NCBI GenBank assembly: GCA_019510125.1
Contig: JAEKKX010000022.1
Span: 40,223 to 104,222, forward strand
Length of the DNA stretch: 64,000 nucleotides
DNA from: Lysobacterales bacterium
GTDB taxonomy: Bacteria > Pseudomonadota > Gammaproteobacteria > Xanthomonadales > Xanthomonadaceae
Direction: 5' to 3'
In this document: in pieces, positions 1-64,000 of the stretch
How the letters are laid out: the number at the start of each line of letters is the position of its first letter
How positions within the stretch are numbered: position 1 is the first letter of the stretch
The notes under the pieces: generated by a model
The model's input: only the letters and a program-made list of their open reading frames with translations
The model's database searches: none
Told to the model about the DNA's origin: nothing
Made by a program: the position numbers and the translations under genes

Positions 1-930
1 CGGCTGCTGGGGTTGTTGAGGCTGCTGCGGCTGCTGGGGCTGCTGCGGCTGGTTCTGGGTCGGCGCGATCACGCCCAGCGTGGTCAGCAACTGGCGATCG
101 GCCTCGCCGGTCACCGGCAGGTTGTGCTTCTGCTCGTAGTCGCGCAGCGCCTCGCGGGTGCGATCGCCGAAATCCTGGTCGGGATTGAGCGCGCGGCCGC
201 GGGCATCGACGGCCCCGGCGGCGTTCAGCGCACGCTGCAGCTTCTCGACCTCCGGGCCTTTCTCGCCGTAGGTCAGCTTGCCGTCGGCCAGCGGCGGGTC
301 GGCGGGCTTGGGGAAGTTGCCGGAAATCGGCACGAAGGTCGGCGGATCGTTGGTCAGGTTGGCGGTCTGCGCGGGACGACGGTCGGTGGTCAGCGCGCCG
401 CTCTCCATGTCCTTGATCCACTTGTCGGCCTGCGCGATGTAGCGCGTGTTGACGTCGAAGTGGACGTGGTCGGGGAACGCGTTCGGATTGCCCTTGTTGT
501 AGCCGTGCTGCTGGCCGAGCGGCTGGCCGTATTCCACGGTCTGGCCGGGCTTGAGGTTGGGATCGACCCGCATGTGCCGGGTCTGGAACATGGTTTCGCC
601 GGTCACCGGGTCGTTGATGGTGACGATGCCGTTGTCGCGGTCGATCCTGCCGATCACGCCCGCCGCCGGCGAGGGCACCGGCACGTTGCCGTTGGACAGG
701 CCCGGCGCGGTCAGCACCATGTCCTTGCTGACCATGTACTGGCCGCCGGGGGTCAGCACCGCGGTGCCGGCGTAGTTGCCGAGGATCTCCTCGTTCTCGC
801 CGTTGACGCGCGCGTAGACGCGGCCGCCTTCCTGCAGGTGCTTGCTGGGATGGTGGTTCTCGAGATCGCGGTAGTTCCTGACGTGCTCCGAATTGCCGCC
901 GACGCTTTCGTAGATGGTGATCTTGGCCAT
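1..930 (-). CDS. Probable type IV secretion effector with M23-like and peptidoglycan-binding domains (partial)
   Basis: The 5' 310 codons are present; the 3' end lies beyond position 1. Residues ~85-165 resemble a LytM/M23 peptidase fold, with a GQTVEYGQPLG turn and an HVHF motif, but no HxxxD first zinc motif is visible where expected. Residues ~215-285 are a PG_binding_1 repeat (GEKGPEVEKLQRAL, then a FGDRTREALRDYE helix). A QQP repeat, about six units, starts at the window edge and looks like a linker. A hydrolase plus PG-binding domain plus a Gln-rich linker is typical of Xanthomonadaceae antibacterial T4SS effectors, whose C-terminal XVIPCD would be off-window. It is downstream of an XVIPCD-like gene and a lipoprotein on the same strand. 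The start has AAGGA about 11 nt upstream. The effector role is inferred. Confidence 0.62.
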   Translation of the reverse strand, partial: MAKITIYESVGGNSEHVRNYRDLENHHPSKHLQEGGRVYARVNGENEEILGNYAGTAVLTPGGQYMVSKDMVLTAPGLSNGNVPVPSPAAGVIGRIDRDNGIVTINDPVTGETMFQTRHMRVDPNLKPGQTVEYGQPLGQQHGYNKGNPNAFPDHVHFDVNTRYIAQADKWIKDMESGALTTDRRPAQTANLTNDPPTFVPISGNFPKPADPPLADGKLTYGEKGPEVEKLQRALNAAGAVDARGRALNPDQDFGDRTREALRDYEQKHNLPVTGEADRQLLTTLGVIAPTQNQPQQPQQPQQPQQPQQP

Positions 931-1075
931 GGCGCGTGTGTCCTTTTCGATGGTCTTGGTTCGCGATCCGGCGGAAAACGGCAGTGCCGCGGGTCCGTCG
1001 GGCAACAGGGAATGCGGGGTGTCGCGGGGTATCAGGCTGCGGCCCGGCCGGCGGCCGGGCGCGCGGGCCGGGGGA

Positions 1076-1966
1076 TCAGGGGCTCGGCGGCTCGGGGTCC
1101 TGGGTCAGGAACCAGCAGCCGTCGGCGCGGCGGAAGGTGTAGGAATTGCCTTCCGACATGCCGTACTGGTAGCGGACCTGGCGGACGTCGTCGCCCTGCG
1201 ACTGCACGTCCAGCTTCAGCGGTGACTTGTCCTTCGCGCCTTCGCTGTCGACGTAGTGGAAGGCGTCGCCGGCGTAGACCACGTTGAAGCCGTCGTAGCT
1301 GCGTCGCGCCTCGTACACCATCACGGTGTCGGTCCCGTCCTCGCCGCCGCCCAGTTCGGCGACCTTCACCACCGGCGCGGTGAAGGCGCGCTCGGTCTGC
1401 TCGTTCGCGGCGAAGGCCTTGAGGAAGGCGTCGAAATCCTGCGACGGGCACGCCGGCGCGGCCTGCGCGTCCAGCGCCGAGACCTGCCACGACTTCACCG
1501 CCAGCGCGGACTCCTGGCCCGGCTCGTTCCAGCGCTCGTACGGGCCGTAGGTGCCGATCTCGATGCGCTTGCCGGCCTCGGCGTTGGCGAAATACATGTT
1601 GCAGTAGCCGTCGCCGCTGCAGCTCTCGACCTCCGGCAGCAGGCCGCAGACGGTGGAGCCGGGGCCGGCGTTCTTCCAGCACTCCGGGTCGCGCAGCGGC
1701 AGCCAGCCGGCGTCGATCAACTGCTTGCGCAGCGTCGCGTAGGGCATGCCCTCCTTGAAGCCGGCGTCGATCGCGACCGTCGCCGCGGGCGCGGCGGCGG
1801 CCGGCGCCGCGGCGGGCGCAGGTGCAGCGGCGGCGACGGGCGCATCGGCGACGGCCGGGGTGGCGGCGTCGCCCGCCTGCGCGGCGGGCTTGCAGCCGGC
1901 GATCGGCGCGATGGCCAGCAGCAGCGCGAGGCAGGTCTTCGACAGGGTCGTGTTCTTGAGAGTCAT
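1076..1966 (-). CDS. Secreted lipoprotein, candidate immunity protein of the adjacent effectors
   Basis: About 296 residues. A lipoprotein signal ends in IAGC (Cys ~21), followed by a long Ala/Pro-rich linker and a globular domain of ~200 residues with several Cys (PECW, TVCG, ESCSGDGYC). Lys rather than Asp follows the lipobox Cys, which favours the outer membrane. It lies 65 bp after one putative peptidoglycan-attacking effector and 145 bp before another, all in one direction. Immunity proteins of Xanthomonas T4SS effectors are usually periplasmic lipoproteins encoded next to their effector, so immunity is a reasonable inference, but the fold was not recognised. ATG at 1996 is an alternative start; 1966 gives the more compact signal peptide. 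Confidence 0.6.
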   Translation of the reverse strand: MTLKNTTLSKTCLALLLAIAPIAGCKPAAQAGDAATPAVADAPVAAAAPAPAAAPAAAAPAATVAIDAGFKEGMPYATLRKQLIDAGWLPLRDPECWKNAGPGSTVCGLLPEVESCSGDGYCNMYFANAEAGKRIEIGTYGPYERWNEPGQESALAVKSWQVSALDAQAAPACPSQDFDAFLKAFAANEQTERAFTAPVVKVAELGGGEDGTDTVMVYEARRSYDGFNVVYAGDAFHYVDSEGAKDKSPLKLDVQSQGDDVRQVRYQYGMSEGNSYTFRRADGCWFLTQDPEPPSP

Positions 1967-2031
1967 CGTTCTGGAAGTCGCGTGGCGGGAGGTCATGGGC
2001 GATTCGGCGTCCTGCGGGGAAAAGAAGGGGA

Positions 2032-3042
2032 TCAGAGGCCGCGGCCGCGGTCCGGCGACGGTGCGGCCTGGGTCGTCCCGCCCGGCGCGAGGGCGGCGAA
2101 CTGGGCGCTGGAGGTGTCCAGCGACTGCGCGGTGAGCTGGGCCAGGTTCAGCGGGACCACGTGCTGCGAGGGCGCCCCGAGGTCGCCGCGCACCGCGAAC
2201 ACGGTGCCGGGCGGCCCGGCGACGACGTGATCGATCGTTTCCATTCCGCCGGCGCGCGCGGCCACCAGGATCGAACCGGCGGCGCGGCGGCGGGCCTCGT
2301 CGTTGTCCATCCCCGGGACGGCGCCGAGCGCGTCGTAGACGGCGCGGAAGCGGCCGTGGTCGGGATGCGCGGCGTCGGCGAGCGTGCCGGCGAGCGCGCC
2401 GACCGCACCTTCGACGGCCGGGCCGCGCTTGTCCGGCGCCATCAGCCTGTCGAGACCGTCGCCGTTGCGGGTGATGTCGTGGATGCGGTCGTAGTTGCTG
2501 ACGCCGTTGGGGTCGCGGTACGCGCGGCCGCCGGTCATCGCCTCGCGGGCGCTGTTGAAACCGACGATGTGCGCCGCCTTGAGGAAGCCGGCCACGCGCG
2601 CGGGCTTCTCGTCGTCGCCGATGAACCCCTGGTCGCGGGCGCGGGCGTAGTCGCGCTCGGCGTTGGTCCGGAACGCGCGGTCCTGCAGCTCCGGCGAGGC
2701 CTTGTAGGCGTCCAGGCTCAGGCCCTGCTTCCAGTTGCCCGGGTCCTGCAGGAATTCGGCCATGCCGCCGGTCCTGGCCCACGCCCACTCCGACCGCTGG
2801 CCGCTCATGGCCCGGTCGAGCTTGTCCTGGTCGAGATAGCCGGCCGCGGCCAGGAAGGCGGCGCCGGCCTTGTAGCGACCGACGAATCCCAGCCGGTCGA
2901 CCACGTCGGGATCGCCGCCGCGGCTTTCGCTGAGCACGGTCGAGGCGATCAGTCTTCGGGTGGTCGCGTCGTCGAGCGACGCGATGTTCCCCGCGTTGTA
3001 CGCATCGGCAGTGGCCACTGCCTTCTGTCGAATATCAGCCAT
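2032..3042 (-). CDS. Putative T4SS antibacterial effector: lysozyme-like domain plus C-terminal XVIPCD-like domain
   Basis: 336 residues, no signal peptide. Residues ~30-200 resemble the lysozyme/transglycosylase-like region of Xanthomonas effectors: a Glu in TVLSES, the GRYKAGAAFLAAAGYLD segment, a DPGNWKQGLSLDAY segment and AGFLKAAHIVGF. Residues ~245-325 fit the XVIPCD pattern: a helix with LGAVPGMDNDEARRRA, then IDHVV, VFAVRGDL and a SSAQFAAL helix. In that family the domain docks on the VirD4 coupling protein for delivery into rival bacteria. GGAG lies ~8 nt before the ATG. The lipoprotein downstream may be its immunity partner. The secretion machinery is not in this window. Family is recognised by eye; substrate and activity are inferred. 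Confidence 0.65.
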   Translation of the reverse strand: MADIRQKAVATADAYNAGNIASLDDATTRRLIASTVLSESRGGDPDVVDRLGFVGRYKAGAAFLAAAGYLDQDKLDRAMSGQRSEWAWARTGGMAEFLQDPGNWKQGLSLDAYKASPELQDRAFRTNAERDYARARDQGFIGDDEKPARVAGFLKAAHIVGFNSAREAMTGGRAYRDPNGVSNYDRIHDITRNGDGLDRLMAPDKRGPAVEGAVGALAGTLADAAHPDHGRFRAVYDALGAVPGMDNDEARRRAAGSILVAARAGGMETIDHVVAGPPGTVFAVRGDLGAPSQHVVPLNLAQLTAQSLDTSSAQFAALAPGGTTQAAPSPDRGRGL

Positions 3043-3354
3043 CCACCGATCTCCAATGGATATTCAACGGTCGAATTTTTGCGGTCGGCCGAGCCCTGGA
3101 ACGCGCCCCGGCACCACGCTGCGTTGTCGCCGCCGACGGATCGGACGACGTGGAACCGGACGGACCCTCTCGGATGGTCGATGCGCCGCGGCGCATGGCG
3201 CCTGCGGTCCGGACGCGACCCGCGGCTGCGGAATCGCACGCTGCAGGCTACCAAGTCCGGGCCGGCGAAGGAAGTCCCGGGGGAACGTGGCCGGGGACGT
3301 GGCCGGGGAGTCGACCCGGGCAGCTCCCGGGATCGAGGCCGCGGGAGCGCTTGC

Positions 3355-3360
3355 TAGACT
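3355..3360 (+). promoter_or_regulatory. Candidate -10 element (TAGACT)
   Basis: TGCTAGACT ends 27 nt before the ATG at 3387. The same extended TGCTA form with a short leader recurs before other genes here. No good -35 is visible. The rest of 3043-3354 holds only the start region of the minus-strand effector operon and a short CGTGGCCGGGGA tandem repeat near 3285. Confidence 0.35.
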
Positions 3361-3386
3361 GCACGCCTTCCCGCCCGGACCCGCCC

Positions 3387-3992
3387 ATGAAAAGCGCCGG
3401 CATCGCGCTGCTCGCCGCCCTGGCCCTGGTGGGCGGCCTCGTGCTCTGGCAGGCGTTGCGCCCCACGCCGCTGCCGCCGCCCAGTGCGGCCCATGTCCAG
3501 CTCGAGACCGACCGGCTGCACGCCGAAGCCGGACGTTCGCCGCCGTCCCTGCCCAGCCGCGAGGCGATGAACCAGGCCGCGGTCCGGACCACGAAGGAAG
3601 CGATGGCCCGCGGCGACGACGAGACCCGCGCCGGGTACGCCGCGGGCATCTTCTACGGCGCCTACCTCGCGAACACGCGGGCGCGGCCGGCCTGGTGTCA
3701 GCGCCACGGCGTCGACCTGGCGCCGTTCGTGAAGGCGTACGAGGCGACCCACGGAGAGGAACTGGCGCGTGCGCTGGCGATCTTCGCCAGGGCCGGGCTG
3801 ACGCCCGAACAGTTCACCCGGGTGGACGCCCAACTGGCGGAACTGGTCGAACAGGACATGCGCGACCTCGTCCGCGACACCCATTTGCAGCCGCGGCAGG
3901 CCTGCGCCCTCTACAACGAAAAGGCGTCGGAGTTCGCGCGCGCCATCGCCCTGCCCCCCGAAGTCCACCAGGCGCTGTTCTCCGCGCACTGA
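3387..3992 (+). CDS. Membrane-anchored hypothetical protein
   Basis: 201 residues. Residues 5-25 form one hydrophobic segment (ALLAALALVGGLVLW) that could be an uncleaved anchor or signal peptide. The remainder is helical and predicted periplasmic, with two or three Cys (RPAWCQRHG, QACALYNE). No family recognised. It is a stand-alone gene, convergent with the DUF1223 gene. The start follows a candidate -10 by 27 nt and has no strong ribosome-binding site. Codon use matches the neighbours, so it looks like a real, lineage-restricted gene. Confidence 0.6.
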   Translation: MKSAGIALLAALALVGGLVLWQALRPTPLPPPSAAHVQLETDRLHAEAGRSPPSLPSREAMNQAAVRTTKEAMARGDDETRAGYAAGIFYGAYLANTRARPAWCQRHGVDLAPFVKAYEATHGEELARALAIFARAGLTPEQFTRVDAQLAELVEQDMRDLVRDTHLQPRQACALYNEKASEFARAIALPPEVHQALFSAH

Positions 3993-4077
3993 GCCGGCGG
4001 GCGCAGGCACGCACGACCGTCACGACCGCCCCGACCGGCGGCCTGCGCCGCCTCCGGCTTGCGGCACGCTTCCCGCC

Positions 4078-4827
4078 TCAGCGGCACGCCGCGCCCGCCA
4101 GCCGCAGCGACTGCAGGACGCGGCCGTCGTCGGCCTGCACGAACGCGGTGAAATCGCCTTCGGCGCCCGCCGGCAGTGCAAGCGTCCGCACCACCGGGGC
4201 GCCGTCCAGCCGCCACGGCCCCCACAGATCGACGACCACCCGGTCGTGATGCAGGGTGGCGCCGGCGTTTTCGCCGGCGCGGACGGGGCTCGTCCGTCCG
4301 TCCACGCTCCGCGCCAGCCATACCTCCGCCGCGGGCGCGCCCGCCACCGGCGCCGCGCCCAGGCGCAGGACGTCGCCTCCCTGCGCCCGCAGCAGGCGCA
4401 GCGCGAGGCCGGCGCGCGCGGGGCCGCCCGCGGCCTCCAGCGCGCGTCGCAGCATCGGCGCCGCGCGCCAGGTCACCTGCACGCGGGGGCCGATCATCAC
4501 CTGCGGGGTGTAGACGGTCGATCCGCCGGCGGCGGCGACCCGTGCGCGCTGGCGCTGGGTGTGGCGCGGCGAAGCGAAGCGGTCGCGCCAGCCCAGCGCG
4601 TCCCAATAGTCGACGTGGAACGCCAGCCAGTTCGCGCCGTCCGCGCCGTCGGCGACACGGGCGGACAGCCAGCGATCGGCCGGCGGGCAACTGCTGCAGC
4701 CTTCCGAGGTGTAGAGCTCGACCAGCGGCACGATGCGATCGGCGCTGCGCACGCCGCAGGCGGGCGTCGCGGCGCGGGCAGCGGCGGCCATGCCGAAGAC
4801 GGCGAAGAAAAGGACGGGTCGAGGCAC
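4078..4827 (-). CDS. DUF1223 family secreted thioredoxin-like protein
   Basis: 249 residues. The signal peptide is near residues 1-20 (VLFFAVFGMAAAARA). The mature protein begins a thioredoxin-like fold with the family motif LYTSEGCSSCPPAD, including a CxxC-type pair, followed by FHVDYWD and STVYTPQVMI blocks typical of DUF1223. These proteins are periplasmic or secreted and of unknown function. The GTG start at 4827 is preferred because GGGAG lies 7 nt upstream; an ATG at 4863 would put charged residues before the signal. Convergent with the hypothetical gene ending at 3992. Confidence 0.8.
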   Translation of the reverse strand: MPRPVLFFAVFGMAAAARAATPACGVRSADRIVPLVELYTSEGCSSCPPADRWLSARVADGADGANWLAFHVDYWDALGWRDRFASPRHTQRQRARVAAAGGSTVYTPQVMIGPRVQVTWRAAPMLRRALEAAGGPARAGLALRLLRAQGGDVLRLGAAPVAGAPAAEVWLARSVDGRTSPVRAGENAGATLHHDRVVVDLWGPWRLDGAPVVRTLALPAGAEGDFTAFVQADDGRVLQSLRLAGAACR

Positions 4828-4962
4828 GCTGGACTCCCGGTGTCGGATCGCTGGACGGATCACCGAATGGAGGCCGACGGGAGGCCAGCGGTTGCGCGCG
4901 ATTCACGGCACGGCGCGATTTGCTGCGATCATGCACGCGGTCCTCACGATCCACGCCTTCCG

Positions 4963-6000
4963 ATGCACGTCTTCCTGCGCCGCTTCCGCCCTGCCCTCGC
5001 CGCCTGTTCCCTGGTGCTGCTCGCCGCCTGCGGCGGCCCCACCCGGCCCACGCCGCCCGCGCCGACGGTCGTCTCGCCGTCGAAGCCGGTGAAGATCCGG
5101 ATCGGCCTGGCGCTCGGCGGCGGCGCGGCCAAGGGCTTCGCCCACATCGGCGTGATCAAGATGCTGGAGGCCAACGGCTTCAAACCGGAGGTCGTCTCCG
5201 GCACCAGCGCCGGCAGCGTGGTCGGCGCGCTGTACGCCAGCGGCATGAACCCGTTCCAGATGCAGGAGAACGCGGTCGCGCTCGACCAGGCCGAGATCCG
5301 CGACGTCACCCTGTTCAACGGCGGCCTGGTGCGCGGCCAGAAGCTGCAGGACTACGTCAACCGGATGGTCGGCAACCGCCCGTTCGAGAAGCTCGCGCTG
5401 CCGTTCGCCGCGGTGTCGACGAAACTGGAGACCGGCGAGCGCATGGTGTTCGTGCGCGGCAACGTCGGCCAGGCCGTGCGCGCCTCGTGCAGCATCCCCG
5501 GCGTGTTCGAGCCGGTGAAGATCGGCGACCTGCACTACGTCGACGGCGGCGTGGTCAGCCCGGTGCCGGTGGACGCCGCGCGCCAGCTCGGCGCCGACTT
5601 CGTCATCGCCGTGGACATCTCGACCAAGACCACCGGCGAGACGCCGAAGAACATGCTCGGGGTGGTCAACCAGTCGATCACGATCATGGGCCAGCGCCTC
5701 GGCGCGCAGGAGATGACCCGCGCCGACGTGGTGATCCGGCCGAAGGTCAACGACATCGGCGCCGCCGATTTCGAGCAGCGCAACCGCGCCATCCTCGAGG
5801 GCGAGAAGGCGGCGCTGGCGGCGATCCCGCAGATCCGGGCGAAGCTCGCGCAACTGCGCGAGACCCGCCAGCGCGCCGAGGCCGAACGCCTCGCCCGCGC
5901 CCGCGCCGCGGAAGAGGCGAAGCGGCCGAAGTGCGAAAAGCCGGGGCTGATCGGCGGGCTGTTCGGCAAGGACGAAACATGCGAGGCCCCGAACCGCTGA
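4963..6000 (+). CDS. Patatin-like phospholipase lipoprotein (RssA/NTE type)
   Basis: 345 residues. A lipoprotein signal ends LLAAC (Cys ~23), followed by a Pro-rich linker. The patatin domain (~residues 45-250) has the oxyanion-hole GGGAAKGFAH, the nucleophile elbow GTSAG and the catalytic DGG (YVDGGVV), so the Ser-Asp dyad is intact. The C-terminus is a charged coiled-coil-like stretch rich in Arg, Ala and Glu, ending in two separated Cys. Likely a membrane-anchored lysophospholipase or phospholipase acting on periplasmic lipids. An earlier ATG at 4931 is out of frame. A strong terminator follows at 6018. Confidence 0.88.
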   Translation: MHVFLRRFRPALAACSLVLLAACGGPTRPTPPAPTVVSPSKPVKIRIGLALGGGAAKGFAHIGVIKMLEANGFKPEVVSGTSAGSVVGALYASGMNPFQMQENAVALDQAEIRDVTLFNGGLVRGQKLQDYVNRMVGNRPFEKLALPFAAVSTKLETGERMVFVRGNVGQAVRASCSIPGVFEPVKIGDLHYVDGGVVSPVPVDAARQLGADFVIAVDISTKTTGETPKNMLGVVNQSITIMGQRLGAQEMTRADVVIRPKVNDIGAADFEQRNRAILEGEKAALAAIPQIRAKLAQLRETRQRAEAERLARARAAEEAKRPKCEKPGLIGGLFGKDETCEAPNR

Positions 6001-6017
6001 GGCGTCACGGACGCCAC

Positions 6018-6050
6018 GAAAAAGGGCCGGCGATGCCGGCCCTTTTTCGT
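6018..6050. terminator. Bidirectional intrinsic terminator
   Basis: A perfect hairpin with stem AAAAAGGGCCGGC, loop GAT and the complementary arm ending in five T. The A run and T run let it work both ways, between the convergent patatin and rhlE genes. Confidence 0.9.
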
Positions 6051-6072
6051 CGTTCGGTGCGGCGACCGCCGC

Positions 6073-7449
<1,377 letters not shown>

Positions 7450-7781
7450 GTGATGGCTCCGGGGCATCCGGGGTGGATGCGATGTGTCACTCGGAGCTTT
7501 CCGACCGCGCTGCGAGCTGGAAGAAACGGCGCGCCGGCTGGCGGACCGTGTTCGCGCGACGAAAGACGTGCGGAGCGCGCTGTGCGGCGGACGCCCGGTG
7601 GGCGCCGTGGACAGCGGCGGCGAGAGGAAAACGGACCCGCCGTGCGCGAAACGGGGCGGATGCTACGCGAAAACCCGGACCTCCGCCAGCGGATTTTCCG
7701 GCAAGCGCCTGATTCCACGGGCGTTCGGCCCCGGTGCGGGGCGCGCCGTTCAGGCTTCCGCGGGTCCGGCGCTGCGGTCGT
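7450..7781. other. Intergenic region, no gene seen
   Basis: 332 bases between rhlE and the beta-CASP gene. It holds a short imperfect inverted repeat near 7467 (GCATCC, then GGATGC) in the rhlE leader. No coding potential, RNA gene or known motif was seen. Confidence 0.5.
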
Positions 7782-9155
7782 TCAGACGTCCAGGGTCAGT
7801 CCCGGATGGGCCAGGGTCGCGGTGACCCCGTACTTTTCGCCGATTTCGCCGGCCAGCGCCTCGCGCGCCTTGTCCTCGCCGTGGACCAGCGCCAGCGGCG
7901 GATGCCCCGCGAACTGGCCGTACCAGTCCATCAGCCCGTGCTGGTCGGTGTGCGCGGACAGGCCGCCGACCGTGTGCACGTGCGCGCCGACGCGGACGTC
8001 GTGGCCGTGGATGCGGACCCACTTGGCGCCGTCGACGATCCGCCGGCCGGTGGTGCCCTGGGCCTGGTAGCCGACGAACATCATGTGGGTCTGGCGGCGA
8101 TGCAGGCGGTGGCGCATGTGGTGCAGGATGCGGCCCGCATTGGCCATGCCCGAGCCGGCGATCACGATCAGCCCGCGCTCGATCCGGTTGATCGCCATCG
8201 ACTCGTCCACGGTCTCGGTGATCCGCAGGTTGGGCATGCGGAACGGGTTCGGACGCTCGCGCCAGACCGCCCGCGCCTCCTCGTCGAACAGGTCCTGGTG
8301 GCGGTCGTAGACCTCGACCACCTTCGCGGCCATCGGGCTGTCGAGGAAGATCTGCCAGCGCGACATCTTCCATTCGTCCCAGTGCTTGGCGAACCAGTAC
8401 AGCAGCTCCTGGCTGCGCCCGACCGCGAACGCCGGGATCAGCACGGCGCCGCCGCCGCGCCAGGCGTCGTCGAGGATCTCGCCGATCTCGCCGACGGTCG
8501 CCACGCGCTCGCGGTGCAGGCGATCGCCGTAGGTCGATTCCATCAGCACCAGGTCGGCCCGGGTGATCGCGGCCGGGTCGCGCAGGATCGGCGTGCCCTT
8601 CGGCCCCAGGTCGCCGGAGAAGACGAGCGTGCGCCCGTCGGCGCGCAGCTCGACGCAGCTCGACCCGAGGATGTGCCCGGCCTCGCGGAACGTCGCCTCG
8701 ACGGCCGGCAGCACCTCGGTCGGCGCGTCGTAGGGCAGCGGCCGCAGTTGGCGCAGCGCGTCGCGCACATCGTCCTTCGTGTACAGCGGCACCGCCTCGG
8801 GTTCGCCGCGCTGGCGGTGCTTGTTGGCGCGGGCCGCCTCGCTCTCGGCGATGCCGGCGGCGTCCATCAGCATGATCGGCATCAGGTCGGCGGTCGCCCG
8901 CTGCGCGAAGATCGGCCCGTCGAAACCGCGCTTGACCAGCAGCGGAATGCGGCCGATGTGGTCGATGTGGGCATGGCTGACGATCAGCGCGTCGAGCGAC
9001 GCCGGCTCGAACGCGAACGCATCGGTGTTGCGGGCCTCGGCCTCGGGGCTGCCCTGGATCATCCCGCAGTCGAGCAGCAGGCGCTTGCCGGCGGCCTCGA
9101 CCAGGTGCAGGGAGCCGGTCACCTCGCCGGCGGCGCCGTGGAAGCTGATGCGCAT
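7782..9155 (-). CDS. Metallo-beta-lactamase/beta-CASP family RNA-processing-type nuclease
   Basis: 457 residues. The MBL core has HAHIDH (61-66), a further His in AGHILGSS, and the SGDLG Asp. The inserted beta-CASP domain follows, with AFAVGRSQELLYW and SPMAAK, and the C-terminal motifs are GGLSAHTD and VHGED. This matches the bacterial homologues of eukaryotic CPSF73, predicted zinc-dependent RNA nucleases; the physiological substrate is unknown. ATG at 9155 has GGAGA ~7 nt upstream. The 236 bp upstream of the gene hold no recognised element. Confidence 0.88.
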   Translation of the reverse strand: MRISFHGAAGEVTGSLHLVEAAGKRLLLDCGMIQGSPEAEARNTDAFAFEPASLDALIVSHAHIDHIGRIPLLVKRGFDGPIFAQRATADLMPIMLMDAAGIAESEAARANKHRQRGEPEAVPLYTKDDVRDALRQLRPLPYDAPTEVLPAVEATFREAGHILGSSCVELRADGRTLVFSGDLGPKGTPILRDPAAITRADLVLMESTYGDRLHRERVATVGEIGEILDDAWRGGGAVLIPAFAVGRSQELLYWFAKHWDEWKMSRWQIFLDSPMAAKVVEVYDRHQDLFDEEARAVWRERPNPFRMPNLRITETVDESMAINRIERGLIVIAGSGMANAGRILHHMRHRLHRRQTHMMFVGYQAQGTTGRRIVDGAKWVRIHGHDVRVGAHVHTVGGLSAHTDQHGLMDWYGQFAGHPPLALVHGEDKAREALAGEIGEKYGVTATLAHPGLTLDV

Positions 9156-9391
9156 GCGTCGTCTCCGTCCAACCGATCCATTCAACCGGTCGACACCATG
9201 GCGCAGATGGCCGGCCCCGACAAGGGCAAGGCCGTGGGCGGATCCGGAAACGACGCAGGCCCGCATCGCGGGCCCGCGTCGGCAAGGCCGCCCGGCGCAG
9301 ACCCGCGCGGCGGGCCTCGCGAACCGGGAAAGCCCGTCCGGCGGCAGGGCGAGGCCGTGCCGCCGGGAAGGATCAGGCGGGAAGGATCAGA

Positions 9392-10447
9392 TCAGGGACG
9401 TCCCGGCGTGCGGCAGCAGCGGCCGTAGGCCACGCCCTGGTTCGCGGCGGTCCCCTGGTTGTTGAAGGCGCAATAGTAGGCCTCCGCATCGGTGACGATG
9501 CGGCTGGTCACCAGCCGGCCGTCGAAGCTCGACATGCTGCAGCCGCCGCCGGTCATCACGTAGCCGCTCGGGCAGGTCGGCGACAGCACGCTGCCGAACG
9601 CGCCGGCGTTGACCACCGTCGGCAGCGAACTGACTTCGGTGCAGTCGAGCGCAGTGGCCTGCGGGTGGATGTAGTAGCCGACGAGATCGGCGACCACATG
9701 GGTCTGGGCATAGGTGTAGAGGCTGAGGTCCTGGCTGGCGTCGTCCTGGTTGAGCTTGACCACCGCGAGGTTGCCGCGGATGTCGCCGGCGACGTAGTTC
9801 ACGGTCGCCGCCAGCGGCCTGGCGCCGCCGAAGGGGTACGCGGTGATGTAGCCGGCGGCGGCGGGCGTGACCACGGTGAAGTTGATCACCGCGGCCGCGA
9901 ACGGCCCGGCCGCCCCGACGCCGCAATCGCCGGCGTCGCCGCCCTGGGCGGTGAAGCTGGCGGTTTCGGAGACGTCGAAGCTGCGCTCGCCGTTGGCCGG
10001 GATGGTGCCGCCGGCGACGCGGGTGTCGATGATGCGGCAGGGCGTGACCGGGACGAACACCAGGTCGTTGGCGATTTCGCCCAGCGCCTTGGTCGGGCGA
10101 CGCAGCGAGCCGTTCGCCATCGCGGCGATCATGTTGCCCGAGGCGGTCCGGCCGCGGCTGTCGGTCAGGAAGGCGTCGTTCATCGCGCGGAAGGTCGGCG
10201 CGTTCGCCGCCACGCTCAGGCTGCCGAGGGTGGCCTTGGCGAAGATCGGCCCCATGTCCCGGGCCCACTCGTGCACGTCGGCGCCATAGACGCGCTGCAC
10301 GTGGACGCCCCACTTGAGGACGATGCGATGGACCAGTTCGCCGCGCACGGTGCGCGGCTTGGACGCGGCGTCGGCGACGCCGGAAAATGCGGATGCGAAG
10401 GAAAGGACGCAGGCCAGGACGGCCGCGACAGGCGGACGGAACTTCAC
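9392..10447 (-). CDS. Secreted protein with a TPCR...DTR / VADLVGYY domain, paralogue A
   Basis: 351 residues. A signal peptide covers residues ~1-27 (LACVLSFASAFSGVADA). Residues ~130-270 form a beta-rich domain bounded by FVPVTPCRIIDTRVAGG and ADLVGYYI, with INFTVVTP and GYITAYPFGG inside; this pattern occurs in secreted proteins of several phyla, function unknown. The C-terminus is Cys-rich, ending near GRCCRTPGR. The next gene is a clear paralogue over its whole length. GTG at 10447 has GAGGAG ~9 nt upstream. Probably secreted and stabilised by disulphides; no enzyme motif seen. Confidence 0.72.
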   Translation of the reverse strand: MKFRPPVAAVLACVLSFASAFSGVADAASKPRTVRGELVHRIVLKWGVHVQRVYGADVHEWARDMGPIFAKATLGSLSVAANAPTFRAMNDAFLTDSRGRTASGNMIAAMANGSLRRPTKALGEIANDLVFVPVTPCRIIDTRVAGGTIPANGERSFDVSETASFTAQGGDAGDCGVGAAGPFAAAVINFTVVTPAAAGYITAYPFGGARPLAATVNYVAGDIRGNLAVVKLNQDDASQDLSLYTYAQTHVVADLVGYYIHPQATALDCTEVSSLPTVVNAGAFGSVLSPTCPSGYVMTGGGCSMSSFDGRLVTSRIVTDAEAYYCAFNNQGTAANQGVAYGRCCRTPGRP

Positions 10448-10565
10448 GGTGCGGAACTCCTCGAGGGATGGATGGCCGCCCGGACCCCCCGGGCGGCATG
10501 AGGCCGCCTATGGTGCCGCATCCGGATGACGAAAGTGAGATGCCCCCCTTCACCCCCGGTACGCG

Positions 10566-10592
10566 GAAGGGCCCGCTTGCGCGGGCCCTTCC
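10566..10592 (-). terminator. Candidate terminator after paralogue B
   Basis: A perfect 12-bp stem, GGAAGGGCCCGC, with a 4-nt loop, lies 58 bp past the stop at 10650. It lacks a real T tract, so it may be a weak terminator or an mRNA-stabilising hairpin. Confidence 0.55.
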
Positions 10593-10649
10593 GGAGCGCG
10601 CGGCCGCCATCGGCGGCCACGACGTCTTGACGCGAGACTCCGGCGCGGA

Positions 10650-11681
10650 TCAGCGACCCGGCACGCGGCAGCAGGTGCGCGATGCGCGCAACTCGGCCGC
10701 GGCCGCACCGTTGTTCTGCGCCGAGCAGGTGCCGCCGTGCTGGAACACGAACGGCATCTGCCAACTGCCCGCCTCGCAGTTGGTGGCGGTCATCGTGTAG
10801 CCGGTCGGGCAGGCCGGCGCGGTGACGTTCGCGGTGTTGCCGGCGGCGACGCTGGTGATGGTGTTCGCGGTGTCCTGGCACTGCAGCGCGGTGGCCGCCG
10901 GGTTGATGTAGTAACCGACGATGTCGGCGACCACGTGGGTCTGCGCGTATGAATAGATGGTCATTTCCGGAGCCGCCGACCCCTGGTCGAGCTGGACGAT
11001 CGCGAAGTTGCCGCGGATGTCGCCGGCGGAGTAGTTCACGGTCGCCGCGAGCGGCCGGGTCGCGCCGTACGGATAAGCGGTGATGTAGCCCGCGATGGAC
11101 GGCGTGACCACGGTGAAATTGACCGCGACCGCGGCGAAGGAGCCGGCGGCGCCGGCGCCGCCGCAGTTGCTGGCATCGCCGCCCTGGAAGCTGTAGTTGC
11201 TGACCGCGGTGACGTCGACATCGCGGGTGCCGTTGGCGGGGATGGCGCCGCCGGCGACCCGGGTGTCGAGGATGCGGCAGGGCGTGACCGGCACGTACAC
11301 CAGGTCGCTGGCGGCATCGCCGAGCACCTTGGCGATCCTGGTGCCGCTGGCGGCCGAGGCGGCCTGCAGCGAAGGCGAGCCGGGCTTGCCACCGCTGACC
11401 AGCAATTCGTCGTTCATCCGGTCGAACGTCTTGGCGTCGGCGGCGCGGCGCAGCGCTTCGATCGAGGACTTCGCGAACACCGACCCCATGCCGTCCGCCC
11501 AGCGGCGGACATCGGCCTTGTAGGCCTCTTGGACGTGACCGCCCCACTTCAGGACGATCCGGCGGACCAGTTCGGCGCGCTCCGAGTTGGGCTGGCGGCC
11601 GGCAGCGAGCGCGTCCTGGCTCATGGCGACGAGGGGGAGCGCGAGCGCGAGGCAGGCGGCAAGCAGATTCGGGCTTTTCAC
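10650..11681 (-). CDS. Secreted protein with a TPCR...DTR / VADIVGYY domain, paralogue B
   Basis: About 343 residues from the GTG at 11681, chosen because AAGGTG lies just upstream; GTG at 11690 is possible. Signal peptide LLAACLALALPLVAMSQDALAA. The segment after the signal (ELVRRIVLKWGGHVQ) matches paralogue A (ELVHRIVLKWGVHVQ), and the central domain has YVPVTPCRILDTRVAGG, GYITAYPYG and ADIVGYYI. The Cys-rich end closes with RTCCRVPGR. The pair, transcribed in tandem with 202 bp between them, points to duplication followed by divergence. Role unknown; likely extracytoplasmic. Confidence 0.72.
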   Translation of the reverse strand: MKSPNLLAACLALALPLVAMSQDALAAGRQPNSERAELVRRIVLKWGGHVQEAYKADVRRWADGMGSVFAKSSIEALRRAADAKTFDRMNDELLVSGGKPGSPSLQAASAASGTRIAKVLGDAASDLVYVPVTPCRILDTRVAGGAIPANGTRDVDVTAVSNYSFQGGDASNCGGAGAAGSFAAVAVNFTVVTPSIAGYITAYPYGATRPLAATVNYSAGDIRGNFAIVQLDQGSAAPEMTIYSYAQTHVVADIVGYYINPAATALQCQDTANTITSVAAGNTANVTAPACPTGYTMTATNCEAGSWQMPFVFQHGGTCSAQNNGAAAAELRASRTCCRVPGR

Positions 11682-11830
11682 TGGTTTCACCTTGTTCGGG
11701 AAGGAGGGACGGGACGGCGACCGTCGATCGCGAGCGGTCTGTGCTCTTGAACGCAAACCTGCTGGCCCAGGGGACAGGCCCGGCCGCGACGCCATGACCT
11801 TCGACACCGGACCGCGGCCGCGGCCGGCGC

Positions 11831-11836
11831 TAGAGT
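11831..11836 (+). promoter_or_regulatory. Candidate -10 element (TAGAGT)
   Basis: GCTAGAGT ends 58 nt before the GTG of the M13 peptidase gene. No convincing -35 is visible. Confidence 0.3.
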
Positions 11837-11894
11837 CGCGGCACGCCCCGACCGGGGCCTGCCCTCATCCCACGCCCGCCGGGCCGGAGACTCC

Positions 11895-14006
11895 GTGAAC
11901 GCTCGTCCTTCCGCTTCCCCCAACCCCCGCCTGCTCCTGCTCTCCGCCGCCGTCGCCGTCGCCGTCGCGGGGGTCGCCCTGGTGGGCGCCGATGCCGCGT
12001 TCGCCGCGAAGCCCGCCCGTGCGGCCGCGCCGACGCTCGACCAGAGCAAGCTGCCGCCGTTCAACCAGTTCAAGGCCACCGACATCGACGCCTCGAAGAA
12101 CGTCTGCAACAACCTCGGGGACTACGTCAACGGCAAGTGGCTGGCCACGAATGCGATCCCCGGCGATCGCACGTCCTGGGGCGCCTTCGAGATGCTCGCC
12201 GAGCGCTCGCTGGCGGTGCAGCACCAGTTGGCCGAACGCGCCGCCGCCGATCCGAAGGCGACCGGCGTCGAGAAGCTGGTCGGCGATTTCTGGGCCACCG
12301 GCATGGACGAGAAGGCGATCGAAGCCCAGGGCATCAAGCCGCTGAACAGCCGCCTGGCCGAGATCGACGGCCTCACCGATGGCGCCTCGGTCGCCCAGTA
12401 CCTGCGCGACACCGCCGCCCGCGGCGAGAACGTCCTGTTCAGCTTCGGCCCGAGCCCGGACTTCAAGGACTCCAACGTCAACATCGCCTACGCCTTCCAG
12501 GGCGGCCTCGGCCTGCCCGACAAGGCCTACTACTTCGACGCCGACAAGAAGGACAAGCTCGAGGCCTACCAGCAGCACGTCGCGAAGGTGCTGGCGCTGT
12601 CGGGCATCCCGGCCGCCGACGCCGCCAGGCAGGCGAAGGACGTGATCGCGTTCGAGACCCGCCTCGCCGGGGTGTCCAAGTCCAGCGAGGAGCTCTCGCG
12701 CGACATGGCGCTGTCCTACAACCCGGTGACCCCGGCCCAGGCCGACGCGCTCGCGCCGAACTTCCCGTGGACGAAGTTCTTCGAATCGCAGGACGTCGCG
12801 GTGCCGAAGATGTTCTCGCTGGCGATCCCCGCCTTCCACCAGGAAGTCAGCAAGATGCTGGGCGATACCCCGGTCGCGGCGTGGAAGAGCTACCTGCGCT
12901 TCCACACCGTGGACGGCGCCTCGCCGTTCCTCAGCGCGGCCTTCGTCCAGGAGAACTTCGACTTCTACAGCCGTGCCATGCGCGGCCAGAAGGAAATGAA
13001 GCCGCGCTGGAAGCGCGTGCTCGGCACGATCGAGGGCGAAGCCGGCGAAGCGCTGGGCCAGCTCTACGTGAAGGCGGCGTTCCCGGCCGAGTCCAAGGTG
13101 CGGATGGAGCAGCTCGTGCAGAACCTGCGCGACGCGCTCAAGCTGCGCATCGAGCAGTTGACCTGGATGAGCCCCGAGACCAAGCAGAAGGCGCTGCAGA
13201 AGTGGGCCGCGTTCACGCCCAAGATCGGCTACCCCGACAAGTGGCGCGACTTCTCCGGGCTCAAGACCTCGCGCAGCAGCTACGTCGACAACATCCTTGC
13301 CGGCAACGCGTTCAACTACCGCTACGAGCTGGCCAAGATCGGCAAGCCGGTCGACAAGACCGAATGGGGCATGAGCCCGCAGACGGTCAACGCCTACTAC
13401 AACCCGCAGCAGAACGAGATCGTGTTCCCGGCGGCGATCCTGCAGCCGCCGTTCTTCGACCCGAAGGCCGACGATCCGGTCAACTACGGCGGCATCGGCA
13501 CGGTCATCGGCCACGAAATGATCCACGGCTACGACGACCAGGGCAGCCGCTTCGGGCCCACCGGCAACTTCGAGAACTGGTGGACCGACGCCGACGCCAA
13601 GGGTTTCGAGGCGCTCACCGACAAGCTGATCGCGCAGTTCGACGGCTATGAGGCCGCGCCGGGCAAGCACGTCAACGGCAAGCTGACGCTGGGCGAGAAC
13701 ATCGCCGATCTCGGCGGCATCAACGTCGCCTACGACGCGATGCGCCACGCCACCGCCGGCAAGCCCGACCCGATGATCGACGGCATGACCCGCGACCAGC
13801 GCTTCTTCCTGAACTTCGGCACCATCTGGCGCCGCAACTTCACCCCGAAGGAGCTCGAAGTCCGGCTGGTGACCGACCCGCACGCCCCGGCCAACTTCCG
13901 CGCCATCGGCGCCCCGTCGAACATGCCGGCGTTCGCCAACGCGTTCCAGTGCAAGGCCGGCGACGCCATGGTCCGCGACGGCGACAAGCGCATCCAGATC
14001 TGGTGA
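11895..14006 (+). CDS. M13 family (neprilysin/PepO-like) zinc metallopeptidase, secreted
   Basis: 703 residues, GTG start. A signal peptide covers residues ~1-38, ending in AAFAA. The N-terminal M13 domain begins with CNNLGDYVNGKW. The catalytic domain carries HEMIH at 540-544 and ENIAD at 601-605, supplying all three zinc ligands plus the catalytic Glu and the structural Asp. It ends in the family-typical Cys and Trp (CKAGDAM, then a terminal IQIW). M13 enzymes cleave peptides shorter than about 40 residues in the periplasm or outside the cell. A second M13-like gene at 23325 has lost these residues. Two hairpins follow this gene. Confidence 0.93.
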   Translation: MNARPSASPNPRLLLLSAAVAVAVAGVALVGADAAFAAKPARAAAPTLDQSKLPPFNQFKATDIDASKNVCNNLGDYVNGKWLATNAIPGDRTSWGAFEMLAERSLAVQHQLAERAAADPKATGVEKLVGDFWATGMDEKAIEAQGIKPLNSRLAEIDGLTDGASVAQYLRDTAARGENVLFSFGPSPDFKDSNVNIAYAFQGGLGLPDKAYYFDADKKDKLEAYQQHVAKVLALSGIPAADAARQAKDVIAFETRLAGVSKSSEELSRDMALSYNPVTPAQADALAPNFPWTKFFESQDVAVPKMFSLAIPAFHQEVSKMLGDTPVAAWKSYLRFHTVDGASPFLSAAFVQENFDFYSRAMRGQKEMKPRWKRVLGTIEGEAGEALGQLYVKAAFPAESKVRMEQLVQNLRDALKLRIEQLTWMSPETKQKALQKWAAFTPKIGYPDKWRDFSGLKTSRSSYVDNILAGNAFNYRYELAKIGKPVDKTEWGMSPQTVNAYYNPQQNEIVFPAAILQPPFFDPKADDPVNYGGIGTVIGHEMIHGYDDQGSRFGPTGNFENWWTDADAKGFEALTDKLIAQFDGYEAAPGKHVNGKLTLGENIADLGGINVAYDAMRHATAGKPDPMIDGMTRDQRFFLNFGTIWRRNFTPKELEVRLVTDPHAPANFRAIGAPSNMPAFANAFQCKAGDAMVRDGDKRIQIW

Positions 14007-14012
14007 GACCAC

Positions 14013-14083
14013 GCGCAGGACGGCGCACCGCGCCGTCCTGCGCCGGGCGAGCTGCACGAAGGCCCGGCCCCTGCCGGGCCTTT
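14013..14083 (+). terminator. Tandem hairpins after the M13 gene
   Basis: Hairpin 1 is a perfect 14-bp stem (GCGCAGGACGGCGC, 3-nt loop) at 14013-14043. Hairpin 2 (GAAGGCCCGGC with its complement, 14058-14083) ends in TTT and is followed by CGTCGTT. The second is the likelier terminator. Confidence 0.75.
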
Positions 14084-14095
14084 CGTCGTTGCGGA

Positions 14096-14124
14096 TGCAT
14101 CCGTCGCCGCGCCGGCGCCGTATC
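14096..14124 (+). promoter_or_regulatory. Predicted ECF sigma-dependent promoter of the sigma gene
   Basis: TGCATCC at 14096-14102, a 16-nt spacer, then CGTATC at 14119-14124. The identical two boxes with the identical spacer precede the desaturase operon at 15721. This is what an autoregulated ECF sigma factor would show. The -35 box sits inside the palindrome CGGATGCATCCG. Confidence 0.7.
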
Positions 14125-14287
14125 CCCCGGCGTGGACATCGTGACGACCGCCCCCTTTCCCCCGCCGCCCCCGCCGCCCCCGCGGACGCCTGCGCGCCGC
14201 GCAGGCGCGGGCGCGCACTCCTCGGCCGCACCGCTTGCGGTCGTGCATCTTGCGATGGGTCCGCGCGAGCCCTTGTCGCGGCGGACG

Positions 14288-14902
14288 ATGTCGCTGAACA
14301 TGACGGCCCCGCCCCCCACCCGGACACCCCGGATGTTCGAGTCCGCACCGCCGCCGCAGGACGCCGATCGCCTCGACGCACTGCTGCTGTCCGTCGCCGA
14401 GGGCGACCGCACGGCGTTCGAGTCGCTCTACCGCGCAGCCTCGTCGCGCCTGTTCGGCATCTGCCTGCGTCTGCTGCAGGATCGCGCCGAAGCCGAGGAC
14501 GTGCTCCAGGAGGTCTTCGTCGCGATCTGGAACAAGGCGCACCAGTTCGACCCGGGTCGCGCCGGCGCGGCGGCGTGGCTGGCGACGATCGCCCGCAATC
14601 GCGCGGTGGATCGCCTGCGCGCGCTGCCGGCGCGCGGCGCGCTGGCCCCGATCGACGTCGCCGAGGACGTCGTCGACGGCGGCGCCTCGCCGCTGCAGAC
14701 CGCCACCGCGGCCGACGATCGCGCGCGGCTGGAGGCGTGCATGGAGCAGCTCGAACCGCGCCGCCGCAGCCTGATCCGCGCCGCGTTCTTCGACGGTTCC
14801 ACCTACGAGGAGCTGGCCGAACGCATCGCTTCGCCGCTGGGCTCGGTCAAGAGCTGGATCCGCCGCGGCCTGCTTCAACTGCGCGGGTGCCTGGACGCAT
14901 GA
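14288..14902 (+). CDS. ECF-type RNA polymerase sigma factor
   Basis: 204 residues from the ATG at 14288; ATGs at 14254, 14300 and 14333 are alternatives because no start has a strong ribosome-binding site. Region 2 (FESLYRAASSRLFGICLRLL, then AEDVLQEVFVAIW) and region 4 (EPRRRSLIRAAFFDG, TYEELAERI, GSVKSWIRRGLLQLR) match the SigK-like ECF group. The stop overlaps the anti-sigma start (ATGA). Its own predicted promoter shares both boxes with the lipid operon downstream, so it probably directs its own synthesis and that operon. The inducing signal is unknown; gammaproteobacterial relatives of the cluster respond to singlet oxygen or membrane stress. Confidence 0.88.
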   Translation: MSLNMTAPPPTRTPRMFESAPPPQDADRLDALLLSVAEGDRTAFESLYRAASSRLFGICLRLLQDRAEAEDVLQEVFVAIWNKAHQFDPGRAGAAAWLATIARNRAVDRLRALPARGALAPIDVAEDVVDGGASPLQTATAADDRARLEACMEQLEPRRRSLIRAAFFDGSTYEELAERIASPLGSVKSWIRRGLLQLRGCLDA

Positions 14903-15696
14903 ACATCCGCGACCTTCACGACCAGGATTTCGAGGGCCGCGACCCGCCCTCCGCCGATCTGCTCGCCGGCGAGTACGTGCTCGGCGTGCTCGACGCCGAC
15001 CAGCGCCGCGCGGTCGCCGCGCGCATCGAACGCGACCCCGGCTTCGCCCGGCTGGTCGCCGAGTGGGAACGCCGGCTCGCGCCGCTGCTGGCGGACTGGC
15101 CCGCGGCCGAGGTTCCCGCGCACGTCTGGCCGCGGATCCGCACCCGGCTGGGCTGGGCCGCCGCCGGCGACCCCGCGCGCACCAAGCCGGGGCTGTGGCA
15201 GAACGCGGGCGTCTGGCGCACGGTCGCCGGGTTGGCCGCGGCCGCGGCGATCGCCGCGATCGTGATCGGCCCGCCGGGGCTGTTCCGACCGACCGACACC
15301 GGCCCCGGACCGGGACCGGTCGCGGTCACGCCGCCGCCGGTCGAAGACCCGAACGCACCGAAGCCGGTCACCACCCTCGCCCACGACGACGGTTCGCCGG
15401 GCTGGCTGGCCTCGATCGACACCCGCGCCGGCACCGTGCTGATGGTGCCGGTGCCCGCGGCGGCGGATGCGCAGGGTCGCGAGCCGGAACTGTGGCTGAT
15501 CCCGCCGGGCGGCAAGGCCGAATCGCTGGGCATCGTCTCGATCAACCGCTCGCACACGGTCAAGGTGCCCGACGCCCTGCGCGCCGGCCTGTCGAAGGGC
15601 GCGCTGCTCGCGATCACCCTCGAGCCCAAGGGCGGCGCGCCGCACGGCGTCGCCACCGGGCCGATCATCGCCAAGGGCGAAGTCGTCCTGCTCTGA
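14899..15696 (+). CDS. RskA-like membrane anti-sigma factor
   Basis: 265 residues. The N-terminal helical anti-sigma domain (LLAGEYVLGVLDADQRR) has no HxxxCxxC zinc motif, so it is not a ChrR/ZAS type. One membrane segment lies at ~residues 114-132 (TVAGLAAAAAIAAIVIG). The periplasmic part, ~residues 150-265, is an RskA C-terminal domain (LWLIPPGGKAESLGIV, then VTLEPxGG-like). Such proteins hold their sigma factor at the membrane until regulated proteolysis releases it. Translationally coupled to the sigma gene by ATGA overlap. Confidence 0.87.
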   Translation: MNIRDLHDQDFEGRDPPSADLLAGEYVLGVLDADQRRAVAARIERDPGFARLVAEWERRLAPLLADWPAAEVPAHVWPRIRTRLGWAAAGDPARTKPGLWQNAGVWRTVAGLAAAAAIAAIVIGPPGLFRPTDTGPGPGPVAVTPPPVEDPNAPKPVTTLAHDDGSPGWLASIDTRAGTVLMVPVPAAADAQGREPELWLIPPGGKAESLGIVSINRSHTVKVPDALRAGLSKGALLAITLEPKGGAPHGVATGPIIAKGEVVLL

Positions 15697-15703
15697 CCTC
15701 GCG

Positions 15704-15729
15704 CCGGATGCATCGAACGGTGCATCCGG
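15704..15729. promoter_or_regulatory. Inverted repeat overlapping the ECF -35 box
   Basis: A perfect repeat CCGGATGCA, 8 nt, TGCATCCGG lies just after the anti-sigma stop. Its right arm contains the TGCATCC -35 box. It could terminate sigma/anti-sigma transcription, bind a regulator, or both. Confidence 0.45.
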
Positions 15730-15749
15730 ATCGCCGCGGCCCGCGTATC
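15721..15749 (+). promoter_or_regulatory. Predicted ECF sigma-dependent promoter of the lipid-modification operon
   Basis: TGCATCC at 15721-15727, 16 nt, CGTATC at 15744-15749, matching the sigma-gene promoter exactly in both boxes and spacing. Transcription would start near 15756, 20 nt before the ATG, leaving room for the GAGGAGA ribosome-binding site. Confidence 0.72.
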
Positions 15750-15775
15750 AGGCTGCGGAATCCGAGGAGAGCCCG

Positions 15776-16738
15776 ATGCCGTCGTCCCCTGCCCCACGTG
15801 CGGCCCCATTGCAGACCCGGCTGCGCGCCGCCCTGCGGCGCTGGTTCGACACCGCCGCGGACGTCGCCGACGACGCCGGTGGCGATCGCGACGGCATCGA
15901 CTGGCTGCGCGCGGCGCCGTTCCTGGGCCTGCACCTGGCCTGTCTCGGGGTGTTCGCGGTCGGCGTCTCGCCGGTGGCGATCGCCACCGCGCTGGCGCTG
16001 TACGCGATCCGGATGTTCGCGATCACCGGCTTCTACCACCGCTATTTCTCGCACCGCACGTTCCGCACCTCGCGCGCGGTGCAGTTCGCGTTCGCGCTGA
16101 TTGGCGCCTCCTGCGTGCAGCGCGGCCCGCTGTGGTGGGCGGCGCACCACCGCAACCACCACCGCCACGCCGACACCGAGCGCGACGTGCATTCGCCGAA
16201 GGTCCACGGTTTCTGGCGCAGCCACGTCGGCTGGTTCCTGACCGGCGAGGGGTTCCGCACCGACTTCGACCGGGTCCGCGACCTCGCCCGCTACCCCGAA
16301 CTGCGCTGGCTGGACCGCTTCGACATCCTCGTCCCGGTGCTGCTGGCGGTGGCGCTGTTCGCGACCGGCGCCTGGCTCGAACGCGCCGCGCCCGAGCTGG
16401 GCACCGACGCCTGGCAGATGCTGGTCTGGGGCTTCTTCGTCTCCACCGTGGCGCTGTTCCACGCCACCGTCACCATCAATTCGCTGGCCCACCGCTTCGG
16501 CCGCCGCCGCTTCCCGACCCGCGACGACAGCCGCAACAACTGGTGGCTGGCGCTGCTGACCTTCGGCGAGGGCTGGCACAACAACCACCACTTCTTCCCC
16601 GGCTCCGCCCGCCAGGGGTTCCGCTGGTGGGAGATCGACCTGACCTACTACGGCCTGCGCGCGCTGGCGCTGGTCGGGCTGGTCCGCGACCTGCGGCCGG
16701 TGCCGGCCTGGGTGGCGGCGCGCGCGGAGGTCCGCTGA
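15776..16738 (+). CDS. Membrane fatty acyl desaturase (delta-9 acyl-CoA/acyl-lipid type)
   Basis: 320 residues. The three histidine boxes of the di-iron desaturase fold are intact: HRYFSH (88-93), HHRNHH (124-129) and HNNHH (268-272), with at least four hydrophobic segments between them. The enzyme would insert a double bond in acyl chains at the inner membrane, supplying the unsaturated substrate that cyclopropane-synthase-like enzymes methylate. It is the first gene of the cluster, directly behind the predicted ECF promoter, with GAGGAGA before the ATG. The stop overlaps the next start (TGATG). Confidence 0.88.
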   Translation: MPSSPAPRAAPLQTRLRAALRRWFDTAADVADDAGGDRDGIDWLRAAPFLGLHLACLGVFAVGVSPVAIATALALYAIRMFAITGFYHRYFSHRTFRTSRAVQFAFALIGASCVQRGPLWWAAHHRNHHRHADTERDVHSPKVHGFWRSHVGWFLTGEGFRTDFDRVRDLARYPELRWLDRFDILVPVLLAVALFATGAWLERAAPELGTDAWQMLVWGFFVSTVALFHATVTINSLAHRFGRRRFPTRDDSRNNWWLALLTFGEGWHNNHHFFPGSARQGFRWWEIDLTYYGLRALALVGLVRDLRPVPAWVAARAEVR

Positions 16739-18030
16739 TGCGCATCGCGATCGTCGGTTCCGGCATCGCCGGCCTCGCCTCCGCCTGGCTGCTCTCGCGC
16801 GGCCACGAGGTGGTGCTGTTCGAGGCGGACGACCGCCTCGGCGGCCACACCCACACCCACGACATCGACCTGCACGGCCGCCGTTACGCCGTGGACACCG
16901 GCTTCATCGTCCACAACCCCGCCCACTACCCGCTGCTGACCGCCCTGTTCGACGAACTCGGCGTCGCCTCGCAGCCGACCACGATGAGCTTCTCGGTCCG
17001 CAACGAGGCCAGCGGGCTGGAATACAACGCGACCACGCTCGCCACGCTGTTCTGCCAGCGCCGCAACCTGGTCTCGCCGCGTTTCTGGGGCATGCTCCGC
17101 GACCTGACCCGGTTCTATCGCGAGGCCCCGGCGCTGCTGGACGCGCCCGGCCCGGGGCCGACCCTCGGCGAGTACCTCGACGCCGGCGGCTACGGCGCGG
17201 CGTTCCGCGACGACCACCTGGTGCCGATGGCCTCGGCGCTGTGGTCGTCGCCGGCGTCGCGGATCCTCGCCTTTCCCGCGCAATACCTGGTGCGGTTCAT
17301 GGCCAACCACCAGATGCTGCAGGTGAACGATCGTCCGCAGTGGCGGGTGGTGCGCGGCGGGTCGCGCACCTACGTGCGCGCGCTCGAGGCGCGCTGGCGG
17401 GTGCAGGCGCGGGTCGCGAGCCGGGTGCGCATGCTGCTGCGCGATGCCGACGGCGTCACCGTGTTCACCGACGACGGCGCCGAGCGCTTCGACCAGGTCG
17501 TCCTCGCCTGCCACAGCGACCAGGCGCTGCGCCTGCTCAGCGACGCCAGCGACACCGAGACCGCGATCCTCGGCGCGATCCCCTACCAGGCCAACGACAC
17601 CGTGCTGCACACCGACGCCCGGCTGCTGCCGCGCCGGCGCAAGGCGTGGGCGGCGTGGAACGCGCTGGTGCCGCGCGACCCCACCGACGCCTGCACGGTC
17701 AGCTACTGCATGAACCTGCTGCAGGGCCTCGACGCACCGGAGCCGCTGGTGGTCACGCTCAACGGCGCCGACGCGATCGACCCCGACCGGGTCCTGCGCC
17801 GGATGCGCTACCACCATCCGGTCTACAGCCACGCGTCGGTCGCCGCGCAGGCGCGCAAGGCCGAGATCCAGGGCCGCCGCCGCACCTGGTTCGCCGGCGC
17901 GTACTGGGGCTGGGGCTTCCACGAGGACGGCATGCGCAGCGCGGTCGAGGTGGCGACCGCGCTCGGCGTGCGCTGGCCGGCGGCGCAGGCCGCCGCCGCG
18001 ACGCCCGAGGCCGCGCCGGTGCCGGCATGA
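16738..18030 (+). CDS. FAD/NAD(P)-binding amine-oxidase-like oxidoreductase
   Basis: 430 residues. The Rossmann dinucleotide motif GSGIAG (7-12) is followed by VVLFEADDRLGGH, typical of the flavin amine oxidase/phytoene desaturase fold. The C-terminal FAD-contact region reads FAGAYWGWGFHEDG. Homologues sit beside DUF1365 and cyclopropane-synthase-like genes in many proteobacterial ECF-linked clusters, and a flavin desaturase of this general type takes part in methylated furan fatty acid synthesis in Rhodobacter. Here it may oxidise a methylated acyl chain; that is inference. It overlaps genes on both sides. Confidence 0.83.
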   Translation: MRIAIVGSGIAGLASAWLLSRGHEVVLFEADDRLGGHTHTHDIDLHGRRYAVDTGFIVHNPAHYPLLTALFDELGVASQPTTMSFSVRNEASGLEYNATTLATLFCQRRNLVSPRFWGMLRDLTRFYREAPALLDAPGPGPTLGEYLDAGGYGAAFRDDHLVPMASALWSSPASRILAFPAQYLVRFMANHQMLQVNDRPQWRVVRGGSRTYVRALEARWRVQARVASRVRMLLRDADGVTVFTDDGAERFDQVVLACHSDQALRLLSDASDTETAILGAIPYQANDTVLHTDARLLPRRRKAWAAWNALVPRDPTDACTVSYCMNLLQGLDAPEPLVVTLNGADAIDPDRVLRRMRYHHPVYSHASVAAQARKAEIQGRRRTWFAGAYWGWGFHEDGMRSAVEVATALGVRWPAAQAAAATPEAAPVPA

Positions 18031-18812
18031 GCGCCGCGCTCGCCAGCGCGATCTACGAAGGCGGCGTGCGCCATCGCCGCCATGCGCCGCGCGCGCACGC
18101 GTTCCGCTATCGCATGGCCCAGCTCTACCTCGACCTGGACGAACTCGACCGGGTCTTCGACGGCCGGCCGCTGTGGTCGGTCGATCGCCGCAACCTCGCC
18201 GAATTCCGGCGCAGCGACTACCTCGGCGATCCCGATGTGCCGCTGGCCGAGGCGGTGCGCGAACGCGTGGCGACGGCGCTCGGCCGCAGGCCGCAGGGCC
18301 CGATCCGGCTGCTGACCCATCCGCGCTACTTCGGCTACGTGTTCAACCCGGTCAGCTTCTACTACTGCCACGCCGCCGACGGCGAACGCCTGGACTGCAT
18401 CGTCGCCGAGATCACCAACACGCCGTGGAAGGAGCGCCACGCCTACGTGCTGCCGGTCGAGGCCGCGGAGCGGCGCGGCCGCGCGCTGGGCTGGTCGTTC
18501 GCCAAGCGCTTCCACGTGTCGCCGTTCCTGCCGATGGCCCGCGACTACGCGTGGCGCTTCACCGTGCCCGGCGACGACCTCCGCGTCCACATGGACGTGC
18601 TGCGCGACGGCGACCGCGAATTCGACGCGACCCTGCACCTGCAACGCCGCCCGCTGGACGCCGCGTCGCTGCGCCGCCTGCTGTGGCGCCATCCGCTGAT
18701 GACCGCGCAGGTGATCGGCGCCATCCACTGGCAGGCGCTGCGGCTGTGGCTCAAGCGCACGCCGGTCCACGACCATCCCACCCGCGCCCTGTCCCTCCGA
18801 GGTTCCCGATGA
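18027..18812 (+). CDS. DUF1365 family protein
   Basis: 261 residues. Family blocks are clear: an N-terminal VRHRRHAPRAHAFRY, then LLTHPRYFGYVFNPVSFYYC, EITNTPWKERHAYVL and FHVSPFLPM. The biochemical role is unknown, though the family nearly always sits between a flavin oxidoreductase and a cyclopropane-synthase-like methyltransferase, as here, suggesting work on the same lipid. ATGA overlaps on both sides indicate translational coupling. Probably membrane-associated, with no clear transmembrane span. Confidence 0.85.
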   Translation: MSAALASAIYEGGVRHRRHAPRAHAFRYRMAQLYLDLDELDRVFDGRPLWSVDRRNLAEFRRSDYLGDPDVPLAEAVRERVATALGRRPQGPIRLLTHPRYFGYVFNPVSFYYCHAADGERLDCIVAEITNTPWKERHAYVLPVEAAERRGRALGWSFAKRFHVSPFLPMARDYAWRFTVPGDDLRVHMDVLRDGDREFDATLHLQRRPLDAASLRRLLWRHPLMTAQVIGAIHWQALRLWLKRTPVHDHPTRALSLRGSR

Positions 18813-20110
18813 CCGAACTCATCCCCCGCGTCGACACCGCCCGCGCCGCCCGGGCCGCGGACTACGGTGCGCTCGACCGCTTCCTGCGCGCCCGGCTGAT
18901 CGCGCAGCTCGCCGGCCTGCGCCACGGCCGCGTGCTGCTGCGCGACGCGTTCGGCACGACGCCGATCGGCGCCGCAGACCGCGACGACGACCTCGTGGTG
19001 CGGCTGGAAGTGCTCGATCCCGGCTTCTACCGCGCGATCGCCGGCAACGGCAGCGTCGGCGCCGGCGAGGCCTACATCGACGGCCTCTGGCGCTGCGACG
19101 ACCTGGTCGGCCTCGTCCGCCTGCTGGTGCGCAACCGCGACCTGCTCGACGGCATGGAAACCGGCCTCGCCCGCCTCGGCGGCGTCGCGATGCGCGCCTG
19201 GCACGCGCTGCGCCGCAACACCCGCGACGGCAGCCGCCGCAACATCGCCGCGCACTACGACCTCGGCAACGACTTCTTCTCCACGTTCCTGTCGCCGGAC
19301 CTGATGTATTCGTCGGGCATCTGGGCCGGCGACGGGGACGACCTCGACACCGCCTCGACCCGCAAGCTCGACCGCATCTGCCGCAAGCTCGACCTCGGGC
19401 CCGGCGACCGCGTGGTCGAGATCGGCACCGGCTGGGGCGGCTTCGCCGTGCATGCGGCGACCCACTACGGCTGCCACGTCACCACCACCACCATCTCGAA
19501 GGAACAGCACGCCCTCGCCGCGCAGCGGGTGGCCGACGCCGGCCTGCAGGATCGCGTGACCCTGCTGCTGCAGGACTACCGCGACCTGCAGGGCAGCTAC
19601 GACAAGCTGGTCTCGATCGAGATGATCGAGGCGATCGGCGCCGAGTACATGGAGACCTATTTCGCCAAGCTCTCCGCGCTGCTGAAGCCCGACGGCCTCG
19701 GTCTGGTCCAGGCGATCACGATCGAGGACCACCGTTACGAACAGGCGCTGCGCTCGGTCGACTTCATCAAGCGCCACGTCTTCCCCGGCAGCTTCATCCC
19801 GTCGATCGCGGCGATGCTCGCGGCCAAGACCCGCGCCAGCGATCTCGCGCTGATCCAGCTCGAGGACTTCGGGCTGTCCTACGCGCGCACGCTGGCGGCC
19901 TGGCGCGAACGCTTCATGGCCGCGCTGCCGCAGGTGCGGGCGCTGGGCCACGACGAACGCTTCATCCGCCTGTGGGAGTTCTACCTCGCCTACTGCGAAG
20001 GCGGTTTCCGCGAGCGCTCGATCGGCGTGGCGCAACTGCTGCTGGCCCGGCCCGGCCACCGCGCGCCGGCGCCGATGCCCGAGCTCCCGCGCGAGGCGCT
20101 GCAGGCATGA
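18809..20110 (+). CDS. cfa: Cyclopropane-fatty-acyl-phospholipid synthase-like methyltransferase 1
   Basis: 433 residues. The N-terminal ~130 residues form the lipid-binding part (AYIDGLWRCDDLVGLVRLL). The SAM-binding motif EIGTGWGG is at 204-211, preceded by AHYDLGNDFFSTFL, which is highly conserved in the family, and followed by the SIEMIEAIG segment. Full length for a CFA synthase. It would transfer a methyl or methylene group from SAM to the double bond of a phospholipid acyl chain. A second, shorter relative lies four genes on, so the operon probably does more than simple cyclopropanation. Confidence 0.88.
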   Translation: MTELIPRVDTARAARAADYGALDRFLRARLIAQLAGLRHGRVLLRDAFGTTPIGAADRDDDLVVRLEVLDPGFYRAIAGNGSVGAGEAYIDGLWRCDDLVGLVRLLVRNRDLLDGMETGLARLGGVAMRAWHALRRNTRDGSRRNIAAHYDLGNDFFSTFLSPDLMYSSGIWAGDGDDLDTASTRKLDRICRKLDLGPGDRVVEIGTGWGGFAVHAATHYGCHVTTTTISKEQHALAAQRVADAGLQDRVTLLLQDYRDLQGSYDKLVSIEMIEAIGAEYMETYFAKLSALLKPDGLGLVQAITIEDHRYEQALRSVDFIKRHVFPGSFIPSIAAMLAAKTRASDLALIQLEDFGLSYARTLAAWRERFMAALPQVRALGHDERFIRLWEFYLAYCEGGFRERSIGVAQLLLARPGHRAPAPMPELPREALQA

Positions 20111-20688
20111 GCCGCCGGACGATCCTGCTCAACGCCGTCGCCTACCAGTCGGTCTGGTTCGCGACCGTGATCGGCGCCGGCCGCGGTCTGTGGTGGCCCG
20201 GCCCGCTCGCCGCGCTGGCGTTCCTGGCGCTGCACCTGGGCGCGATCGTCCGCGACCGCGGCGAGCGGCGGCGCGAACTGGCGCTGGTCGCCGCGGCGGT
20301 CGCCTGCGGGCTGGTCATCGACGGCGTGCTGTCGGCTTCCGGCGCGATCGTCTTCACCCCCGCCGCGCCCGCGCTGCCGGCCGGCGGCGCGCCGCTGTGG
20401 ATGCTGACGCTCTGGGGCGCGTTCGCGTTGACCCTGCGCCATTCGCTGCGCGCGCTGACCGCGCGACCGCTGCTGGCCGCGCTGGTCGGCGCGATCGGCG
20501 GGCCGCTGGCCTACCTCGGCGCCGCCCGCGCAACCGGCGTGCTGGCCTTCCCCGATCCGCGCGCGATGACCCTGGCGATGCTCGCCGCGGGCTGGTGCCT
20601 CGCGCTGGGGCTGCTGGCGCTGCTGGCCTCGCGCCACGCCGGCGCCTCGCCGCCTGCGCGCGCGACCCTGGCCGGAGGCGCCGCATGA
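20107..20688 (+). CDS. DUF2878 family integral membrane protein
   Basis: 193 residues with five or six hydrophobic segments spread over the length and few charged residues. The N-terminus (LLNAVAYQSVWFATVIGAG) is the family signature. DUF2878 proteins occur in the same ECF/CFA neighbourhoods in other gammaproteobacteria; function unknown. It overlaps the preceding and following genes by 4 bp, so its stoichiometry is likely tied to them. Confidence 0.78.
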   Translation: MSRRTILLNAVAYQSVWFATVIGAGRGLWWPGPLAALAFLALHLGAIVRDRGERRRELALVAAAVACGLVIDGVLSASGAIVFTPAAPALPAGGAPLWMLTLWGAFALTLRHSLRALTARPLLAALVGAIGGPLAYLGAARATGVLAFPDPRAMTLAMLAAGWCLALGLLALLASRHAGASPPARATLAGGAA

Positions 20689-21494
20689 GCCTCTGGTCCT
20701 CGCTCGCCCTGGTCTGGGCCCTCGCCGCGGCGATGATGACGCTCGGCTGGTGGTGGCAGAAGCGCCGCGACAACGCCGGCATCGTCGACGTGCTGTGGTC
20801 GTTCGGCGTCGGCGGCAGCGCGGTGCTGCTGTGCGCGCTGGGCGACGGCGCCGCGCTGCCGCGGCTGGTCGGCGGTGCGCTCGGCGGCCTCTGGGGCCTG
20901 CGCCTGGCGCTGCACCTGTGGCATCGCGTCCGCGCCGAGCCCGAGGACGGCCGCTACCGCCACCTGCGCACCCACTGGAACGGCAACCAACTGTACTTCT
21001 GGCTGTTCTTCCAGTTCCAGGCGCTGCTGATCGTGCTGTTCGCGCTGCCGTTCGCGGCGGTCGCGGCCAACCCGCAGGCGTCGCCGGCCTGGGCGGCGGT
21101 GGCGGTCGCGATCTGGCTGCTCGGCGCCGGCGGCGAGGCGCTGGCCGACGCGCAGTTGGCGCGGCATCGCGCCGACCCGGCGAACAAGGGCCGGACGATG
21201 CGCAGCGGGCTGTGGCGCTACTCGCGGCACCCGAACTACTTCTTCGAGTGGACCCAGTGGTTCGCCTACGTCGCGCTCGCGGTCGGTTCGCCGCGCTTCG
21301 CGCTGGCCTGCGCCGGGCCGGTGGTGATGTTCGCGTTCCTGCGCTGGATCAGCGGCATCCCGTTCACCGAGCAGCAGGCGCTGCGCAGCCGGGGCGAGGA
21401 CTACCGCGATTACCAGCGGACCACGCCGATGCTGTTCCCCTGGTTCCCCAAACCCTCCCCTTCCCCCGCCCACTCCGAAGGAGCCGAGCGATGA
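20685..21494 (+). CDS. DUF1295 family membrane protein (steroid 5-alpha reductase-like fold)
   Basis: 269 residues, about six membrane segments. The C-terminal third has the family signature GLWRYSRHPNYFFEWTQWF, followed by PFTEQQALRSRGEDYRDYQR, which resembles the NADPH-binding end of isoprenylcysteine methyltransferase and steroid reductase folds. Members may reduce or modify lipid double bonds, but no activity is assigned. Within the operon it could act on an intermediate made by the desaturase and methyltransferases (inference). ATGA overlaps at both ends. Confidence 0.83.
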   Translation: MSLWSSLALVWALAAAMMTLGWWWQKRRDNAGIVDVLWSFGVGGSAVLLCALGDGAALPRLVGGALGGLWGLRLALHLWHRVRAEPEDGRYRHLRTHWNGNQLYFWLFFQFQALLIVLFALPFAAVAANPQASPAWAAVAVAIWLLGAGGEALADAQLARHRADPANKGRTMRSGLWRYSRHPNYFFEWTQWFAYVALAVGSPRFALACAGPVVMFAFLRWISGIPFTEQQALRSRGEDYRDYQRTTPMLFPWFPKPSPSPAHSEGAER

Positions 21495-22591
21495 CCTCGA
21501 CGCCCACGACGCACCCGACCGCCGCCCTGCCCCACGAACTGGCGACCGATCGTCCCGGCCCCGGCCTGATCGGCCTCGCCGAACGCGGGCTGCTGCCCGA
21601 CGCGCTGCTGCGCCACGGCATCCGGCGCCAGTGCGCGGATCGCCTGCGCGCCGAATCCGCCGGCGGCCCGGAGGCGCAGGCCGAGCGTTTCCGCGCCCGC
21701 ATCGAGGCGCTGCGCGCGAGCCCGCTCGCGATCCACACCGACGCCGCCAACGCCCAGCACTACGAGCTGCCGCCGGCGTTCTTCCGCGAATGCCTGGGCC
21801 CGCGGCTGAAGTATTCCTGCGCCTACTACCCGCGCGGCGACGAGACCCTGGCCCAGGCCGAGGAGGCGATGCTGGCGCTCTACGGCGAGCGCGCGCAGCT
21901 CGCCGACGGCCAGCGCATCCTCGAACTCGGCTGCGGCTGGGGCTCGCTGACGCTGTGGATGGCCGAACACCTTCCCAACGCGCGCATCACCGCGGTGTCG
22001 AATTCGCGGCCGCAGCGCGAGCACATCCTGGCGCAGTGCCGGGCGCGCGGCTTCGGCAACGTCGAGGTGATCACCTGCGACGTCAATCGCCTGCAGTTGC
22101 CGGCGGCGGCGTTCGACCGCTGCGTGTCGATCGAGATGTTCGAGCACATGCGCAACTACGAGACCCTGCTGGGCAACATCGCCGGCTGGCTCGCGCCGGG
22201 CGGGCGCCTGTTCGTGCACATCTTCGCCCACCGCACCCTGATGTACCCGTTCGAGACCGAGGGCGAGGACAACTGGATGGGCCGGCATTTCTTCACCGGC
22301 GGGCTGATGCCGGCCGCGGACACCCTGCCGTGGTTCCAGCGCGACCTGCGGATCGAGCAGCGCTGGCTGGTGGACGGCACCCACTACGAGAAGACCGCCA
22401 ACCACTGGCTGCAGAACCAGGACGCGCGACGCGACGCGGTGATGGCCGTGCTGCGCGAGGCCTACGGCGACCTCGCGCCGCTGTGGTTCCAGCGCTGGCG
22501 GATGTTCTGGATGGCCTGCGCCGAACTCTTCGGCTACGCCGGCGGCCGCGAATGGCTGGTCGCGCACTACCGCTTCGCCCGCCCCGATTGA
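21491..22591 (+). CDS. Cyclopropane-synthase-like SAM methyltransferase 2 (short form)
   Basis: 366 residues. It lacks most of the N-terminal lipid-binding region of the first methyltransferase. It retains HYELPPAFFRECLGPRLKYSC, slightly altered from the canonical HYDLGNDFF, and the SAM motif ELGCGWG at 145-151, then SIEMFEHMRNY. The sequence diverges enough from methyltransferase 1 that a different acyl position or substrate is likely. It starts over the stop of the DUF1295 gene (ATGA). Confidence 0.82.
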   Translation: MTSTPTTHPTAALPHELATDRPGPGLIGLAERGLLPDALLRHGIRRQCADRLRAESAGGPEAQAERFRARIEALRASPLAIHTDAANAQHYELPPAFFRECLGPRLKYSCAYYPRGDETLAQAEEAMLALYGERAQLADGQRILELGCGWGSLTLWMAEHLPNARITAVSNSRPQREHILAQCRARGFGNVEVITCDVNRLQLPAAAFDRCVSIEMFEHMRNYETLLGNIAGWLAPGGRLFVHIFAHRTLMYPFETEGEDNWMGRHFFTGGLMPAADTLPWFQRDLRIEQRWLVDGTHYEKTANHWLQNQDARRDAVMAVLREAYGDLAPLWFQRWRMFWMACAELFGYAGGREWLVAHYRFARPD

Positions 22592-22617
22592 CCCCCGCCA
22601 TGTCCCGGAGACCGACC

Positions 22618-23157
22618 ATGCTCAAGTTGCTCGCGCTGCTCGTCCTGATGGGAGCGGGCGGCGTCTACGCGCTCGGCCGCGAGAAACCACCGACGATTCC
22701 CACCGCCGCCCCGGTCGACCTGCCGCGCTTCATGGGCGACTGGTACGTGATCGCCAACATCCCGACCTTCATCGAGAAGGACGCCTACGACGCGGTCGAG
22801 TCCTACGCGCTGCGCGACGACGGCAAGGTCCAGACCACCTACCGCCAGCGTCGCGGCGGCTTCGACAAGCCGCTGAAGACCATGCACCCGGTCGGCACCG
22901 TGCGCCCCGGCACCGGCAATGCGGTGTGGGGGATGCAGTTCGTCTGGCCGATCAAGGCCGAATACGTGATCGCGTACGTGGACGCCGACTACAGCCGCAC
23001 GATCGTGGCCCGCAGCGATCGCGACTACGCCTGGATCATGGCGCGCACGCCGACCCTGCCCGACGAGGACTACGCGGCGCTGGTGGCGCGCCTGGCCGCG
23101 CTGGGCTACGACACCTCGAAGCTGCGCAAGGTCCCGCAGCAGGCGACCGCGCCTTGA
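22618..23157 (+). CDS. blc: Bacterial lipocalin (Blc-like)
   Basis: 179 residues. ATG at 22618 is preferred over 22600 because GGAG precedes it and the signal segment then starts the protein (MLKLLALLVLMGAGGVYALG). No lipobox Cys is visible, so it may be anchored by this segment or secreted. The lipocalin signature GDWYVIAN begins at residue 40, and the second motif, near DYAWIMAR, is present. Lipocalins bind and carry lipids or lysophospholipids in the periplasm. It is the last gene of the cluster and probably handles its products. Confidence 0.86.
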   Translation: MLKLLALLVLMGAGGVYALGREKPPTIPTAAPVDLPRFMGDWYVIANIPTFIEKDAYDAVESYALRDDGKVQTTYRQRRGGFDKPLKTMHPVGTVRPGTGNAVWGMQFVWPIKAEYVIAYVDADYSRTIVARSDRDYAWIMARTPTLPDEDYAALVARLAALGYDTSKLRKVPQQATAP

Positions 23158-23267
23158 GCGCGGGCGTGATGCCGGGCGCGATGGCGGGCATGAGCGCGGG
23201 GGCGTGAGCGCACGGGCATGATCGCCGAAGCCTGAACGGGGCGGCCGGAAACGTGACGCCCGCGGCG

Positions 23268-23296
23268 TTCGGCGCGCGGGACGGGCTTGTTACACT
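23268..23296 (+). promoter_or_regulatory. Candidate promoter (TTCGGC-N17-TACACT)
   Basis: A TACACT -10 (23291-23296) in the context TTGTTACACT lies 28 nt before the ATG of the M13-like gene, with a weak -35 17 nt upstream. Confidence 0.4.
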
Positions 23297-23324
23297 CCCC
23301 GGACTCTCCCGGACCGCCCCCGCG

Positions 23325-25358
23325 ATGTCGAACCCGAACGGCTTCTCCCTGCTGCGCCCCACCGCCCTCGCCCTCTGCCTGACCCTCGCCGTCGCCACGC
23401 CGCAGGCCGACGCCGCCAAGAAGCGCAGGCCGGCCGCGACCGGTCCCAAGGCCCCGGCGGCGCCCAGCGCCTGCACCGACCTCTACGCGTACGCCAACGC
23501 GGACTGGCTGAAGGCCAATCCGGTCCCCGCCGACGGCGCGGTCAGCGCCCTCGGCGCACTGGCCGAGCGCAGCGTGCAGCAGCAGCGCGACCTGCTCGAC
23601 GGCGCGATGACCTCGCCCCAGAACGGCGTCCAGAAGCTGCTCGGCGACTTCTGGGCCAGCGGCCTGGACGAAGCGGCGGTCGAGCGCGACGGCGCCGGCC
23701 CGATCGCGCCGCTGCTGGCGCGCATCGGCGCGATCAAGAAGTCGCAGGACGTGGCGCCCGCGATCGCGGCGCTGCACCAGGTCGGCATCCCGGTGGCCTT
23801 CAATTTCACCGCCGACATCGACCTGCGCAACCTCGTCACCTACTTCGGCTATTTCGCCCAGGGCGGCCTCGGCCTGCCCGACCCCAGTTTCTACACCCGC
23901 ACCGATCCCGACGCGCGCGCGCTGCTCGGCCGCTACAACGGCTACGTGCAGAAGATCCTGGTGCTCGCCGGCACCCCGCAGGACAAGGCGGCCGCCGAGG
24001 CGCAACTGGTCATCGACCTCGAAACGCGCATCGCCCGCGCCTCCAAGACCCGCGAGGAGCTGCGCAGCATCAAGGCCACCTACAACCCGGTGCCGACCAA
24101 GGATTTCGCCAAGAAATACCGCAACCTGCAGCTCGCCGCCTTCCTCAAGGTCCAGGGCGTGGGCGCCGAACAGGTGTCGATGGCCGATCCCGCGCTGTTC
24201 GCGCAACTGGACAAGCTGGTCACCAGCCTCAAGCCGGCCGAATGGCAGGCCTACCTGCGCTTCCAGGTCGGCAACGCCATGGCCGCCTACCTGAGCAAGT
24301 CCTGGCGCGACGTCGAATTCGACTTCCGCGGCCGGCTGCTGCGCGGCGACCTCGAGCAGGCGCCGCGCTGGCGCCAGGTGCTGGACGCGATCAACACCTC
24401 CGCCGGCGACATGCTCGCCCACGAATACGTCGCGCGCTACCTGCCCGACGCCACCCGCGAGCGCGCCGAGGCCATCGCCCGCGACGTCAAGCTCGCGCTG
24501 GGCGAGGCGATCTACCGCAACACCTGGATGGACGACGCCACCAAGCAGGAAGCGCGCAACAAGGTCGACCGGGTCAAGATCCAGATCGGCGCGCCGAGCA
24601 ACATCCTCGACTTCAGCCTGCAGCCGATGGGCCGCGGCAGCTTCGGCAGCAACATCCTGATCGCGTCCACCTGGCACCACCGCGAGGAAATGAAGCGGAT
24701 CGGCCGCGCCAGCGCCGAGCGCCGCTGGGACGTGCTGCCGCAGTCGCCGGCGATCAGCTACGACATCGCCCACAACCGGCTGTTCGTGACCGCCGCGCTG
24801 CTGCAGCCGCCGGTGCTGGACATGAAGGAATCCGCCGCCGGGCAGTACGGCGCCTTCGGCGCGGTGGTCGGCTACGAGCTGACCTCGGCGGTCGACAACC
24901 GCGGCCGCCTGGTCGACGCTAGCGAGGCGCTGCGCGACTGGTGGTCGGCCGACACCGCCGCCGGCTGGCAGACCCGGACCGCATCGCTGGCGTCGTACTA
25001 CGGCAAGCTCCCCTACCCGGGCAATCCGGCGACGAAGGTCGACGGCGCGCGCACGCTCGCCGGCAACATCGGCGACCTCTCCGGCTTCGAACTGGCCTGG
25101 GCCGCGTACGCCAAGGCCGAACCGCAGGCGAAGGCCGCGGACCAGCAGGCCTTCTTCCGCGGCTGGGCCCGGCTGTGGGCGCAGCAGGTCGCGCCCGCCG
25201 CGGCCGCCGCGATGGCCGCCACCTCGCCCTATGCGCCGGGCCCGTGGCGCGCGAACGCACCGGCGATGCAGTCGCCGGCCTTCGGCCCCGCGTTCGGCTG
25301 CAAGGCCGGCAACCCGATGCTGGCGCCGGAGAGCGAGCGCCTGTCGATCTGGCGCTGA
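23325..25358 (+). CDS. M13-family pseudopeptidase, zinc ligands lost
   Basis: 677 residues with a signal peptide (~1-29, ending QADA). The sequence aligns with the M13 peptidase at 11895 throughout: CTDLYAYANADW, FWASGLDEAAVE, GGLGLPDPSFY and a C-terminal FGCKAGNPM. At the catalytic site the equivalent of HEMIH reads YELTS (517-521) and the equivalent of ENIAD reads GNIGD (580-584). All three zinc ligands are therefore gone, although the frame is intact and full-length. It is probably a secreted inactive homologue that binds peptides or regulates the active paralogue, kept by selection; a recent pseudogene would show frame damage. It ends 8 bp before the AAA+ gene. Confidence 0.87.
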   Translation: MSNPNGFSLLRPTALALCLTLAVATPQADAAKKRRPAATGPKAPAAPSACTDLYAYANADWLKANPVPADGAVSALGALAERSVQQQRDLLDGAMTSPQNGVQKLLGDFWASGLDEAAVERDGAGPIAPLLARIGAIKKSQDVAPAIAALHQVGIPVAFNFTADIDLRNLVTYFGYFAQGGLGLPDPSFYTRTDPDARALLGRYNGYVQKILVLAGTPQDKAAAEAQLVIDLETRIARASKTREELRSIKATYNPVPTKDFAKKYRNLQLAAFLKVQGVGAEQVSMADPALFAQLDKLVTSLKPAEWQAYLRFQVGNAMAAYLSKSWRDVEFDFRGRLLRGDLEQAPRWRQVLDAINTSAGDMLAHEYVARYLPDATRERAEAIARDVKLALGEAIYRNTWMDDATKQEARNKVDRVKIQIGAPSNILDFSLQPMGRGSFGSNILIASTWHHREEMKRIGRASAERRWDVLPQSPAISYDIAHNRLFVTAALLQPPVLDMKESAAGQYGAFGAVVGYELTSAVDNRGRLVDASEALRDWWSADTAAGWQTRTASLASYYGKLPYPGNPATKVDGARTLAGNIGDLSGFELAWAAYAKAEPQAKAADQQAFFRGWARLWAQQVAPAAAAAMAATSPYAPGPWRANAPAMQSPAFGPAFGCKAGNPMLAPESERLSIWR

Positions 25359-25366
25359 ACGGACGC

Positions 25367-26725
25367 ATGACCGACGCCCCCACCGATCCCCAGCTCGCCG
25401 CCCTGCTCGCGGCGCTCCGGGCCACGCCCGGCAACCTGCCGCTGCGCGGAGTCGTGCTCGACGCCTGCCTGGCGCACGAGGACGCGGCGACGCTGCTGGA
25501 GATCCTGGCGCTGTGCGGCACGGACGCGCTCGACGACGAGACGCGGCGCCAGCGCGCGCTGCGCCTGCTCGACGCCGCCGGCGAACACGAGGCGCTGCTG
25601 CGGCTGGCGCCGGCCGACTCCGGCGAAGCGCTGATGGCGAAGGCGCGGCTGCTGTTCGCCGACGGGCGGCGCGGCGAGGCGCTGGAGACCTACCGGGCCG
25701 CGGTCGCGGCCAATCCCGCGATCGAGGACGCCGGTTTCTTCTCTCAGCTCAGCGGCAAGGTGGTGTCGCTGGCCGACGCGCGCGGCGGACGCGGCGAGGC
25801 GGTGCCGAGCATCGCCAACGACGACACCGCCGCGCACGACGTGGTGCGCCTGCTCGAACCGGCGGCGCCGCGGATCGGCTTCGACGACGTCGGCGGCCTG
25901 GACGAGGTCAAGCGCGAGATCCGGCGGCGGATCATCACCCCGTTCCTCAAGCCGTCGCTGTTCCAGCGCTTCAAGCGCCAGTCCGGCGGCGGCATCCTGA
26001 TGTACGGCCCGCCCGGCTGCGGCAAGACCCTGCTCGCCCGCGCCACCGCCGGCGAGTGCGGCGCGAAGTTCTACAACGTCTCGATCACCGACGTGCTGGA
26101 CATGTACATCGGCGAGTCCGAGCGCAAGCTGCACGAGATCTTCCAGATGGCGCGCCGCACCGCGCCGTCGGTGGTGTTCTTCGACGAGGTCGAGGCGATC
26201 GGCGGCAAGCGCCAGCACTCGCGCGAGGCCACCACCGCGAAGCTGGTCAGCCAGTTCCTGACCGAGCTGGACGGCTTCGCGCAGAACAACCAGCACGTGC
26301 TGGTGCTGGGCGCGACCAACGTGCCGTGGGCGGTCGATCCGGCGTTCCGCCGCCCGGGCCGCTTCGATCGCGTGCTGTTCGTGCCGCCGCCGGACGCCGC
26401 CGCGCGCGGGATCATCCTGCGGCTGCTGCTGGACGGCCGTCCGCAGGCCGGCGACCTCGACCTGGCCGAACTGGTCAAGCGCACCTCCGGGCACTCCGGC
26501 GCCGACCTGCGCAACCTGGTCGACACCGCCGCGGACGAGGCGATCGAGGAATCGATCGAGACCGGCCGCGAGACCGCGATCGGCATGCGCCACCTGCGCG
26601 ACGCGCTGGCGCGGACCCGTCCCACCACGCTCGAATGGCTGACCAGCGCCCGCAACCACGCGCGCTACGCCAACCAGGCCGGCCAGTACGACGACGTGCT
26701 GAAGTTCCTCGATTCGCAGACATGA
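25367..26725 (+). CDS. AAA+ ATPase with N-terminal TPR-like region
   Basis: 452 residues. Residues ~1-140 are helical and TPR-like (ALLRLAPADSGEALMAKARLL). The classical AAA module follows: DDVGGLDEVK, Walker A GPPGCGKT (214-221), pore-loop-like DMYIGESE, Walker B VVFFDEVEAIG, and a second region of homology with ATNVPWAVDPAFRRPGRFDR carrying the arginine fingers. No protease domain (no HExxH) and no second AAA domain. It resembles the CDC48/SpoVK/FtsH ATPase group and is likely a hexameric remodelling enzyme. It overlaps a membrane-protein gene, which in turn overlaps a TPR gene. Confidence 0.85.
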   Translation: MTDAPTDPQLAALLAALRATPGNLPLRGVVLDACLAHEDAATLLEILALCGTDALDDETRRQRALRLLDAAGEHEALLRLAPADSGEALMAKARLLFADGRRGEALETYRAAVAANPAIEDAGFFSQLSGKVVSLADARGGRGEAVPSIANDDTAAHDVVRLLEPAAPRIGFDDVGGLDEVKREIRRRIITPFLKPSLFQRFKRQSGGGILMYGPPGCGKTLLARATAGECGAKFYNVSITDVLDMYIGESERKLHEIFQMARRTAPSVVFFDEVEAIGGKRQHSREATTAKLVSQFLTELDGFAQNNQHVLVLGATNVPWAVDPAFRRPGRFDRVLFVPPPDAAARGIILRLLLDGRPQAGDLDLAELVKRTSGHSGADLRNLVDTAADEAIEESIETGRETAIGMRHLRDALARTRPTTLEWLTSARNHARYANQAGQYDDVLKFLDSQT

Positions 26726-27204
26726 ACATGGCCGCCGCGCGCTATCGCATTCCCGACGAGCCCCGCCCGAGCGGCCTGGTGCGCTACGCGGTCGACCCGA
26801 TGTGGCCGTTGCTGGCGATCATGCTCGCCGGCAACGGCTTCGGCCTGGCGTGGTTCGCCTTCAACAGCCGCGCGCTGGGCAGCGTCACCGCGCTGCGCGA
26901 ATGGGCCTGGGTCGCCGCCAGCGTGATCGGCTGCATGCTGATCCACCTCCTCCTGCAGCACGCCTACGCCCAGGGCTGGCTCGACAAATCCGCGGTGGCC
27001 TACGCGGTGCTCGCGTTCCCGGCGCTGAAGATCACCTTCGCCTACCTGCTGTATCTCGACCAGTCGCGCAGCGCGGAACTGCTGACCCACTACGGCGGGA
27101 CCCTGCGCAACGGCGCGATCGGCCTGTTCGCCGGGTTCCTGCTGGCGCGCAACGTGATCGACAAGCTGGCGCTGCCGCGGATCCTCGAGGAGGCGCTGCG
27201 ATGA
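26722..27204 (+). CDS. Small integral membrane protein, AAA+ module
   Basis: 160 residues. About four hydrophobic segments: PMWPLLAIMLAGNGFGLAW, WVAASVIGCMLIHLLL, a segment ending FAYLLYL, and GAIGLFAGFLLA. No family recognised. Its start overlaps the stop of the AAA+ gene and its stop overlaps the start of the TPR gene, so the three are translated together. The likeliest role is to anchor or gate the ATPase at the inner membrane; that is inference from order only. Confidence 0.7.
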   Translation: MNMAAARYRIPDEPRPSGLVRYAVDPMWPLLAIMLAGNGFGLAWFAFNSRALGSVTALREWAWVAASVIGCMLIHLLLQHAYAQGWLDKSAVAYAVLAFPALKITFAYLLYLDQSRSAELLTHYGGTLRNGAIGLFAGFLLARNVIDKLALPRILEEALR

Positions 27205-28136
27205 GCGACGAGCTGCGCCGGTCGCGGATGCTCGACCACGCCCTGCGCCTGATCCACGGCGGCCACGACGACCAGGCGATCGACGTCCTCACCCGGCTGC
27301 TGGGCGAAGCGCCCGACGATGCCGACGCGCACGCGGCGCTGGCGCTGTGCCTGGTCTCGCGCCATCGGCTGCACGCGGCGAAACTCGAGGCCGCGCAGGC
27401 GCTGGCGCTGGAACCCGATGCGGTGCTCGGCCACCTCGCGATGGCGTCGGTGTCGATCGCGCGTCGCGAGTTCCCGGCGGCCGAGGCGCACATCGACGCA
27501 GCCCGCGCGCTCGCGCCGGAGGAACCGCAAAGCTACCGGCTCGCGGCGTCGCTGTACCGCAACTGGGGCCGGGACGCGCGTGCGCTGGAGGAGATCGCCA
27601 AGGCGCATGCGCTCGCCCCCGACGATCCCGCCACGCTCGCCCAGTACGGCCTGCTGCTGTTCCAGGACGGCCGCCGCGACGAGGCCCGACGCTTCGCCGA
27701 GCGCGCCCTCGAACGCGATCCCGAGCACGTCGAAGCGCTGACCCTGCTCGGCCACTGCGACCTCGCCGCGGGCCGGGTCGAGGACGCCCGCGCCCATGCC
27801 GTGTGGGCGCTGCAGAACGAGCCCGGCGACGTCGGCGCGCTGACCCTGCTCTCGGCGATCAAGGCCCGGCGCAGTTGGCTGCTCGGCCTGTGGTGGCGAT
27901 TCCAGACCTGGGTGACCGCGGGCACCAATCGCCGCGCCATCGCGCTGCTGGTCGGCCTGTATCTGGTGTACCGGATCGCAGACGTCGCGCTGCGCGAGCA
28001 GGGCCTCGAGGACGGCGCCGCATGGCTGTCCTTCGCCTGGCTCGGGTTCTGCGTCTACACGTGGTTCGCGCCGTCGATCTTCCTGCGCAGCCTGCGCCGC
28101 GAGTTCGAGACCGTGCGACTGCGTCCCGACTACTGA
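27201..28136 (+). CDS. TPR protein with C-terminal membrane segments, AAA+ module
   Basis: 311 residues. Residues ~10-220 are tandem tetratricopeptide repeats, with helix pairs ending in ALxLxPDD-type turns about every 34 residues (DADAHAALALCLV, PEEPQSYRLAASLYR, PEHVEALTLLGHCDL). Two hydrophobic segments follow near ~245-265 and ~280-300 (AIALLVGLYLVYRI, WLSFAWLGFCVYTWF). It has the shape of a membrane-tethered adaptor presenting partners to the ATPase. The start is coupled by ATGA to the gene before it; the 3' end is convergent with the PHA operon. Confidence 0.78.
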   Translation: MSDELRRSRMLDHALRLIHGGHDDQAIDVLTRLLGEAPDDADAHAALALCLVSRHRLHAAKLEAAQALALEPDAVLGHLAMASVSIARREFPAAEAHIDAARALAPEEPQSYRLAASLYRNWGRDARALEEIAKAHALAPDDPATLAQYGLLLFQDGRRDEARRFAERALERDPEHVEALTLLGHCDLAAGRVEDARAHAVWALQNEPGDVGALTLLSAIKARRSWLLGLWWRFQTWVTAGTNRRAIALLVGLYLVYRIADVALREQGLEDGAAWLSFAWLGFCVYTWFAPSIFLRSLRREFETVRLRPDY

Positions 28137-28161
28137 CGACGCCCGCCGCCGGGGCCGCCGC

Positions 28162-28680
28162 TCAGTCCGGCGGCCGCGCCCACTGCTCGCGCGTCGCCGC
28201 CGCGGAATTCGCGTGCAACCAGGGCCACCAGCCGCGGCCGGTGATGGCGTAGCGGTCCGCGGCGCGTTCGAAACGGTTGCGCACGCTGACCCCGCCATGC
28301 AGGAAGTACAGCGGCAGGAACAGCGGCCCGAGCGCCATGTACTGGAGCACGTGCGCGCGTTCGTGGTCGCCCAGCCGCGTGCGCGGCTGCATGCACCAGC
28401 CGGCGCGATGCGCGTACGTGTCGCACTGGCCGTCGAGCGACTCGCCGGTGCAGAGAATGACGTTGCCGAGGGTCATCGCCCCGCCCGGCCCCAGCGGGAA
28501 CCGCCGGAACACCAGCGCGAAGTCGCGCCGGTCCAGCATCGGCCGCGCGCCCAGCGCCATCCCGGCCGTGCCGGCGACCAGCCCGAGCAGGCTGTTCGGC
28601 GCCGCCCACAGCAGGCCCAGCGCGAACGCGGCGGCGCGGGCGAGGCTCAGGCCTCGGGCGCTTCCGGGATCAGCAGCCAC
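28162..28680 (-). CDS. Membrane protein with HExxH motif, putative metallopeptidase-like
   Basis: 172 residues from a GTG at 28680; the start is unsure because it overlaps the PspC gene by 34 bp and lacks a clear ribosome-binding site. An N-terminal hydrophobic stretch (ARAAAFALGLLWAAP, SLLGLVAGTAGMALG) is followed by GNVILCTG and then HERAHVLQYMALGPLFLPLY, an HExxH-like site, and later RFERAADRYA with a possible third ligand Glu. The pattern belongs to a widespread unnamed family with HERxHVxQYxxxGPLF. Zinc peptidase activity is possible but unproven. Last gene of the PHA operon. Confidence 0.6.
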   Translation of the reverse strand: MAADPGSARGLSLARAAAFALGLLWAAPNSLLGLVAGTAGMALGARPMLDRRDFALVFRRFPLGPGGAMTLGNVILCTGESLDGQCDTYAHRAGWCMQPRTRLGDHERAHVLQYMALGPLFLPLYFLHGGVSVRNRFERAADRYAITGRGWWPWLHANSAAATREQWARPPD

Positions 28681-28850
28681 AGCACGAGATAGACGAGGAT
28701 GCCGGGAAACGCCGCCGAGAACGCCGACACCAGCACGTAGCCGATGCGGGTGAGCGTCGGGTTCCAGCCGAAGCGCGCGGCGATGCCGCCGACCACGCCG
28801 GCGAAGACGCGGCCGTCGCGGATGCGGACCAGGCGCGGGGTCGCGTCCAC
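28647..28850 (-). CDS. PspC domain small membrane protein
   Basis: 67 residues. The sequence RDGRVFAGVVGGIAARFGWNP followed by TLTRIGYVLVSAFSAAFPGILVYLVLWLLIPE is a complete PspC domain. PspC family members sense or transduce envelope stress. GTG at 28850 has GAGGG ~7 nt upstream, inside the tail of the preceding gene; the next gene start overlaps its 3' end. Embedding in a PHA synthase operon is unusual and suggests envelope-linked regulation, but nothing further can be read. Confidence 0.8.
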   Translation of the reverse strand: MDATPRLVRIRDGRVFAGVVGGIAARFGWNPTLTRIGYVLVSAFSAAFPGILVYLVLWLLIPEAPEA

Positions 28851-28860
28851 CGGGCGTCCC

Positions 28861-29241
28861 TCAGTGCGCCGCCGGCGCGGCGCGCAGCGCCTGCAACCGC
28901 CGCTTGAACCACTGCGCCGAGGGCTCGACTGCATGCCCCGCGCACTGCACGTGGTAGGGCTTGCCGCTCATGCTGCTTTCGCTGGCGGCGCGCTCGATGA
29001 ACAGTTCGGCGGTGTCGGCCATGTCGCGCTTGCGCAGGTAGTCGTACTTCTGCTGCAGGTGCGCCTGCGCCTTCTTCGCGTCGTACCAGCTTCCGTTGCG
29101 CTCGAAGCGGCAGCCGGAGGCGCCGAGGCCGGCGATCAGCGCGCCGATCTCGCGCTGCGCCTGCGGCGCCGGCGCGGCGGACGCGGCGCCGGCGCACAGC
29201 AGCGCGACCGCACAGGCCGCACGCAACCGGGAGGCGATCAT
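28861..29241 (-). CDS. DUF5329-like secreted protein
   Basis: 126 residues. Signal peptide ~1-23 (ACAVALLCAGAASAAP), then a compact domain with SGCRFERNGSWYDAKKAQAHL, KYDYLRKR and GKPYHVQCAG, which match the DUF5329 pattern. Two Cys (in GCRF and VQCAG) may form a disulphide. Function unknown. The ATG overlaps the phaC stop by 4 bp, so it is co-translated with PHA synthase. Confidence 0.75.
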   Translation of the reverse strand: MIASRLRAACAVALLCAGAASAAPAPQAQREIGALIAGLGASGCRFERNGSWYDAKKAQAHLQQKYDYLRKRDMADTAELFIERAASESSMSGKPYHVQCAGHAVEPSAQWFKRRLQALRAAPAAH

Positions 29242-30311
29242 TTGGCGCGCCTCGCCAGCCAGTCGTGGATCGCGCCGGGCACTTCCTTCTGCGCGCGGCC
29301 GGAGACGTAGATGCCGATATGGCCGCCGCGGAACGACACCTCGGTGTAGTCCTCGCTGCCGATCAGCCCGCCCAGCGGCTTCGACGCCGACGGCGGCACC
29401 AGGTGGTCCTGCTCGGCGTAGATGTTGAGCACCGGCATGTCGACGAAGCCGAGGTCCACCGCGCGGCCGCCGATCTCGATCCCGCCTTCGACGAAACCGT
29501 TGCCCTGGTAGTACTGCTTGATGAACTGGCGGAACGCCTCGCCCGCCTGGTCCGGCGAATCGAAGATCCACTGCTCCATGCGCAGGAAGTCCTCCATCGC
29601 CTTGCGGTCGTCGAGGATGTCGACCATGCCCACGTACTTCTGCACGAACAGCCGCCACGGCTTGAGCGTCAGGTAGCACAGGTTCATCAGGTCCGCCGGC
29701 ACGTTGCCGAGGGTGTCGACGAACAGGTCGATGTCGAGGCCGCGGGTCCAGTTCGACAGCATGTTGTCGTCGGTGTGGAAATCCACCGGCGTCACCATGG
29801 TGATCAGGTTCCTGACCTTGCCCGGGTGCAGCGCGGCGTAGCTCAGCGAGAACGCGCCGCCCTGGCAGATGCCGAGCAGGTTGATCGCGTCCAGCCGGTG
29901 CGCGGCGCGCAGGTGGTCCACCGCGCCGCCGAGGAAGCGCTCGATGTAGTCCTCGAGGGTCAGGAAGCGATCGGCGCGGTCGGTGTAGCCCCAGTCGATC
30001 AGGTACACGTCCTCGCCCAGCGCGAGCAGGTTCTTCACCAGCGAACGGTCGTCCTGGAGGTCGACCATGTACGGCCGGTTGACCAGCGCGTAGCAGATCA
30101 GGATCGGCACCTTCGCGGTGGGCGCGCGCGGGCCCTTGAAGCGGTACAGCACGACCTTGCCGTCACGCCAGACTTCTTCCTTGTCGGTGACGCCGTAGTG
30201 GACGTCGCCGAGCTCGCCGAGCGTGGCCAGCCCGGCGCCGAGCTTCTGCTGGAGGGTCAGGGCCTCGTCGGCCAGCTTCTCGGGCGAGACATCGAACGGA
30301 TTGGCGTACAT
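29238..30311 (-). CDS. phaC: Class III poly(3-hydroxyalkanoate) synthase, subunit PhaC
   Basis: 357 residues, the usual length of class III PhaC (class I is ~590). The lipase-like box GICQGG places the nucleophile Cys at 149; the Asp (AEQDHLVPP) and His (RGGHIG) of the triad follow in order. WGYTDRADR and NMLSNWTRG are class III blocks. It polymerises 3-hydroxyacyl-CoA into storage granules in the cytoplasm together with PhaE. Its start is one base after the phaE stop and its stop overlaps the next gene. The oligomer hydrolase at 33422 is a likely degradation partner. Confidence 0.93.
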   Translation of the reverse strand: MYANPFDVSPEKLADEALTLQQKLGAGLATLGELGDVHYGVTDKEEVWRDGKVVLYRFKGPRAPTAKVPILICYALVNRPYMVDLQDDRSLVKNLLALGEDVYLIDWGYTDRADRFLTLEDYIERFLGGAVDHLRAAHRLDAINLLGICQGGAFSLSYAALHPGKVRNLITMVTPVDFHTDDNMLSNWTRGLDIDLFVDTLGNVPADLMNLCYLTLKPWRLFVQKYVGMVDILDDRKAMEDFLRMEQWIFDSPDQAGEAFRQFIKQYYQGNGFVEGGIEIGGRAVDLGFVDMPVLNIYAEQDHLVPPSASKPLGGLIGSEDYTEVSFRGGHIGIYVSGRAQKEVPGAIHDWLARRAK

Positions 30312-30312
30312 C

Positions 30313-31623
30313 TCAGCGCCCCTTCTTCTTCGCGGTCCTGGCCGGCAGCGGCTTCAGCGGCTCCGGCATCGGGATGGCGGCGATCGCCGGACGCGCGGCG
30401 CGCTTGCTCGCGGCCGGCGCGGCGGCGCGGGTGGCCGCCCGGGTCTTCGACGCCGGCTTCGCGGCCTTGTTCGCGGCGGCCTGCTTCGCGACGGCCCGCT
30501 TGGCCGCGGGCTTCTTCGCCGCGGACCGGCCCGCGGTCGCGGTCGGCGCGGCGGCGGCGCGCTGCGACGCCCGCGCCCGACGTGCGGCCGGCTGCGCGGC
30601 TGCGGAGGGTGCGGGCGCTTCGGCGTCCGCTGCGGCCGCCGGCGCGGGACGCCGTGCCGGCGCCGCGGGCTCGCGGCCGGCGGACATCCGGCGCACCTGG
30701 CGTTCGAGTTCGGCGATGCGCCTGTGCGCGGCGTCGACCTCGGTGCGGCCGGGCATGCCGAACAGCGCGGCCATGCGCTCGACCTCGCCCTGGACGCCGG
30801 CGCGGACCTGCATCTGCGCGTTGACCAGGTCGCCGTAGACGCGGCGGAAGCGCGGCGACAGCGCGATTTCGGCGTAGGCCTCCTCGGCGGCGTCGATCCA
30901 CAGGTCGAACAGCGCCCGCGCCGACTGCAACTGGCGCCCCGGTTCGCTGCGCTCCTCGAGCTTGCGCTCGAAGCGCTCGAACGCGTCGCGTCCGGCTTCC
31001 AGCAGCAGCGCGGTGTAGTCGTCGTTCTTCTGCTGCAGCGTGGTCACCGCCGCGGCGAGCGCCTGCCAGCGTTCCTGGTGCTCGCGCGCCGGGCCGAACG
31101 CCGGCATCCGCAGCCACTGCAGGCCGTCCTGGCGCAGGCCGCCGAGCATCGCGCCGAACGGCATGCCGGAGAACATCCCCGGCAGCATGCCGGACAGCAT
31201 CGGCGCGACCTGGGCATACCAGCCGTCGAAGCCGGTCTGGCCGCGGCCGCCGAGGCCGTCGAACAGCGTCGCGAAGCCCTGCCCGCCGCCGAGCGCGTCC
31301 TTCCACGCCGCGGCGATGTCGCCGGCGCTGGCGTTGCGGCCGGCGAACTGCTCGGCGACGCCCTGCATCGCCCCGAACCACTGCCGGGCCTGCGCGGAGA
31401 AGCGTTCGATCAGGTCGCCGGCGTCGCCGCGGGCGTGGCCGCCGGCGAGCCGGCTCCAGCCGTCGAGCGCGGCCCGCCACGGGTCGGCCGGCGCTGCGGG
31501 CGCGCCCGCGGAACGCATCGCATCGGTCATGGCCTGCCAGTACTGCCGGGCCAGCGCGCCGACATCGGGCATGCCGCCGAAGCCCGCGCCGCCCATTCCT
31601 CCCGCACCGCCTGCTGTCCGCAT
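30313..31623 (-). CDS. phaE: Class III PHA synthase subunit PhaE with histone H1-like tail
   Basis: 436 residues. Residues ~30-300 are the PhaE core: helical, QYWQAMTD near the start, DLWIDAAEEAYAEI and SPRFRRVYGDLVNAQM near the end. Residues ~325-436 form a long low-complexity tail of Ala, Lys, Arg and Pro (AAKKPAAKRAVAKQAA) like histone H1 or AlgP tails. PhaE activates PhaC. The tail is longer and more basic than typical PhaE; it may bind nucleic acid and tether granules to the nucleoid, as PhaM does in Cupriavidus (inference). First gene of the operon. Confidence 0.87.
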   Translation of the reverse strand: MRTAGGAGGMGGAGFGGMPDVGALARQYWQAMTDAMRSAGAPAAPADPWRAALDGWSRLAGGHARGDAGDLIERFSAQARQWFGAMQGVAEQFAGRNASAGDIAAAWKDALGGGQGFATLFDGLGGRGQTGFDGWYAQVAPMLSGMLPGMFSGMPFGAMLGGLRQDGLQWLRMPAFGPAREHQERWQALAAAVTTLQQKNDDYTALLLEAGRDAFERFERKLEERSEPGRQLQSARALFDLWIDAAEEAYAEIALSPRFRRVYGDLVNAQMQVRAGVQGEVERMAALFGMPGRTEVDAAHRRIAELERQVRRMSAGREPAAPARRPAPAAAADAEAPAPSAAAQPAARRARASQRAAAAPTATAGRSAAKKPAAKRAVAKQAAANKAAKPASKTRAATRAAAPAASKRAARPAIAAIPMPEPLKPLPARTAKKKGR

Positions 31624-31719
31624 CGCCTCGCTCCCGGTCAGAGGCGGCCATCATAGCAACGCCTGCCGCAGTGCATCATCGCCGCAGCCGGCCACGCACC
31701 GCCGCGGGTCGAGGCCCGT

Positions 31720-32340
31720 TCACCACTTCGGGATGCGCAGGGTCTTGCTGATCATCAGCGAGCCGGACAGGGCGTAGGCCAGCACCAGCGGGTGGAACAC
31801 CCCGCCGGCGACGCGATAGGCGCCGAACCAGAAATCGTGGCCGATGCGGCCGTCGTCGACCGCGATCACCAGCATCACCACCAGCGCCAGGCTGGTCGGG
31901 ATCGGCGTGCCCTCGAAATACTCCACCTTGTCGCGCTCGCCCGACAACTGCTCGGCGGTGATGTTGAAGCGCGCCAGCCGGCTGACGCCGCAGCAGACGA
32001 AATAACCGAGCACCAGCCAGTCCCAGGCGCCCTGCAGGCCGGCGGCGAAGCCGAGCGCGGCCGGGGCCACGCCGAACGAGATCACGTCGGCCAGCGAGTC
32101 CAGTTCCCGGCCCAGCGTGGACGAGGACTGGCGCCAGCGCGCGACCCGGCCGTCGAGCGCGTCGAACACGAACGCCAGCGGCACCAGCGCCGCGCCGATC
32201 AGCAGGTCGTGCTTGCTGCCGGACTGCATGTAGCGCAGCGCGCAGAACACCGCGCTCACCCCGCAGAACGCGTTGGCCAGGGTCAGCCAGTCGGCCAGGT
32301 GGAAGTCGCGCAGCATCGAGAAATGGCGGCGGATCATCAT
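31720..32340 (-). CDS. pssA: CDP-diacylglycerol--serine O-phosphatidyltransferase family protein
   Basis: 206 residues, several membrane spans. The CDP-alcohol phosphotransferase motif reads DALDGRVAR, then GRELDSLADVISFG, with all conserved Asp. Family length and the N-terminus (MLRDFHLADWLTLANAF) match bacterial type II PssA, which makes phosphatidylserine, the precursor of phosphatidylethanolamine. Two adjacent ATGs at 32340 and 32337 are possible. The preceding gene ends 4 bp upstream. Confidence 0.83.
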   Translation of the reverse strand: MMIRRHFSMLRDFHLADWLTLANAFCGVSAVFCALRYMQSGSKHDLLIGAALVPLAFVFDALDGRVARWRQSSSTLGRELDSLADVISFGVAPAALGFAAGLQGAWDWLVLGYFVCCGVSRLARFNITAEQLSGERDKVEYFEGTPIPTSLALVVMLVIAVDDGRIGHDFWFGAYRVAGGVFHPLVLAYALSGSLMISKTLRIPKW

Positions 32341-32344
32341 CCCT

Positions 32345-33271
32345 TCAGTGCTCCCGGCCGGCGGATGCGGCCCTGCGTTGATCGTACTCGCGTCGGTTGC
32401 GCAGCGCCTGCAGTTCGCCCCGCGACAGCGCCGCGCTGCGCCGGACCTCGGCCACGAATCGGCGCGCCAGCGGCGCCGGCAGCCGGGCCTGCGCGGCATC
32501 GCGGCGGACGTAGTCGTGGATCGTCTTCTGCGCCCACGGGTCGAAGGCGTCGGTGTCGAGGCTCTGCACGCTGTCGAGGAAGATCTGCGAGGTCGGCGCC
32601 ACCACCCGCACCTCGCGGCCGTCGGGCGCGTCGAAGGCCCACACCGCGACGGTGTGGTTCGCCGTCGGCCACAGCAGGCCGACGCGCGAACGCCGCGACA
32701 GTCCCAGGCCGTGCGCGACCACCGCGAACAGCGCGGACAGTTCGTCGCACTCGGCGACCGCGGTCGTCGCGGGCAGCGGGTCGGCCGCCGGCGCATCGGC
32801 CGCCCGCCACTGCGTCCAGACGGCGTCGGAGCGCGGCTGACGGTCGGTGATCCGCCATTCCAGCCCCCACAGGCCGCCGGCGCGGGTCACCTCGAACGCC
32901 AGCCGCACGCGCACGAAATCGGCGTAGAGCGCGTCGTCCTCGGGAAGCGCATGGCGCAGGCGCAGACGGCGCCAGTCCTCGCGCACCGCGGGCGCGGCGG
33001 CGAGCGCAGGCAGTTCGGCGGAGAGCGCGTCGAACAGCGCGCCGGCCCCGACTTCGCGCAGGCCCTCGAACGGCAGCGGCGCGCCCGATGCCGGGACAGA
33101 CGCGATCGATGCGGACCGGGCCACCGGCGTGGTCGCGGCGGCGGCGGTGGAGACATCTGCGGCGGACACCTCTGCGGTCGAGGCCACGGCGCTGGCCGCC
33201 GGCGGCGATGCCGGCGACGTGCAGGATGCGGCGGACAGCGACGCGACCAGGCCGCAGGCGGCCCACCGCAT
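32345..33271 (-). CDS. Hypothetical exported protein
   Basis: 308 residues from the ATG at 33271, which follows GGAACGGAAAT. An ATG at 33310 lacks a ribosome-binding site. The N-terminus (CGLVASLSAASC) resembles a lipoprotein signal, followed by a low-complexity Ala/Ser/Val linker. The globular part carries ECDELSALFAVVAHGLGL, NHTVAVW and FDPWAQKTIHDYVRR. The Cys, His and Asp in those blocks are in the order of a transglutaminase-like triad, but this is only suggestive. Tightly linked to pssA. Confidence 0.6.
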   Translation of the reverse strand: MRWAACGLVASLSAASCTSPASPPAASAVASTAEVSAADVSTAAAATTPVARSASIASVPASGAPLPFEGLREVGAGALFDALSAELPALAAAPAVREDWRRLRLRHALPEDDALYADFVRVRLAFEVTRAGGLWGLEWRITDRQPRSDAVWTQWRAADAPAADPLPATTAVAECDELSALFAVVAHGLGLSRRSRVGLLWPTANHTVAVWAFDAPDGREVRVVAPTSQIFLDSVQSLDTDAFDPWAQKTIHDYVRRDAAQARLPAPLARRFVAEVRRSAALSRGELQALRNRREYDQRRAASAGREH

Positions 33272-33340
33272 CCGGATTTCCGTTCCTGCCGCCGCGTGCG
33301 CGCCTCGCATGCGCGCAGCGTGCCAGCCGCGTCGCGGGAC

Positions 33341-33415
33341 GACAAGTCGCCTCGCGACAGCTCGGCTCGTGACAGCTCGGGTCGCGACGGGCCGGCTCGC
33401 GACAAGCGGCGACGC
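33341..33415. repeat. Five tandem 15-bp repeats
   Basis: Consensus GACARSYCGGCTCGC, units at 33341, 33356, 33371, 33386 and 33401. It fills most of the 150-bp gap between the hydrolase stop and the next gene. No CRISPR-like spacers. Confidence 0.8.
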
Positions 33416-33421
33416 CGCGCC

Positions 33422-35281
33422 TCAGGGCAGCGCGAGATGCTCCGCGGTCATCGGCTTGCCGGCGCGCGGCACGGTCTGGAAGGTCGTGTCGGCGGGCATC
33501 GCACCCTGGCCGTCCAACGCGGCCATCGTCCGGTCGAGCGCGGCGTACACGTACGGCAGCAGCGGCAGGTAGCGCGCGCCGTAGTCCGGCAGTCCGAGGA
33601 AGGCGTCGAAGTGCTGGGCGTGGCGCACCTGCCAGAAGCGCACGTCGCGCCCGGCCGCCTGCGCCCGGGCGACGTAGGGCGCGCTGGTGAAGGCCATCGG
33701 GATCAGGCCGTCGTCGGTGCCGTGGATCACCGTCACCGGCAGGCCGGCGCGCGGCAGGCCGGCGCGGGTCTCGGCGATGCCGCGACGGACGCGCTCGGCG
33801 TCGATCGACGCCCCGCTCCACAGCCCGCGCAGGCAGCGCAGCCGGGTCAGGCCGGGATCGACCTTCGCCACTTCGTCGACGATGCCGACGCCGGCGCCCG
33901 GCGGAATGCCGCTGGCGTCGCTCCACCACGCCGCGCGCTCGGCGGCGCTGGCCGGACGCGGCGAACCGTCGGGATTCTGCAGCGCGAAGCCGTAGCCGCA
34001 GGGATGTTCGCCCACGCCGTAGCGACCGTAGGCCGAGGCGTAGGTCACCGCGACCGCACGCCACAGGTCGAAACCGACGCTGAGCGCGCCGGCGCGCAGC
34101 GCCTCGTCGCTCCAGCCGGCGGCGCGCAGCCGGGCGTGGGCATCGCGGGCCTGCGCGTCGGCGTCGTCGCCGTCGATCAACCCCGCGGCGCGCAGCGAGG
34201 CGCACTGGTGGGTCCACAGCGGCCTGGCCTGCGCCTGCAGCGGCGGCTGCGGCAGGCCGTCCATCGCCAGCAGCGCGCACGGCATCAGCAGCGCGGCCTC
34301 GGTGGTGTAGTCGTACAGCGCGCGCGCACCGTCGGCGTCGGCCGCGTAGACGCTGGGTTCGCCGGCGACGACGGCGTCCAGCCAGTCGCCGTCCAGTTCG
34401 GCCGCGCGCAGCACCGCGCCGCCGCCGTTGGAGATGCCGACCGCGACCACCCGGGTGTTCGCGAACGTGAACGGCGCGTCGTCGGGAAAGGCCTGCGCCA
34501 GCGCGTGCAGGCCGAATTCGGCAGCCTGGCGCACGTGCCGGCCCCAGTCGGCCTCGGGATTGTCCTTCGAGTGCGCATGCTTGAACGCGACCCCGTGCGC
34601 GCCCGCAGGCGCGTCGGGCGCGAACGCGAGCCCGCCGTCCGCGACCGCGCCGGTGGCGCCGTCGGCGCGCACGCCGACGCCGGCGTCGAGATCGAAATAA
34701 TCGGTGCCGGTGCCCTTGTCGGTGTAGGCCACGGCGCAGCCCTTCGGCAGGCCCCACGCGCCCGCGACCGCGATCGCGCCGTACACGCCGCGCGAACCGG
34801 ACGACGGCGCCACCAGCAGGCAGCGGCGCTTGCGGTCGAAGGCGTCGGGCACCTGCACCAGCACGCGATGCGGCTGGCGCGCGCCAGGCACGGTCGCCAG
34901 CGCCGAGAATTCGCGTCCCGGCACGTTGGCGGTGCTGCCGTACAGTTCGCCGTAGCCGCCGCCGGGCGCGAGATCGGCGATCCCGCGCCAGTTGCTCCAC
35001 AGCGCGCGACGGCGCAGTTCGGCCGGGGTCGGTGCGTTCGGATCGGCGAACGCCGGCGGCGCGAGGCTGCGCAGGCCGGCCAGGCCCAGTCCCGCGGTCA
35101 GCAGATCGTCGCCGTCGCGGTGGAGGGTCTGGCGTTCGGCGCTGAACATCGTGCGGGCTCCGGCGGTGGCGTGGTCGGGCGTTCCCCGCGAAGACGGCGT
35201 GCCGGCGCAGGCGGCCAGCAGCGGAACGAGCGCAAGCGCCGCGAACAGGCGCGGCGCGATTCGGAAGGACATCGGACTCAT
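33422..35281 (-). CDS. D-3-hydroxybutyrate oligomer hydrolase (lipoprotein)
   Basis: 619 residues. Lipoprotein signal LALVPLLAAC near the N-terminus. The sequence matches the 3HBOH family: GDDLLTAGLGLAGL, LVAPSSGSRGVYGAIAVAGAW, ending in EHLALP. The nucleophile is in VGISNGGG, with Asp and His near HGTDDGLIP and VRHAQHFDAF. It hydrolyses short 3-hydroxybutyrate oligomers released from PHB; the lipoprotein form would act in the periplasm or outside. It fits the PHA synthase genes nearby. ATG at 35281 lies only 8 nt from a candidate -10, so 35272 may be used instead. Confidence 0.85.
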   Translation of the reverse strand: MSPMSFRIAPRLFAALALVPLLAACAGTPSSRGTPDHATAGARTMFSAERQTLHRDGDDLLTAGLGLAGLRSLAPPAFADPNAPTPAELRRRALWSNWRGIADLAPGGGYGELYGSTANVPGREFSALATVPGARQPHRVLVQVPDAFDRKRRCLLVAPSSGSRGVYGAIAVAGAWGLPKGCAVAYTDKGTGTDYFDLDAGVGVRADGATGAVADGGLAFAPDAPAGAHGVAFKHAHSKDNPEADWGRHVRQAAEFGLHALAQAFPDDAPFTFANTRVVAVGISNGGGAVLRAAELDGDWLDAVVAGEPSVYAADADGARALYDYTTEAALLMPCALLAMDGLPQPPLQAQARPLWTHQCASLRAAGLIDGDDADAQARDAHARLRAAGWSDEALRAGALSVGFDLWRAVAVTYASAYGRYGVGEHPCGYGFALQNPDGSPRPASAAERAAWWSDASGIPPGAGVGIVDEVAKVDPGLTRLRCLRGLWSGASIDAERVRRGIAETRAGLPRAGLPVTVIHGTDDGLIPMAFTSAPYVARAQAAGRDVRFWQVRHAQHFDAFLGLPDYGARYLPLLPYVYAALDRTMAALDGQGAMPADTTFQTVPRAGKPMTAEHLALP

Positions 35282-35288
35282 CGTCCAC

Positions 35289-35371
35289 ACCCTAGCAGGC
35301 GAACCCGGACCGGGCATCGTACTTTGGTACCAGCCGGCCGCGCCGCGGGCATCGTTGCGCCCTGCTAGGCT
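35289..35371. promoter_or_regulatory. Divergent promoter region of hydrolase and LuxR genes
   Basis: CCTAGCAGG (35291-35299) and CCTGCTAGG (35361-35369) are inverted copies of one extended -10: TAGGGT for the hydrolase (minus, 35289-35294) and TAGGCT for the regulator (plus, 35366-35371). Between them lies GTACTTTGGTACC (35319-35331), a possible regulator site. Confidence 0.5.
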
Positions 35372-35403
35372 TGGCGGGTCCCGCCGTCTTCGCGCTCGAC
35401 CCC

Positions 35404-36072
35404 ATGCCGCAGTTGCTCATCGCCGACGACCATCCGCTGTTCCGCGCCGCGCTCCGGGGCGCGGCGGCCGAGGCCGCGGAGGACGTGGCCACCTGCGAAG
35501 CGGCATCGCTGGACGACGTGCTCTCGATCCTGGAAGCGCGGCCCGACATCGACCTGGTGCTGCTCGACCTGCACATGCCCGGCAACCATGGCCTCGCCGG
35601 GCTCGCCGCGATCCGCGCGCAGTTCCCGGCGGTGGCGGTGGCGCTGGTCTCGGCCAACGAGGACCCGCAGATCATCCGCCGCGCGCTGGACCACGGCGCC
35701 GCCGGCTACATCCCCAAGAGCGCCGGGCTGGAGGAGCTGCGCGACGCGATCCGCGCCGTGCTCGCCTGCGAGGAATGGCTGCCGCCTGCCCTGCGGCCCG
35801 CGGTGGCCCGTGCCCGCTCCGCGCCCGGCGACGCCGATCTCGCGGCGCGACTCGCCAGCCTGACGCCGCAGCAGTTCCGGGTGCTGGCGCTGGTCGCCGA
35901 GGGCCTGCTCAACAAGCAGATCGCCGACCGCCTCGACGTGCAGGAACGCACGGTGAAGGCGCACCTCAGCGCGATCTTCGAGAAGCTCGGCGCCCGCAAC
36001 CGCACCCAGGCCAGCGTGCTGCTGCGCGGGCTGGAGATCGGCGACCCGGCGCAGCGGATGGACGAGGGCTGA
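35404..36072 (+). CDS. LuxR-type two-component response regulator
   Basis: 222 residues. Receiver domain residues 1-120: acidic pair in IADDHP, phospho-acceptor Asp55 in LLDLHMPG, Ser/Thr near VSAN, Lys in YIPKSAG. LuxR DNA-binding domain ~148-210: LTPQQFRVLALVAEGLLNKQIA, then ERTVKAHLSAIFEKLGARNRTQA. No histidine kinase gene is adjacent, so it is an orphan here. Similar regulators control acetate or alcohol use in other bacteria. Divergence from the 3-hydroxybutyrate oligomer hydrolase suggests it regulates that gene. Confidence 0.88.
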   Translation: MPQLLIADDHPLFRAALRGAAAEAAEDVATCEAASLDDVLSILEARPDIDLVLLDLHMPGNHGLAGLAAIRAQFPAVAVALVSANEDPQIIRRALDHGAAGYIPKSAGLEELRDAIRAVLACEEWLPPALRPAVARARSAPGDADLAARLASLTPQQFRVLALVAEGLLNKQIADRLDVQERTVKAHLSAIFEKLGARNRTQASVLLRGLEIGDPAQRMDEG

Positions 36073-36078
36073 GGCCGG

Positions 36079-37110
36079 TTGAAGCCGATCCACGCCCGAT
36101 CGCGCGCGCGGCGGACGACGACGCTCCGCTGGCTGGTCGCGATCGCCGCGATCGCCGCCGTCGGGCTGTACTGGCGGCACTGGATCCATGAACAGCGTGC
36201 GCTCGAACGCAAGGCCGTCGTCGAACGGCAACGCGCGGCCGCCGCGCGCCGCGCCGAGTGGCAGCGGCGCGTGGCGCAGCCGCCGCCGCTGCCGGGCGCG
36301 CGCACGCTGGACACCGCGCACTACCGCCTCACCACCACCGCCGACGACGCGCAGACCCGGCAGGTCGCCGACGCGGTCGAAGCGCTGTACCCGGTCTATC
36401 TCGATTTCGCACGCCGCCTGCCCGGGGTGCGGCCGCGCGCGGCGACGGACCGGCTGAGGCTCACGCTCTACGCGACCCGCGCGCAGTTCCAGGCCAACAA
36501 TTTCGCCACGCCGTGGGCCGAAGCCTATTACCGCAGGCCGGTGTGCTACGCCTACGTCGCGAAGGACGCGCCGAATCCCTACCACTGGATGCTGCACGAG
36601 GCGACCCACCAGTTGAACGCCGAAGTCGCCGGGCTGTCGCTGGCGAAGTGGGCGAACGAAGGCCTGGCGAGCTACTTCGGCGCGAGCCGGCTGCGCGAGG
36701 GCGCGCTGCATCCGGGCGAGATCGATCCGGACACCTATCCGGTCTGGGCGCTGGGCGCCGCCGATCTGTCCGGCAGCCTCGACCGCGACGTGCGCGAGGG
36801 CCGGATCATCCCGCTGCGCACGCTGGTCTCCGGCATCGACGCGCCGCCGATGGCGCGCAACGTCAACCGCTATTACATCGAATACTGGAGCCTGGTCCAC
36901 TTCCTGCTGCACGGCGAGGGCGGACGCCACGCCGCGGGCTTCCGCCGGGCCGTCGCCCGCGGCGGCGGCCTGGAGGCGTTCACCCAGGAGATCGGGCCGC
37001 CCGAGCGGATCGAACTCGCGTGGTACGCCGACCTGCGCGCGAAGATCGCGCGCTACGCGCCGGACGCGGTCGAGGGCGACGACATCGTGGCCGTGCCCCC
37101 GAGCGAGTGA
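36079..37110 (+). CDS. Membrane-anchored gluzincin-type metallopeptidase-like protein
   Basis: 343 residues, TTG start with GAGG upstream, 6 bp after the LuxR stop. One N-terminal membrane segment (~15-32) and a coiled-coil-like linker rich in Arg and Ala. The peptidase-like domain has HEATH at 173-177 and a third ligand Glu at 194 in WANEGLASYFG, the spacing of MA-clan gluzincins. It predicts a periplasmic zinc peptidase bound to the inner membrane. The tail is acidic. Substrate unknown; probably co-transcribed with the response regulator. Confidence 0.75.
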   Translation: MKPIHARSRARRTTTLRWLVAIAAIAAVGLYWRHWIHEQRALERKAVVERQRAAAARRAEWQRRVAQPPPLPGARTLDTAHYRLTTTADDAQTRQVADAVEALYPVYLDFARRLPGVRPRAATDRLRLTLYATRAQFQANNFATPWAEAYYRRPVCYAYVAKDAPNPYHWMLHEATHQLNAEVAGLSLAKWANEGLASYFGASRLREGALHPGEIDPDTYPVWALGAADLSGSLDRDVREGRIIPLRTLVSGIDAPPMARNVNRYYIEYWSLVHFLLHGEGGRHAAGFRRAVARGGGLEAFTQEIGPPERIELAWYADLRAKIARYAPDAVEGDDIVAVPPSE

Positions 37111-37131
37111 GCCGGTCGCCGGCGGGCGGCC

Positions 37132-37566
37132 TCAGAGCAGCGTCGCCTCCAGCGACACCGGCACCGACAGCGCGCGCGAGATCACGCAGCCGGCCTTGGC
37201 GGCGTTGGCGATCTCGGCGAACTGCTCGGCGGAAATGCCGGGCACCGAGGCGCTCATCACCAGGTGCACGCCGGTGATCGTCGGCCCCGGGTCCATCCCC
37301 GGCTCCATCGTCGCCTCGGCGCGGGTCTCGATGCGATCGGGCGTGAAGCCCGCGCGGCCCAGCACCGCGCACACGGCCATGGTGAAGCAGCCGGCGTGCG
37401 CGGCGGCGAGCAGTTCCTCGGGATTGGTCCCGGTCTCGTCGCCGAAACGGGTCTTGAACGAATAGTTCTGGTCGGCGAACAGCCCGCTCTGCGGCGTGCT
37501 CATCGCGCCCTTGCCGGACATCAGGTCGCCTTCCCAGCGGGCGGTGGCGATGCGTTTGAAGGCCAT
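37132..37566 (-). CDS. OsmC family peroxidase
   Basis: 144 residues. Both redox Cys are present: AAHAGCFTMAVC and KAGCVIS. The N-terminus ATARWEGDLMSGKGAM and TNPEELLAAA match the OsmC subgroup that detoxifies organic hydroperoxides and responds to osmotic stress. Cytoplasmic homodimer. It lies convergent with the metallopeptidase-like gene and downstream of the LysR gene on the same strand. Confidence 0.9.
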   Translation of the reverse strand: MAFKRIATARWEGDLMSGKGAMSTPQSGLFADQNYSFKTRFGDETGTNPEELLAAAHAGCFTMAVCAVLGRAGFTPDRIETRAEATMEPGMDPGPTITGVHLVMSASVPGISAEQFAEIANAAKAGCVISRALSVPVSLEATLL

Positions 37567-37597
37567 GGTCGAACTCCTTGGACGAAGTGGCCCGAGT

Positions 37598-38482
37598 CTA
37601 AGCCGGAAAGTGGTCGATCGCGTGTCCGATGAACGCGCGGACCTTCGGGGTCAGGAAGCGGGCGCTGGGGAACACCGCGTGGACCGACACTGGCGGGCGG
37701 CGCCAGTCGGGCAGCACCGGGACCAGCCGGCCCGCGGCGATGTCCCCGCGGGCGATCGCGATCAGGATCTCGGCGACGCCCAGCCCGGCGACCGCCGCGT
37801 CGCGCTGGGCGTAGCGGCTGTCGACCCGCAGGCGCGGCGCGGTGTCGAGGATCTCGACCGCATCGCCCGGCCCGTGCAGCCGCAGCGGCGCGGGACGCCC
37901 GCCGGGGGCGAACGCGATCCAGTCGCCGGCGACGAGGTCCGCCGGGGTCGCCGGGATCCCGGCGCGGGCGAGGTACGCAGGCGAGGCGTGGAGCCCGTAC
38001 TGCAGTTCGCCCAGCCGGCGCGCGGCCAGCCGCGAATCCGGCAGCGGCCCGACCCGGATCGCCAGGTCGAAGCCCTCGTGGACCAGATCGACGATGCGCG
38101 AACTGCTGTCGACCTCGATCGACAGCGCCGGGTGGCGCGCCAGCAGCGCGCGCACCCAGTCGAAGCCCGCCAGCAGCCCGAACTCCAGCGGCATGGTCAC
38201 CCGCAGCAGGCCCTGCGGCTCGCCGCGCACCGACTGCGCGACGCGTTCGGTGTCCTCGATCGCGGCCAGGATGCCGGTGGCGCGCTCGTGGATCTCGCGA
38301 CCGATTTCGGTCAGGCGCAGCGCCCGGGTGGTGCGCTCCAGCAGGCGGACGCCCAGCTCCGCCTCCAGCTCGCTCACCTGGCGACTGACTTGCGCCTTCT
38401 GGGTGCGCAGCCGCTCGGCGGCGCGGGTGAAGCTGCCGCACTGGACCACGGTGACGAAGGCGCGCAGCCGGGACAGCTCCAT
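37598..38482 (-). CDS. LysR family transcriptional regulator
   Basis: 294 residues. The N-terminal winged helix reads MELSRLRAFVTVVQCGSFTRAAERLRTQKAQVSRQVSELE, here seen in two parts, with the usual substrate-binding fold from ~90 to 290. Divergent from a DJ-1/GFA/oxidoreductase cluster whose start is 97 bp away, the standard layout for a LysR regulator and its target. A candidate LysR operator lies between them. The inducer is unknown; the CrgA-like length and C-terminal pattern suggest an electrophile or quinone. Confidence 0.88.
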   Translation of the reverse strand: MELSRLRAFVTVVQCGSFTRAAERLRTQKAQVSRQVSELEAELGVRLLERTTRALRLTEIGREIHERATGILAAIEDTERVAQSVRGEPQGLLRVTMPLEFGLLAGFDWVRALLARHPALSIEVDSSSRIVDLVHEGFDLAIRVGPLPDSRLAARRLGELQYGLHASPAYLARAGIPATPADLVAGDWIAFAPGGRPAPLRLHGPGDAVEILDTAPRLRVDSRYAQRDAAVAGLGVAEILIAIARGDIAAGRLVPVLPDWRRPPVSVHAVFPSARFLTPKVRAFIGHAIDHFPA

Positions 38483-38511
38483 TGTTGCCCTTAAAGTCAA
38501 CGATGGGTCGC

Positions 38512-38528
38512 GATACTCCCGATTTATC
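38512..38528. promoter_or_regulatory. Candidate LysR operator GATA-N9-TATC
   Basis: A palindromic T-N11-A site in the 97-bp LysR/DJ-1 interval, where regulators of this family normally bind. It overlaps CGATTTATCG. Confidence 0.45.
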
Positions 38529-38579
38529 GGCCAGGACGCAACCGTCATCCTCGCCGCTCCTTCCCACGGAGCCGACGAC

Positions 38580-39350
38580 ATGAGCCTGCAGGACCCCAAT
38601 CCCGTCCACCCCGGCCGGCGCAAGCGCATCGCCCTGGTGCTGGCGAACCCCGCCGTCTCCACCACCACCGGCTGGCCGGTCGGCTTCTGGTGGAGCGAAC
38701 TCACCCACCCCTACTTCGCCTTCACCGAAGCCGGCTACGAGGTCGTCCTGTTCAGCCCCGACGGCGGGCGCGTCGAGGGCGACGCGATGAGCGACCCCAA
38801 CGACCCCAGCGGCTACAGCCGCAGCGACCTGATCAGCCAGGGCTTCCTGCACACCCCGGACCTCGTGGCGCTGACCGAGGACACCGGGCGCGTCGCCGAC
38901 ATCGAGGTGGCCGCGTTCGACGCCATCGTCGTCGCCGGCGGCCAGTCGCCGATGTTCTCGTTCGAGCGGGCGACCGCGCTGCACGCGACCTTCGCCGCCT
39001 TCCATGCCGCCGGCAAGGTCGCCGCCGCCCTCTGCCACGGCGTCGCGGTGCTGCGCTACGCGAAGAACGCCGACGGCGAGTACATCGCCAAGGGCAGGAC
39101 GGTCACCGGCTTCGCCAACATCGAGGAGGATTTCGCCGACGAAGCGGTCTGGAGACTCGGCCTGCTGCCGCGCGACAAGCACGTGATGCCCTGGCGGATC
39201 GAGGACGAGCTCAAGCGCATCGGCGCCAACTACGTGCAGGCCGGCCTGTGGCGCGGCTTCGCCGTGCGCGACGGCAATCTGGTCACCGGCCAGCAGAACT
39301 TCTCGGGCGCGGAGACCGCGCGCCTGGTGATCGAAGCGCTGGGGCGCTGA
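38580..39350 (+). CDS. DJ-1/PfpI family type 1 glutamine amidotransferase-like protein
   Basis: 256 residues. The nucleophile elbow ALCHGVAVL places Cys at 152, and the DJ-1 fold blocks are TTGWPVGFWWSELTHPY, EVVLFSPDGG and VVAGGQSPMF. This group (Hsp31/glyoxalase III-like) acts on methylglyoxal or glycated targets. First gene of a three-gene unit with a GFA protein and an NAD(P)-binding reductase, divergent from LysR, which suggests a reactive-aldehyde response. Confidence 0.87.
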   Translation: MSLQDPNPVHPGRRKRIALVLANPAVSTTTGWPVGFWWSELTHPYFAFTEAGYEVVLFSPDGGRVEGDAMSDPNDPSGYSRSDLISQGFLHTPDLVALTEDTGRVADIEVAAFDAIVVAGGQSPMFSFERATALHATFAAFHAAGKVAAALCHGVAVLRYAKNADGEYIAKGRTVTGFANIEEDFADEAVWRLGLLPRDKHVMPWRIEDELKRIGANYVQAGLWRGFAVRDGNLVTGQQNFSGAETARLVIEALGR

Positions 39351-39351
39351 A

Positions 39352-39768
39352 ATGGCCGCCCCCCGCCTGCAAGATGCAGGTCTCGAAGCGGCCCGCCTCG
39401 AAGGCGCGTGCCACTGCGGCGCGGTCCGGGTGTCGATCCCGGCAGCGGCCGTCGGCGTGGTGATCTGCCACTGCGGCGACTGCCGGCGACTGCACGGCAA
39501 CGGCTTCGCCATGCTGGTGGCCGACCGCGACGCCGTCGCCTGGTCCGGCGACGCCGATCGCGTGCGCCACCGCACCTCGCCCGGCGTGCAGCGCAGTTTC
39601 TGTCCGCACTGCGGCAGCCGCCTGGCGAAGGAGCCCGACGACGCACCGAAGCTGCTGTTGTCCGCCGGCCTGTTCGACGACGCCCGCGACCGCGGCGCGA
39701 TCCGCCACCTCCACGTCGAGTCCGCGCCGACATGGGACGCCGTGCCGCCGGCCTCGCCCGCCGCCTGA
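39352..39768 (+). CDS. GFA family (glutathione-dependent formaldehyde-activating-like) protein
   Basis: 138 residues. The zinc site pattern is complete: GACHCGAVRV, ICHCGDCRRLHG, SFCPHCGSRL, i.e. the CxC, CxxC and CxxC sets of the CENP-V/GFA fold. It starts one base after the DJ-1 stop. GFA proteins bind glutathione adducts of formaldehyde, in keeping with the aldehyde theme of the operon, though many are uncharacterised. Confidence 0.87.
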   Translation: MAAPRLQDAGLEAARLEGACHCGAVRVSIPAAAVGVVICHCGDCRRLHGNGFAMLVADRDAVAWSGDADRVRHRTSPGVQRSFCPHCGSRLAKEPDDAPKLLLSAGLFDDARDRGAIRHLHVESAPTWDAVPPASPAA

Positions 39769-39789
39769 TCCGCAAAGGAGACCACCGAC

Positions 39790-40452
39790 ATGACGACCAA
39801 CATGACAGCCGCCACGACCGACGCCGCGCCCATCGCCATCCTCGGCGCCGGCAACGTCGGCGCCGCCCTCGCCCGCAACCTGCGCGCCCTCGGCGCCGAC
39901 GTGCATTTCGGCGTGCCCGATCCCGCGGCCCATCGCGACCTCGCCGAGCACCTCGGCGCGCGCGTGGGCAGCGTCGCCGAGGCCGTGGCGGCGGCCGACC
40001 GGGTCGTGCTCGCCGTGCCCTACGCCGCGGCGCTGGAGATCGCCGCGGCCATCGACGACTGGCGCGGCCGCATCCTGATCGACGCCACCAACCCGCTGGC
40101 GCCGGGCCTGTCGGGCCTGAGCATCGGCACCACCACGTCCGCCGCGGAACAGATCGCCGCCCGCGCCCGCAACGCCCGCGTGGTGAAGTGCTTCAACGTC
40201 ACCGGGGCCGAGAACATGGCCGATCCCGGGGCGCTGGACGGCCCGGTGTTCATGCCGGTCGCCGGCGACGACGCCGACGCGCGCGCGGACGTGCTCGCGC
40301 TCGCCACGCGGCTGGGTTTCGATGCGGTCGATGCCGGTCCGCTGCGCGCGGCGCGCTTCACCGAGGCGTTCGCGATGACCTGGATCCATCTCGCGTTCGC
40401 CGCCGGACAGGGACGCGCGTGGGCGTTCTCGCGCGCGCAGCGTCGCGCGTGA
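39790..40452 (+). CDS. NADP-dependent oxidoreductase, F420-reductase-like Rossmann domain
   Basis: 220 residues. The dinucleotide motif ILGAGNVGAALARNL lies near residue 18, followed by DRVVLAVPY and DATNPLAPG, as in the NADP oxidoreductase/coenzyme F420-dependent family (NADPH-binding domain only). ATG at 39790 has GGAGA upstream. Substrate unknown; third gene of the LysR-divergent cluster. Confidence 0.82.
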   Translation: MTTNMTAATTDAAPIAILGAGNVGAALARNLRALGADVHFGVPDPAAHRDLAEHLGARVGSVAEAVAAADRVVLAVPYAAALEIAAAIDDWRGRILIDATNPLAPGLSGLSIGTTTSAAEQIAARARNARVVKCFNVTGAENMADPGALDGPVFMPVAGDDADARADVLALATRLGFDAVDAGPLRAARFTEAFAMTWIHLAFAAGQGRAWAFSRAQRRA

Positions 40453-40522
40453 GCGTGCGGCGCGGGCGTGTTCCCGCATGCGGCACGGACGGCGCGCGGG
40501 ACACCGACGGATCCCGACCGAC

Positions 40523-40552
40523 TGATCCCAAATGATCCCGATTGATCCCGAT
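40523..40552. repeat. Three tandem 10-bp repeats
   Basis: TGATCCCAAA followed by two copies of TGATCCCGAT, flanked by further GATCCCGA-like units at 40510 and 40553. The 10-bp period matches one helical turn. It sits in the 284-bp gap before the EF-G paralogue; the rest of that gap shows no gene. Confidence 0.8.
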
Positions 40553-40736
40553 CAATTCCCGCGCGCGTCCTGCCGCGCCGCGTCTTGACCCTGCGGGACG
40601 AACTCCCGATCCTTGACGGGCGCCCACCAGCGCCCCGCCATGACCGCCCGCCGAGCGCCGCTCGGAAGGCCGGGGCTCCCACCGCGGACAGCCATGACGG
40701 CATTCCTTCACCGCCTTCGCGAAAGGAGCGTCGCTC

Positions 40737-42800
40737 ATGTCCTACAGCACAGCACAAATCCGCAACGTGGCCCTCGCAGGCCACCCCGGCGCCGGCAAAA
40801 CCACGCTGTTCGAAGCCCTGCTGCATGCCGGCGGCGCCCTCCAGACGGCAGGCACGATCGAACGCGGCACCACCGTGTCCGACCACGACCCGATCGAGAA
40901 GGAACGCGGCCACTCCATCGACGCCGCCATCGCCAGCACCGACCACGCCGCGGCGGGCCGGGACCTGGTCCACGTCAACCTGATCGACACCCCCGGCTAT
41001 CCCGATTTCCGCGGCCCCACCCTGTCGGCGCTCGCCGCGGTGGAGACCGTCGCCGTGGTGGTCGACGCCGATGCCGGCATCGGCTACGGGACCCGGCGCA
41101 TGATGGAATACGCGCAGAGCCGACGACTCTGCCGCGTCATCGTCGTCAACAAGATCGACCACGACGGCGCCGATCTCGGCGCCCTGCTCGACGAACTGCG
41201 CGAGACGTTCGGCAACGAAGTGCTGCCGCTCAACCTCCCCGCGAACGGCGGCAGCGCCGTCGTCGACTGCTTCGGCACGCCCAAGGGAGACAGCGACCTC
41301 GGTCCGGTCGCCGACTGGCACCAGCGCATCATCGACCAGGTGGTCGAGATCAACGAACAGGTCATGGACCACTTCCTCGAAGTCGGCGAGGAAGGCCTCG
41401 GCGGCCAGGAACTGCACGATGCCTTCGAGCAGTGCCTGCGCGAAGGCCATCTGGTCCCCGTGTGCTTCGTGTCCGCGCGCACCGGCGTCGGCGTGAAGGA
41501 ACTGCTCGACGTCGCCGAGAAACTGTTCCCGCACCCGGGCGAGGCGAATCCGCCGCCGTTCGTGAAGGGCGCCGGCGAAAGCGCCGAGGCGATCGTCGCC
41601 GCGCCCGACCCCGCCGCCCACGTCATCGCCGACGTGTTCAAGATCGTCAACGACCCGTTCGTCGGCAAGCTCGGCATCTTCCGCGTCTACCAGGGCACGG
41701 TGAAGAAGGACACGCAACTGTTCGTCGACGACGGCCGCAAGCCATTCAAGGTCGGCCACCTGTTCAAGATGCGCGGCAAGGACCACGTCGAGGTCGAGCA
41801 CGCGATCCCCGGCGACATCGCCGCGGTCGCCAAGGTCGACGAACTGCATTTCGACGCCGTGCTGCACGACAGCCACGACGAGGACCAGATCCACCTCGCG
41901 CCGCTGGACTTCCCGCGGCCCATGTTCGGCCTCGCGGTCGAGGCCGCGAGCAAGGGCCAGGAACAGAAGCTGTCGATCGCGCTGCACAAACTGGCCGAAG
42001 AAGATCCCTGCTTCCACGTCGAGCACGAGGTCGAGACCAACGAGACCGTCATCCGCGGCCTGTCCGACCTGCACCTGCGCATCCAGTTGCAGCGCCTGAA
42101 GGAGCGCTTCGGCGTGGACGTGACCACGCGGCCGCCGCGCATCGCCTACCGCGAGACCGTGTCCGGCAGCGCCGAAGGCCACCATCGCCACAAGAAGCAG
42201 ACCGGCGGCGCCGGCCAGTTCGGCGAAGTGTTCCTGCGCATCGAACCCCTGCCCCGCGGCGGCGGCTTCGAATTCCTCGACGAAGTGAAGGGCGGCACCA
42301 TCCCCGGCCAGTTCATGCCCGCGGTCGAGAAGGGCGTGCGCCAGGTGCTGGCCGCCGGCGCCATCGCCGGCTACCCGATGCAGGACGTGCGGGTGATCGT
42401 CTACGACGGCAAGCACCACCCCGTCGACAGCAAGGAAGTCGCGTTCATCGCCGCCGGCAAGAAAGCCTTCCTCGACGCCATCCTCAAGGCCCGCCCGCAG
42501 GTGCTCGAACCGATCGTCGACCTCGAGGTCGCGGTGCCCGAATCGCACATGGGCGACATCAGTGGCGGCCTGTCCTCCAAGCGCGCCCGCATCAACGGCA
42601 CCGACTCGATGCGCGGCGGCGAGATCGTGGTCAAGGCGCAGGTGCCGCTGTCCGAACTGGAAGGCTACGCCGCGGAACTGAAATCGGTGACCGCCGGTCG
42701 CGGACGGTATTCGCTGGATTTCAGCCACTACGAACCGGTGCCGGCGCAGGTGCAGGGGAAGCTGGTCGAGGCCTACAAGCCGAGGCATGAGGAGGAGTGA
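40737..42800 (+). CDS. EF-G paralogue (FusA2-type translational GTPase)
   Basis: 687 residues. GTPase motifs: G1 GHPGAGKT (15-22), DTPGYPDF (G3), NKID (G4). Domains II-V of elongation factor G follow. Switch I and the rest of the sequence differ from the housekeeping fusA pattern (ERGTTVSDHDPIEKERGHS), matching EF-G2 proteins such as mycobacterial FusA2, whose role in translation is unsettled. No ribosomal-protein or tuf gene is nearby, which supports a paralogue. ATG has AAAGGAG 7 nt upstream. Confidence 0.88.
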   Translation: MSYSTAQIRNVALAGHPGAGKTTLFEALLHAGGALQTAGTIERGTTVSDHDPIEKERGHSIDAAIASTDHAAAGRDLVHVNLIDTPGYPDFRGPTLSALAAVETVAVVVDADAGIGYGTRRMMEYAQSRRLCRVIVVNKIDHDGADLGALLDELRETFGNEVLPLNLPANGGSAVVDCFGTPKGDSDLGPVADWHQRIIDQVVEINEQVMDHFLEVGEEGLGGQELHDAFEQCLREGHLVPVCFVSARTGVGVKELLDVAEKLFPHPGEANPPPFVKGAGESAEAIVAAPDPAAHVIADVFKIVNDPFVGKLGIFRVYQGTVKKDTQLFVDDGRKPFKVGHLFKMRGKDHVEVEHAIPGDIAAVAKVDELHFDAVLHDSHDEDQIHLAPLDFPRPMFGLAVEAASKGQEQKLSIALHKLAEEDPCFHVEHEVETNETVIRGLSDLHLRIQLQRLKERFGVDVTTRPPRIAYRETVSGSAEGHHRHKKQTGGAGQFGEVFLRIEPLPRGGGFEFLDEVKGGTIPGQFMPAVEKGVRQVLAAGAIAGYPMQDVRVIVYDGKHHPVDSKEVAFIAAGKKAFLDAILKARPQVLEPIVDLEVAVPESHMGDISGGLSSKRARINGTDSMRGGEIVVKAQVPLSELEGYAAELKSVTAGRGRYSLDFSHYEPVPAQVQGKLVEAYKPRHEEE

Positions 42801-43024
42801 GCTGACCGCCAGGTCCAGCATTCTTACCGAGATCCAGCGAGGAACGACCGCAAATGGATCAGCGCCGGGACTTGGCCGACCACAGGCGCGCATGGCCCCA
42901 CGCAACATCGGAGATGAAACCACCGCGATGGGCATGTGGCCCATCGTGGATGGCTGCCGAATCCCGACCTGAGCGTCTCCTCGGCCTGATCGAGCGTCGG
43001 GGCGCGTCGATGCGTACCCTCGCC
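42801..43024. other. Intergenic region, no gene seen
   Basis: 224 bases after the EF-G paralogue. No intact gene, RNA or terminator recognised; decayed coding sequence begins just beyond. Confidence 0.4.
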
Positions 43025-43140
43025 CGATCCGACGCAGATCGACTTCCGCGGTCTCGTGCGTGTATCTCCTTGTTCGGATCGCGTCCGGGCAGAAGATGCT
43101 TCTGGCGATCAGCGCGTGTTCTTTCGCCGCCGTGAGCATG
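43025..43140 (-). pseudogene. Remnant of a general-stress-protein-26-like gene
   Basis: This stretch aligns base for base, with gaps, to the 3' end of the truncated stress-protein gene at 45002-45131: shared ACGCAGATCGA, TCCGCGGTCT, CGGATCGCG and ATCAGCG blocks in the same order and orientation. The frame is broken; fragments resembling HLLLGRDP appear in one frame and TAELDLR in another. It is the decayed C-terminal end of a pyridoxamine-oxidase-like domain. Confidence 0.65.
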
Positions 43141-43195
43141 CACGCGTCGAAACCGGCATGGCGGCTTCAAATCCGCCTGCGAATCGCTGCTGTTG

Positions 43196-43389
43196 CAGGG
43201 CGGGGCTTGACCCGCCATGAGCGAGGCGTAAGCTGGCAGCGGGATTCATGGTGAAAATCACAGATTGCGCGAGCTTCGCAGGGTGGACTCAAGCTCGCCG
43301 GAAATGAAGTGCGAACTGCACATCGATGTGATCCGTCTCGCAACGAAAGGAATCACTCGCATTGTCATGGCGGGCTCGAGCCCGCCCGA
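43196..43389. repeat. Inverted REP pair (GGCGGG family), REPIN-like
   Basis: GGCGGGGCTTGACCCGCC at 43200-43217 and ATGGCGGGCTCGAGCCCGCC at 43367-43386, in opposite orientation about 150 bp apart. The same family occurs at 59077-59196. It precedes the cytochrome gene. A further hairpin with an 11-bp arm lies at ~43402-43426. Confidence 0.6.
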
Positions 43390-43478
43390 TCAAGCGCGAC
43401 TGCGATGAAGCGACACGCTTCGTCGCAGATCAGCGTCAGCGTCGAGGTCCCGTTCGCCACCACAGGAGGAGTCACGCC

Positions 43479-44879
43479 ATGCAAAGCATTGCCCGCAACA
43501 ACACCGCACGTCGCGTTTATGCCGCCATCACCACGCTGGGTCTCGGCGTCGGCCTCGTCGCCGCCATCGGGCCCGGTTCGGCCCTCGGGAAGGGCGCGAA
43601 GGCCGCGGCTCCGCAGCCGCCTTCCTTTCCGTGCGGCGGGCTGAATCCGATCGGCGTCCAGCTCGCGCCGATTCCGAAGTATTCGAACGCGGAGTTCACC
43701 GACCAGGGCGCGGACTGCGCGATGTGGCAGACGTTCATCTATCTCAACTGGCCCGCGAAGGCCGGCCAGCGTGGCGTGCCGGACACCACCGCGAAGTTCG
43801 GTGCGCCCGGCGTCACCGTATGGGAGAGTTTCCTGACGGCGGACCAGGTCTTCCTGCCGAACGGTGCGACGCCGCAGCCCTGGGACACGTCCATGGCAAG
43901 CGCCGGCGTGCCCGACGCGCTCCAGCGCACCGTCTCCTCCGGCGCCATGCGTGTCCTCACGCACACCTCGAAGGTGTCGCCCGCGGTCGCCAGGCTCCGC
44001 GCCACGCTCTCCACCAACGGGGTGACCGACATCCCGCTGGACGAAATCGAGCAAGCGGACGGCAATGTCCTCTACGACCAGCAAGGCAATCCGGTCTATT
44101 ACGACATCGCCCTCAACAAGACCCAGTACGACTACATCACGAAGTACCAGCTGTACAACGCCGACCAGCAGGCGACGTTCGCGAAGACGACGAACATCGT
44201 CCTGCCCTCCGGCTCGATCGAGGTCAAGGCGGCGTGGAAGGTCCTGACCGCAACCGAAGCGGCATCGGGACGCTTCCACATGGCGAAGGGCTACGTGCCC
44301 GCGGCAAGCGGGCCGGGCACGGTCGTGCCGATCGGCCTCGTCGGACTGCACGTGTTCGCGAGCGGCGGCGCGGACAACGCCGGCCTGTGGGCCACCTTCT
44401 ACCAGATCGACAATGCGCCGCTCGCGGGCAATACCGGCACCCAGGCCTACAGTTTCTACAATCCCGCCAGCACGACGCCGGTCAACACCAAGGGCACCAA
44501 TCCCACCCAGGTCGTCCAGGTGTTTCCGGACGATCCGCAGGCGACCGCCGTCAACGGCAACGCGAAGAAGATCATCATCGCCGGGGATGCCGCGTCACCG
44601 TGGCAGTACTACGCGATGATCGACACGCAGTGGTCAAAGACCGTGCTCGACCTGAAGACGCCGGTGCCCCTCGCCGTCCCGGTGTCGCCCGGCAAACCCG
44701 GGGACATCAGCACCGCAACCCTGATCAACCCTGTCCTGGAGACCTTCATGCAGACTCAGAACAACAGTTGCATGGGCTGCCATTCCTACGCCACGACGGC
44801 ACAGGCGAAGAGCACCACGGCGGCAGGCTTCAGCTTCATGCTCGGCAGTGCGACGGCGCCTGCCTCGAACCAGCGGTGA
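43479..44879 (+). CDS. Exported cytochrome c family protein with one C-terminal heme motif
   Basis: 466 residues. The signal segment is near residues 14-36 (YAAITTLGLGVGLVAAIGPG). The only heme site is CMGCH, Cys431-His435, close to the C-terminus, where most cytochrome c domains would be just beginning; the first 420 residues (AMWQTFIYLNWPAK, VWESFL, SPWQYYAMIDTQW) form a large domain of unknown role. ATG has AGGAGGAG upstream. Codon use is visibly less G+C-rich than the neighbours, and remnants of another gene flank it on both sides, so it may have arrived by recombination. Confidence 0.78.
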   Translation: MQSIARNNTARRVYAAITTLGLGVGLVAAIGPGSALGKGAKAAAPQPPSFPCGGLNPIGVQLAPIPKYSNAEFTDQGADCAMWQTFIYLNWPAKAGQRGVPDTTAKFGAPGVTVWESFLTADQVFLPNGATPQPWDTSMASAGVPDALQRTVSSGAMRVLTHTSKVSPAVARLRATLSTNGVTDIPLDEIEQADGNVLYDQQGNPVYYDIALNKTQYDYITKYQLYNADQQATFAKTTNIVLPSGSIEVKAAWKVLTATEAASGRFHMAKGYVPAASGPGTVVPIGLVGLHVFASGGADNAGLWATFYQIDNAPLAGNTGTQAYSFYNPASTTPVNTKGTNPTQVVQVFPDDPQATAVNGNAKKIIIAGDAASPWQYYAMIDTQWSKTVLDLKTPVPLAVPVSPGKPGDISTATLINPVLETFMQTQNNSCMGCHSYATTAQAKSTTAAGFSFMLGSATAPASNQR

Positions 44880-44958
44880 CGCAAGCGTCTGCTTCCATGG
44901 CGGGGGGGATAGGCGGGCCGACATCGACGCCTGTCTTCGCAACACCGTGACGTCTCAT

Positions 44959-44990
44959 CCGGAGGGGCGCGACATGCCGCGCCCTTCCGG
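44959..44990 (+). terminator. Candidate terminator after the cytochrome gene
   Basis: Stem CCGGAGGGGCGCG pairs with CGCGCCCTTCCGG with one mismatch and a 6-nt loop, 80 bp past the stop. Followed by TTTC only. Confidence 0.6.
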
Positions 44991-45001
44991 TTTCGACCCG
45001 C

Positions 45002-45268
45002 TCAACGCAGATCGAGCTCCGCGGTCTTGTCGGCGTAGTCCTGCTTCGGATCGCGACCCAGCAGCAGATGTATCTCCGCCATCAGCGTGGGTTCGTTTTC
45101 CCAGACATGGGCATGCGCCGCGTCGAGGCGCAGGAGACGAAGCGACGGGGCGGTCTTGCCGCTTTCGTACCATGCGGCGACGAAGGGATTCCACAGGCGA
45201 TCGATCACGGCGGGATCGTTGTCGACCTGGATGGGACCGTCAATGCAGGCGAACAGGCCATGTCCCTT
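45002..45268 (-). pseudogene. Truncated general stress protein 26-like (pyridoxamine 5'-phosphate oxidase-related) gene
   Basis: The surviving part reads GPIQVDNDPAVIDRLWNPFV, AAWYESGK, LRLDAAHAHVWENEP, LLLGRDPKQDYADKTAELD, the C-terminal half of the general-stress-protein-26 FMN-binding split barrel. The N-terminal ~70-80 residues are missing: upstream of ~45268 the open frame runs into a REP element instead. An open frame back to 45316 exists but its first residues are repeat-encoded. A second, more decayed copy lies at 43025. Likely inactive. Confidence 0.7.
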
Positions 45269-45283
45269 CGCCACGCAGGGCCG

Positions 45284-45412
45284 TCGGCTGGGCTTCAGCC
45301 CACCGCTACGACGCATCCACCCATGCAGCGACGATCAATCCGAAATGTGTCGCGTCGATCACCGCCACCTGCCATGGACACATGGCAACGGTGGGCTGAA
45401 GCCCAGCCTACG
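45284..45412. repeat. Inverted REP pair (GGCTGGGCTTCAGCCC family), REPIN
   Basis: GGCTGGGCTTCAGCCCACC at 45287-45305 and its inverted copy GGTGGGCTGAAGCCCAGCC at 45390-45408, spaced ~85 bp. An inner palindrome GCCATGGACACATGGC lies between. It replaces the lost 5' half of the stress-protein gene. Confidence 0.75.
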
Positions 45413-45501
45413 CAACGTCGCTGTCCGCGGGCGCCGGGTTTCCCCGTTTCATGCACAATCGCATCGAAGATCCGCGTCCTCGACCCAAGGGAAACGCCCG
45501 C

Positions 45502-46212
45502 ATGCCCCGCACTGTCGTCCTGCTGCTTCCGGCCGCGTTGGCGCTCGCCGCCTGCAGCGCCTCCGAGTCGCCGTCCACGCCTGCCTCGGATGCAGCCCCT
45601 TCGGCAGCCGCGCCCGCAGCGACCGCGCCCGAGGCGCCGCCCGCGCCCGCCGCGGCGCCGGTGGACGCTGCACCGAAACCCGCGGCCGCCACGCTCGAAA
45701 CGCTGCTGCTGCCCGACGACACCCTCGCGAGCGCGCAGGCGCGCCTGGGCGCCGCGAACGTGGTCGCGCGCGAACTCGACGGCGCGGAGGGCGAGACCTT
45801 CCCGGGCTGGGTGCTGTATCCGGACGATGCGATGCGCCGGATCGACGTGTTCCTCGACGACGCCGGCAAGCATCCGGCGTCGCTGCGGATCGATGCCGAG
45901 CGCAGTCCCTGGCAGCGCGCCGACGGCATCCGCATCGGCCTGACCAGCGCCGAACTGCAGGCAATGAACGGCAAGCCGTTCGAATTCCTCGGATTCGACT
46001 GGGACTACGGCGGCGCGATCACCGACTGGCGCGAAGGCAAGCTCGCCGCGGCGAACGGCGGCGGCGGGCCGGTGCGGCTCTGCCCGCCCGAGTCGACGCC
46101 GGAAGACTACCCCTCGGGCGACAGTCCCTTTGGCAGCGACGACCCGCACCTGGCGAAATCGCCGGCGACGGTCTGCGAATTCAGCGTGGGCATCGGCGAG
46201 GACCGCGACTGA
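45502..46212 (+). CDS. Lipoprotein of unknown function
   Basis: 236 residues. Lipobox ALAAC near residue 18, then a low-complexity Ala/Pro/Ser linker (~20-70). The domain that follows has DDTLASAQARLGAANVVAREL, GWVLYPDDAMRRIDVFLDD, IRIGLTSAELQAMNGKPFEFLGFDWDYGG seen as separate blocks, ending CEFSVGIGED. The pattern suggests an outer-membrane lipoprotein; no catalytic motif. ATG has AAGGGA upstream. Confidence 0.72.
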   Translation: MPRTVVLLLPAALALAACSASESPSTPASDAAPSAAAPAATAPEAPPAPAAAPVDAAPKPAAATLETLLLPDDTLASAQARLGAANVVARELDGAEGETFPGWVLYPDDAMRRIDVFLDDAGKHPASLRIDAERSPWQRADGIRIGLTSAELQAMNGKPFEFLGFDWDYGGAITDWREGKLAAANGGGGPVRLCPPESTPEDYPSGDSPFGSDDPHLAKSPATVCEFSVGIGEDRD

Positions 46213-46250
46213 CCGCGCGTCGGCGGCGGGGGGTGCCGCCGCCGGACATG

Positions 46251-46277
46251 CGAACGCCGGCGCGGGGCCGGCGTTCG
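46251..46277. terminator. Convergent-gene hairpin terminator
   Basis: A perfect 11-bp stem, CGAACGCCGGC, with a 5-nt loop, between the convergent lipoprotein and ssb genes. No T tract. Confidence 0.6.
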
Positions 46278-46306
46278 GGGTGTCGCTGACGCGCGGGACG
46301 CTCCGG

Positions 46307-46831
46307 TCAGAACGGGATGTCGTCGTCCGAGAAGTCGTCCATCGGCGGCGGGCTGCTGGGCGCGGACTGCGAGCGCTGGCCGCCGCCGTAACCGCCGCCA
46401 CCGCCGCTGCCGCGCTGGCCGCCGCCATAACCACCGCCGCCGCCTTCCGAACGCTGCGAGCGCTGCGGACGGTCGCCACCGCCGCCGCCACCCTCGCCGC
46501 GGCCGCCGAGCATCTGCATCTCGTCGGCGATGATGTCGGTGAAGTAGCGTTCGACGCCGTCGTTGCCGGTGTACTTGTCGTAGCGGATCGAGCCTTCGAC
46601 ATAGACCTGCGAACCCTTGCGCAGGTACTCGCCGGCGATCTCGCCGAGCTTGCCGAAGAACGTCACCCGGTGCCACTCGGTGCGTTCCTGCTGGTTGCCG
46701 TCGCGGTCCTTGCGGACGCTGGTGGTGGCGAGGCGGACCTTGGTCACCGCCATGCCGCCCTGGGTGTATTTGGTTTCGGGATCGTCGCCCAGGTTGCCGA
46801 CGAGGATGACCTTGTTGATGCCGCGTGCCAT
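46307..46831 (-). CDS. ssb: Single-stranded DNA-binding protein
   Basis: 174 residues. OB fold with the standard N-terminus [37 protein letters not shown] and [16 protein letters not shown] Gly/Ser-rich flexible linker (~115-160) leads to the conserved acidic tip DFSDDDIPF, which binds DNA-repair and replication partners. It acts as a tetramer on single-stranded DNA. ATG at 46831. A TATAAT -10 lies ~44 bp upstream on the same strand. Confidence 0.96.
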
Positions 46832-46874
46832 GAACGTACCTGCCGATGTGCCGTGGTGTGGCACAGGACATTGG

Positions 46875-46880
46875 ATTATA
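46875..46880 (-). promoter_or_regulatory. Candidate -10 (TATAAT) of ssb
   Basis: On the minus strand, CGGCTATAATCC lies ~44 nt before the ssb start. The divergent ispB gene has its own TATAAT at 46958. Confidence 0.55.
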
Positions 46881-46957
46881 GCCGGGCGTCACGGAATCAG
46901 GGTTCCCCCCGAAGGCGCGTCGGGATTCCCCGGGGGCCGGCGCCCGGCAGCGGCATT

Positions 46958-46963
46958 TATAAT
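46958..46963 (+). promoter_or_regulatory. Candidate -10 (TATAAT) of ispB
   Basis: TTTATAATGCG with the TATAAT hexamer ending 26 nt before the ATG at 46990. The short leader matches the pattern of other genes here; no good -35. Confidence 0.55.
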
Positions 46964-46989
46964 GCGCGTTCCCCCCGTCAGGCCCCCCC

Positions 46990-47985
46990 ATGCACGCGAC
47001 CCCGGCGCCCCCCGCCCTCGACCTGCCCGCCATCCAGGCACTGGCCGCCGCCGACATGGCCGCGGTCGACGCCCTGATCCGACGCCGGCTGGCGTCGGAC
47101 GTGGTGTTGGTCAACCAGGTCGCCGAGCACCTCGTCGCCGCGGGCGGCAAGCGCCTGCGGCCGATGCTGCTGCTGCTCGCCGCACGCGCGCTGGGCCATC
47201 GCGGCCCGGACGCGCACCAGTTGGCCGCGGTGGTCGAGTTCATCCACACCGCCACCCTGCTCCACGACGACGTGGTCGACGAGTCCGACCTGCGCCGCGG
47301 CCGCAAGACCGCGAACGCGCTGTTCGGCAACGCCGCGAGCGTGCTGGTCGGCGATTTCCTGTACTCGCGCAGCTTCCAGTTGATGGTCGAGCTGGACCGG
47401 CTGCCGGTGATGCGGATCCTCGCCGACACCACCAACGCCATCGCCGAGGGCGAGGTGCTGCAGTTGCTGCACGTGCGCAACCCGGACACCGACGAACCGG
47501 CATACCTGAAGGTGATCGAGCGCAAGACCGCGGTGCTGTTCGCCGCCGCCACCCGGCTGGGCGCGCTGCTGGCCGGCGCCGGCGAGGCGACCCAGCAGCG
47601 CCTGCACGACTACGGCCTGGCCCTGGGCTACGCCTTCCAGATCGCCGACGACGTGCTCGACTACAGCGCCGACGAGGCCGCGCTGGGCAAGCACCTGGGC
47701 GACGACCTGGCCGAGGGCAAGGCGACCCTGCCGCTGATCCACGCGATGCTGCATTCCGACGCCGCCACCCGCGACCGCCTCCGCGCGATCGTCGAGGCCG
47801 GCGAGGTCGAGGCGATGCCCGAGGTGCTGGCCGCGATCGAGGCCACCGGCGGGCTGGCCTACAGCCGCCGCCGCGCCGACGACTACGCCGACGCCGCCGA
47901 ACGCGCACTCGACGGCCTCGACGACAACAACGCCGTGGCCGCGCTGCGCGGACTGGCGCGCTACGCGGTGCGCCGGGACCGCTGA
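46990..47985 (+). CDS. ispB: Octaprenyl diphosphate synthase-type polyprenyl synthetase
   Basis: 331 residues. First Asp-rich motif DDVVD (93-97), second DDVLD (220-224), and the GGKRLRP substrate-binding block near 52-58. It elongates farnesyl diphosphate with isopentenyl diphosphate into the ubiquinone side chain. Cytoplasmic homodimer. The small HhH gene starts 6 bp after its stop. Confidence 0.93.
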   Translation: MHATPAPPALDLPAIQALAAADMAAVDALIRRRLASDVVLVNQVAEHLVAAGGKRLRPMLLLLAARALGHRGPDAHQLAAVVEFIHTATLLHDDVVDESDLRRGRKTANALFGNAASVLVGDFLYSRSFQLMVELDRLPVMRILADTTNAIAEGEVLQLLHVRNPDTDEPAYLKVIERKTAVLFAAATRLGALLAGAGEATQQRLHDYGLALGYAFQIADDVLDYSADEAALGKHLGDDLAEGKATLPLIHAMLHSDAATRDRLRAIVEAGEVEAMPEVLAAIEATGGLAYSRRRADDYADAAERALDGLDDNNAVAALRGLARYAVRRDR

Positions 47986-47991
47986 GCGGCG

Positions 47992-48234
47992 ATGGCGTTC
48001 AGCGATCTGGAACGGACGATCCTGCTCGCGGTCCACGGGGTCGGTCCGACCGTGCTCGACCGGCTCGAACGCATCGGCATCGATTCGCTCGAAGCGCTCG
48101 CGGACAGCGACCCGCGCGACATCGTGACCCAGGTCGCCGCAATGCTCGGCGCGAGCTGCTGGAAGAACAGCCCGCAAGCGCGGGCCGCGATCGTCGGCGC
48201 GGTCGAAGCGGCAAGACGCGCGACAGCGAAATAA
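47992..48234 (+). CDS. Small helix-hairpin-helix protein
   Basis: 80 residues. One HhH motif (LLAVHGVGPTVLDRLERIGI), then SLEALADSDPRDIVTQVAAML and a short helical tail with one Cys. HhH domains bind DNA non-specifically. The protein resembles the Cdd1/pathogenicity-locus family, but that is by pattern only. Six bp behind ispB, so probably co-transcribed. Confidence 0.62.
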   Translation: MAFSDLERTILLAVHGVGPTVLDRLERIGIDSLEALADSDPRDIVTQVAAMLGASCWKNSPQARAAIVGAVEAARRATAK

Positions 48235-48261
48235 AGGCAGGATCGCCGCCACGCCCCCCAT

Positions 48262-48487
48262 CCGGTAGAGAGGCCTTCAGGCCGCTTCCTCGCCGGGGGG
48301 CACCGCACAGCGACCGGGTATTCAACAGCCGAATGGCGGATCGGGCGGCTCTACCGGCAAGGAACAAGAAAGCGGCCTGAAGGCCGCTCTACCGCCGGGA
48401 GCGCAGGAAAAACAGCCCGACAAGCGAAAGCGGCCCGGAGGCCGCTTTGCCTGGATGGATGCGAAAGCGACCGAAGGCCGCTCCGCC
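48262..48487. repeat. Cluster of REP elements (GCGGCCTGAAGGCCGC family)
   Basis: At least four related units: 48262-48289, 48368-48395, 48425-48451 and 48461-48487, each a hairpin of GCGGCC...GGCCGC type with flanking CGGTAGAG or GCTTT. The first two are inverted to one another. They fill the gap between the HhH gene and the dienelactone hydrolase. Confidence 0.8.
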
Positions 48488-48496
48488 GTTCGCCGG

Positions 48497-49297
48497 TCAG
48501 GGATTGAAGCGCTCGTGGAAGAACAGGTTCATCATCGAGAACGCCCGCTTGGCGGCGCGCTCGTTGTAAACGCAGCCCGGCGGGCTGTTCGCGGACTCCA
48601 GCGCGAAGCAGTGCACGGCGCCGGCGAAGTTCACGAACTGCCAGTCGGCGCCGGCGGACGTCATCTCGTTCTCGAAGGCCTGGATCTGCTCGGCCGGCAC
48701 GTACTTGTCGTCGGCGCCGTTGAGCACCAGCAGGCTGGCCTTCACCGCGCCGGATTCCGCCGGCAGGGTGGTGTCGAGGCCGCCGTGGAAGGTCACCACG
48801 CCGGCGATGTCGGCGCCGCTGCGCGCCAGCTCCAGCACGGTCTTGCCGCCGAAGCAGAACCCGATCGCGCCGATCCGGTCGGTGTCGATGGGCGCGCTGG
48901 AGGCGAGGCTGCGCAGCATGTCGAGCGCGGCGGCGGCGCGGGCGCGCAGGCCCGGGAGGTCCTGGTAGAGCTTGGCGACGAGCGCGCCGGCGGCCTTGTC
49001 GTCCTTCGGGCGCACGCCCTTGCCGTAGACGTCGGCGACCAGCACCACGTAGCCGGCGGACGCGACCTGCTTGGCCTTCTCGACCGAGGCCGGGGTCACG
49101 CCCTTCCAGTCCGGCACCATCACCAGGCCGGGACGCTTGGTGGCGTTGGCGTCGTTGTAGACGAGGTAGCCGCTGAAGCGCAGCTTGCCCTGCTTCCATT
49201 CGACCGGTTTGGCCTGCATGGCGGCGAAGGCCGGCATCGACAGCAGCAGCGAGAGGAGGAGTGCGGCGAGGGGGGCCGCGCGACGCAGGAAACGCAT
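48497..49297 (-). CDS. Dienelactone hydrolase family protein, exported
   Basis: 266 residues. Signal peptide ~1-27 (LAALLLSLLLSMPAFA). The alpha/beta hydrolase domain carries the Cys nucleophile in GFCFGG (Cys148), then Asp and His (NGADDKYVPAE, VHCFALESANSP). Cys rather than Ser is the DLH-family nucleophile. With a signal peptide it acts in the periplasm, unlike catabolic cytoplasmic dienelactone hydrolases; the substrate is unknown. Confidence 0.87.
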   Translation of the reverse strand: MRFLRRAAPLAALLLSLLLSMPAFAAMQAKPVEWKQGKLRFSGYLVYNDANATKRPGLVMVPDWKGVTPASVEKAKQVASAGYVVLVADVYGKGVRPKDDKAAGALVAKLYQDLPGLRARAAAALDMLRSLASSAPIDTDRIGAIGFCFGGKTVLELARSGADIAGVVTFHGGLDTTLPAESGAVKASLLVLNGADDKYVPAEQIQAFENEMTSAGADWQFVNFAGAVHCFALESANSPPGCVYNERAAKRAFSMMNLFFHERFNP

Positions 49298-49393
49298 GGG
49301 AACTACTCCATGTCGGGGAGGACGACCAGCCTACCCGGATTCGACGACGGTTGCCGCTGCCCGGCGCGACGGTCGTCGGCCGGGACGCGACGT

Positions 49394-50818
49394 TCAGCCG
49401 ATGCCCAGCCCGGGGATCGACGCGATCGCTTCCGGGTCGAACCCGCCGAGGGCGGCGAAGTGCCGCCCGCGCTCGGTGTAGTCACGATAGGCGCCGAAAC
49501 TGGGCGCGCCGGGCGACAGCAGGATCACGCCGGGGTCCACGCCCGCGCCTCCGCCCGCGCCCTGCCCCGTGGCCGCCAGCAGGCGTCGCGCCTCGGCGAC
49601 CGCCGCGGGCAGGCCGTCGGCCTCCGCCAGGGCGAACCCGGCCGCCTGCGCCACCGGCGCCAGCAGCGCGTGGATCTTCGGCCCGTTCTGGCCGAGGGTG
49701 ACCACCGCCGCCGGGGGCGCATCGCGCACGGCGTCGGCGAAATCGCGCCAGTCCAGCCCGCGGTCGTGGCCGCCCAGCAGCACCGCGACGCGGCGGTCGC
49801 GGAAGCAGTCCAGTGCCGCGAGGGTCGCGTGCGGGGTGGTGCTGATCGAATCGTTGACCCAGGTCAGGCCGTCGCGTTCGCCCAGCGTCTGCAGCCGGTG
49901 CGGCAGCGGCCGGAAGCTCGCCGCGTGCGGCGCGAGCGCGACCGCGTCCAGCCCCAGCGCCTCGATCGCGGTCAGCACCCCGCAGAGGTTGGAGCGGTTG
50001 TGGCGGCCCGGCAGCGGCACGTCGCGGGTGTCGAACACGGCCTGTTCGCCACGGTGCAGCACGTCGCCGCGCAGGTGCCAGCCGTCCGGGCGACCGAACC
50101 AGCGGATGTCGCTGTCGGGCAAACGCAACGCGGACAGGGTCGGATCCTCGCCGTTGAGCACCGCAACCCGCGGCGCGGCCACGGTGACCAGCGCGAGCTT
50201 GTCGGCCACGTAGCGCGCCTCGCTGCCGTGCCAGTCCAGATGCTCGGGATACACGTTGGTCGCGACCGCGATCTCCGGCCGTACGCCCGACAGCGCGACG
50301 TCGCGGGTCTGGTAGCTCGACAGTTCGATCGCCCAGAACTCCGGCGGCGATTCGACGTCCAGCAGTTCCAGCAGCGGCAGGCCGATGTTGCCGCACAGCG
50401 CGGTGCGGTGCCCGCCGGCGCGCAGCAGGTGGGCCAGCAGCGAGGTCGTCGTGCTCTTGCCCTTGGTGCCGGTGACGCACAGCGTGCGCGCCCCGGGATG
50501 CTCGGCGAACCACAGCGCGCTGCCGCCGAGGAACAGCGTCCCGCGCGCCGCGGCGTCCATCGCGTCGGACCGGTACGGACTGATGCCGGGCGATTTGACG
50601 ACGATCTGGAACCGCGACAGGCGATCGGCATCGACGCTGGATTCGGTCACCAGCAGCGGATCGCCCAGCGCCTGCGCGTCGGCGGCCTCGGCCTCGGAAC
50701 AGAACAGCGTCAGCGGCAGCGACGGCAGCCGCTTGCGCAGGGCGCGCCAGGCGGCGCGACCCTCGCGGCCCCAGCCCCAGAGCGCGACGCGCTTGCCGTC
50801 AAGCTGCGAAATGCGCAT
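49394..50818 (-). CDS. murD2: UDP-N-acetylmuramoyl-L-alanine--L-glutamate ligase (MurD2)
   Basis: 474 residues. Mur ligase fold with ATP motif GTKGKSTT (117-124), ELSSYQTRD and [11 protein letters not shown], the carbamylated-Lys region and a C-terminal domain with [19 protein letters not shown]. In Xanthomonas, MurD2 adds L-Glu instead of D-Glu to UDP-MurNAc-L-Ala, and MurL then epimerises it. The adjacent murL gene, overlapping by 20 bp, supports MurD2 over canonical MurD. It acts in the cytoplasm in peptidoglycan precursor synthesis. Confidence 0.87.
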
Positions 50819-52181
50819 GCAGGCGCTCCCACAGCGCCGCCGGCACGCGGTGCGCGTCGTCCAGGACCAGCAGCGGCGCGATCGCGAGTTCGCCATCGCC
50901 GAGCTGCGGGCGGATCTCGCGGGCGAAACGCTCGACGATCTCGTCCTCGCGCCACTCCGGCCGCTCGGCGAGCGCGGCCATCGCCGCCCGCGATTCGCGG
51001 CCCTCGCCGACGCACTCGAACGGCTTGTGGTCGCGGAATTCCAGCAGCGCGTCGTAGCCCGGGATCTGCCCGGCGTCGTCCAGCAGGTTGCGGCCGAAGA
51101 TCGCGACCAGCCGCGGCTTGGGCATGAACGGCGCCAGCGCGAGGAACACGAAATGGCACTTCGGGCACACCCCGCACCAGCGACTGGCGGGGCGCTCGCC
51201 GAGGATGTGGAAGTTGCGATTGCAACTGGAGAAATGCGCGTCGTAGCGATCGCTCTTGGCGAACTGGCGCGCGACCGCGAGTTCGCTCAGCGGGCGCAGC
51301 AGCGAGTAGTACTGCAGGTCCGCCGCGACGTGCGCCTGCACGTGCTCGCCGAACGCGCGCTCGAACGCCCAGCCCTTCGACCACTGGTGGTTCACCTCGC
51401 CGGTGACGCTGCCGTCCGGCGCGAGGATCAGACTGCCGTAGCTGGCCGAACGCTCGTTCGAGAACACGACCTGGTCGACGCCCAGCAGCACCGCGGCGAA
51501 CACCAGGATCGCCGAGTTGACCGCGGTGACCGGGATGTGCCCGTTCCACGCGCCCTGGCGGTTGTATTCGAACAGTTCCGGCGCGAGCTGGCGGCCGAGG
51601 TTGAGCGTCGGCAGGCCGGTGCGCTCGGCGCAGGCCTTGATCAACTGCGAGCCGCCGATCCAGGTCACGGTCTGCGCGACGCCGGCCTCGCGCAGCGCCT
51701 CGATGCTGACCAGCGAGTCCTTGCCGCCGCCGATCGCGACCAGCGCGTGTTCGCGCAGGCCCAGGGCCGGCGCAGCCACGCCCGTCGCGGCGTCCGCCGC
51801 GGTCGCGGGAAAGGCGATGCGGCCGTGCAGGTCGAGGCCGTTGCGGTACGCGAACTCGCCGAGTCCGTGCAGGTAGACCGAATCGAGCAGCGCCGCCGTC
51901 GCGGCGTCGATCGCGTAGCCGTCGATCCGGATCTCCGGCGGCACCGCGGCCTTGTAGTAGCTCACGCCGGCGATCAGATGCAGCAGGCGCAGCGCGCGCT
52001 CGGCCGCGACCGCGCGATCGCCGGCCAGCGCGAACGGCGCACCGGGCACGGTGACCGTCTCCACGAGTTCGGGGCCATCGTCGAAGGCGTAGACCAGTTG
52101 CGCGACGCCGGTCTGCGCATCGAACGCGCAGCGGACGAAGCGGAAGACGCGGATTGCGTCGCGGTTGAATTCGGAACTCAC
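50799..52181 (-). CDS. murL: UDP-MurNAc-L-Ala-L-Glu epimerase
   Basis: 460 residues. The PP-loop-like motif GGGKDSLVS (151-159) suggests ATP use. SNERSASYG, the [19 protein letters not shown] block and the C-terminal [18 protein letters not shown]ys-pair are MurL features. The enzyme converts the terminal L-Glu of UDP-MurNAc-L-Ala-L-Glu to D-Glu. It is the first gene of the pair; its 3' end overlaps the murD2 start. The pathway replaces glutamate racemase in Xanthomonadaceae, which is established for the family. Confidence 0.88.
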
Positions 52182-52269
52182 GGAGATACTCCAGGGGCGA
52201 GCGCGGGCGACCAGCGTGTCCCGGCATTGCGGGTGTGAATGGATCGACGGATGCGCAGGCGATGCGGTT

Positions 52270-54882
52270 TCACCCCAGCACCTCTTCCACCGGCAGCGGG
52301 CGCAGGTTGTAGGTGCTGGCCATGGCCATGCCGTAGGCGCCGGCGTCGGCGATCAGGACCACGTCGCCTTCGCGGGTCGCCGCCGGCAGCATGCGGGCGT
52401 GGCCGAACACGTCGCTGCTCTCGCAGATCGGGCCGACCACGTCGAACGGCAGCACCGCGTCGTCGTCGATCCGCGACAGGTTGTGGATGGCGTGCCAGGC
52501 GTCGTACATCGCCGGACGTACCAGCGCGTTCATGCCGGCGTCCAGGCCGATCCGGCGCAGGCCGTCCTTCTCGACCACCTGGGTGACGCGCGCCAGCAGC
52601 ACGCCGGACTCGGCGACGAGGTAGCGGCCGGGCTCGATCGCGAGCGCGAAGCGCGGATACGCGGCCTTGATTCCGGCCAGGCCCTCCGCCCACGCCGCCA
52701 CGTCGAACGGCCGCGCGTCCGGCGTGTACGGCACCGGCAGGCCGCCGCCGATGTCGATGGTCTCGACCGTGCCGATCTGCTCGGCCAGCGCGGCGAGGTC
52801 GGCATAGACCTCGCGCCAGTGCGCGACGTTGTCGATGCCGCTGCCGAGGTGCGCGTGCAGCGCGACGACGCGGGCGCCGATCCGGCGCGCGGCCTCGACG
52901 AAGTCGCCGGCCTTCGCCATCGGCAGGCCGAACTTGGCCTCGCTGCCGCCGGTGCGGACCTTCTCGTGGTGGCCGTCGCCGCGGCCGAGGTCGATGCGCA
53001 GCCACAGCGGCCGGTCGCGGAACACGTCGGCCCAGCGCCCCAGCACCTCGACGTTGTCCACCGTCACATGCACGCCGAGCGCCAGCGCCTCGGCGTACTC
53101 GGCGCGCGGCGCGAAGCTGGGCGTGAACAGGATCCGCGACGGGTCGAGGCCGGGCAGCGTTTCGATCACGTGCTCGACCTCGGCCAGCGACACGCACTCG
53201 AAACCGAAGCCCTCGGCCGCCAGCGCGTGCAGGATCGCCGGATTGGCGTTGGCCTTGAGCGCGTAGAAGCGCCGGTCGACCGCGGCGACGTCGCGCAGCG
53301 CGCGGGCGCGGGCGCGGACGGTCGCGAGGTCGTACACGTAGGCGGGCGTGCCCTGCGCCGCGCGCGCGACCAGTTGCGCGGCCTGCGCGCGCCACCACGG
53401 CGCCTCGCGCTCGGGCGCGCCGTGCGCGAGCTCGGTCCAGCTCGGCCCGAACACCGCCGCGTCCTGCACCGGCATCGCGCCGCTGCGGATCAGTTCACCG
53501 TGCAGTTGCGGCAGCAGGCCGTCGGCGTCGACCTCGTCGACGACGAAGGTCAGGTTGAGGTCGTTCGACGACTGCGAGATCAGGTGGACGCGCTCGCGGC
53601 CGAAGGTCGCCCACACGTCGGACAGCTTGTGCAGCAGCGACCGCATGCCGCGGCCGACCAGGGTGATCGCCGCGCACGGCGCGATGACCTTGACCCGGCA
53701 GACTTCGGCCAGGTCGGCCGAGAGCCGGCTGAGCACGTCGCTGTTGACCAGGTTCTCGCTGGGGTCCAGCGACACCGTCACGTTGGTCTCCGACGAGCCG
53801 ATCAGGTCGATCGACAGGCCGTGGCGCTTGAACCGCTCGAACACGTCCGCGAGGAAGCCGACCTGCTGCCACATGCCGATCGATTCCATCGACACCAGCA
53901 CGATGCCGTTGCGGCGGCTGATCGCCTTCACCCCCGGCACGGTGGCGACGCTGGCGTCGATGCGCGTGCCCGGCAGGTCGGGGCGCTCGGTGTCGAGGAT
54001 GGCCATCGGCACGCCGGCGTCGCGGCATGGCGCGATCGAGCGCGGGTGCAGCACCTTGGCGCCGGTGGTCGCGATTTCCTGCGCTTCGGCGTAGTCCAGG
54101 CGCGACAGCAGCCGCGCCTCCGGCACTTCGCGCGGGTTGGCGCTGAACATGCCCGGGACGTCGGTCCAGATCTCGACCCGCTTCGCCCCGAGCAGCGCAC
54201 CGAAGTACGCGGCCGAGGTGTCCGAACCGCCGCGGCCGAGGATGGCGGTGCCGCCGTCGGCATGGCGGGCGATGAAACCCTGCGAGATGAGCATCCGCGT
54301 CGGCTGGGTCGCGAAGCGTTCACGGAAGCCGGCGTCGGCCTGGAAGCGGCAGTTCACCGACAGCCGCTGCGCCCAGTCGCTGGCGTTGGGCAGCGACACC
54401 GCGTCGAGCCAGTCGCGCGCGTCGCACCAGCCGAAGTCCAGCCCCTGCGCGCGCAGGTAGGCCGCGCCGAGGGTGGACGACAGCAGTTCGCCCTGCCCCA
54501 GCACCTCGGCCTGCCAGTCCAGCGGCCGGTTGGCCGCGCGCGGATCGGCGCCCAGCGCCTGCAGCGCGGCGAGACGCTCGCCGAGCACCGCATCGGGATC
54601 GAGATCGAGATCCGCGCAGAACGCGCGGTGGCGCTCGACCAGCGCGGCGATGCGCGCATCGATGCCGGGGCCGTCCGCGGCGCTGCCGTCGGCGGCGATC
54701 GCGGTCAACTCGTTGGTCACGCCCGACAGCGCCGACACCACCACCAGCACCCGCGCCCGGTCTTCGTCGGCCCTGCGTTTGGCCAGGCGCCCGATCGTGT
54801 CCCAGCGGTGGCGACGCGACACCGAGGTGCCGCCGAACTTGAGCACGACCCAGGCGGGGCCGGCGGAATGCGTATCGGGCAT
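52270..54882 (-). CDS. Bifunctional aspartate kinase / diaminopimelate decarboxylase
   Basis: 870 residues. Residues ~1-300 are an aspartate kinase with KFGGTS (15-20), GRGGSDTSAA and WTDVPGMFSANPR. A regulatory ACT pair spans ~310-470 (SMESIGMW, SQSSNDLNLTFVV). From ~500 to the end is a PLP decarboxylase: the PLP Lys in YALKANANP (~543), GGGLPVPYT, EPGRYLV and CESSDVFG. The fusion joins the first and last steps of lysine synthesis on one chain and is characteristic of Xanthomonadaceae. It also supplies diaminopimelate to the wall pathway of the adjacent murD2-murL genes. Confidence 0.92.
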   Translation of the reverse strand: MPDTHSAGPAWVVLKFGGTSVSRRHRWDTIGRLAKRRADEDRARVLVVVSALSGVTNELTAIAADGSAADGPGIDARIAALVERHRAFCADLDLDPDAVLGERLAALQALGADPRAANRPLDWQAEVLGQGELLSSTLGAAYLRAQGLDFGWCDARDWLDAVSLPNASDWAQRLSVNCRFQADAGFRERFATQPTRMLISQGFIARHADGGTAILGRGGSDTSAAYFGALLGAKRVEIWTDVPGMFSANPREVPEARLLSRLDYAEAQEIATTGAKVLHPRSIAPCRDAGVPMAILDTERPDLPGTRIDASVATVPGVKAISRRNGIVLVSMESIGMWQQVGFLADVFERFKRHGLSIDLIGSSETNVTVSLDPSENLVNSDVLSRLSADLAEVCRVKVIAPCAAITLVGRGMRSLLHKLSDVWATFGRERVHLISQSSNDLNLTFVVDEVDADGLLPQLHGELIRSGAMPVQDAAVFGPSWTELAHGAPEREAPWWRAQAAQLVARAAQGTPAYVYDLATVRARARALRDVAAVDRRFYALKANANPAILHALAAEGFGFECVSLAEVEHVIETLPGLDPSRILFTPSFAPRAEYAEALALGVHVTVDNVEVLGRWADVFRDRPLWLRIDLGRGDGHHEKVRTGGSEAKFGLPMAKAGDFVEAARRIGARVVALHAHLGSGIDNVAHWREVYADLAALAEQIGTVETIDIGGGLPVPYTPDARPFDVAAWAEGLAGIKAAYPRFALAIEPGRYLVAESGVLLARVTQVVEKDGLRRIGLDAGMNALVRPAMYDAWHAIHNLSRIDDDAVLPFDVVGPICESSDVFGHARMLPAATREGDVVLIADAGAYGMAMASTYNLRPLPVEEVLG

Positions 54883-54958
54883 CGGGAGGGGGCGGATAGA
54901 CTGAAGGGGCCGGCGCGTGGCCGGAGCCCGCAATTCTATGCGAACCGGACCGCCCGCC

Positions 54959-55879
54959 ATGATGTCGTTGCGTTATCTGCAGATGGATGTCTTCGCCGAA
55001 CGCCCCGGCGACGGCAATCCGCTGGGCGCGGTGCTCGACGGCGGCCGCTTCGACCCGGCCCGGATGCAGGCGTTCGCGGCCTGGACGAACCTGTCGGAGA
55101 CGATCTTCCTGCTGCCGCCGACCGCGCCCGGCGCTGACTACCGCGTGCGCATCTTCACCCCGCGCTCGGAGCTGCCGTTCGCCGGGCACCCCAGCGTCGG
55201 CGCGGCCTGGGCGGCGCTGGACGCCGGGCTCGTGCCCGCGGACCGCACGACGCTGGTGCAGGAATGCGCCGCGGGGCTGCTGCCGGTCCGGGTCGAACGC
55301 ATCGGCGACGCCTGCCGCAGCCACGCTAGCCACACCCACGCTAGCCACACCCACGCTTGTCGCACCCATGTCCGCGCACCGCGGGCGCGCCGCGTCGGCG
55401 GTGCGGACCTGGCGCCGGCGCTGGCGGCGGCGGCGGTCTCCGGGATGCGGGTCGGCGGGCCGGAGCCCGCGCTGTGGGACAACGGGCCGCGCTGGTGGCT
55501 GGCGTCGCTGGCGGACGCCGCGGCCGTGCGTTCGCTCGCCCCGGACCTGGCGGCCATCGCGGCGCTGTGCACGGCCACGGGCGCGGTCGGGCTGGCGGTC
55601 CACGCGCCGGAAGCCCGCGATGGCCACCACCTGGTCGTGCGCGCGTTCTGCCCCGCCGACGGCATTCCCGAGGACCCGGTCACCGGCAGCGCCCAGGCGG
55701 CCATCGCCGCGCAGCTCGCGGCGATCGACCGCCTGCCCGGTCGCGACGGTCGCTACGTCGGCAGCCAGGGACGCGAACTCGGCCGCGACGGCCGGGTCTG
55801 CGTCGAGGTCGACGCCGACGGCGAGGTCTGGGTCGGCGGCGCCACCCAGCCGGTGATCCGCGGCAGCGTCGCGTGGTGA
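54959..55879 (+). CDS. PhzF family isomerase-like protein 1
   Basis: 306 residues. The PhzF fold is clear: MDVFAERPGDGNPLGAV, the catalytic Glu in LSETIFLLPP, PFAGHPSVGAAW, and DPVTGSAQAAIAAQL. Between ~118 and ~138 is an insertion rich in His, Ser, Thr and Ala encoded by 15-bp tandem repeats, absent from the second PhzF gene. PhzF proteins are cytoplasmic isomerases or epimerases, mostly of unknown substrate. Two adjacent ATGs at 54959 and 54962 are possible. Confidence 0.85.
   Translation: MMSLRYLQMDVFAERPGDGNPLGAVLDGGRFDPARMQAFAAWTNLSETIFLLPPTAPGADYRVRIFTPRSELPFAGHPSVGAAWAALDAGLVPADRTTLVQECAAGLLPVRVERIGDACRSHASHTHASHTHACRTHVRAPRARRVGGADLAPALAAAAVSGMRVGGPEPALWDNGPRWWLASLADAAAVRSLAPDLAAIAALCTATGAVGLAVHAPEARDGHHLVVRAFCPADGIPEDPVTGSAQAAIAAQLAAIDRLPGRDGRYVGSQGRELGRDGRVCVEVDADGEVWVGGATQPVIRGSVAW
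55314..55372. repeat. 15-bp tandem repeats inside the first PhzF gene
   Basis: Two perfect units AGCCACACCCACGCT at 55328 and 55343, with partial units before and a degenerate one after (55358-55372). The frame is kept, adding Ser-His-Thr-His-Ala repeats. Confidence 0.8.
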
Positions 55880-55907
55880 CCGGCGACGACGAGGAGGACA
55901 GGCCCCG

Positions 55908-56225
55908 ATGACCATCTACGCCGTGCAGTACGCATTGCGCCCCGCGCCGCACAGCGAGGATTTCGCGACGGTGGGCGGCGCGATCGTGCATTCGCTGGTG
56001 CGGGCCGACACGCCCGAGGCCGCGCACGCCGCGGCGATGGCGTACTTCCGCGACGACGGCTGGGAACTGGTCGCCGTCGAACACCAGCCCAGCCCGGTGG
56101 CGCGGGCCCAGTGCGAGGACGACCCCGAATTCCTCGACGCCTGGGACGAAGCCGAGGCGCACGGCGAATGCCACCTGTTCCACCTGTGGCCGCCCGGCGG
56201 CGAGGACGACGCGCCGCTGCACTGA
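55908..56225 (+). CDS. Small acidic hypothetical protein
   Basis: 105 residues. No signal peptide or membrane segment. Conserved-looking blocks are YALRPAPHSEDFATVGGAIV, FRDDGWELVAVEHQP and an acidic C-terminal half (CEDDPEFLDAWDEAEAHGE). No family recognised. GAGGAGG ~8 nt before the ATG is an unusually strong ribosome-binding site for this window. It lies between the two PhzF paralogues, 28 bp after the first. Confidence 0.7.
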   Translation: MTIYAVQYALRPAPHSEDFATVGGAIVHSLVRADTPEAAHAAAMAYFRDDGWELVAVEHQPSPVARAQCEDDPEFLDAWDEAEAHGECHLFHLWPPGGEDDAPLH

Positions 56226-56244
56226 CCGCGGGGACCGGCGCTGC

Positions 56245-56250
56245 TAAGCT
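56245..56250 (+). promoter_or_regulatory. Candidate -10 element (TAAGCT)
   Basis: CTGCTAAGCT ends 26 nt before the ATG of the second PhzF gene. Confidence 0.35.
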
Positions 56251-56276
56251 GCCCCGCCCCGCACGACGCCACGCCC

Positions 56277-57155
56277 ATGACCGCACGCCGCTACGTCCAG
56301 GTCGATGTCTTCGCCGATCGCCCCGGCGCAGGCAACCCGCTCGCCGTCGTCCTCGATGCCGAGGGCCTGGACGACGACCAGATGCAGGCCATCGCCCGGT
56401 GGACGCGCCTGCCCGAGACCACCTTCGTGTTCCCGGCCACCGACGCCGACACCAGCTACCGCCTGCGCATGTTCAGCCCGCGCCGCGAAGTGCCGTTCGC
56501 CGGGCATCCCAGCGTCGGCACCGCGCACGCCGTGCTCGAAGCCGGGCTGGCGACGCCGCGCGACGGCCTGCTGGTCCAGCACGGCATCGCCGGCAAGCTG
56601 CCGCTGCGGGTGAGCGGCGACGGCCCCTCGCGCACGATCGCGGTGCGCACGCCGCGCGCCAGCGTGCGCGAGATCGCGGCCGCGGACGACCCGCGCCTGC
56701 GCGAGGCGCTGGCCGGACTGCCGCTGGGCGCGCTGCCGCCGGCGCTGATGGACGGCGGCCGCCGCTGGTGGCTGGCCGAGGTCGCCGACGAGGCGACCCT
56801 GCGCGCGGCCACGCCGCCGTGGCCGGCGATCGGCGCGCTCGCCGAGGACAGCGACAGCATGGGCCTGTGCGTGTTCGCGCGCAGCGACGATCCGGTCTAC
56901 TACCTGGCCGTGCGCGCCTGGGTGGGCGCGCCGGCGCAGTTCGAGGACGCCGCCTCCGGCGCCGCCAACGCCACCCTCGCCGCCTGGCTGGCCTCGCAGG
57001 ACGCTCTCCCCGGCGACGGCGGTTTCTACCGCATCAGCCAGGGCCGCGAAGTCGGCCACGACGCCATCATCGAACTCACCGTCGACGCCGACGGCGACGT
57101 TTGGTCCGGCGGGCGGGTGTGCACGGTGGTGCGCGGCGCGCTGGAGTGGCGCTGA
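56277..57155 (+). CDS. PhzF family isomerase-like protein 2
   Basis: 292 residues. VDVFADRPGAGNPLAVVLD, catalytic Glu in LPETTFVFPA, PFAGHPSVGTAHAVLE and EDAASGAANATLAAWL. Clearly paralogous to the gene at 54959 but without the repeat insertion. The region around codons 217-246 is also present as a 90-bp fragment downstream (57744), and the 3' end overlaps a 32-bp tandem duplication. Substrate unknown. Confidence 0.87.
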   Translation: MTARRYVQVDVFADRPGAGNPLAVVLDAEGLDDDQMQAIARWTRLPETTFVFPATDADTSYRLRMFSPRREVPFAGHPSVGTAHAVLEAGLATPRDGLLVQHGIAGKLPLRVSGDGPSRTIAVRTPRASVREIAAADDPRLREALAGLPLGALPPALMDGGRRWWLAEVADEATLRAATPPWPAIGALAEDSDSMGLCVFARSDDPVYYLAVRAWVGAPAQFEDAASGAANATLAAWLASQDALPGDGGFYRISQGREVGHDAIIELTVDADGDVWSGGRVCTVVRGALEWR

Positions 57156-57204
57156 CGCACCGGCGTCACGCGCTGGAGTGGCGCTGACGCACCGGCGTCA
57201 CGCA
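57141..57204. repeat. 32-bp tandem duplication over the PhzF2 stop codon
   Basis: Two copies, 57141-57172 and 57173-57204, differ only at the last base. Each contains the gene's last codons and TGA. Confidence 0.9.
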
Positions 57205-57277
57205 CTGGACAACCCCGTCGCGGAGTGGCCAAGCTTGCATGCATCGCGCTCCCCCGCGCATGCGACACGCCCCTCCC

Positions 57278-57727
57278 ATGTCCCGGATCCGAACCGCCAC
57301 GATCGACGACGCGGACGCCATCAGCCGGCTGGTGGCGAGTCTCGCGCAGCACTTCCTCGAAGATCCGGACGACGCCGCGGTGCAACCGTTCCTCGCGACG
57401 CTGACGCCGGCCGCGACCGCGCAGCGGATCGCGTCATCCGATTTCCGGCATTACGTCGCGGAAGACGAGAGCGGCGTCTGCGGCGTCATCGCGCTGCGCG
57501 GCGGATCGCACGTCTACCACCTCTTCGTGCGCGAAGACCGACACCGCCGCGGCATCGCCCGGGCGCTGTGGACGCATGCGAAGGCGTTGTCCGGCCACGA
57601 TGCGTTCACGGTGCGGTCGTCGCTGTTCGCGGAACCGGTCTACGCGCGACTCGGCTTCCTCCGCGAAGCGCCGCCGCGCACCGACAACGGCGTCACCTCG
57701 GTCGCGATGCGCCACGGCGGCGGCTGA
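57278..57727 (+). CDS. GNAT family acetyltransferase
   Basis: 149 residues. The acetyl-CoA-binding block VYHLFVREDRHRRGIARALW has the R/QxxGxG/A pattern (RRGIA), with the preceding beta strands (VCGVIALRGG) and the C-terminal ARLGFLREA. Substrate not predictable. It sits between the PhzF2 gene and a fragment of that gene, so it may lie inside a rearranged duplication. Confidence 0.8.
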   Translation: MSRIRTATIDDADAISRLVASLAQHFLEDPDDAAVQPFLATLTPAATAQRIASSDFRHYVAEDESGVCGVIALRGGSHVYHLFVREDRHRRGIARALWTHAKALSGHDAFTVRSSLFAEPVYARLGFLREAPPRTDNGVTSVAMRHGGG

Positions 57728-57743
57728 GCGTCGGCCCGGGTCT

Positions 57744-57833
57744 GCGCGCCGGCGCAGTTCGAGGACGCCGCCTCCGGCGCCGCCAACGCCACTCTCGTCG
57801 CCTGGCTGGCCTCGCAGGATGCCCTCCCCGGCG
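57744..57833 (+). pseudogene. PhzF2-derived gene fragment
   Basis: 90 bp matching 56926-57015 with four differences. It would encode AQFEDAASGAANATL and neighbouring residues, but has no start or continuation. Confidence 0.85.
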
Positions 57834-57931
57834 CCCGCCGGCGCCGGCGAGAGCGTCAACACCGTTTCATGCGACGAGAACGCACCACCACCGATGTCGA
57901 TCGCCCCTTCGATCCCTGCGGAGCCCTTCCC

Positions 57932-58651
57932 ATGAACCCGAGAGTCCCTGCCTTGCTCGGCCTGCTGGCCTTCCTGCCTGTCGGCAGCGCGCTGGCGCAG
58001 GTCGCCTGCCCTGACGGCACCCACTTCTTCGGCGGCAACATCGCGCCGGATGCGAGCCAGTGCGTGCCGATCCTCGTCGACGACGCGCCGCCGCGGAAGA
58101 CCGTCACCGAAGCCCGGATGGAAGCCCTCGACGCCATGGACGATGCGACCAGCGCCTGGGGCCGGGTCGCGCTGACGATGGCGAACGATGCGCAGAAGAA
58201 ACGCCAGCTCATGGCGGGCAAATGGGAGGTCTACCAGGACCAGGAGCGAGCGGATCCGGGCGAGTTCTGTTCCGCGCTGTTCCTCAACCCCGACGGTATC
58301 CTCCGGCTGTCTGGGCCCGGCGGCGGCTACGAGGGCGCGATGCTGACGTTCTGGGGTCGCGACATTCCCCGCCCCGCGGCGGCCAGGACGGTCCGGGTGA
58401 AACTCGCGCAGTCCGACGACACCGGCGGCCCGCAAACCGTCACCGCGTTCAACTACACGCAGCCCGGCGAGCAAGGCTGGGGCGCGATCGCGATCGCGGT
58501 GCCGTCGGCCGACGCCCTGCTCGCGAACATGATCGACGACCTCGGGTTCACCATCGCCATCGACAACAGGCAGGTCATCGCGATCCGCTGGTCGAACGGC
58601 CTGTCGGCGCGCGACCGGCTGAAGGCCTGCGTCCAGCGCCGGAGCAAGTGA
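57932..58651 (+). CDS. Exported hypothetical protein
   Basis: 239 residues. A signal peptide covers ~1-22 (LLGLLAFLPVGSALAQ), followed by VACPDGTHFFGG with a Cys. ATG at 57932 fits the signal; an earlier in-frame ATG at 57869 would not. The body contains KWEVYQDQERADPGEFC, AMLTFWGRDIPRP and IDDLGFTIAID. No family recognised. It may follow the GNAT gene in the same transcript, although the PhzF fragment lies between them. Confidence 0.65.
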   Translation: MNPRVPALLGLLAFLPVGSALAQVACPDGTHFFGGNIAPDASQCVPILVDDAPPRKTVTEARMEALDAMDDATSAWGRVALTMANDAQKKRQLMAGKWEVYQDQERADPGEFCSALFLNPDGILRLSGPGGGYEGAMLTFWGRDIPRPAAARTVRVKLAQSDDTGGPQTVTAFNYTQPGEQGWGAIAIAVPSADALLANMIDDLGFTIAIDNRQVIAIRWSNGLSARDRLKACVQRRSK

Positions 58652-58703
58652 TCCGCGCGCGCGCCGACCGCGCGGGGATGACGGCGGCGCGCCGGAGGGC
58701 GCG

Positions 58704-59045
58704 TCAGCCGAAATGCCCGAGCGGCGCGCCCGCCAGCAGGTGCAGGTGGATCTGGAACACGGTCTGCCCGCCGTGGGCGTTGCAGTTCATCACGATCCGG
58801 TAACCGTCGTCGGCGAAGCCCTCGCGCTTGGCATAGTCCGCCGCGGCGACGGCCAGGCGTCCGACGATCGCCGCCTGCTCCGGCTGCACGTCGTTGAGCG
58901 TCGGGATCGTCTCCTTCGGCACGAACAGCACGTGGACCGGCGCCTGCGGCGCGATGTCGCGGAAGGCGATGACGTGCTCGTCCTCGAACACGATGGTCGC
59001 CGGGATCTCGCGGCGGATGATCTTGTGGAAGATGGTGTCGGACAT
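58704..59045 (-). CDS. HIT family protein (HinT-like) with altered triad
   Basis: 113 residues. The fold is standard: MSDTIFHKIIRREIPATIVFED, VLFVPKETI, then GGQTVFQIHLHLLAG. In HinT the histidine triad is HxHxH; here the first position is Gln (QIHLH), while the nucleophile His and the third His remain. It probably still hydrolyses nucleoside phosphoramidates, with altered chemistry. Monocistronic. Confidence 0.9.
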   Translation of the reverse strand: MSDTIFHKIIRREIPATIVFEDEHVIAFRDIAPQAPVHVLFVPKETIPTLNDVQPEQAAIVGRLAVAAADYAKREGFADDGYRIVMNCNAHGGQTVFQIHLHLLAGAPLGHFG

Positions 59046-59076
59046 GGCGGGCTCCCGTGCGATGGCCGGATTGTAC

Positions 59077-59196
59077 GTAGGGCGGGCCCAGGCCCGCCAT
59101 GGCGGAGCGTCCCGTGGATCGGGATCGATCCAGGCCGCCGCGATCGCGGTCCGCGACGATCAGGGTCGCCGCGATGGCGGGCCGGGGCCCGCCCTA
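59077..59196. repeat. Inverted REP pair (GGCGGGC family), REPIN
   Basis: GGCGGGCCCAGGCCCGCC at 59081-59098 and GGCGGGCCGGGGCCCGCC at 59176-59193, mirrored about a ~77-bp centre. The TAG stop of recR (59194-59196, minus) directly abuts the second element. Confidence 0.8.
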
Positions 59197-59793
59197 TGCC
59201 GGCATTTCGCTGCGCGAGCCGAACGCGTGCGACAGCGTGCCGCGATCGACGTACTCCAGTTCGCCGCCCAGCGGCACGCCGTGGGCGAGCCGGGTCGGCG
59301 TCACGCCGTGCTGGCGCGAGAGCTGCGCGAGGTAGTGCGCGGTCGCCTCGCCTTCGACGGTGGGATTGGTGGCGATCACCAGTTCGCGGACCTCGCCCTC
59401 GGCCAGCCGCGCGGCCAGCGCATCCAGCCCCAGTTCGCGCGGGCCGATGCCGTCGAGCGGGCTCAGCCGGCCCTGCAGCACGAAATAGAAGCCGCGATAG
59501 CCGGTCGCCTGCTCGATCACCAGCCGGTCCGCGGGGGATTCCACCGCGCACAGCAGGTGCGCGTCGCGCGCGCCGCTGGCGCAGATCGCGCAGACCGGGG
59601 TTTCGCTGAAATCTCGGCAGCGCTCGCAGTGGCCCACGTGCTCGACCGCATTCGCGAGCGCGTCGGCGAGCCGGCGCCCGCCGTCGCGGTCGCGCTCCAG
59701 CACGTGGTAGGCCATCCGCTGCGCGGTCTTCTGGCCGACCCCGGGCAGGATGCGGAAGGCGTCGATGAGCTGTTCGAGCAGGGAGGCGGTCAT
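59194..59793 (-). CDS. recR: Recombination mediator RecR
   Basis: 199 residues. HhH motif ([18 protein letters not shown]), Cys4 zinc finger (CERCRDF, CAIC), then a Toprim domain ([24 protein letters not shown]). It acts with RecO/RecF to load RecA at gaps. The stop codon abuts the REP element. It is separated from ebfC by a terminator, so it likely has its own promoter despite the usual dnaX-ebfC-recR order. Confidence 0.95.
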
Positions 59794-59855
59794 GGGATGG
59801 GAACATGGTTGTCGCGCAGGGATGCGCACACGTCGCGCGCGACACGCGCGCGACG

Positions 59856-59889
59856 GACGACCGCAAAAACCACGTTTTTTGCGGTCGTC
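59856..59889. terminator. Bidirectional terminator between ebfC and recR
   Basis: Stem GACGACCGCAAAAA pairs with TTTTTGCGGTCGTC across a 5-6 nt loop. The A and T tracts lie inside the stem. Confidence 0.8.
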
Positions 59890-59928
59890 GCGGAAGCGGC
59901 GGCAGGATGCCCCGTCTTCCGCATCGAT

Positions 59929-60255
59929 TTAGAACATGCCCGGGATCTTCATCCCCGGCGGGATCGGCATGCCGGCGGTGGCCGCGGACATCTTCGCCTG
60001 CGATTCGGCGTTGATCTTGTTCACGGCGTCGTTGATCGCGGCGGCGATCAGGTCCTCGGTCATCTCGGCGTCGGCGAGCACGCTCGGCTCGATCCGCACC
60101 TTGCGGCACTCCATCTTGCCGGTCAGGGTCACGCTGACCATGCCGCCGCCGGCGCTGCCGGTGGCTTCGATCCTGGCGACTTCTTCCTGGGCGCGCTGCA
60201 GGTTTTCCTGCATCTTCTGCGCCTGCTGCATGAGTTGGGCGATGTTTCCGCGCAT
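59929..60255 (-). CDS. ebfC: Nucleoid-associated protein YbaB/EbfC
   Basis: 108 residues. MRGNIAQLMQQAQKMQ with the coiled helix EEVARIEATG, then GGMVSVTLTGKMECRKVRIEP, the standard YbaB fold, and AAINDAVNKI. A small dimeric DNA-binding protein encoded behind dnaX in most bacteria. 14 bp after the dnaX stop. Confidence 0.95.
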   Translation of the reverse strand: MRGNIAQLMQQAQKMQENLQRAQEEVARIEATGSAGGGMVSVTLTGKMECRKVRIEPSVLADAEMTEDLIAAAINDAVNKINAESQAKMSAATAGMPIPPGMKIPGMF

Positions 60256-60269
60256 GGGGGCGTTCTCTT

Positions 60270-62072
60270 TCAGTCTTCGAAGGGGCGGATGGAATCGGGC
60301 ACGAGCTTCGCGCCCTGCTGCTGCATCAGGCGCTGCACGTCGGGATGGCCGAGGAAGGCCTCCTCGGCCGCCGCCTGCTTCTCGTCGCGCTGGCGGGCGT
60401 TGCGGGCGTGCATGGTCTCGGCGTTCGCGACCTTGCCGGTCTCGAACTTCAACTGCACCGGCCCGCCGAGCTGCGCCGACAGCGCGTCGGCGAGCGCCTT
60501 GATCAGCGCCGGGCTGCGCAGGTGGTCGTCCTCGGCCGACAGCGCCAGGCGCAAGGTGTCGCCGGCATGGGCCACGAAGGCGGCGTGGCCGGCGAGTTCG
60601 CGCACCGGTCCGCGCAGATCGCAGCGCTCGACGAGGTCGAGCCAGCGTTCGGCGTCGATCCCGGCCACGGTCGTGGCCGCGACGGGGTCCGTGCGGGTCG
60701 CGGCCGGCGGCGGCGCCGTGACTTCGATCCGCGAAGACGGGCGCGGCGGTTCGGAAGGCGCGGGGGCGACGGGGCGGGCTTCTACGGGGCGTGCTTCAAA
60801 GGCGCGGGCTTCGGGAGGGGACGCCCCGGCGCGGGCCGGATTGTCCAGCGCGACCGGCGGCAGCGGCCGCGACATCATCGGCGGCGGCTTCGCGGCCGCG
60901 CCCTCGAGCGCGGCGCGGGCGGCCTCGGGCCCGCGCGCGGCCGCGGCGGCCGGACGCTCGGGCTGGGTCGCACCGCCCTCGGCCGGGCGGAACGCCAGCA
61001 TGCGCAGCGCGGTCATCTCGAAACCGGCGCGCGGACTCGGCGCCAGGCCGATGTCGCGCCGTCCCTGCAGCGCCATCTGGTACCACAGTTGCACGACCTC
61101 GGGCCGCACTTGCGCGGCGATGCCATCGATGTCGACGCCGTCGGCCTCGACTTCGGCCGCGGGCACGAGCTGGCGGACCTGGATGCGGTGCAGCGCCTCG
61201 GCCATCGCGTCCAGCACACCGCTCCAGTCGGGCGAGAAATCGGCCAGCGCGGCGATCGCGTCGAGCAGCGCCTGGCCCTCGCCCGCCGCCAGCGCGGCCA
61301 GCACCGCGCCGACGCGGGTGCGATCGACCGTGCCGAGCATGGTCGCGACCCCGGCGTCGGTCAGCGGCGCGCCGCCGGCGCTGGCGCCGGTGTAAGCGAT
61401 GGCCTGGTCGAGCAGCGACAGACCATCGCGCAGGCTGCCGTCGGCGGCCTTGGCGAGCTGGCGGATCGCGCCGGGCTCGACCGGGATCTCCTCGGCGGCG
61501 AGGATCTTGGTCATCTGGCCCTGGATCTGGCCTTCCTCCAGCCGCTTGAGGTTGAACTGCAGGCAGCGCGACAGCACCGTCACCGGCAGCTTCTGCGGGT
61601 CGGTGGTCGCGAGCAGGAACTTGACGTGGCCCGGCGGCTCTTCCAGCGTCTTCAGCAGCGCGTTGAACGCCGACTTCGACAGCATGTGGACTTCGTCGAT
61701 CAGGTAGACCTTCACACGGCCGCGCGAGGGCATGTACTGGGCGTTGTCGATCACCTCGCGGACGTCGTCCACGCCGGTGTTCGAGGCCGCGTCGATCTCC
61801 AGCAGGTCGATGAACCGGCCGGCGTCGATGTCGCGGCAGGCGTTGCACTCGCCGCAGGGCTCGGCCGAAGTCCCGCGCTCGCAGTTCAGCGACTTGGCGA
61901 AGATCCGGGCGATGGTGGTCTTGCCCACCCCGCGGGTGCCGGTGAACAGGAAAGCGTGGTGGACCCGGCCGGTGTCGAGGGCGTTGCTGAGCGCGCGGAC
62001 GACGTGCTCCTGCCCGACGAGTTCGGCGAAGCGCCGGGGGCGCCACTTGCGGGCGAGGACGAGATAGGACAT
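60270..62072 (-). CDS. dnaX: DNA polymerase III subunit gamma/tau
   Basis: 600 residues. AAA+ clamp-loader domain: GTRGVGKTT (45-53), zinc site Cys64/Cys73/Cys76/Cys79, LIDEVHMLS Walker B, LLATTDPQKLPVTVLSR. Domain III follows to ~365, then a Pro/Ala-rich linker and the tau C-terminal domain. I saw no slippery A-rich sequence that would make gamma by frameshifting as in E. coli, so tau may be the only product. ATG at 62072 begins MSYLVLARKWRP. Confidence 0.95.
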   Translation of the reverse strand: MSYLVLARKWRPRRFAELVGQEHVVRALSNALDTGRVHHAFLFTGTRGVGKTTIARIFAKSLNCERGTSAEPCGECNACRDIDAGRFIDLLEIDAASNTGVDDVREVIDNAQYMPSRGRVKVYLIDEVHMLSKSAFNALLKTLEEPPGHVKFLLATTDPQKLPVTVLSRCLQFNLKRLEEGQIQGQMTKILAAEEIPVEPGAIRQLAKAADGSLRDGLSLLDQAIAYTGASAGGAPLTDAGVATMLGTVDRTRVGAVLAALAAGEGQALLDAIAALADFSPDWSGVLDAMAEALHRIQVRQLVPAAEVEADGVDIDGIAAQVRPEVVQLWYQMALQGRRDIGLAPSPRAGFEMTALRMLAFRPAEGGATQPERPAAAAARGPEAARAALEGAAAKPPPMMSRPLPPVALDNPARAGASPPEARAFEARPVEARPVAPAPSEPPRPSSRIEVTAPPPAATRTDPVAATTVAGIDAERWLDLVERCDLRGPVRELAGHAAFVAHAGDTLRLALSAEDDHLRSPALIKALADALSAQLGGPVQLKFETGKVANAETMHARNARQRDEKQAAAEEAFLGHPDVQRLMQQQGAKLVPDSIRPFED

Positions 62073-62124
62073 CCCGCCATTCTGCCACGCGGGCCGCCCC
62101 GCCCGGACCGTCGCCGGCGCTTCC

Positions 62125-62153
62125 TTGTCCGCCCCGGGGCCGGGCGCTAGAAT
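62125..62153 (+). promoter_or_regulatory. Promoter of tRNA-Ser
   Basis: TTGTCC (62125-62130), 17-nt spacer, TAGAAT (62148-62153), 46 nt before the tRNA. The best-matched sigma-70 promoter seen in the window. Confidence 0.65.
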
Positions 62154-62198
62154 GGGCGGTCCCGAGGGGCGGCCGGACGCCGCGCCGGAGGCGCCTGC

Positions 62199-62291
62199 GG
62201 AGAGGTGTCCGAGTGGTTGAAGGAGCACGCCTGGAAAGTGTGTAAGCGTCTAAACCGCGCTTCGGGGGTTCGAATCCCCCTCTCTCCGCCA
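62199..62291 (+). tRNA. tRNA-Ser(GGA)
   Basis: 93 nt with encoded CCA. The acceptor stem GGAGAGG pairs with TCTCTCC, with one G-T pair. Anticodon GGA at 62233-62235; a long variable arm and discriminator G are typical of tRNA-Ser. Read T-arm GGGGGTTCGAATCCCCC. A strong terminator follows, and an integrase gene starts 84 bp downstream, so its 3' end is probably the attachment site. Confidence 0.95.
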
Positions 62292-62301
62292 GATCTTCCA
62301 A

Positions 62302-62326
62302 ACCCCTGATTCGTCAGGGGTTTTTT
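62302..62326 (+). terminator. tRNA-Ser intrinsic terminator
   Basis: Stem ACCCCTGA, loop TTCG, complementary arm, then TTTTTT. Confidence 0.9.
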
Positions 62327-62340
62327 CTAGTCAGGAAGAT

Positions 62341-64000
62341 TTGGATGCAGGACACAAGTCGGGACACATCTCCCGATGCGCATCCCCCATCATCTCGTGC
62401 GTTCTCCCACCGGCGTCTGGTCGTTCCGGCAGCGTGTGCCCACCGACCTGCAGACGACGCTCGGCCGTCGGATCTTCAAGAAGACGCTCCGCACCGCGGA
62501 ACTGTCGGAGGCGCGACTGCGCGCACTCATGCTGGCCTCCCGCTATGCTCAAGCCTTCACCGTGTTGAGGGAGCAACGCGTGGACAAGCTGAGCAAGAAG
62601 GACGCGGACGCGCTCGTCGCCAAGCTCACAGGGGCCAACGACCTCCGCGACCTGACCCTCCACCGCACCCGCTCGCCGGACGGCACCGTCAGCGAGCGCT
62701 GGCAGATCGACAACGAGCTCGACCTGCGGATGTTCCAGTCGATGCAGCGCCCGTCCGGCGACCCGCTGATGGACGCGCTCAACGCGCCCGACCCGCCGCC
62801 GCAGGTTCGTCCTGAAACCCCTACTGTCACGGTCATCAAACTGGACGATGCCCGCGACGGCTGGCTGGCGAGCCTGAAGGGCAGCAGCCTGCCGAAAACC
62901 TGGACCATCAAGAAGACCGCCATCGAAGCGCTGGTCGCGTTCCTGGGTTCCAAGAAGAAGGTCCATACCATCCACCGCACCGACCTGGCCCGCTGGTATC
63001 AGCACATGCGAGACGCTGGTGCAGAAAATTCCACCCTGACGAACAAGCAGAGCTACATTGGCGGCAAGGGCGGATTTTTCGAATGGGCCATGGCCTCGGG
63101 CTACTACCCCGTCGGCGACAACCCGGCTGCGGGTCACGTCAGCTACTCCTCCCGTGAGAAGCGTGCTCGGCGAAAGTTCGGGTTCAAGCCTTACGACGCG
63201 CATCAGGTCCAGGCGCTGTTCGAGCCGGCCGCCCTCGAGACGTTGCCGCCTAACGCGCGCTGGGCCGCGCTGATCGGCCTCTACACGGGCGCCCGCGCGT
63301 CGGAGGTCGGGCAACTGCTGACCGCTGACATCTTTGAAGAGGATGGCGTCCCTTGCATTCGGATTTCCGACGAGGGCGAACATCAGAAGGTGAAGACCGA
63401 CGTGAGCCTACGCACCATCCCCATTCACCCGGATCTTCTCGCATTGGGATTTCTGGATTGGGTCGACCGCACACGCAAGGCCGGCCACGAGCGGCTATTC
63501 CCGGCGGCGAAGGCCGACGCGAAGAACGGTCAAGGCAACTGGATCTCCAAGGCGTTCAGCCGGCACCTCGATGCCGTGGGCAGGCACTGGCCAAAGGGGA
63601 AGCGCGGCTTCCACTCCCTCCGCAAAACGGTCATCCAAAACCTTCAGGGCGCAGGGGTGGTTTCAGAGCTTCGGGCCCAGCTTGTCGGCCATGAACTGGA
63701 TGACGAGCATCATGCTACTTACAGTCGTCCGTTTACTTTACGCGAAAAGCTGGATGGGATTGGTGGCTATTCACCTGGACTATCTGCACTCGCATTCAAC
63801 CTCAAACTGGGCGCTCTGCAACCATTGCTGCGGGAGCAAAATCGAGTGCGCAAGCAGGCTGAAATCTGCAGGCAGACCCAAGATATCTAGTGATCTGCCC
63901 CCACTCGGCCATACCACATGAAGCTGTAAAATCCGTCACCCCAAGAGGACGGACATAAAGAAGAGTCTATTCACAACTGAGCAGATCATCGCATCGACTC
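62341..64000. mobile_element. Edge of an integrated element at tRNA-Ser
   Basis: The integrase gene next to the tRNA, and a clear fall in G+C in the last ~300 bases, mark the left end of a phage or genomic island. The right end is beyond the window. 63891-64000 holds AT-richer sequence with no readable gene. Confidence 0.7.
62376..63890 (+). CDS. Tyrosine recombinase/phage integrase
   Basis: 504 residues. N-terminal and SAM-like core-binding domains (~1-260), then the catalytic domain with Arg307 in GARASEVG, HSLRKT (His413, Arg416), His439 in VGHELDDEHH and the nucleophile Tyr449 in ATYSR. All recognisable catalytic residues are present. Length and N-terminal layout (WSFRQRVPTDLQ) match DUF6538-type integrases that enter tRNA genes. 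Codon use becomes less G+C-rich toward the 3' end, a sign of transfer. Confidence 0.93.
   Translation: MRIPHHLVRSPTGVWSFRQRVPTDLQTTLGRRIFKKTLRTAELSEARLRALMLASRYAQAFTVLREQRVDKLSKKDADALVAKLTGANDLRDLTLHRTRSPDGTVSERWQIDNELDLRMFQSMQRPSGDPLMDALNAPDPPPQVRPETPTVTVIKLDDARDGWLASLKGSSLPKTWTIKKTAIEALVAFLGSKKKVHTIHRTDLARWYQHMRDAGAENSTLTNKQSYIGGKGGFFEWAMASGYYPVGDNPAAGHVSYSSREKRARRKFGFKPYDAHQVQALFEPAALETLPPNARWAALIGLYTGARASEVGQLLTADIFEEDGVPCIRISDEGEHQKVKTDVSLRTIPIHPDLLALGFLDWVDRTRKAGHERLFPAAKADAKNGQGNWISKAFSRHLDAVGRHWPKGKRGFHSLRKTVIQNLQGAGVVSELRAQLVGHELDDEHHATYSRPFTLREKLDGIGGYSPGLSALAFNLKLGALQPLLREQNRVRKQAEICRQTQDI

What the first reader, a model, noticed from the sequence alone, without database searches (positions are those of the whole stretch)
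14096..15749. Two identical ECF promoters: sigma gene and lipid operon
TGCATCC-N16-CGTATC occurs before the ECF sigma gene and again, with exactly the same boxes and spacing, before the desaturase-led operon. A shared, unusual promoter predicts an autoregulated sigma factor controlling the eight-gene lipid cluster. Both -35 boxes also sit in palindromes.
Basis: partly seen in the sequence, partly recalled or inferred. Interest (0 to 1): 0.75.

Follow-up and report, generated by a model that had tools for sequence, protein, structure and literature searches.

The report
Self-activating sigma switch for lipid genes
The same promoter stands before a sigma-factor gene and before eight lipid-modifying genes, and related bacteria keep it at that lipid operon beside either of two different sensor pairs, so the sigma factor likely switches on itself and the lipid genes, and evolution has likely swapped the sensor while keeping the switch.

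Summary
Confirmed. TGCATCC-N16-CGTATC lies exactly at 14096-14124 and 15721-15749 (0.001 expected). The sigma (14333-14902) resembles mycobacterial SigK, with its redox cysteine pair; its partner (14899-15696) is an RskA-type membrane anti-sigma; the operon (15776-23157) looks like a furan-fatty-acid operon.

A prior-free search finds GCATCC-N16-CGTA in 41 of 43 anti-sigma/desaturase gaps (shuffled: at most 4). In 74 family operons the site, one base tolerated, lies within 400 bp of the desaturase in 25 of 25 beside RskA-type pairs and 17 of 17 beside ECF11-ChrR pairs; where neither is beside it, 4 of 32, all 4 in genomes with such a pair elsewhere; in genomes with neither, 0 of 25. Fasciclin, a classic SigK target, carries the site in 9 of 9 genus genomes. 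On the operon tree the regulators exchanged repeatedly (5 changes; one origin of ChrR rejected, p 6e-8).

New variant of a known kind: two sensor pairs apparently interchangeable at one promoter. Start sites and signal are untested.

The parts
14096..14124 (+). Promoter 1 before the sigma gene: -35 TGCATCC (14096-14102), 16-nt spacer, -10 CGTATC (14119-14124)
   Evidence: exact match; the site is found upstream of sigma in same-genus loci
14092..14103 (.). 12-bp perfect palindrome over the first -35 box; judged incidental
   Evidence: inverted box found at 0 of 46 sigma-gene sites of relatives
14333..14902 (+). ECF sigma factor, SigK-like, 189 aa, Cys44/136/186 (a longer start at 14288 is possible)
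   Evidence: Pfam Sigma70_r2/r4; best solved relative SigK 4nqw; conserved start in 5 aligned loci; Cys positions
14899..15696 (+). Anti-sigma factor: cytoplasmic part, one hydrophobic stretch near residues 107-127 (membrane helix by eye), RskA_C domain; no cysteine
   Evidence: PF10099 E 3e-18; sequence
15704..15729 (.). Inverted repeat CCGGATGCA-N8-TGCATCCGG that overlaps the second -35 box; judged incidental
   Evidence: inverted box found at 2 of 39 operon promoters of relatives
15721..15749 (+). Promoter 2 before the lipid operon: -35 TGCATCC (15721-15727), 16-nt spacer, -10 CGTATC (15744-15749)
   Evidence: exact match; exact boxes TGCATC-N17-CGTA in 24 of 25 RskA-linked operons; 41 of 43 gaps by prior-free search
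15776..16738 (+). Fatty acid desaturase, first gene of the operon
   Evidence: PF00487
16738..18030 (+). FAD-dependent oxidoreductase (UfaD-like by place)
   Evidence: PF01593
18027..18812 (+). DUF1365 protein (UfaO family)
   Evidence: PF07103; UfaO carries DUF1365 (PMC7380195 passages)
18809..20110 (+). Cyclopropane-synthase-type methyltransferase 1 (UfaM-like)
   Evidence: PF02353
20107..20688 (+). DUF2878 protein
   Evidence: PF11086
20685..21494 (+). DUF1295 protein
   Evidence: PF06966
21491..22591 (+). Cyclopropane-synthase-type methyltransferase 2
   Evidence: PF02353
22600..23157 (+). Lipocalin, last gene of the operon
   Evidence: PF08212

Best explanation
Both promoters are predicted to be read by the SigK-like sigma factor encoded just downstream of the first one, which would thereby switch on its own gene, its RskA-type anti-sigma and the eight-gene lipid operon. 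At rest the membrane-anchored RskA-type protein would hold the sigma (inferred from family). A stress signal, most likely oxidative and perhaps photo-oxidative, would free it; the positive loop would then raise sigma and anti-sigma together while the second promoter makes enzymes of the furan-fatty-acid type that alter unsaturated acyl chains. The sites, their conservation and the gene families are shown; promoter activity, the signal and the lipid product are inferred. In sister genomes the same operon with the same promoter stands beside an ECF11-ChrR pair instead, so the sensor has likely been exchanged repeatedly while promoter and output stayed.
For: Exact twin sites, 0.0009 expected. Prior-free dyad search: GCATCC-N16-CGTA in 41 of 43 anti-sigma/desaturase gaps, at most 4 in 20 mononucleotide-shuffled sets (the loci are related, so not 43 independent cases). 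74 family operons, exact TGCATC-N17-CGTA within 1.2 kb upstream of the desaturase: 24 of 25 with RskA, 14 of 17 with ChrR, 3 of 32 with neither beside it; one base tolerated and 400 bp: 25 of 25, 17 of 17, 4 of 32; of those 32, genomes with neither pair anywhere 0 of 25, with one elsewhere 4 of 7. Site within 1.5 kb upstream of sigma in 34 of 42 loci with the operon, 46 of 80 in all. Fasciclin orthologue, a known SigK target (PMC10540498 passages), preceded by the site in 9 of 9 genus genomes (8 besides the one found by its site), 0 of 3 fetched paralogues. Sigma aligns to SigK 4nqw with both redox cysteines, C136/C186, invariant in 33 aligned sequences. No ChrR match at E 1e-10 in this genome. 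In S. maltophilia KJ a nine-gene cluster, by annotation one extra gene plus the same order, rises 165- to 697-fold when chrR is deleted and falls back without the sigma (one RNA-seq run; PMC11832516). R. capsulatus has a SigK-RskA-like pair that singlet oxygen induces (PMC7074977 passages).
Against: No transcript data for this organism. The motif is not private: other ECF pairs in the family carry it, so another sigma could contribute. No site within 1.5 kb upstream of sigma in 34 of 80 named loci, 8 of them with the operon (divergent relatives and contig ends among the 34). G010, G096 and G122 have a ChrR or RskA-type match elsewhere in the genome but no site before the desaturase, even with one base tolerated. 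On the signal: the S. maltophilia ChrR system was reported to act in superoxide tolerance and not in singlet oxygen relief (PMC11832516 discussion).
Confidence: 0.8

Rival explanations
1. The promoters are read mainly by another ECF sigma of the same genome, and the neighbouring SigK-like sigma controls other genes.
For: ECF11 sigma factors of sister genomes stand beside the same boxes; a site also precedes genes beside an apparent further ECF/cupin pair (L030, L031) and EGKCG-repeat genes in 5 of 29 family loci (L011, L017, L021, L023, L027).
Against: No ChrR match in this genome or in the 5 other genus genomes of that search; its one Cupin_7 match lies in a 15-kb stretch with no sigma match and only a weak ChrR match (26% over 76 aa). 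The site tracks RskA or ChrR presence; it also stands before this sigma's own gene and before a fasciclin, a SigK hallmark.
Confidence: 0.12
2. The operon is driven mostly by read-through from the promoter before sigma, and the second site is a minor booster.
For: Sigma, anti-sigma and operon lie on one strand with a 79-nt gap.
Against: The second site is well conserved (24 of 25 exact, 41 of 43 gaps), and it is kept where the ChrR pair is transcribed away from the operon, as in L132, L140 and L152.
Confidence: 0.05
3. The palindromes are operators for a repressor, and the promoter-like match follows from that.
For: Both -35 boxes lie in palindromes here.
Against: The inverted box is not conserved: 2 of 39 operon and 0 of 46 sigma sites, while the two boxes at fixed spacing are. 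Other kinds of palindrome were not tested.
Confidence: 0.03

Closest known systems
Mycobacterial SigK-RskA regulon (ufaA1 operon plus fasciclins MPB70/MPB83)
   Same: SigK-like sigma with the same cysteine pair, RskA-type anti-sigma, linked lipid operon with a cyclopropane-synthase-type enzyme, fasciclin target, small regulon; autoregulated through Rv0449cp in M. tuberculosis (PMC10540498, PMC7509140 passages)
   Different: Here sigma and anti-sigma precede the operon and have their own copy of the promoter; the operon has a desaturase, a second methyltransferase, DUF2878 and a lipocalin; sigma and anti-sigma score below the NCBIfam cut-offs
ECF11 sigmaE-ChrR of Rhodobacter sphaeroides and Stenotrophomonas maltophilia
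   Same: Controls an operon of the same kind; in S. maltophilia by annotation the same gene order behind one extra gene (hypothetical proteins not compared; PMC11832516); same promoter boxes beside ECF11-ChrR pairs of sister genomes
   Different: ChrR has a zinc site and a cupin domain (PMC6852236 passages); the window's anti-sigma has an RskA_C domain and no cysteine; window sigma and the L135 ECF11 sigma share 36% identity
SigK-RskA-like pair of Rhodobacter capsulatus (called rpoE-chrR there)
   Same: A SigK-RskA-like pair in the place of sigmaE-ChrR, induced by singlet oxygen (PMC7074977 passages)
   Different: No RSP_1087-1091 homologues in that genome; one case, for which its authors leave open remodelling or horizontal transfer
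RpoT/ECF18 of Pseudomonas
   Same: Proteobacterial ECF18 sigma with a linked anti-sigma gene (PMC3597554 passages)
   Different: Linked to toluene tolerance in P. putida (the P. syringae mutant showed no such effect); no lipid operon described in those passages

Membership tests
SigK-RskA type (ECF18/ECF19) | SigK is the nearest solved sigma factor | tested here: met
   4nqw E 3e-34, next RpoE 2q1z E 2e-22
SigK-RskA type (ECF18/ECF19) | Cysteine pair equivalent to C133/C183 | tested here: met
   C136/C186 align with it and are invariant in 33 aligned sequences; the pair is kept in 94% of ECF18 (PMC7509140 passages)
SigK-RskA type (ECF18/ECF19) | Adjacent anti-sigma with RskA C-terminal domain | tested here: met
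   PF10099 66.7 bits, cut-off 29.4
SigK-RskA type (ECF18/ECF19) | Fasciclin target with the sigma's promoter | tested here: met
   9 of 9 orthologues in the genus; fasciclin within 2.5 kb before to 3.5 kb after the sigma start in 10 of 80 named loci
NCBIfam SigK subfamily (PRK09646) and NF052375 anti-sigma | Score above the curated cut-off | tested here: not met
   161 of 226 bits for SigK, 86.8 of 100 for the anti-sigma; hence SigK-like, not called SigK
SigK-RskA type (ECF18/ECF19) | Anti-sigma inhibits the sigma; release by signal | not testable with these tools
   needs bench work
ECF11 sigmaE-ChrR | ChrR anti-sigma (zinc site plus cupin) beside the sigma | tested here: not met
   RskA_C instead, no cysteine; no ChrR match at E 1e-10 in the genome
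ECF11 sigmaE-ChrR | Promoter boxes found beside the ECF11 pairs of sister genomes | tested here: met
   same boxes and spacing in 14 of 17, one base off in the other 3
Furan fatty acid (ufa) operon | UfaM-, UfaD- and UfaO-type genes together | tested here: inconclusive
   CMAS, FAD oxidoreductase and DUF1365 in one run; UfaO carries DUF1365; no direct comparison with the R. sphaeroides proteins was made, and that UfaD is an FAD oxidoreductase is recalled
Furan fatty acid (ufa) operon | Product is a furan fatty acid | not testable with these tools
   needs lipid analysis

The most novel reading that the evidence does not exclude
SigK-RskA and sigmaE-ChrR are interchangeable sensor cartridges for one ancient promoter and one membrane-repair output: evolution repeatedly unplugs a zinc/cupin sensor and plugs in a membrane-spanning one without touching the promoter, which would mean that SigK-RskA, whose signal is unknown, answers to the same oxidative, perhaps photo-oxidative, stress.
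Probability: 0.35. Interest if true: 0.75.

Novelty: new variant of a known kind. Interest (0 to 1): 0.55.

Why it matters
The signal of SigK-RskA is an open question in mycobacteria ('still unknown', PMC7509140 passage; 'remain obscure', PMC9861118 passage). Here a SigK-RskA-type pair takes the place of a pair whose stresses are known in other bacteria (singlet oxygen in R. sphaeroides, superoxide in S. maltophilia), at the same promoter and operon, in soil and water bacteria. That gives a natural exchange experiment and a concrete guess for the signal. It also shows how a bacterium could change what it senses without rewiring its promoters.

Tried and rejected
Palindromes as operators: an inverted -35 box is present here, not conserved. 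Leaderless, N-terminally extended sigma: a start codon lies exactly 9 nt after CGTA, in frame, in the window and 4 same-genus loci (and in L044), but the extension shows no third-position excess of changes while the core does; rejected, so 14333 is taken as the start. The N17 genome hit (L002) lies inside a glycine-cleavage-T-like frame (named by eye): chance. Relaxed genome hits inside other frames (L201, L203, L209) are set aside; L205 (9 nt before a dehydrogenase start) is doubtful. Operons with neither regulator beside them: in 12 of 32 I looked at upstream frames by eye; several are neighbours such as an aminoketobutyrate ligase or a pseudouridine synthase, L150 has a response-regulator-like frame, and L125, L138 and L183 have a further ECF-like frame at 27-29% identity to ECF11 without the site. 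In two of the 32 (G010, G093) a ChrR match lies about 5 kb past the DUF1365 gene on the same contig; one has CGCATC-N17-CGTA, the other no site. The mycobacterial SigK consensus could not be compared: the 2008 regulon paper is not held and a search for its boxes gave nothing usable. The Fisher test of mutual exclusion is not corrected for kinship; the tree count and AU test are the better evidence, though these trees are 'quick' ones without bootstrap.

Full report
Observation. TGCATCC-N16-CGTATC is in the window exactly twice, at 14096-14124 and 15721-15749, both on the + strand. At up to 3 mismatches the window holds 15 matches, as shuffles do, so only the two exact ones stand out; a dinucleotide model expects 0.0009 exact copies in the window and 0.06 in the 4.08-Mb genome. 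The genome has 3. In 149 genomes of the family there are 56 exact copies in 39 genomes against 1 for the pattern read backwards.

Genes. The first site precedes an ECF sigma gene (14333-14902), overlapped by an RskA-type anti-sigma gene (14899-15696). The second lies between the anti-sigma stop and eight tightly packed genes: desaturase, FAD oxidoreductase, DUF1365, CMAS methyltransferase, DUF2878, DUF1295, second CMAS, lipocalin. The sigma's nearest solved relative is SigK (4nqw, E 3e-34). Its C136 and C186 align with two cysteines of SigK 50 residues apart, the spacing of C133/C183, whose redox state influences SigK-RskA binding (PMC7509140 passages). The anti-sigma has no cysteine. Both proteins fall below the NCBIfam cut-offs for SigK and for the anti-sigma model, so I call the pair SigK-RskA type, not SigK.

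Conservation in named loci. A genome scan with a 33-sequence alignment found 306 relatives and kept the best 80 loci; 42 of them carry the desaturase. A search with no motif in mind, counting every 6-mer, spacer of 13-20 and 4-mer in 43 anti-sigma/desaturase gaps (window included), put GCATCC-N16-CGTA first, in 41 of 43; in 20 mononucleotide-shuffled sets no dyad was shared by more than 4. Named loci without exact TGCATC-N17-CGTA in the gap were a one-base-longer spacer (L061), TGAATCC (L092), CGCATCC (L093) and a region that my first script clipped (L067). Upstream of sigma a site was found within 1.5 kb in 46 of 80 loci, 34 of the 42 with the operon. In 25 of 80 a homologue of the gene that leads the ChrR-type operon of L135 (by place the counterpart of Smlt2375; not compared with it) lies within 1.3 kb upstream of sigma, and in 21 of these 25 the site lies within 500 bp before that gene.

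Regulator and site. DUF1365 was found in 79 of 149 family genomes at E 1e-30. I took the operon region of 78, the window included (G142, a contig end, was left out); 4 lacked the desaturase or upstream DNA, leaving 74. Upstream of the operon stand an RskA-type pair in 25, an ECF11-ChrR pair in 17, neither in 32. Exact TGCATC-N17-CGTA lies within 1.2 kb upstream of the desaturase in 24, 14 and 3. With one base of TGCATC tolerated, the same in all three classes, and 400 bp, the counts are 25 of 25, 17 of 17 and 4 of 32. Of the 32, 7 genomes have an RskA-type or ChrR match elsewhere, and all 4 sites are among these 7; the other 25 have none. The three of the 7 without a site (G010, G096, G122) count against a strict rule. 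The ChrR used as query scores above the TIGR02451 cut-off. Over all 149 genomes RskA-type matches occur in 44 and ChrR in 21, both together in 1 (6.2 expected); within the 79, both 1, RskA only 29, ChrR only 20, neither 29 (not corrected for kinship). The window's genome and the 5 other genus genomes of that search have no ChrR match; the window's genome has one Cupin_7 match, in a stretch with no sigma match and only a weak ChrR match.

Exchange. On a tree of four operon proteins (74 rows, quick method) the three labels need 10 changes, the least possible being 2. With only the 42 regulated rows, RskA versus ChrR needs 5 changes, of which well-supported branches force 4, and one origin of the ChrR rows is rejected (p-AU 6e-8). 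Arrangements differ too: in L132, L140 and L152 the ChrR pair points away from the operon. The window sigma and the L135 ECF11 sigma share 36% identity, with the last helix close (PLGSVKSWIRRGLLQLRG against PLGTVKSHLRRAFLRLQG), which would fit shared -35 boxes (inference).

Regulon. TGCATC-N17-CGTA occurs 11 times in the genome, reversed control 0, 2.7 expected; at least three lie inside other frames. Plausible targets besides the two promoters: esterase-like protein (L199, just under the Pfam cut-off), fasciclin (L208), BLUF (L204), radical SAM (L200), and a protein that I read as cupredoxin-like by eye (L202). In 11 genus genomes TGCATCC-N16-CGTA occurs 71 times, reversed control 1. Fasciclin orthologues (9 of 11 genomes) carry one or two sites within 163 nt upstream in 9 of 9; the window's own was found by its site, so 8 are the test; of 8 weaker fasciclin matches 3 were fetched, 0 with a site. 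Genes that recur behind sites in 27 fetched genus loci (of 71 sites) plus 6 of the window's genome include the cupredoxin-like protein (3 genomes), BLUF (2), a GTP-cyclohydrolase-like protein (2), the radical SAM protein (2), and two membrane proteins named by eye as a cytochrome-oxidase subunit and a DUF2177-like protein (2 each). R. sphaeroides RpoE controls a fasciclin, folE2 and a photolyase as well as RSP_1087-1091 (PMC7074977 table), and mycobacterial SigK controls fasciclins and the ufaA1 locus (PMC10540498 passages): the two sigma systems share outputs beyond this family.

What is known. In S. maltophilia KJ deletion of chrR raises smlt2375-2367 165- to 697-fold and deletion of the sigma reverses it, in one RNA-seq run; that system was reported to act in superoxide tolerance, not in singlet oxygen relief (PMC11832516 sections 3.6 and 4). 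The furan-fatty-acid roles of UfaM, UfaD and UfaO come from PMC7380195 (passages). M. kansasii mpk83/mpk70, putative SigK targets, are mildly light-induced (PMC9861118 passages). R. capsulatus has a SigK-RskA-like pair, called rpoE-chrR there, induced by singlet oxygen, and its authors ask whether it was acquired (PMC7074977 passages). So a single exchange is in print. I did not find repeated exchange at one operon and one promoter described in searches, of which I read the listings and a few papers' passages, in a library of open-licence papers only; the 2008 papers on the SigK regulon (lookup failed) and on the sigmaE regulon (seen only in reference lists) were not read.

Judgement. Autoregulation and control of the operon by this sigma: likely (0.8). 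The signal is a reasoned guess from the exchange and from R. capsulatus; I lowered it from 0.4 to 0.35 after weighing the S. maltophilia result on singlet oxygen. The palindromes look incidental.

Noticed in passing
L011, L017, L021, L023, L027 (around position 1501): The same promoter pattern precedes small exported proteins with EGKCG repeats, which look like copper-buffering peptides (recalled), in 5 of 29 family loci; another ECF may share the boxes.
   Followed up: no
L030 and L031, 1501 and 2623: Two divergent sites 1.1 kb apart: one before a ferritin-like gene (PF13668 in L030), the other before what looks by eye like a further ECF sigma gene, with a Cupin_7 match nearby: a third pair that may use the boxes.
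   Followed up: partly
window 14132; L037, L038, L039, L040: A start codon sits exactly 9 nt after CGTA and in frame with sigma in the window and 4 same-genus loci, without codon-position constraint behind it.
   Followed up: yes
window 11895-14006 and 23325-25358: Two M13-like metallopeptidase genes (by eye) flank the whole sigma-lipid block; the left one is kept in loci L037-L041, the right one was matched in L037 and L038.
   Followed up: no
L101, L103, L105, L106, L108, L109, L111, L113, L116: In 9 of the 80 named records, titled mostly as sphingomonads and erythrobacters, a fasciclin gene follows the SigK-like pair within 2.3 kb of the sigma start, an mpt83-sigK-rskA-like cassette.
   Followed up: partly
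L074 (record titled Bacillus subtilis SK7B5): The locus matches the Stenotrophomonas arrangement gene for gene; the record is probably mislabelled or contaminated.
   Followed up: no
L172 (G096), L174 (G122), L120 (G010): Lipid operons without the promoter site in genomes that have an RskA-type or ChrR match elsewhere: possible loss of control.
   Followed up: partly
L125, L138, L183: A further ECF-like frame (27-29% identity to ECF11) lies upstream of the lipid operon without the promoter site: perhaps yet another regulator.
   Followed up: no
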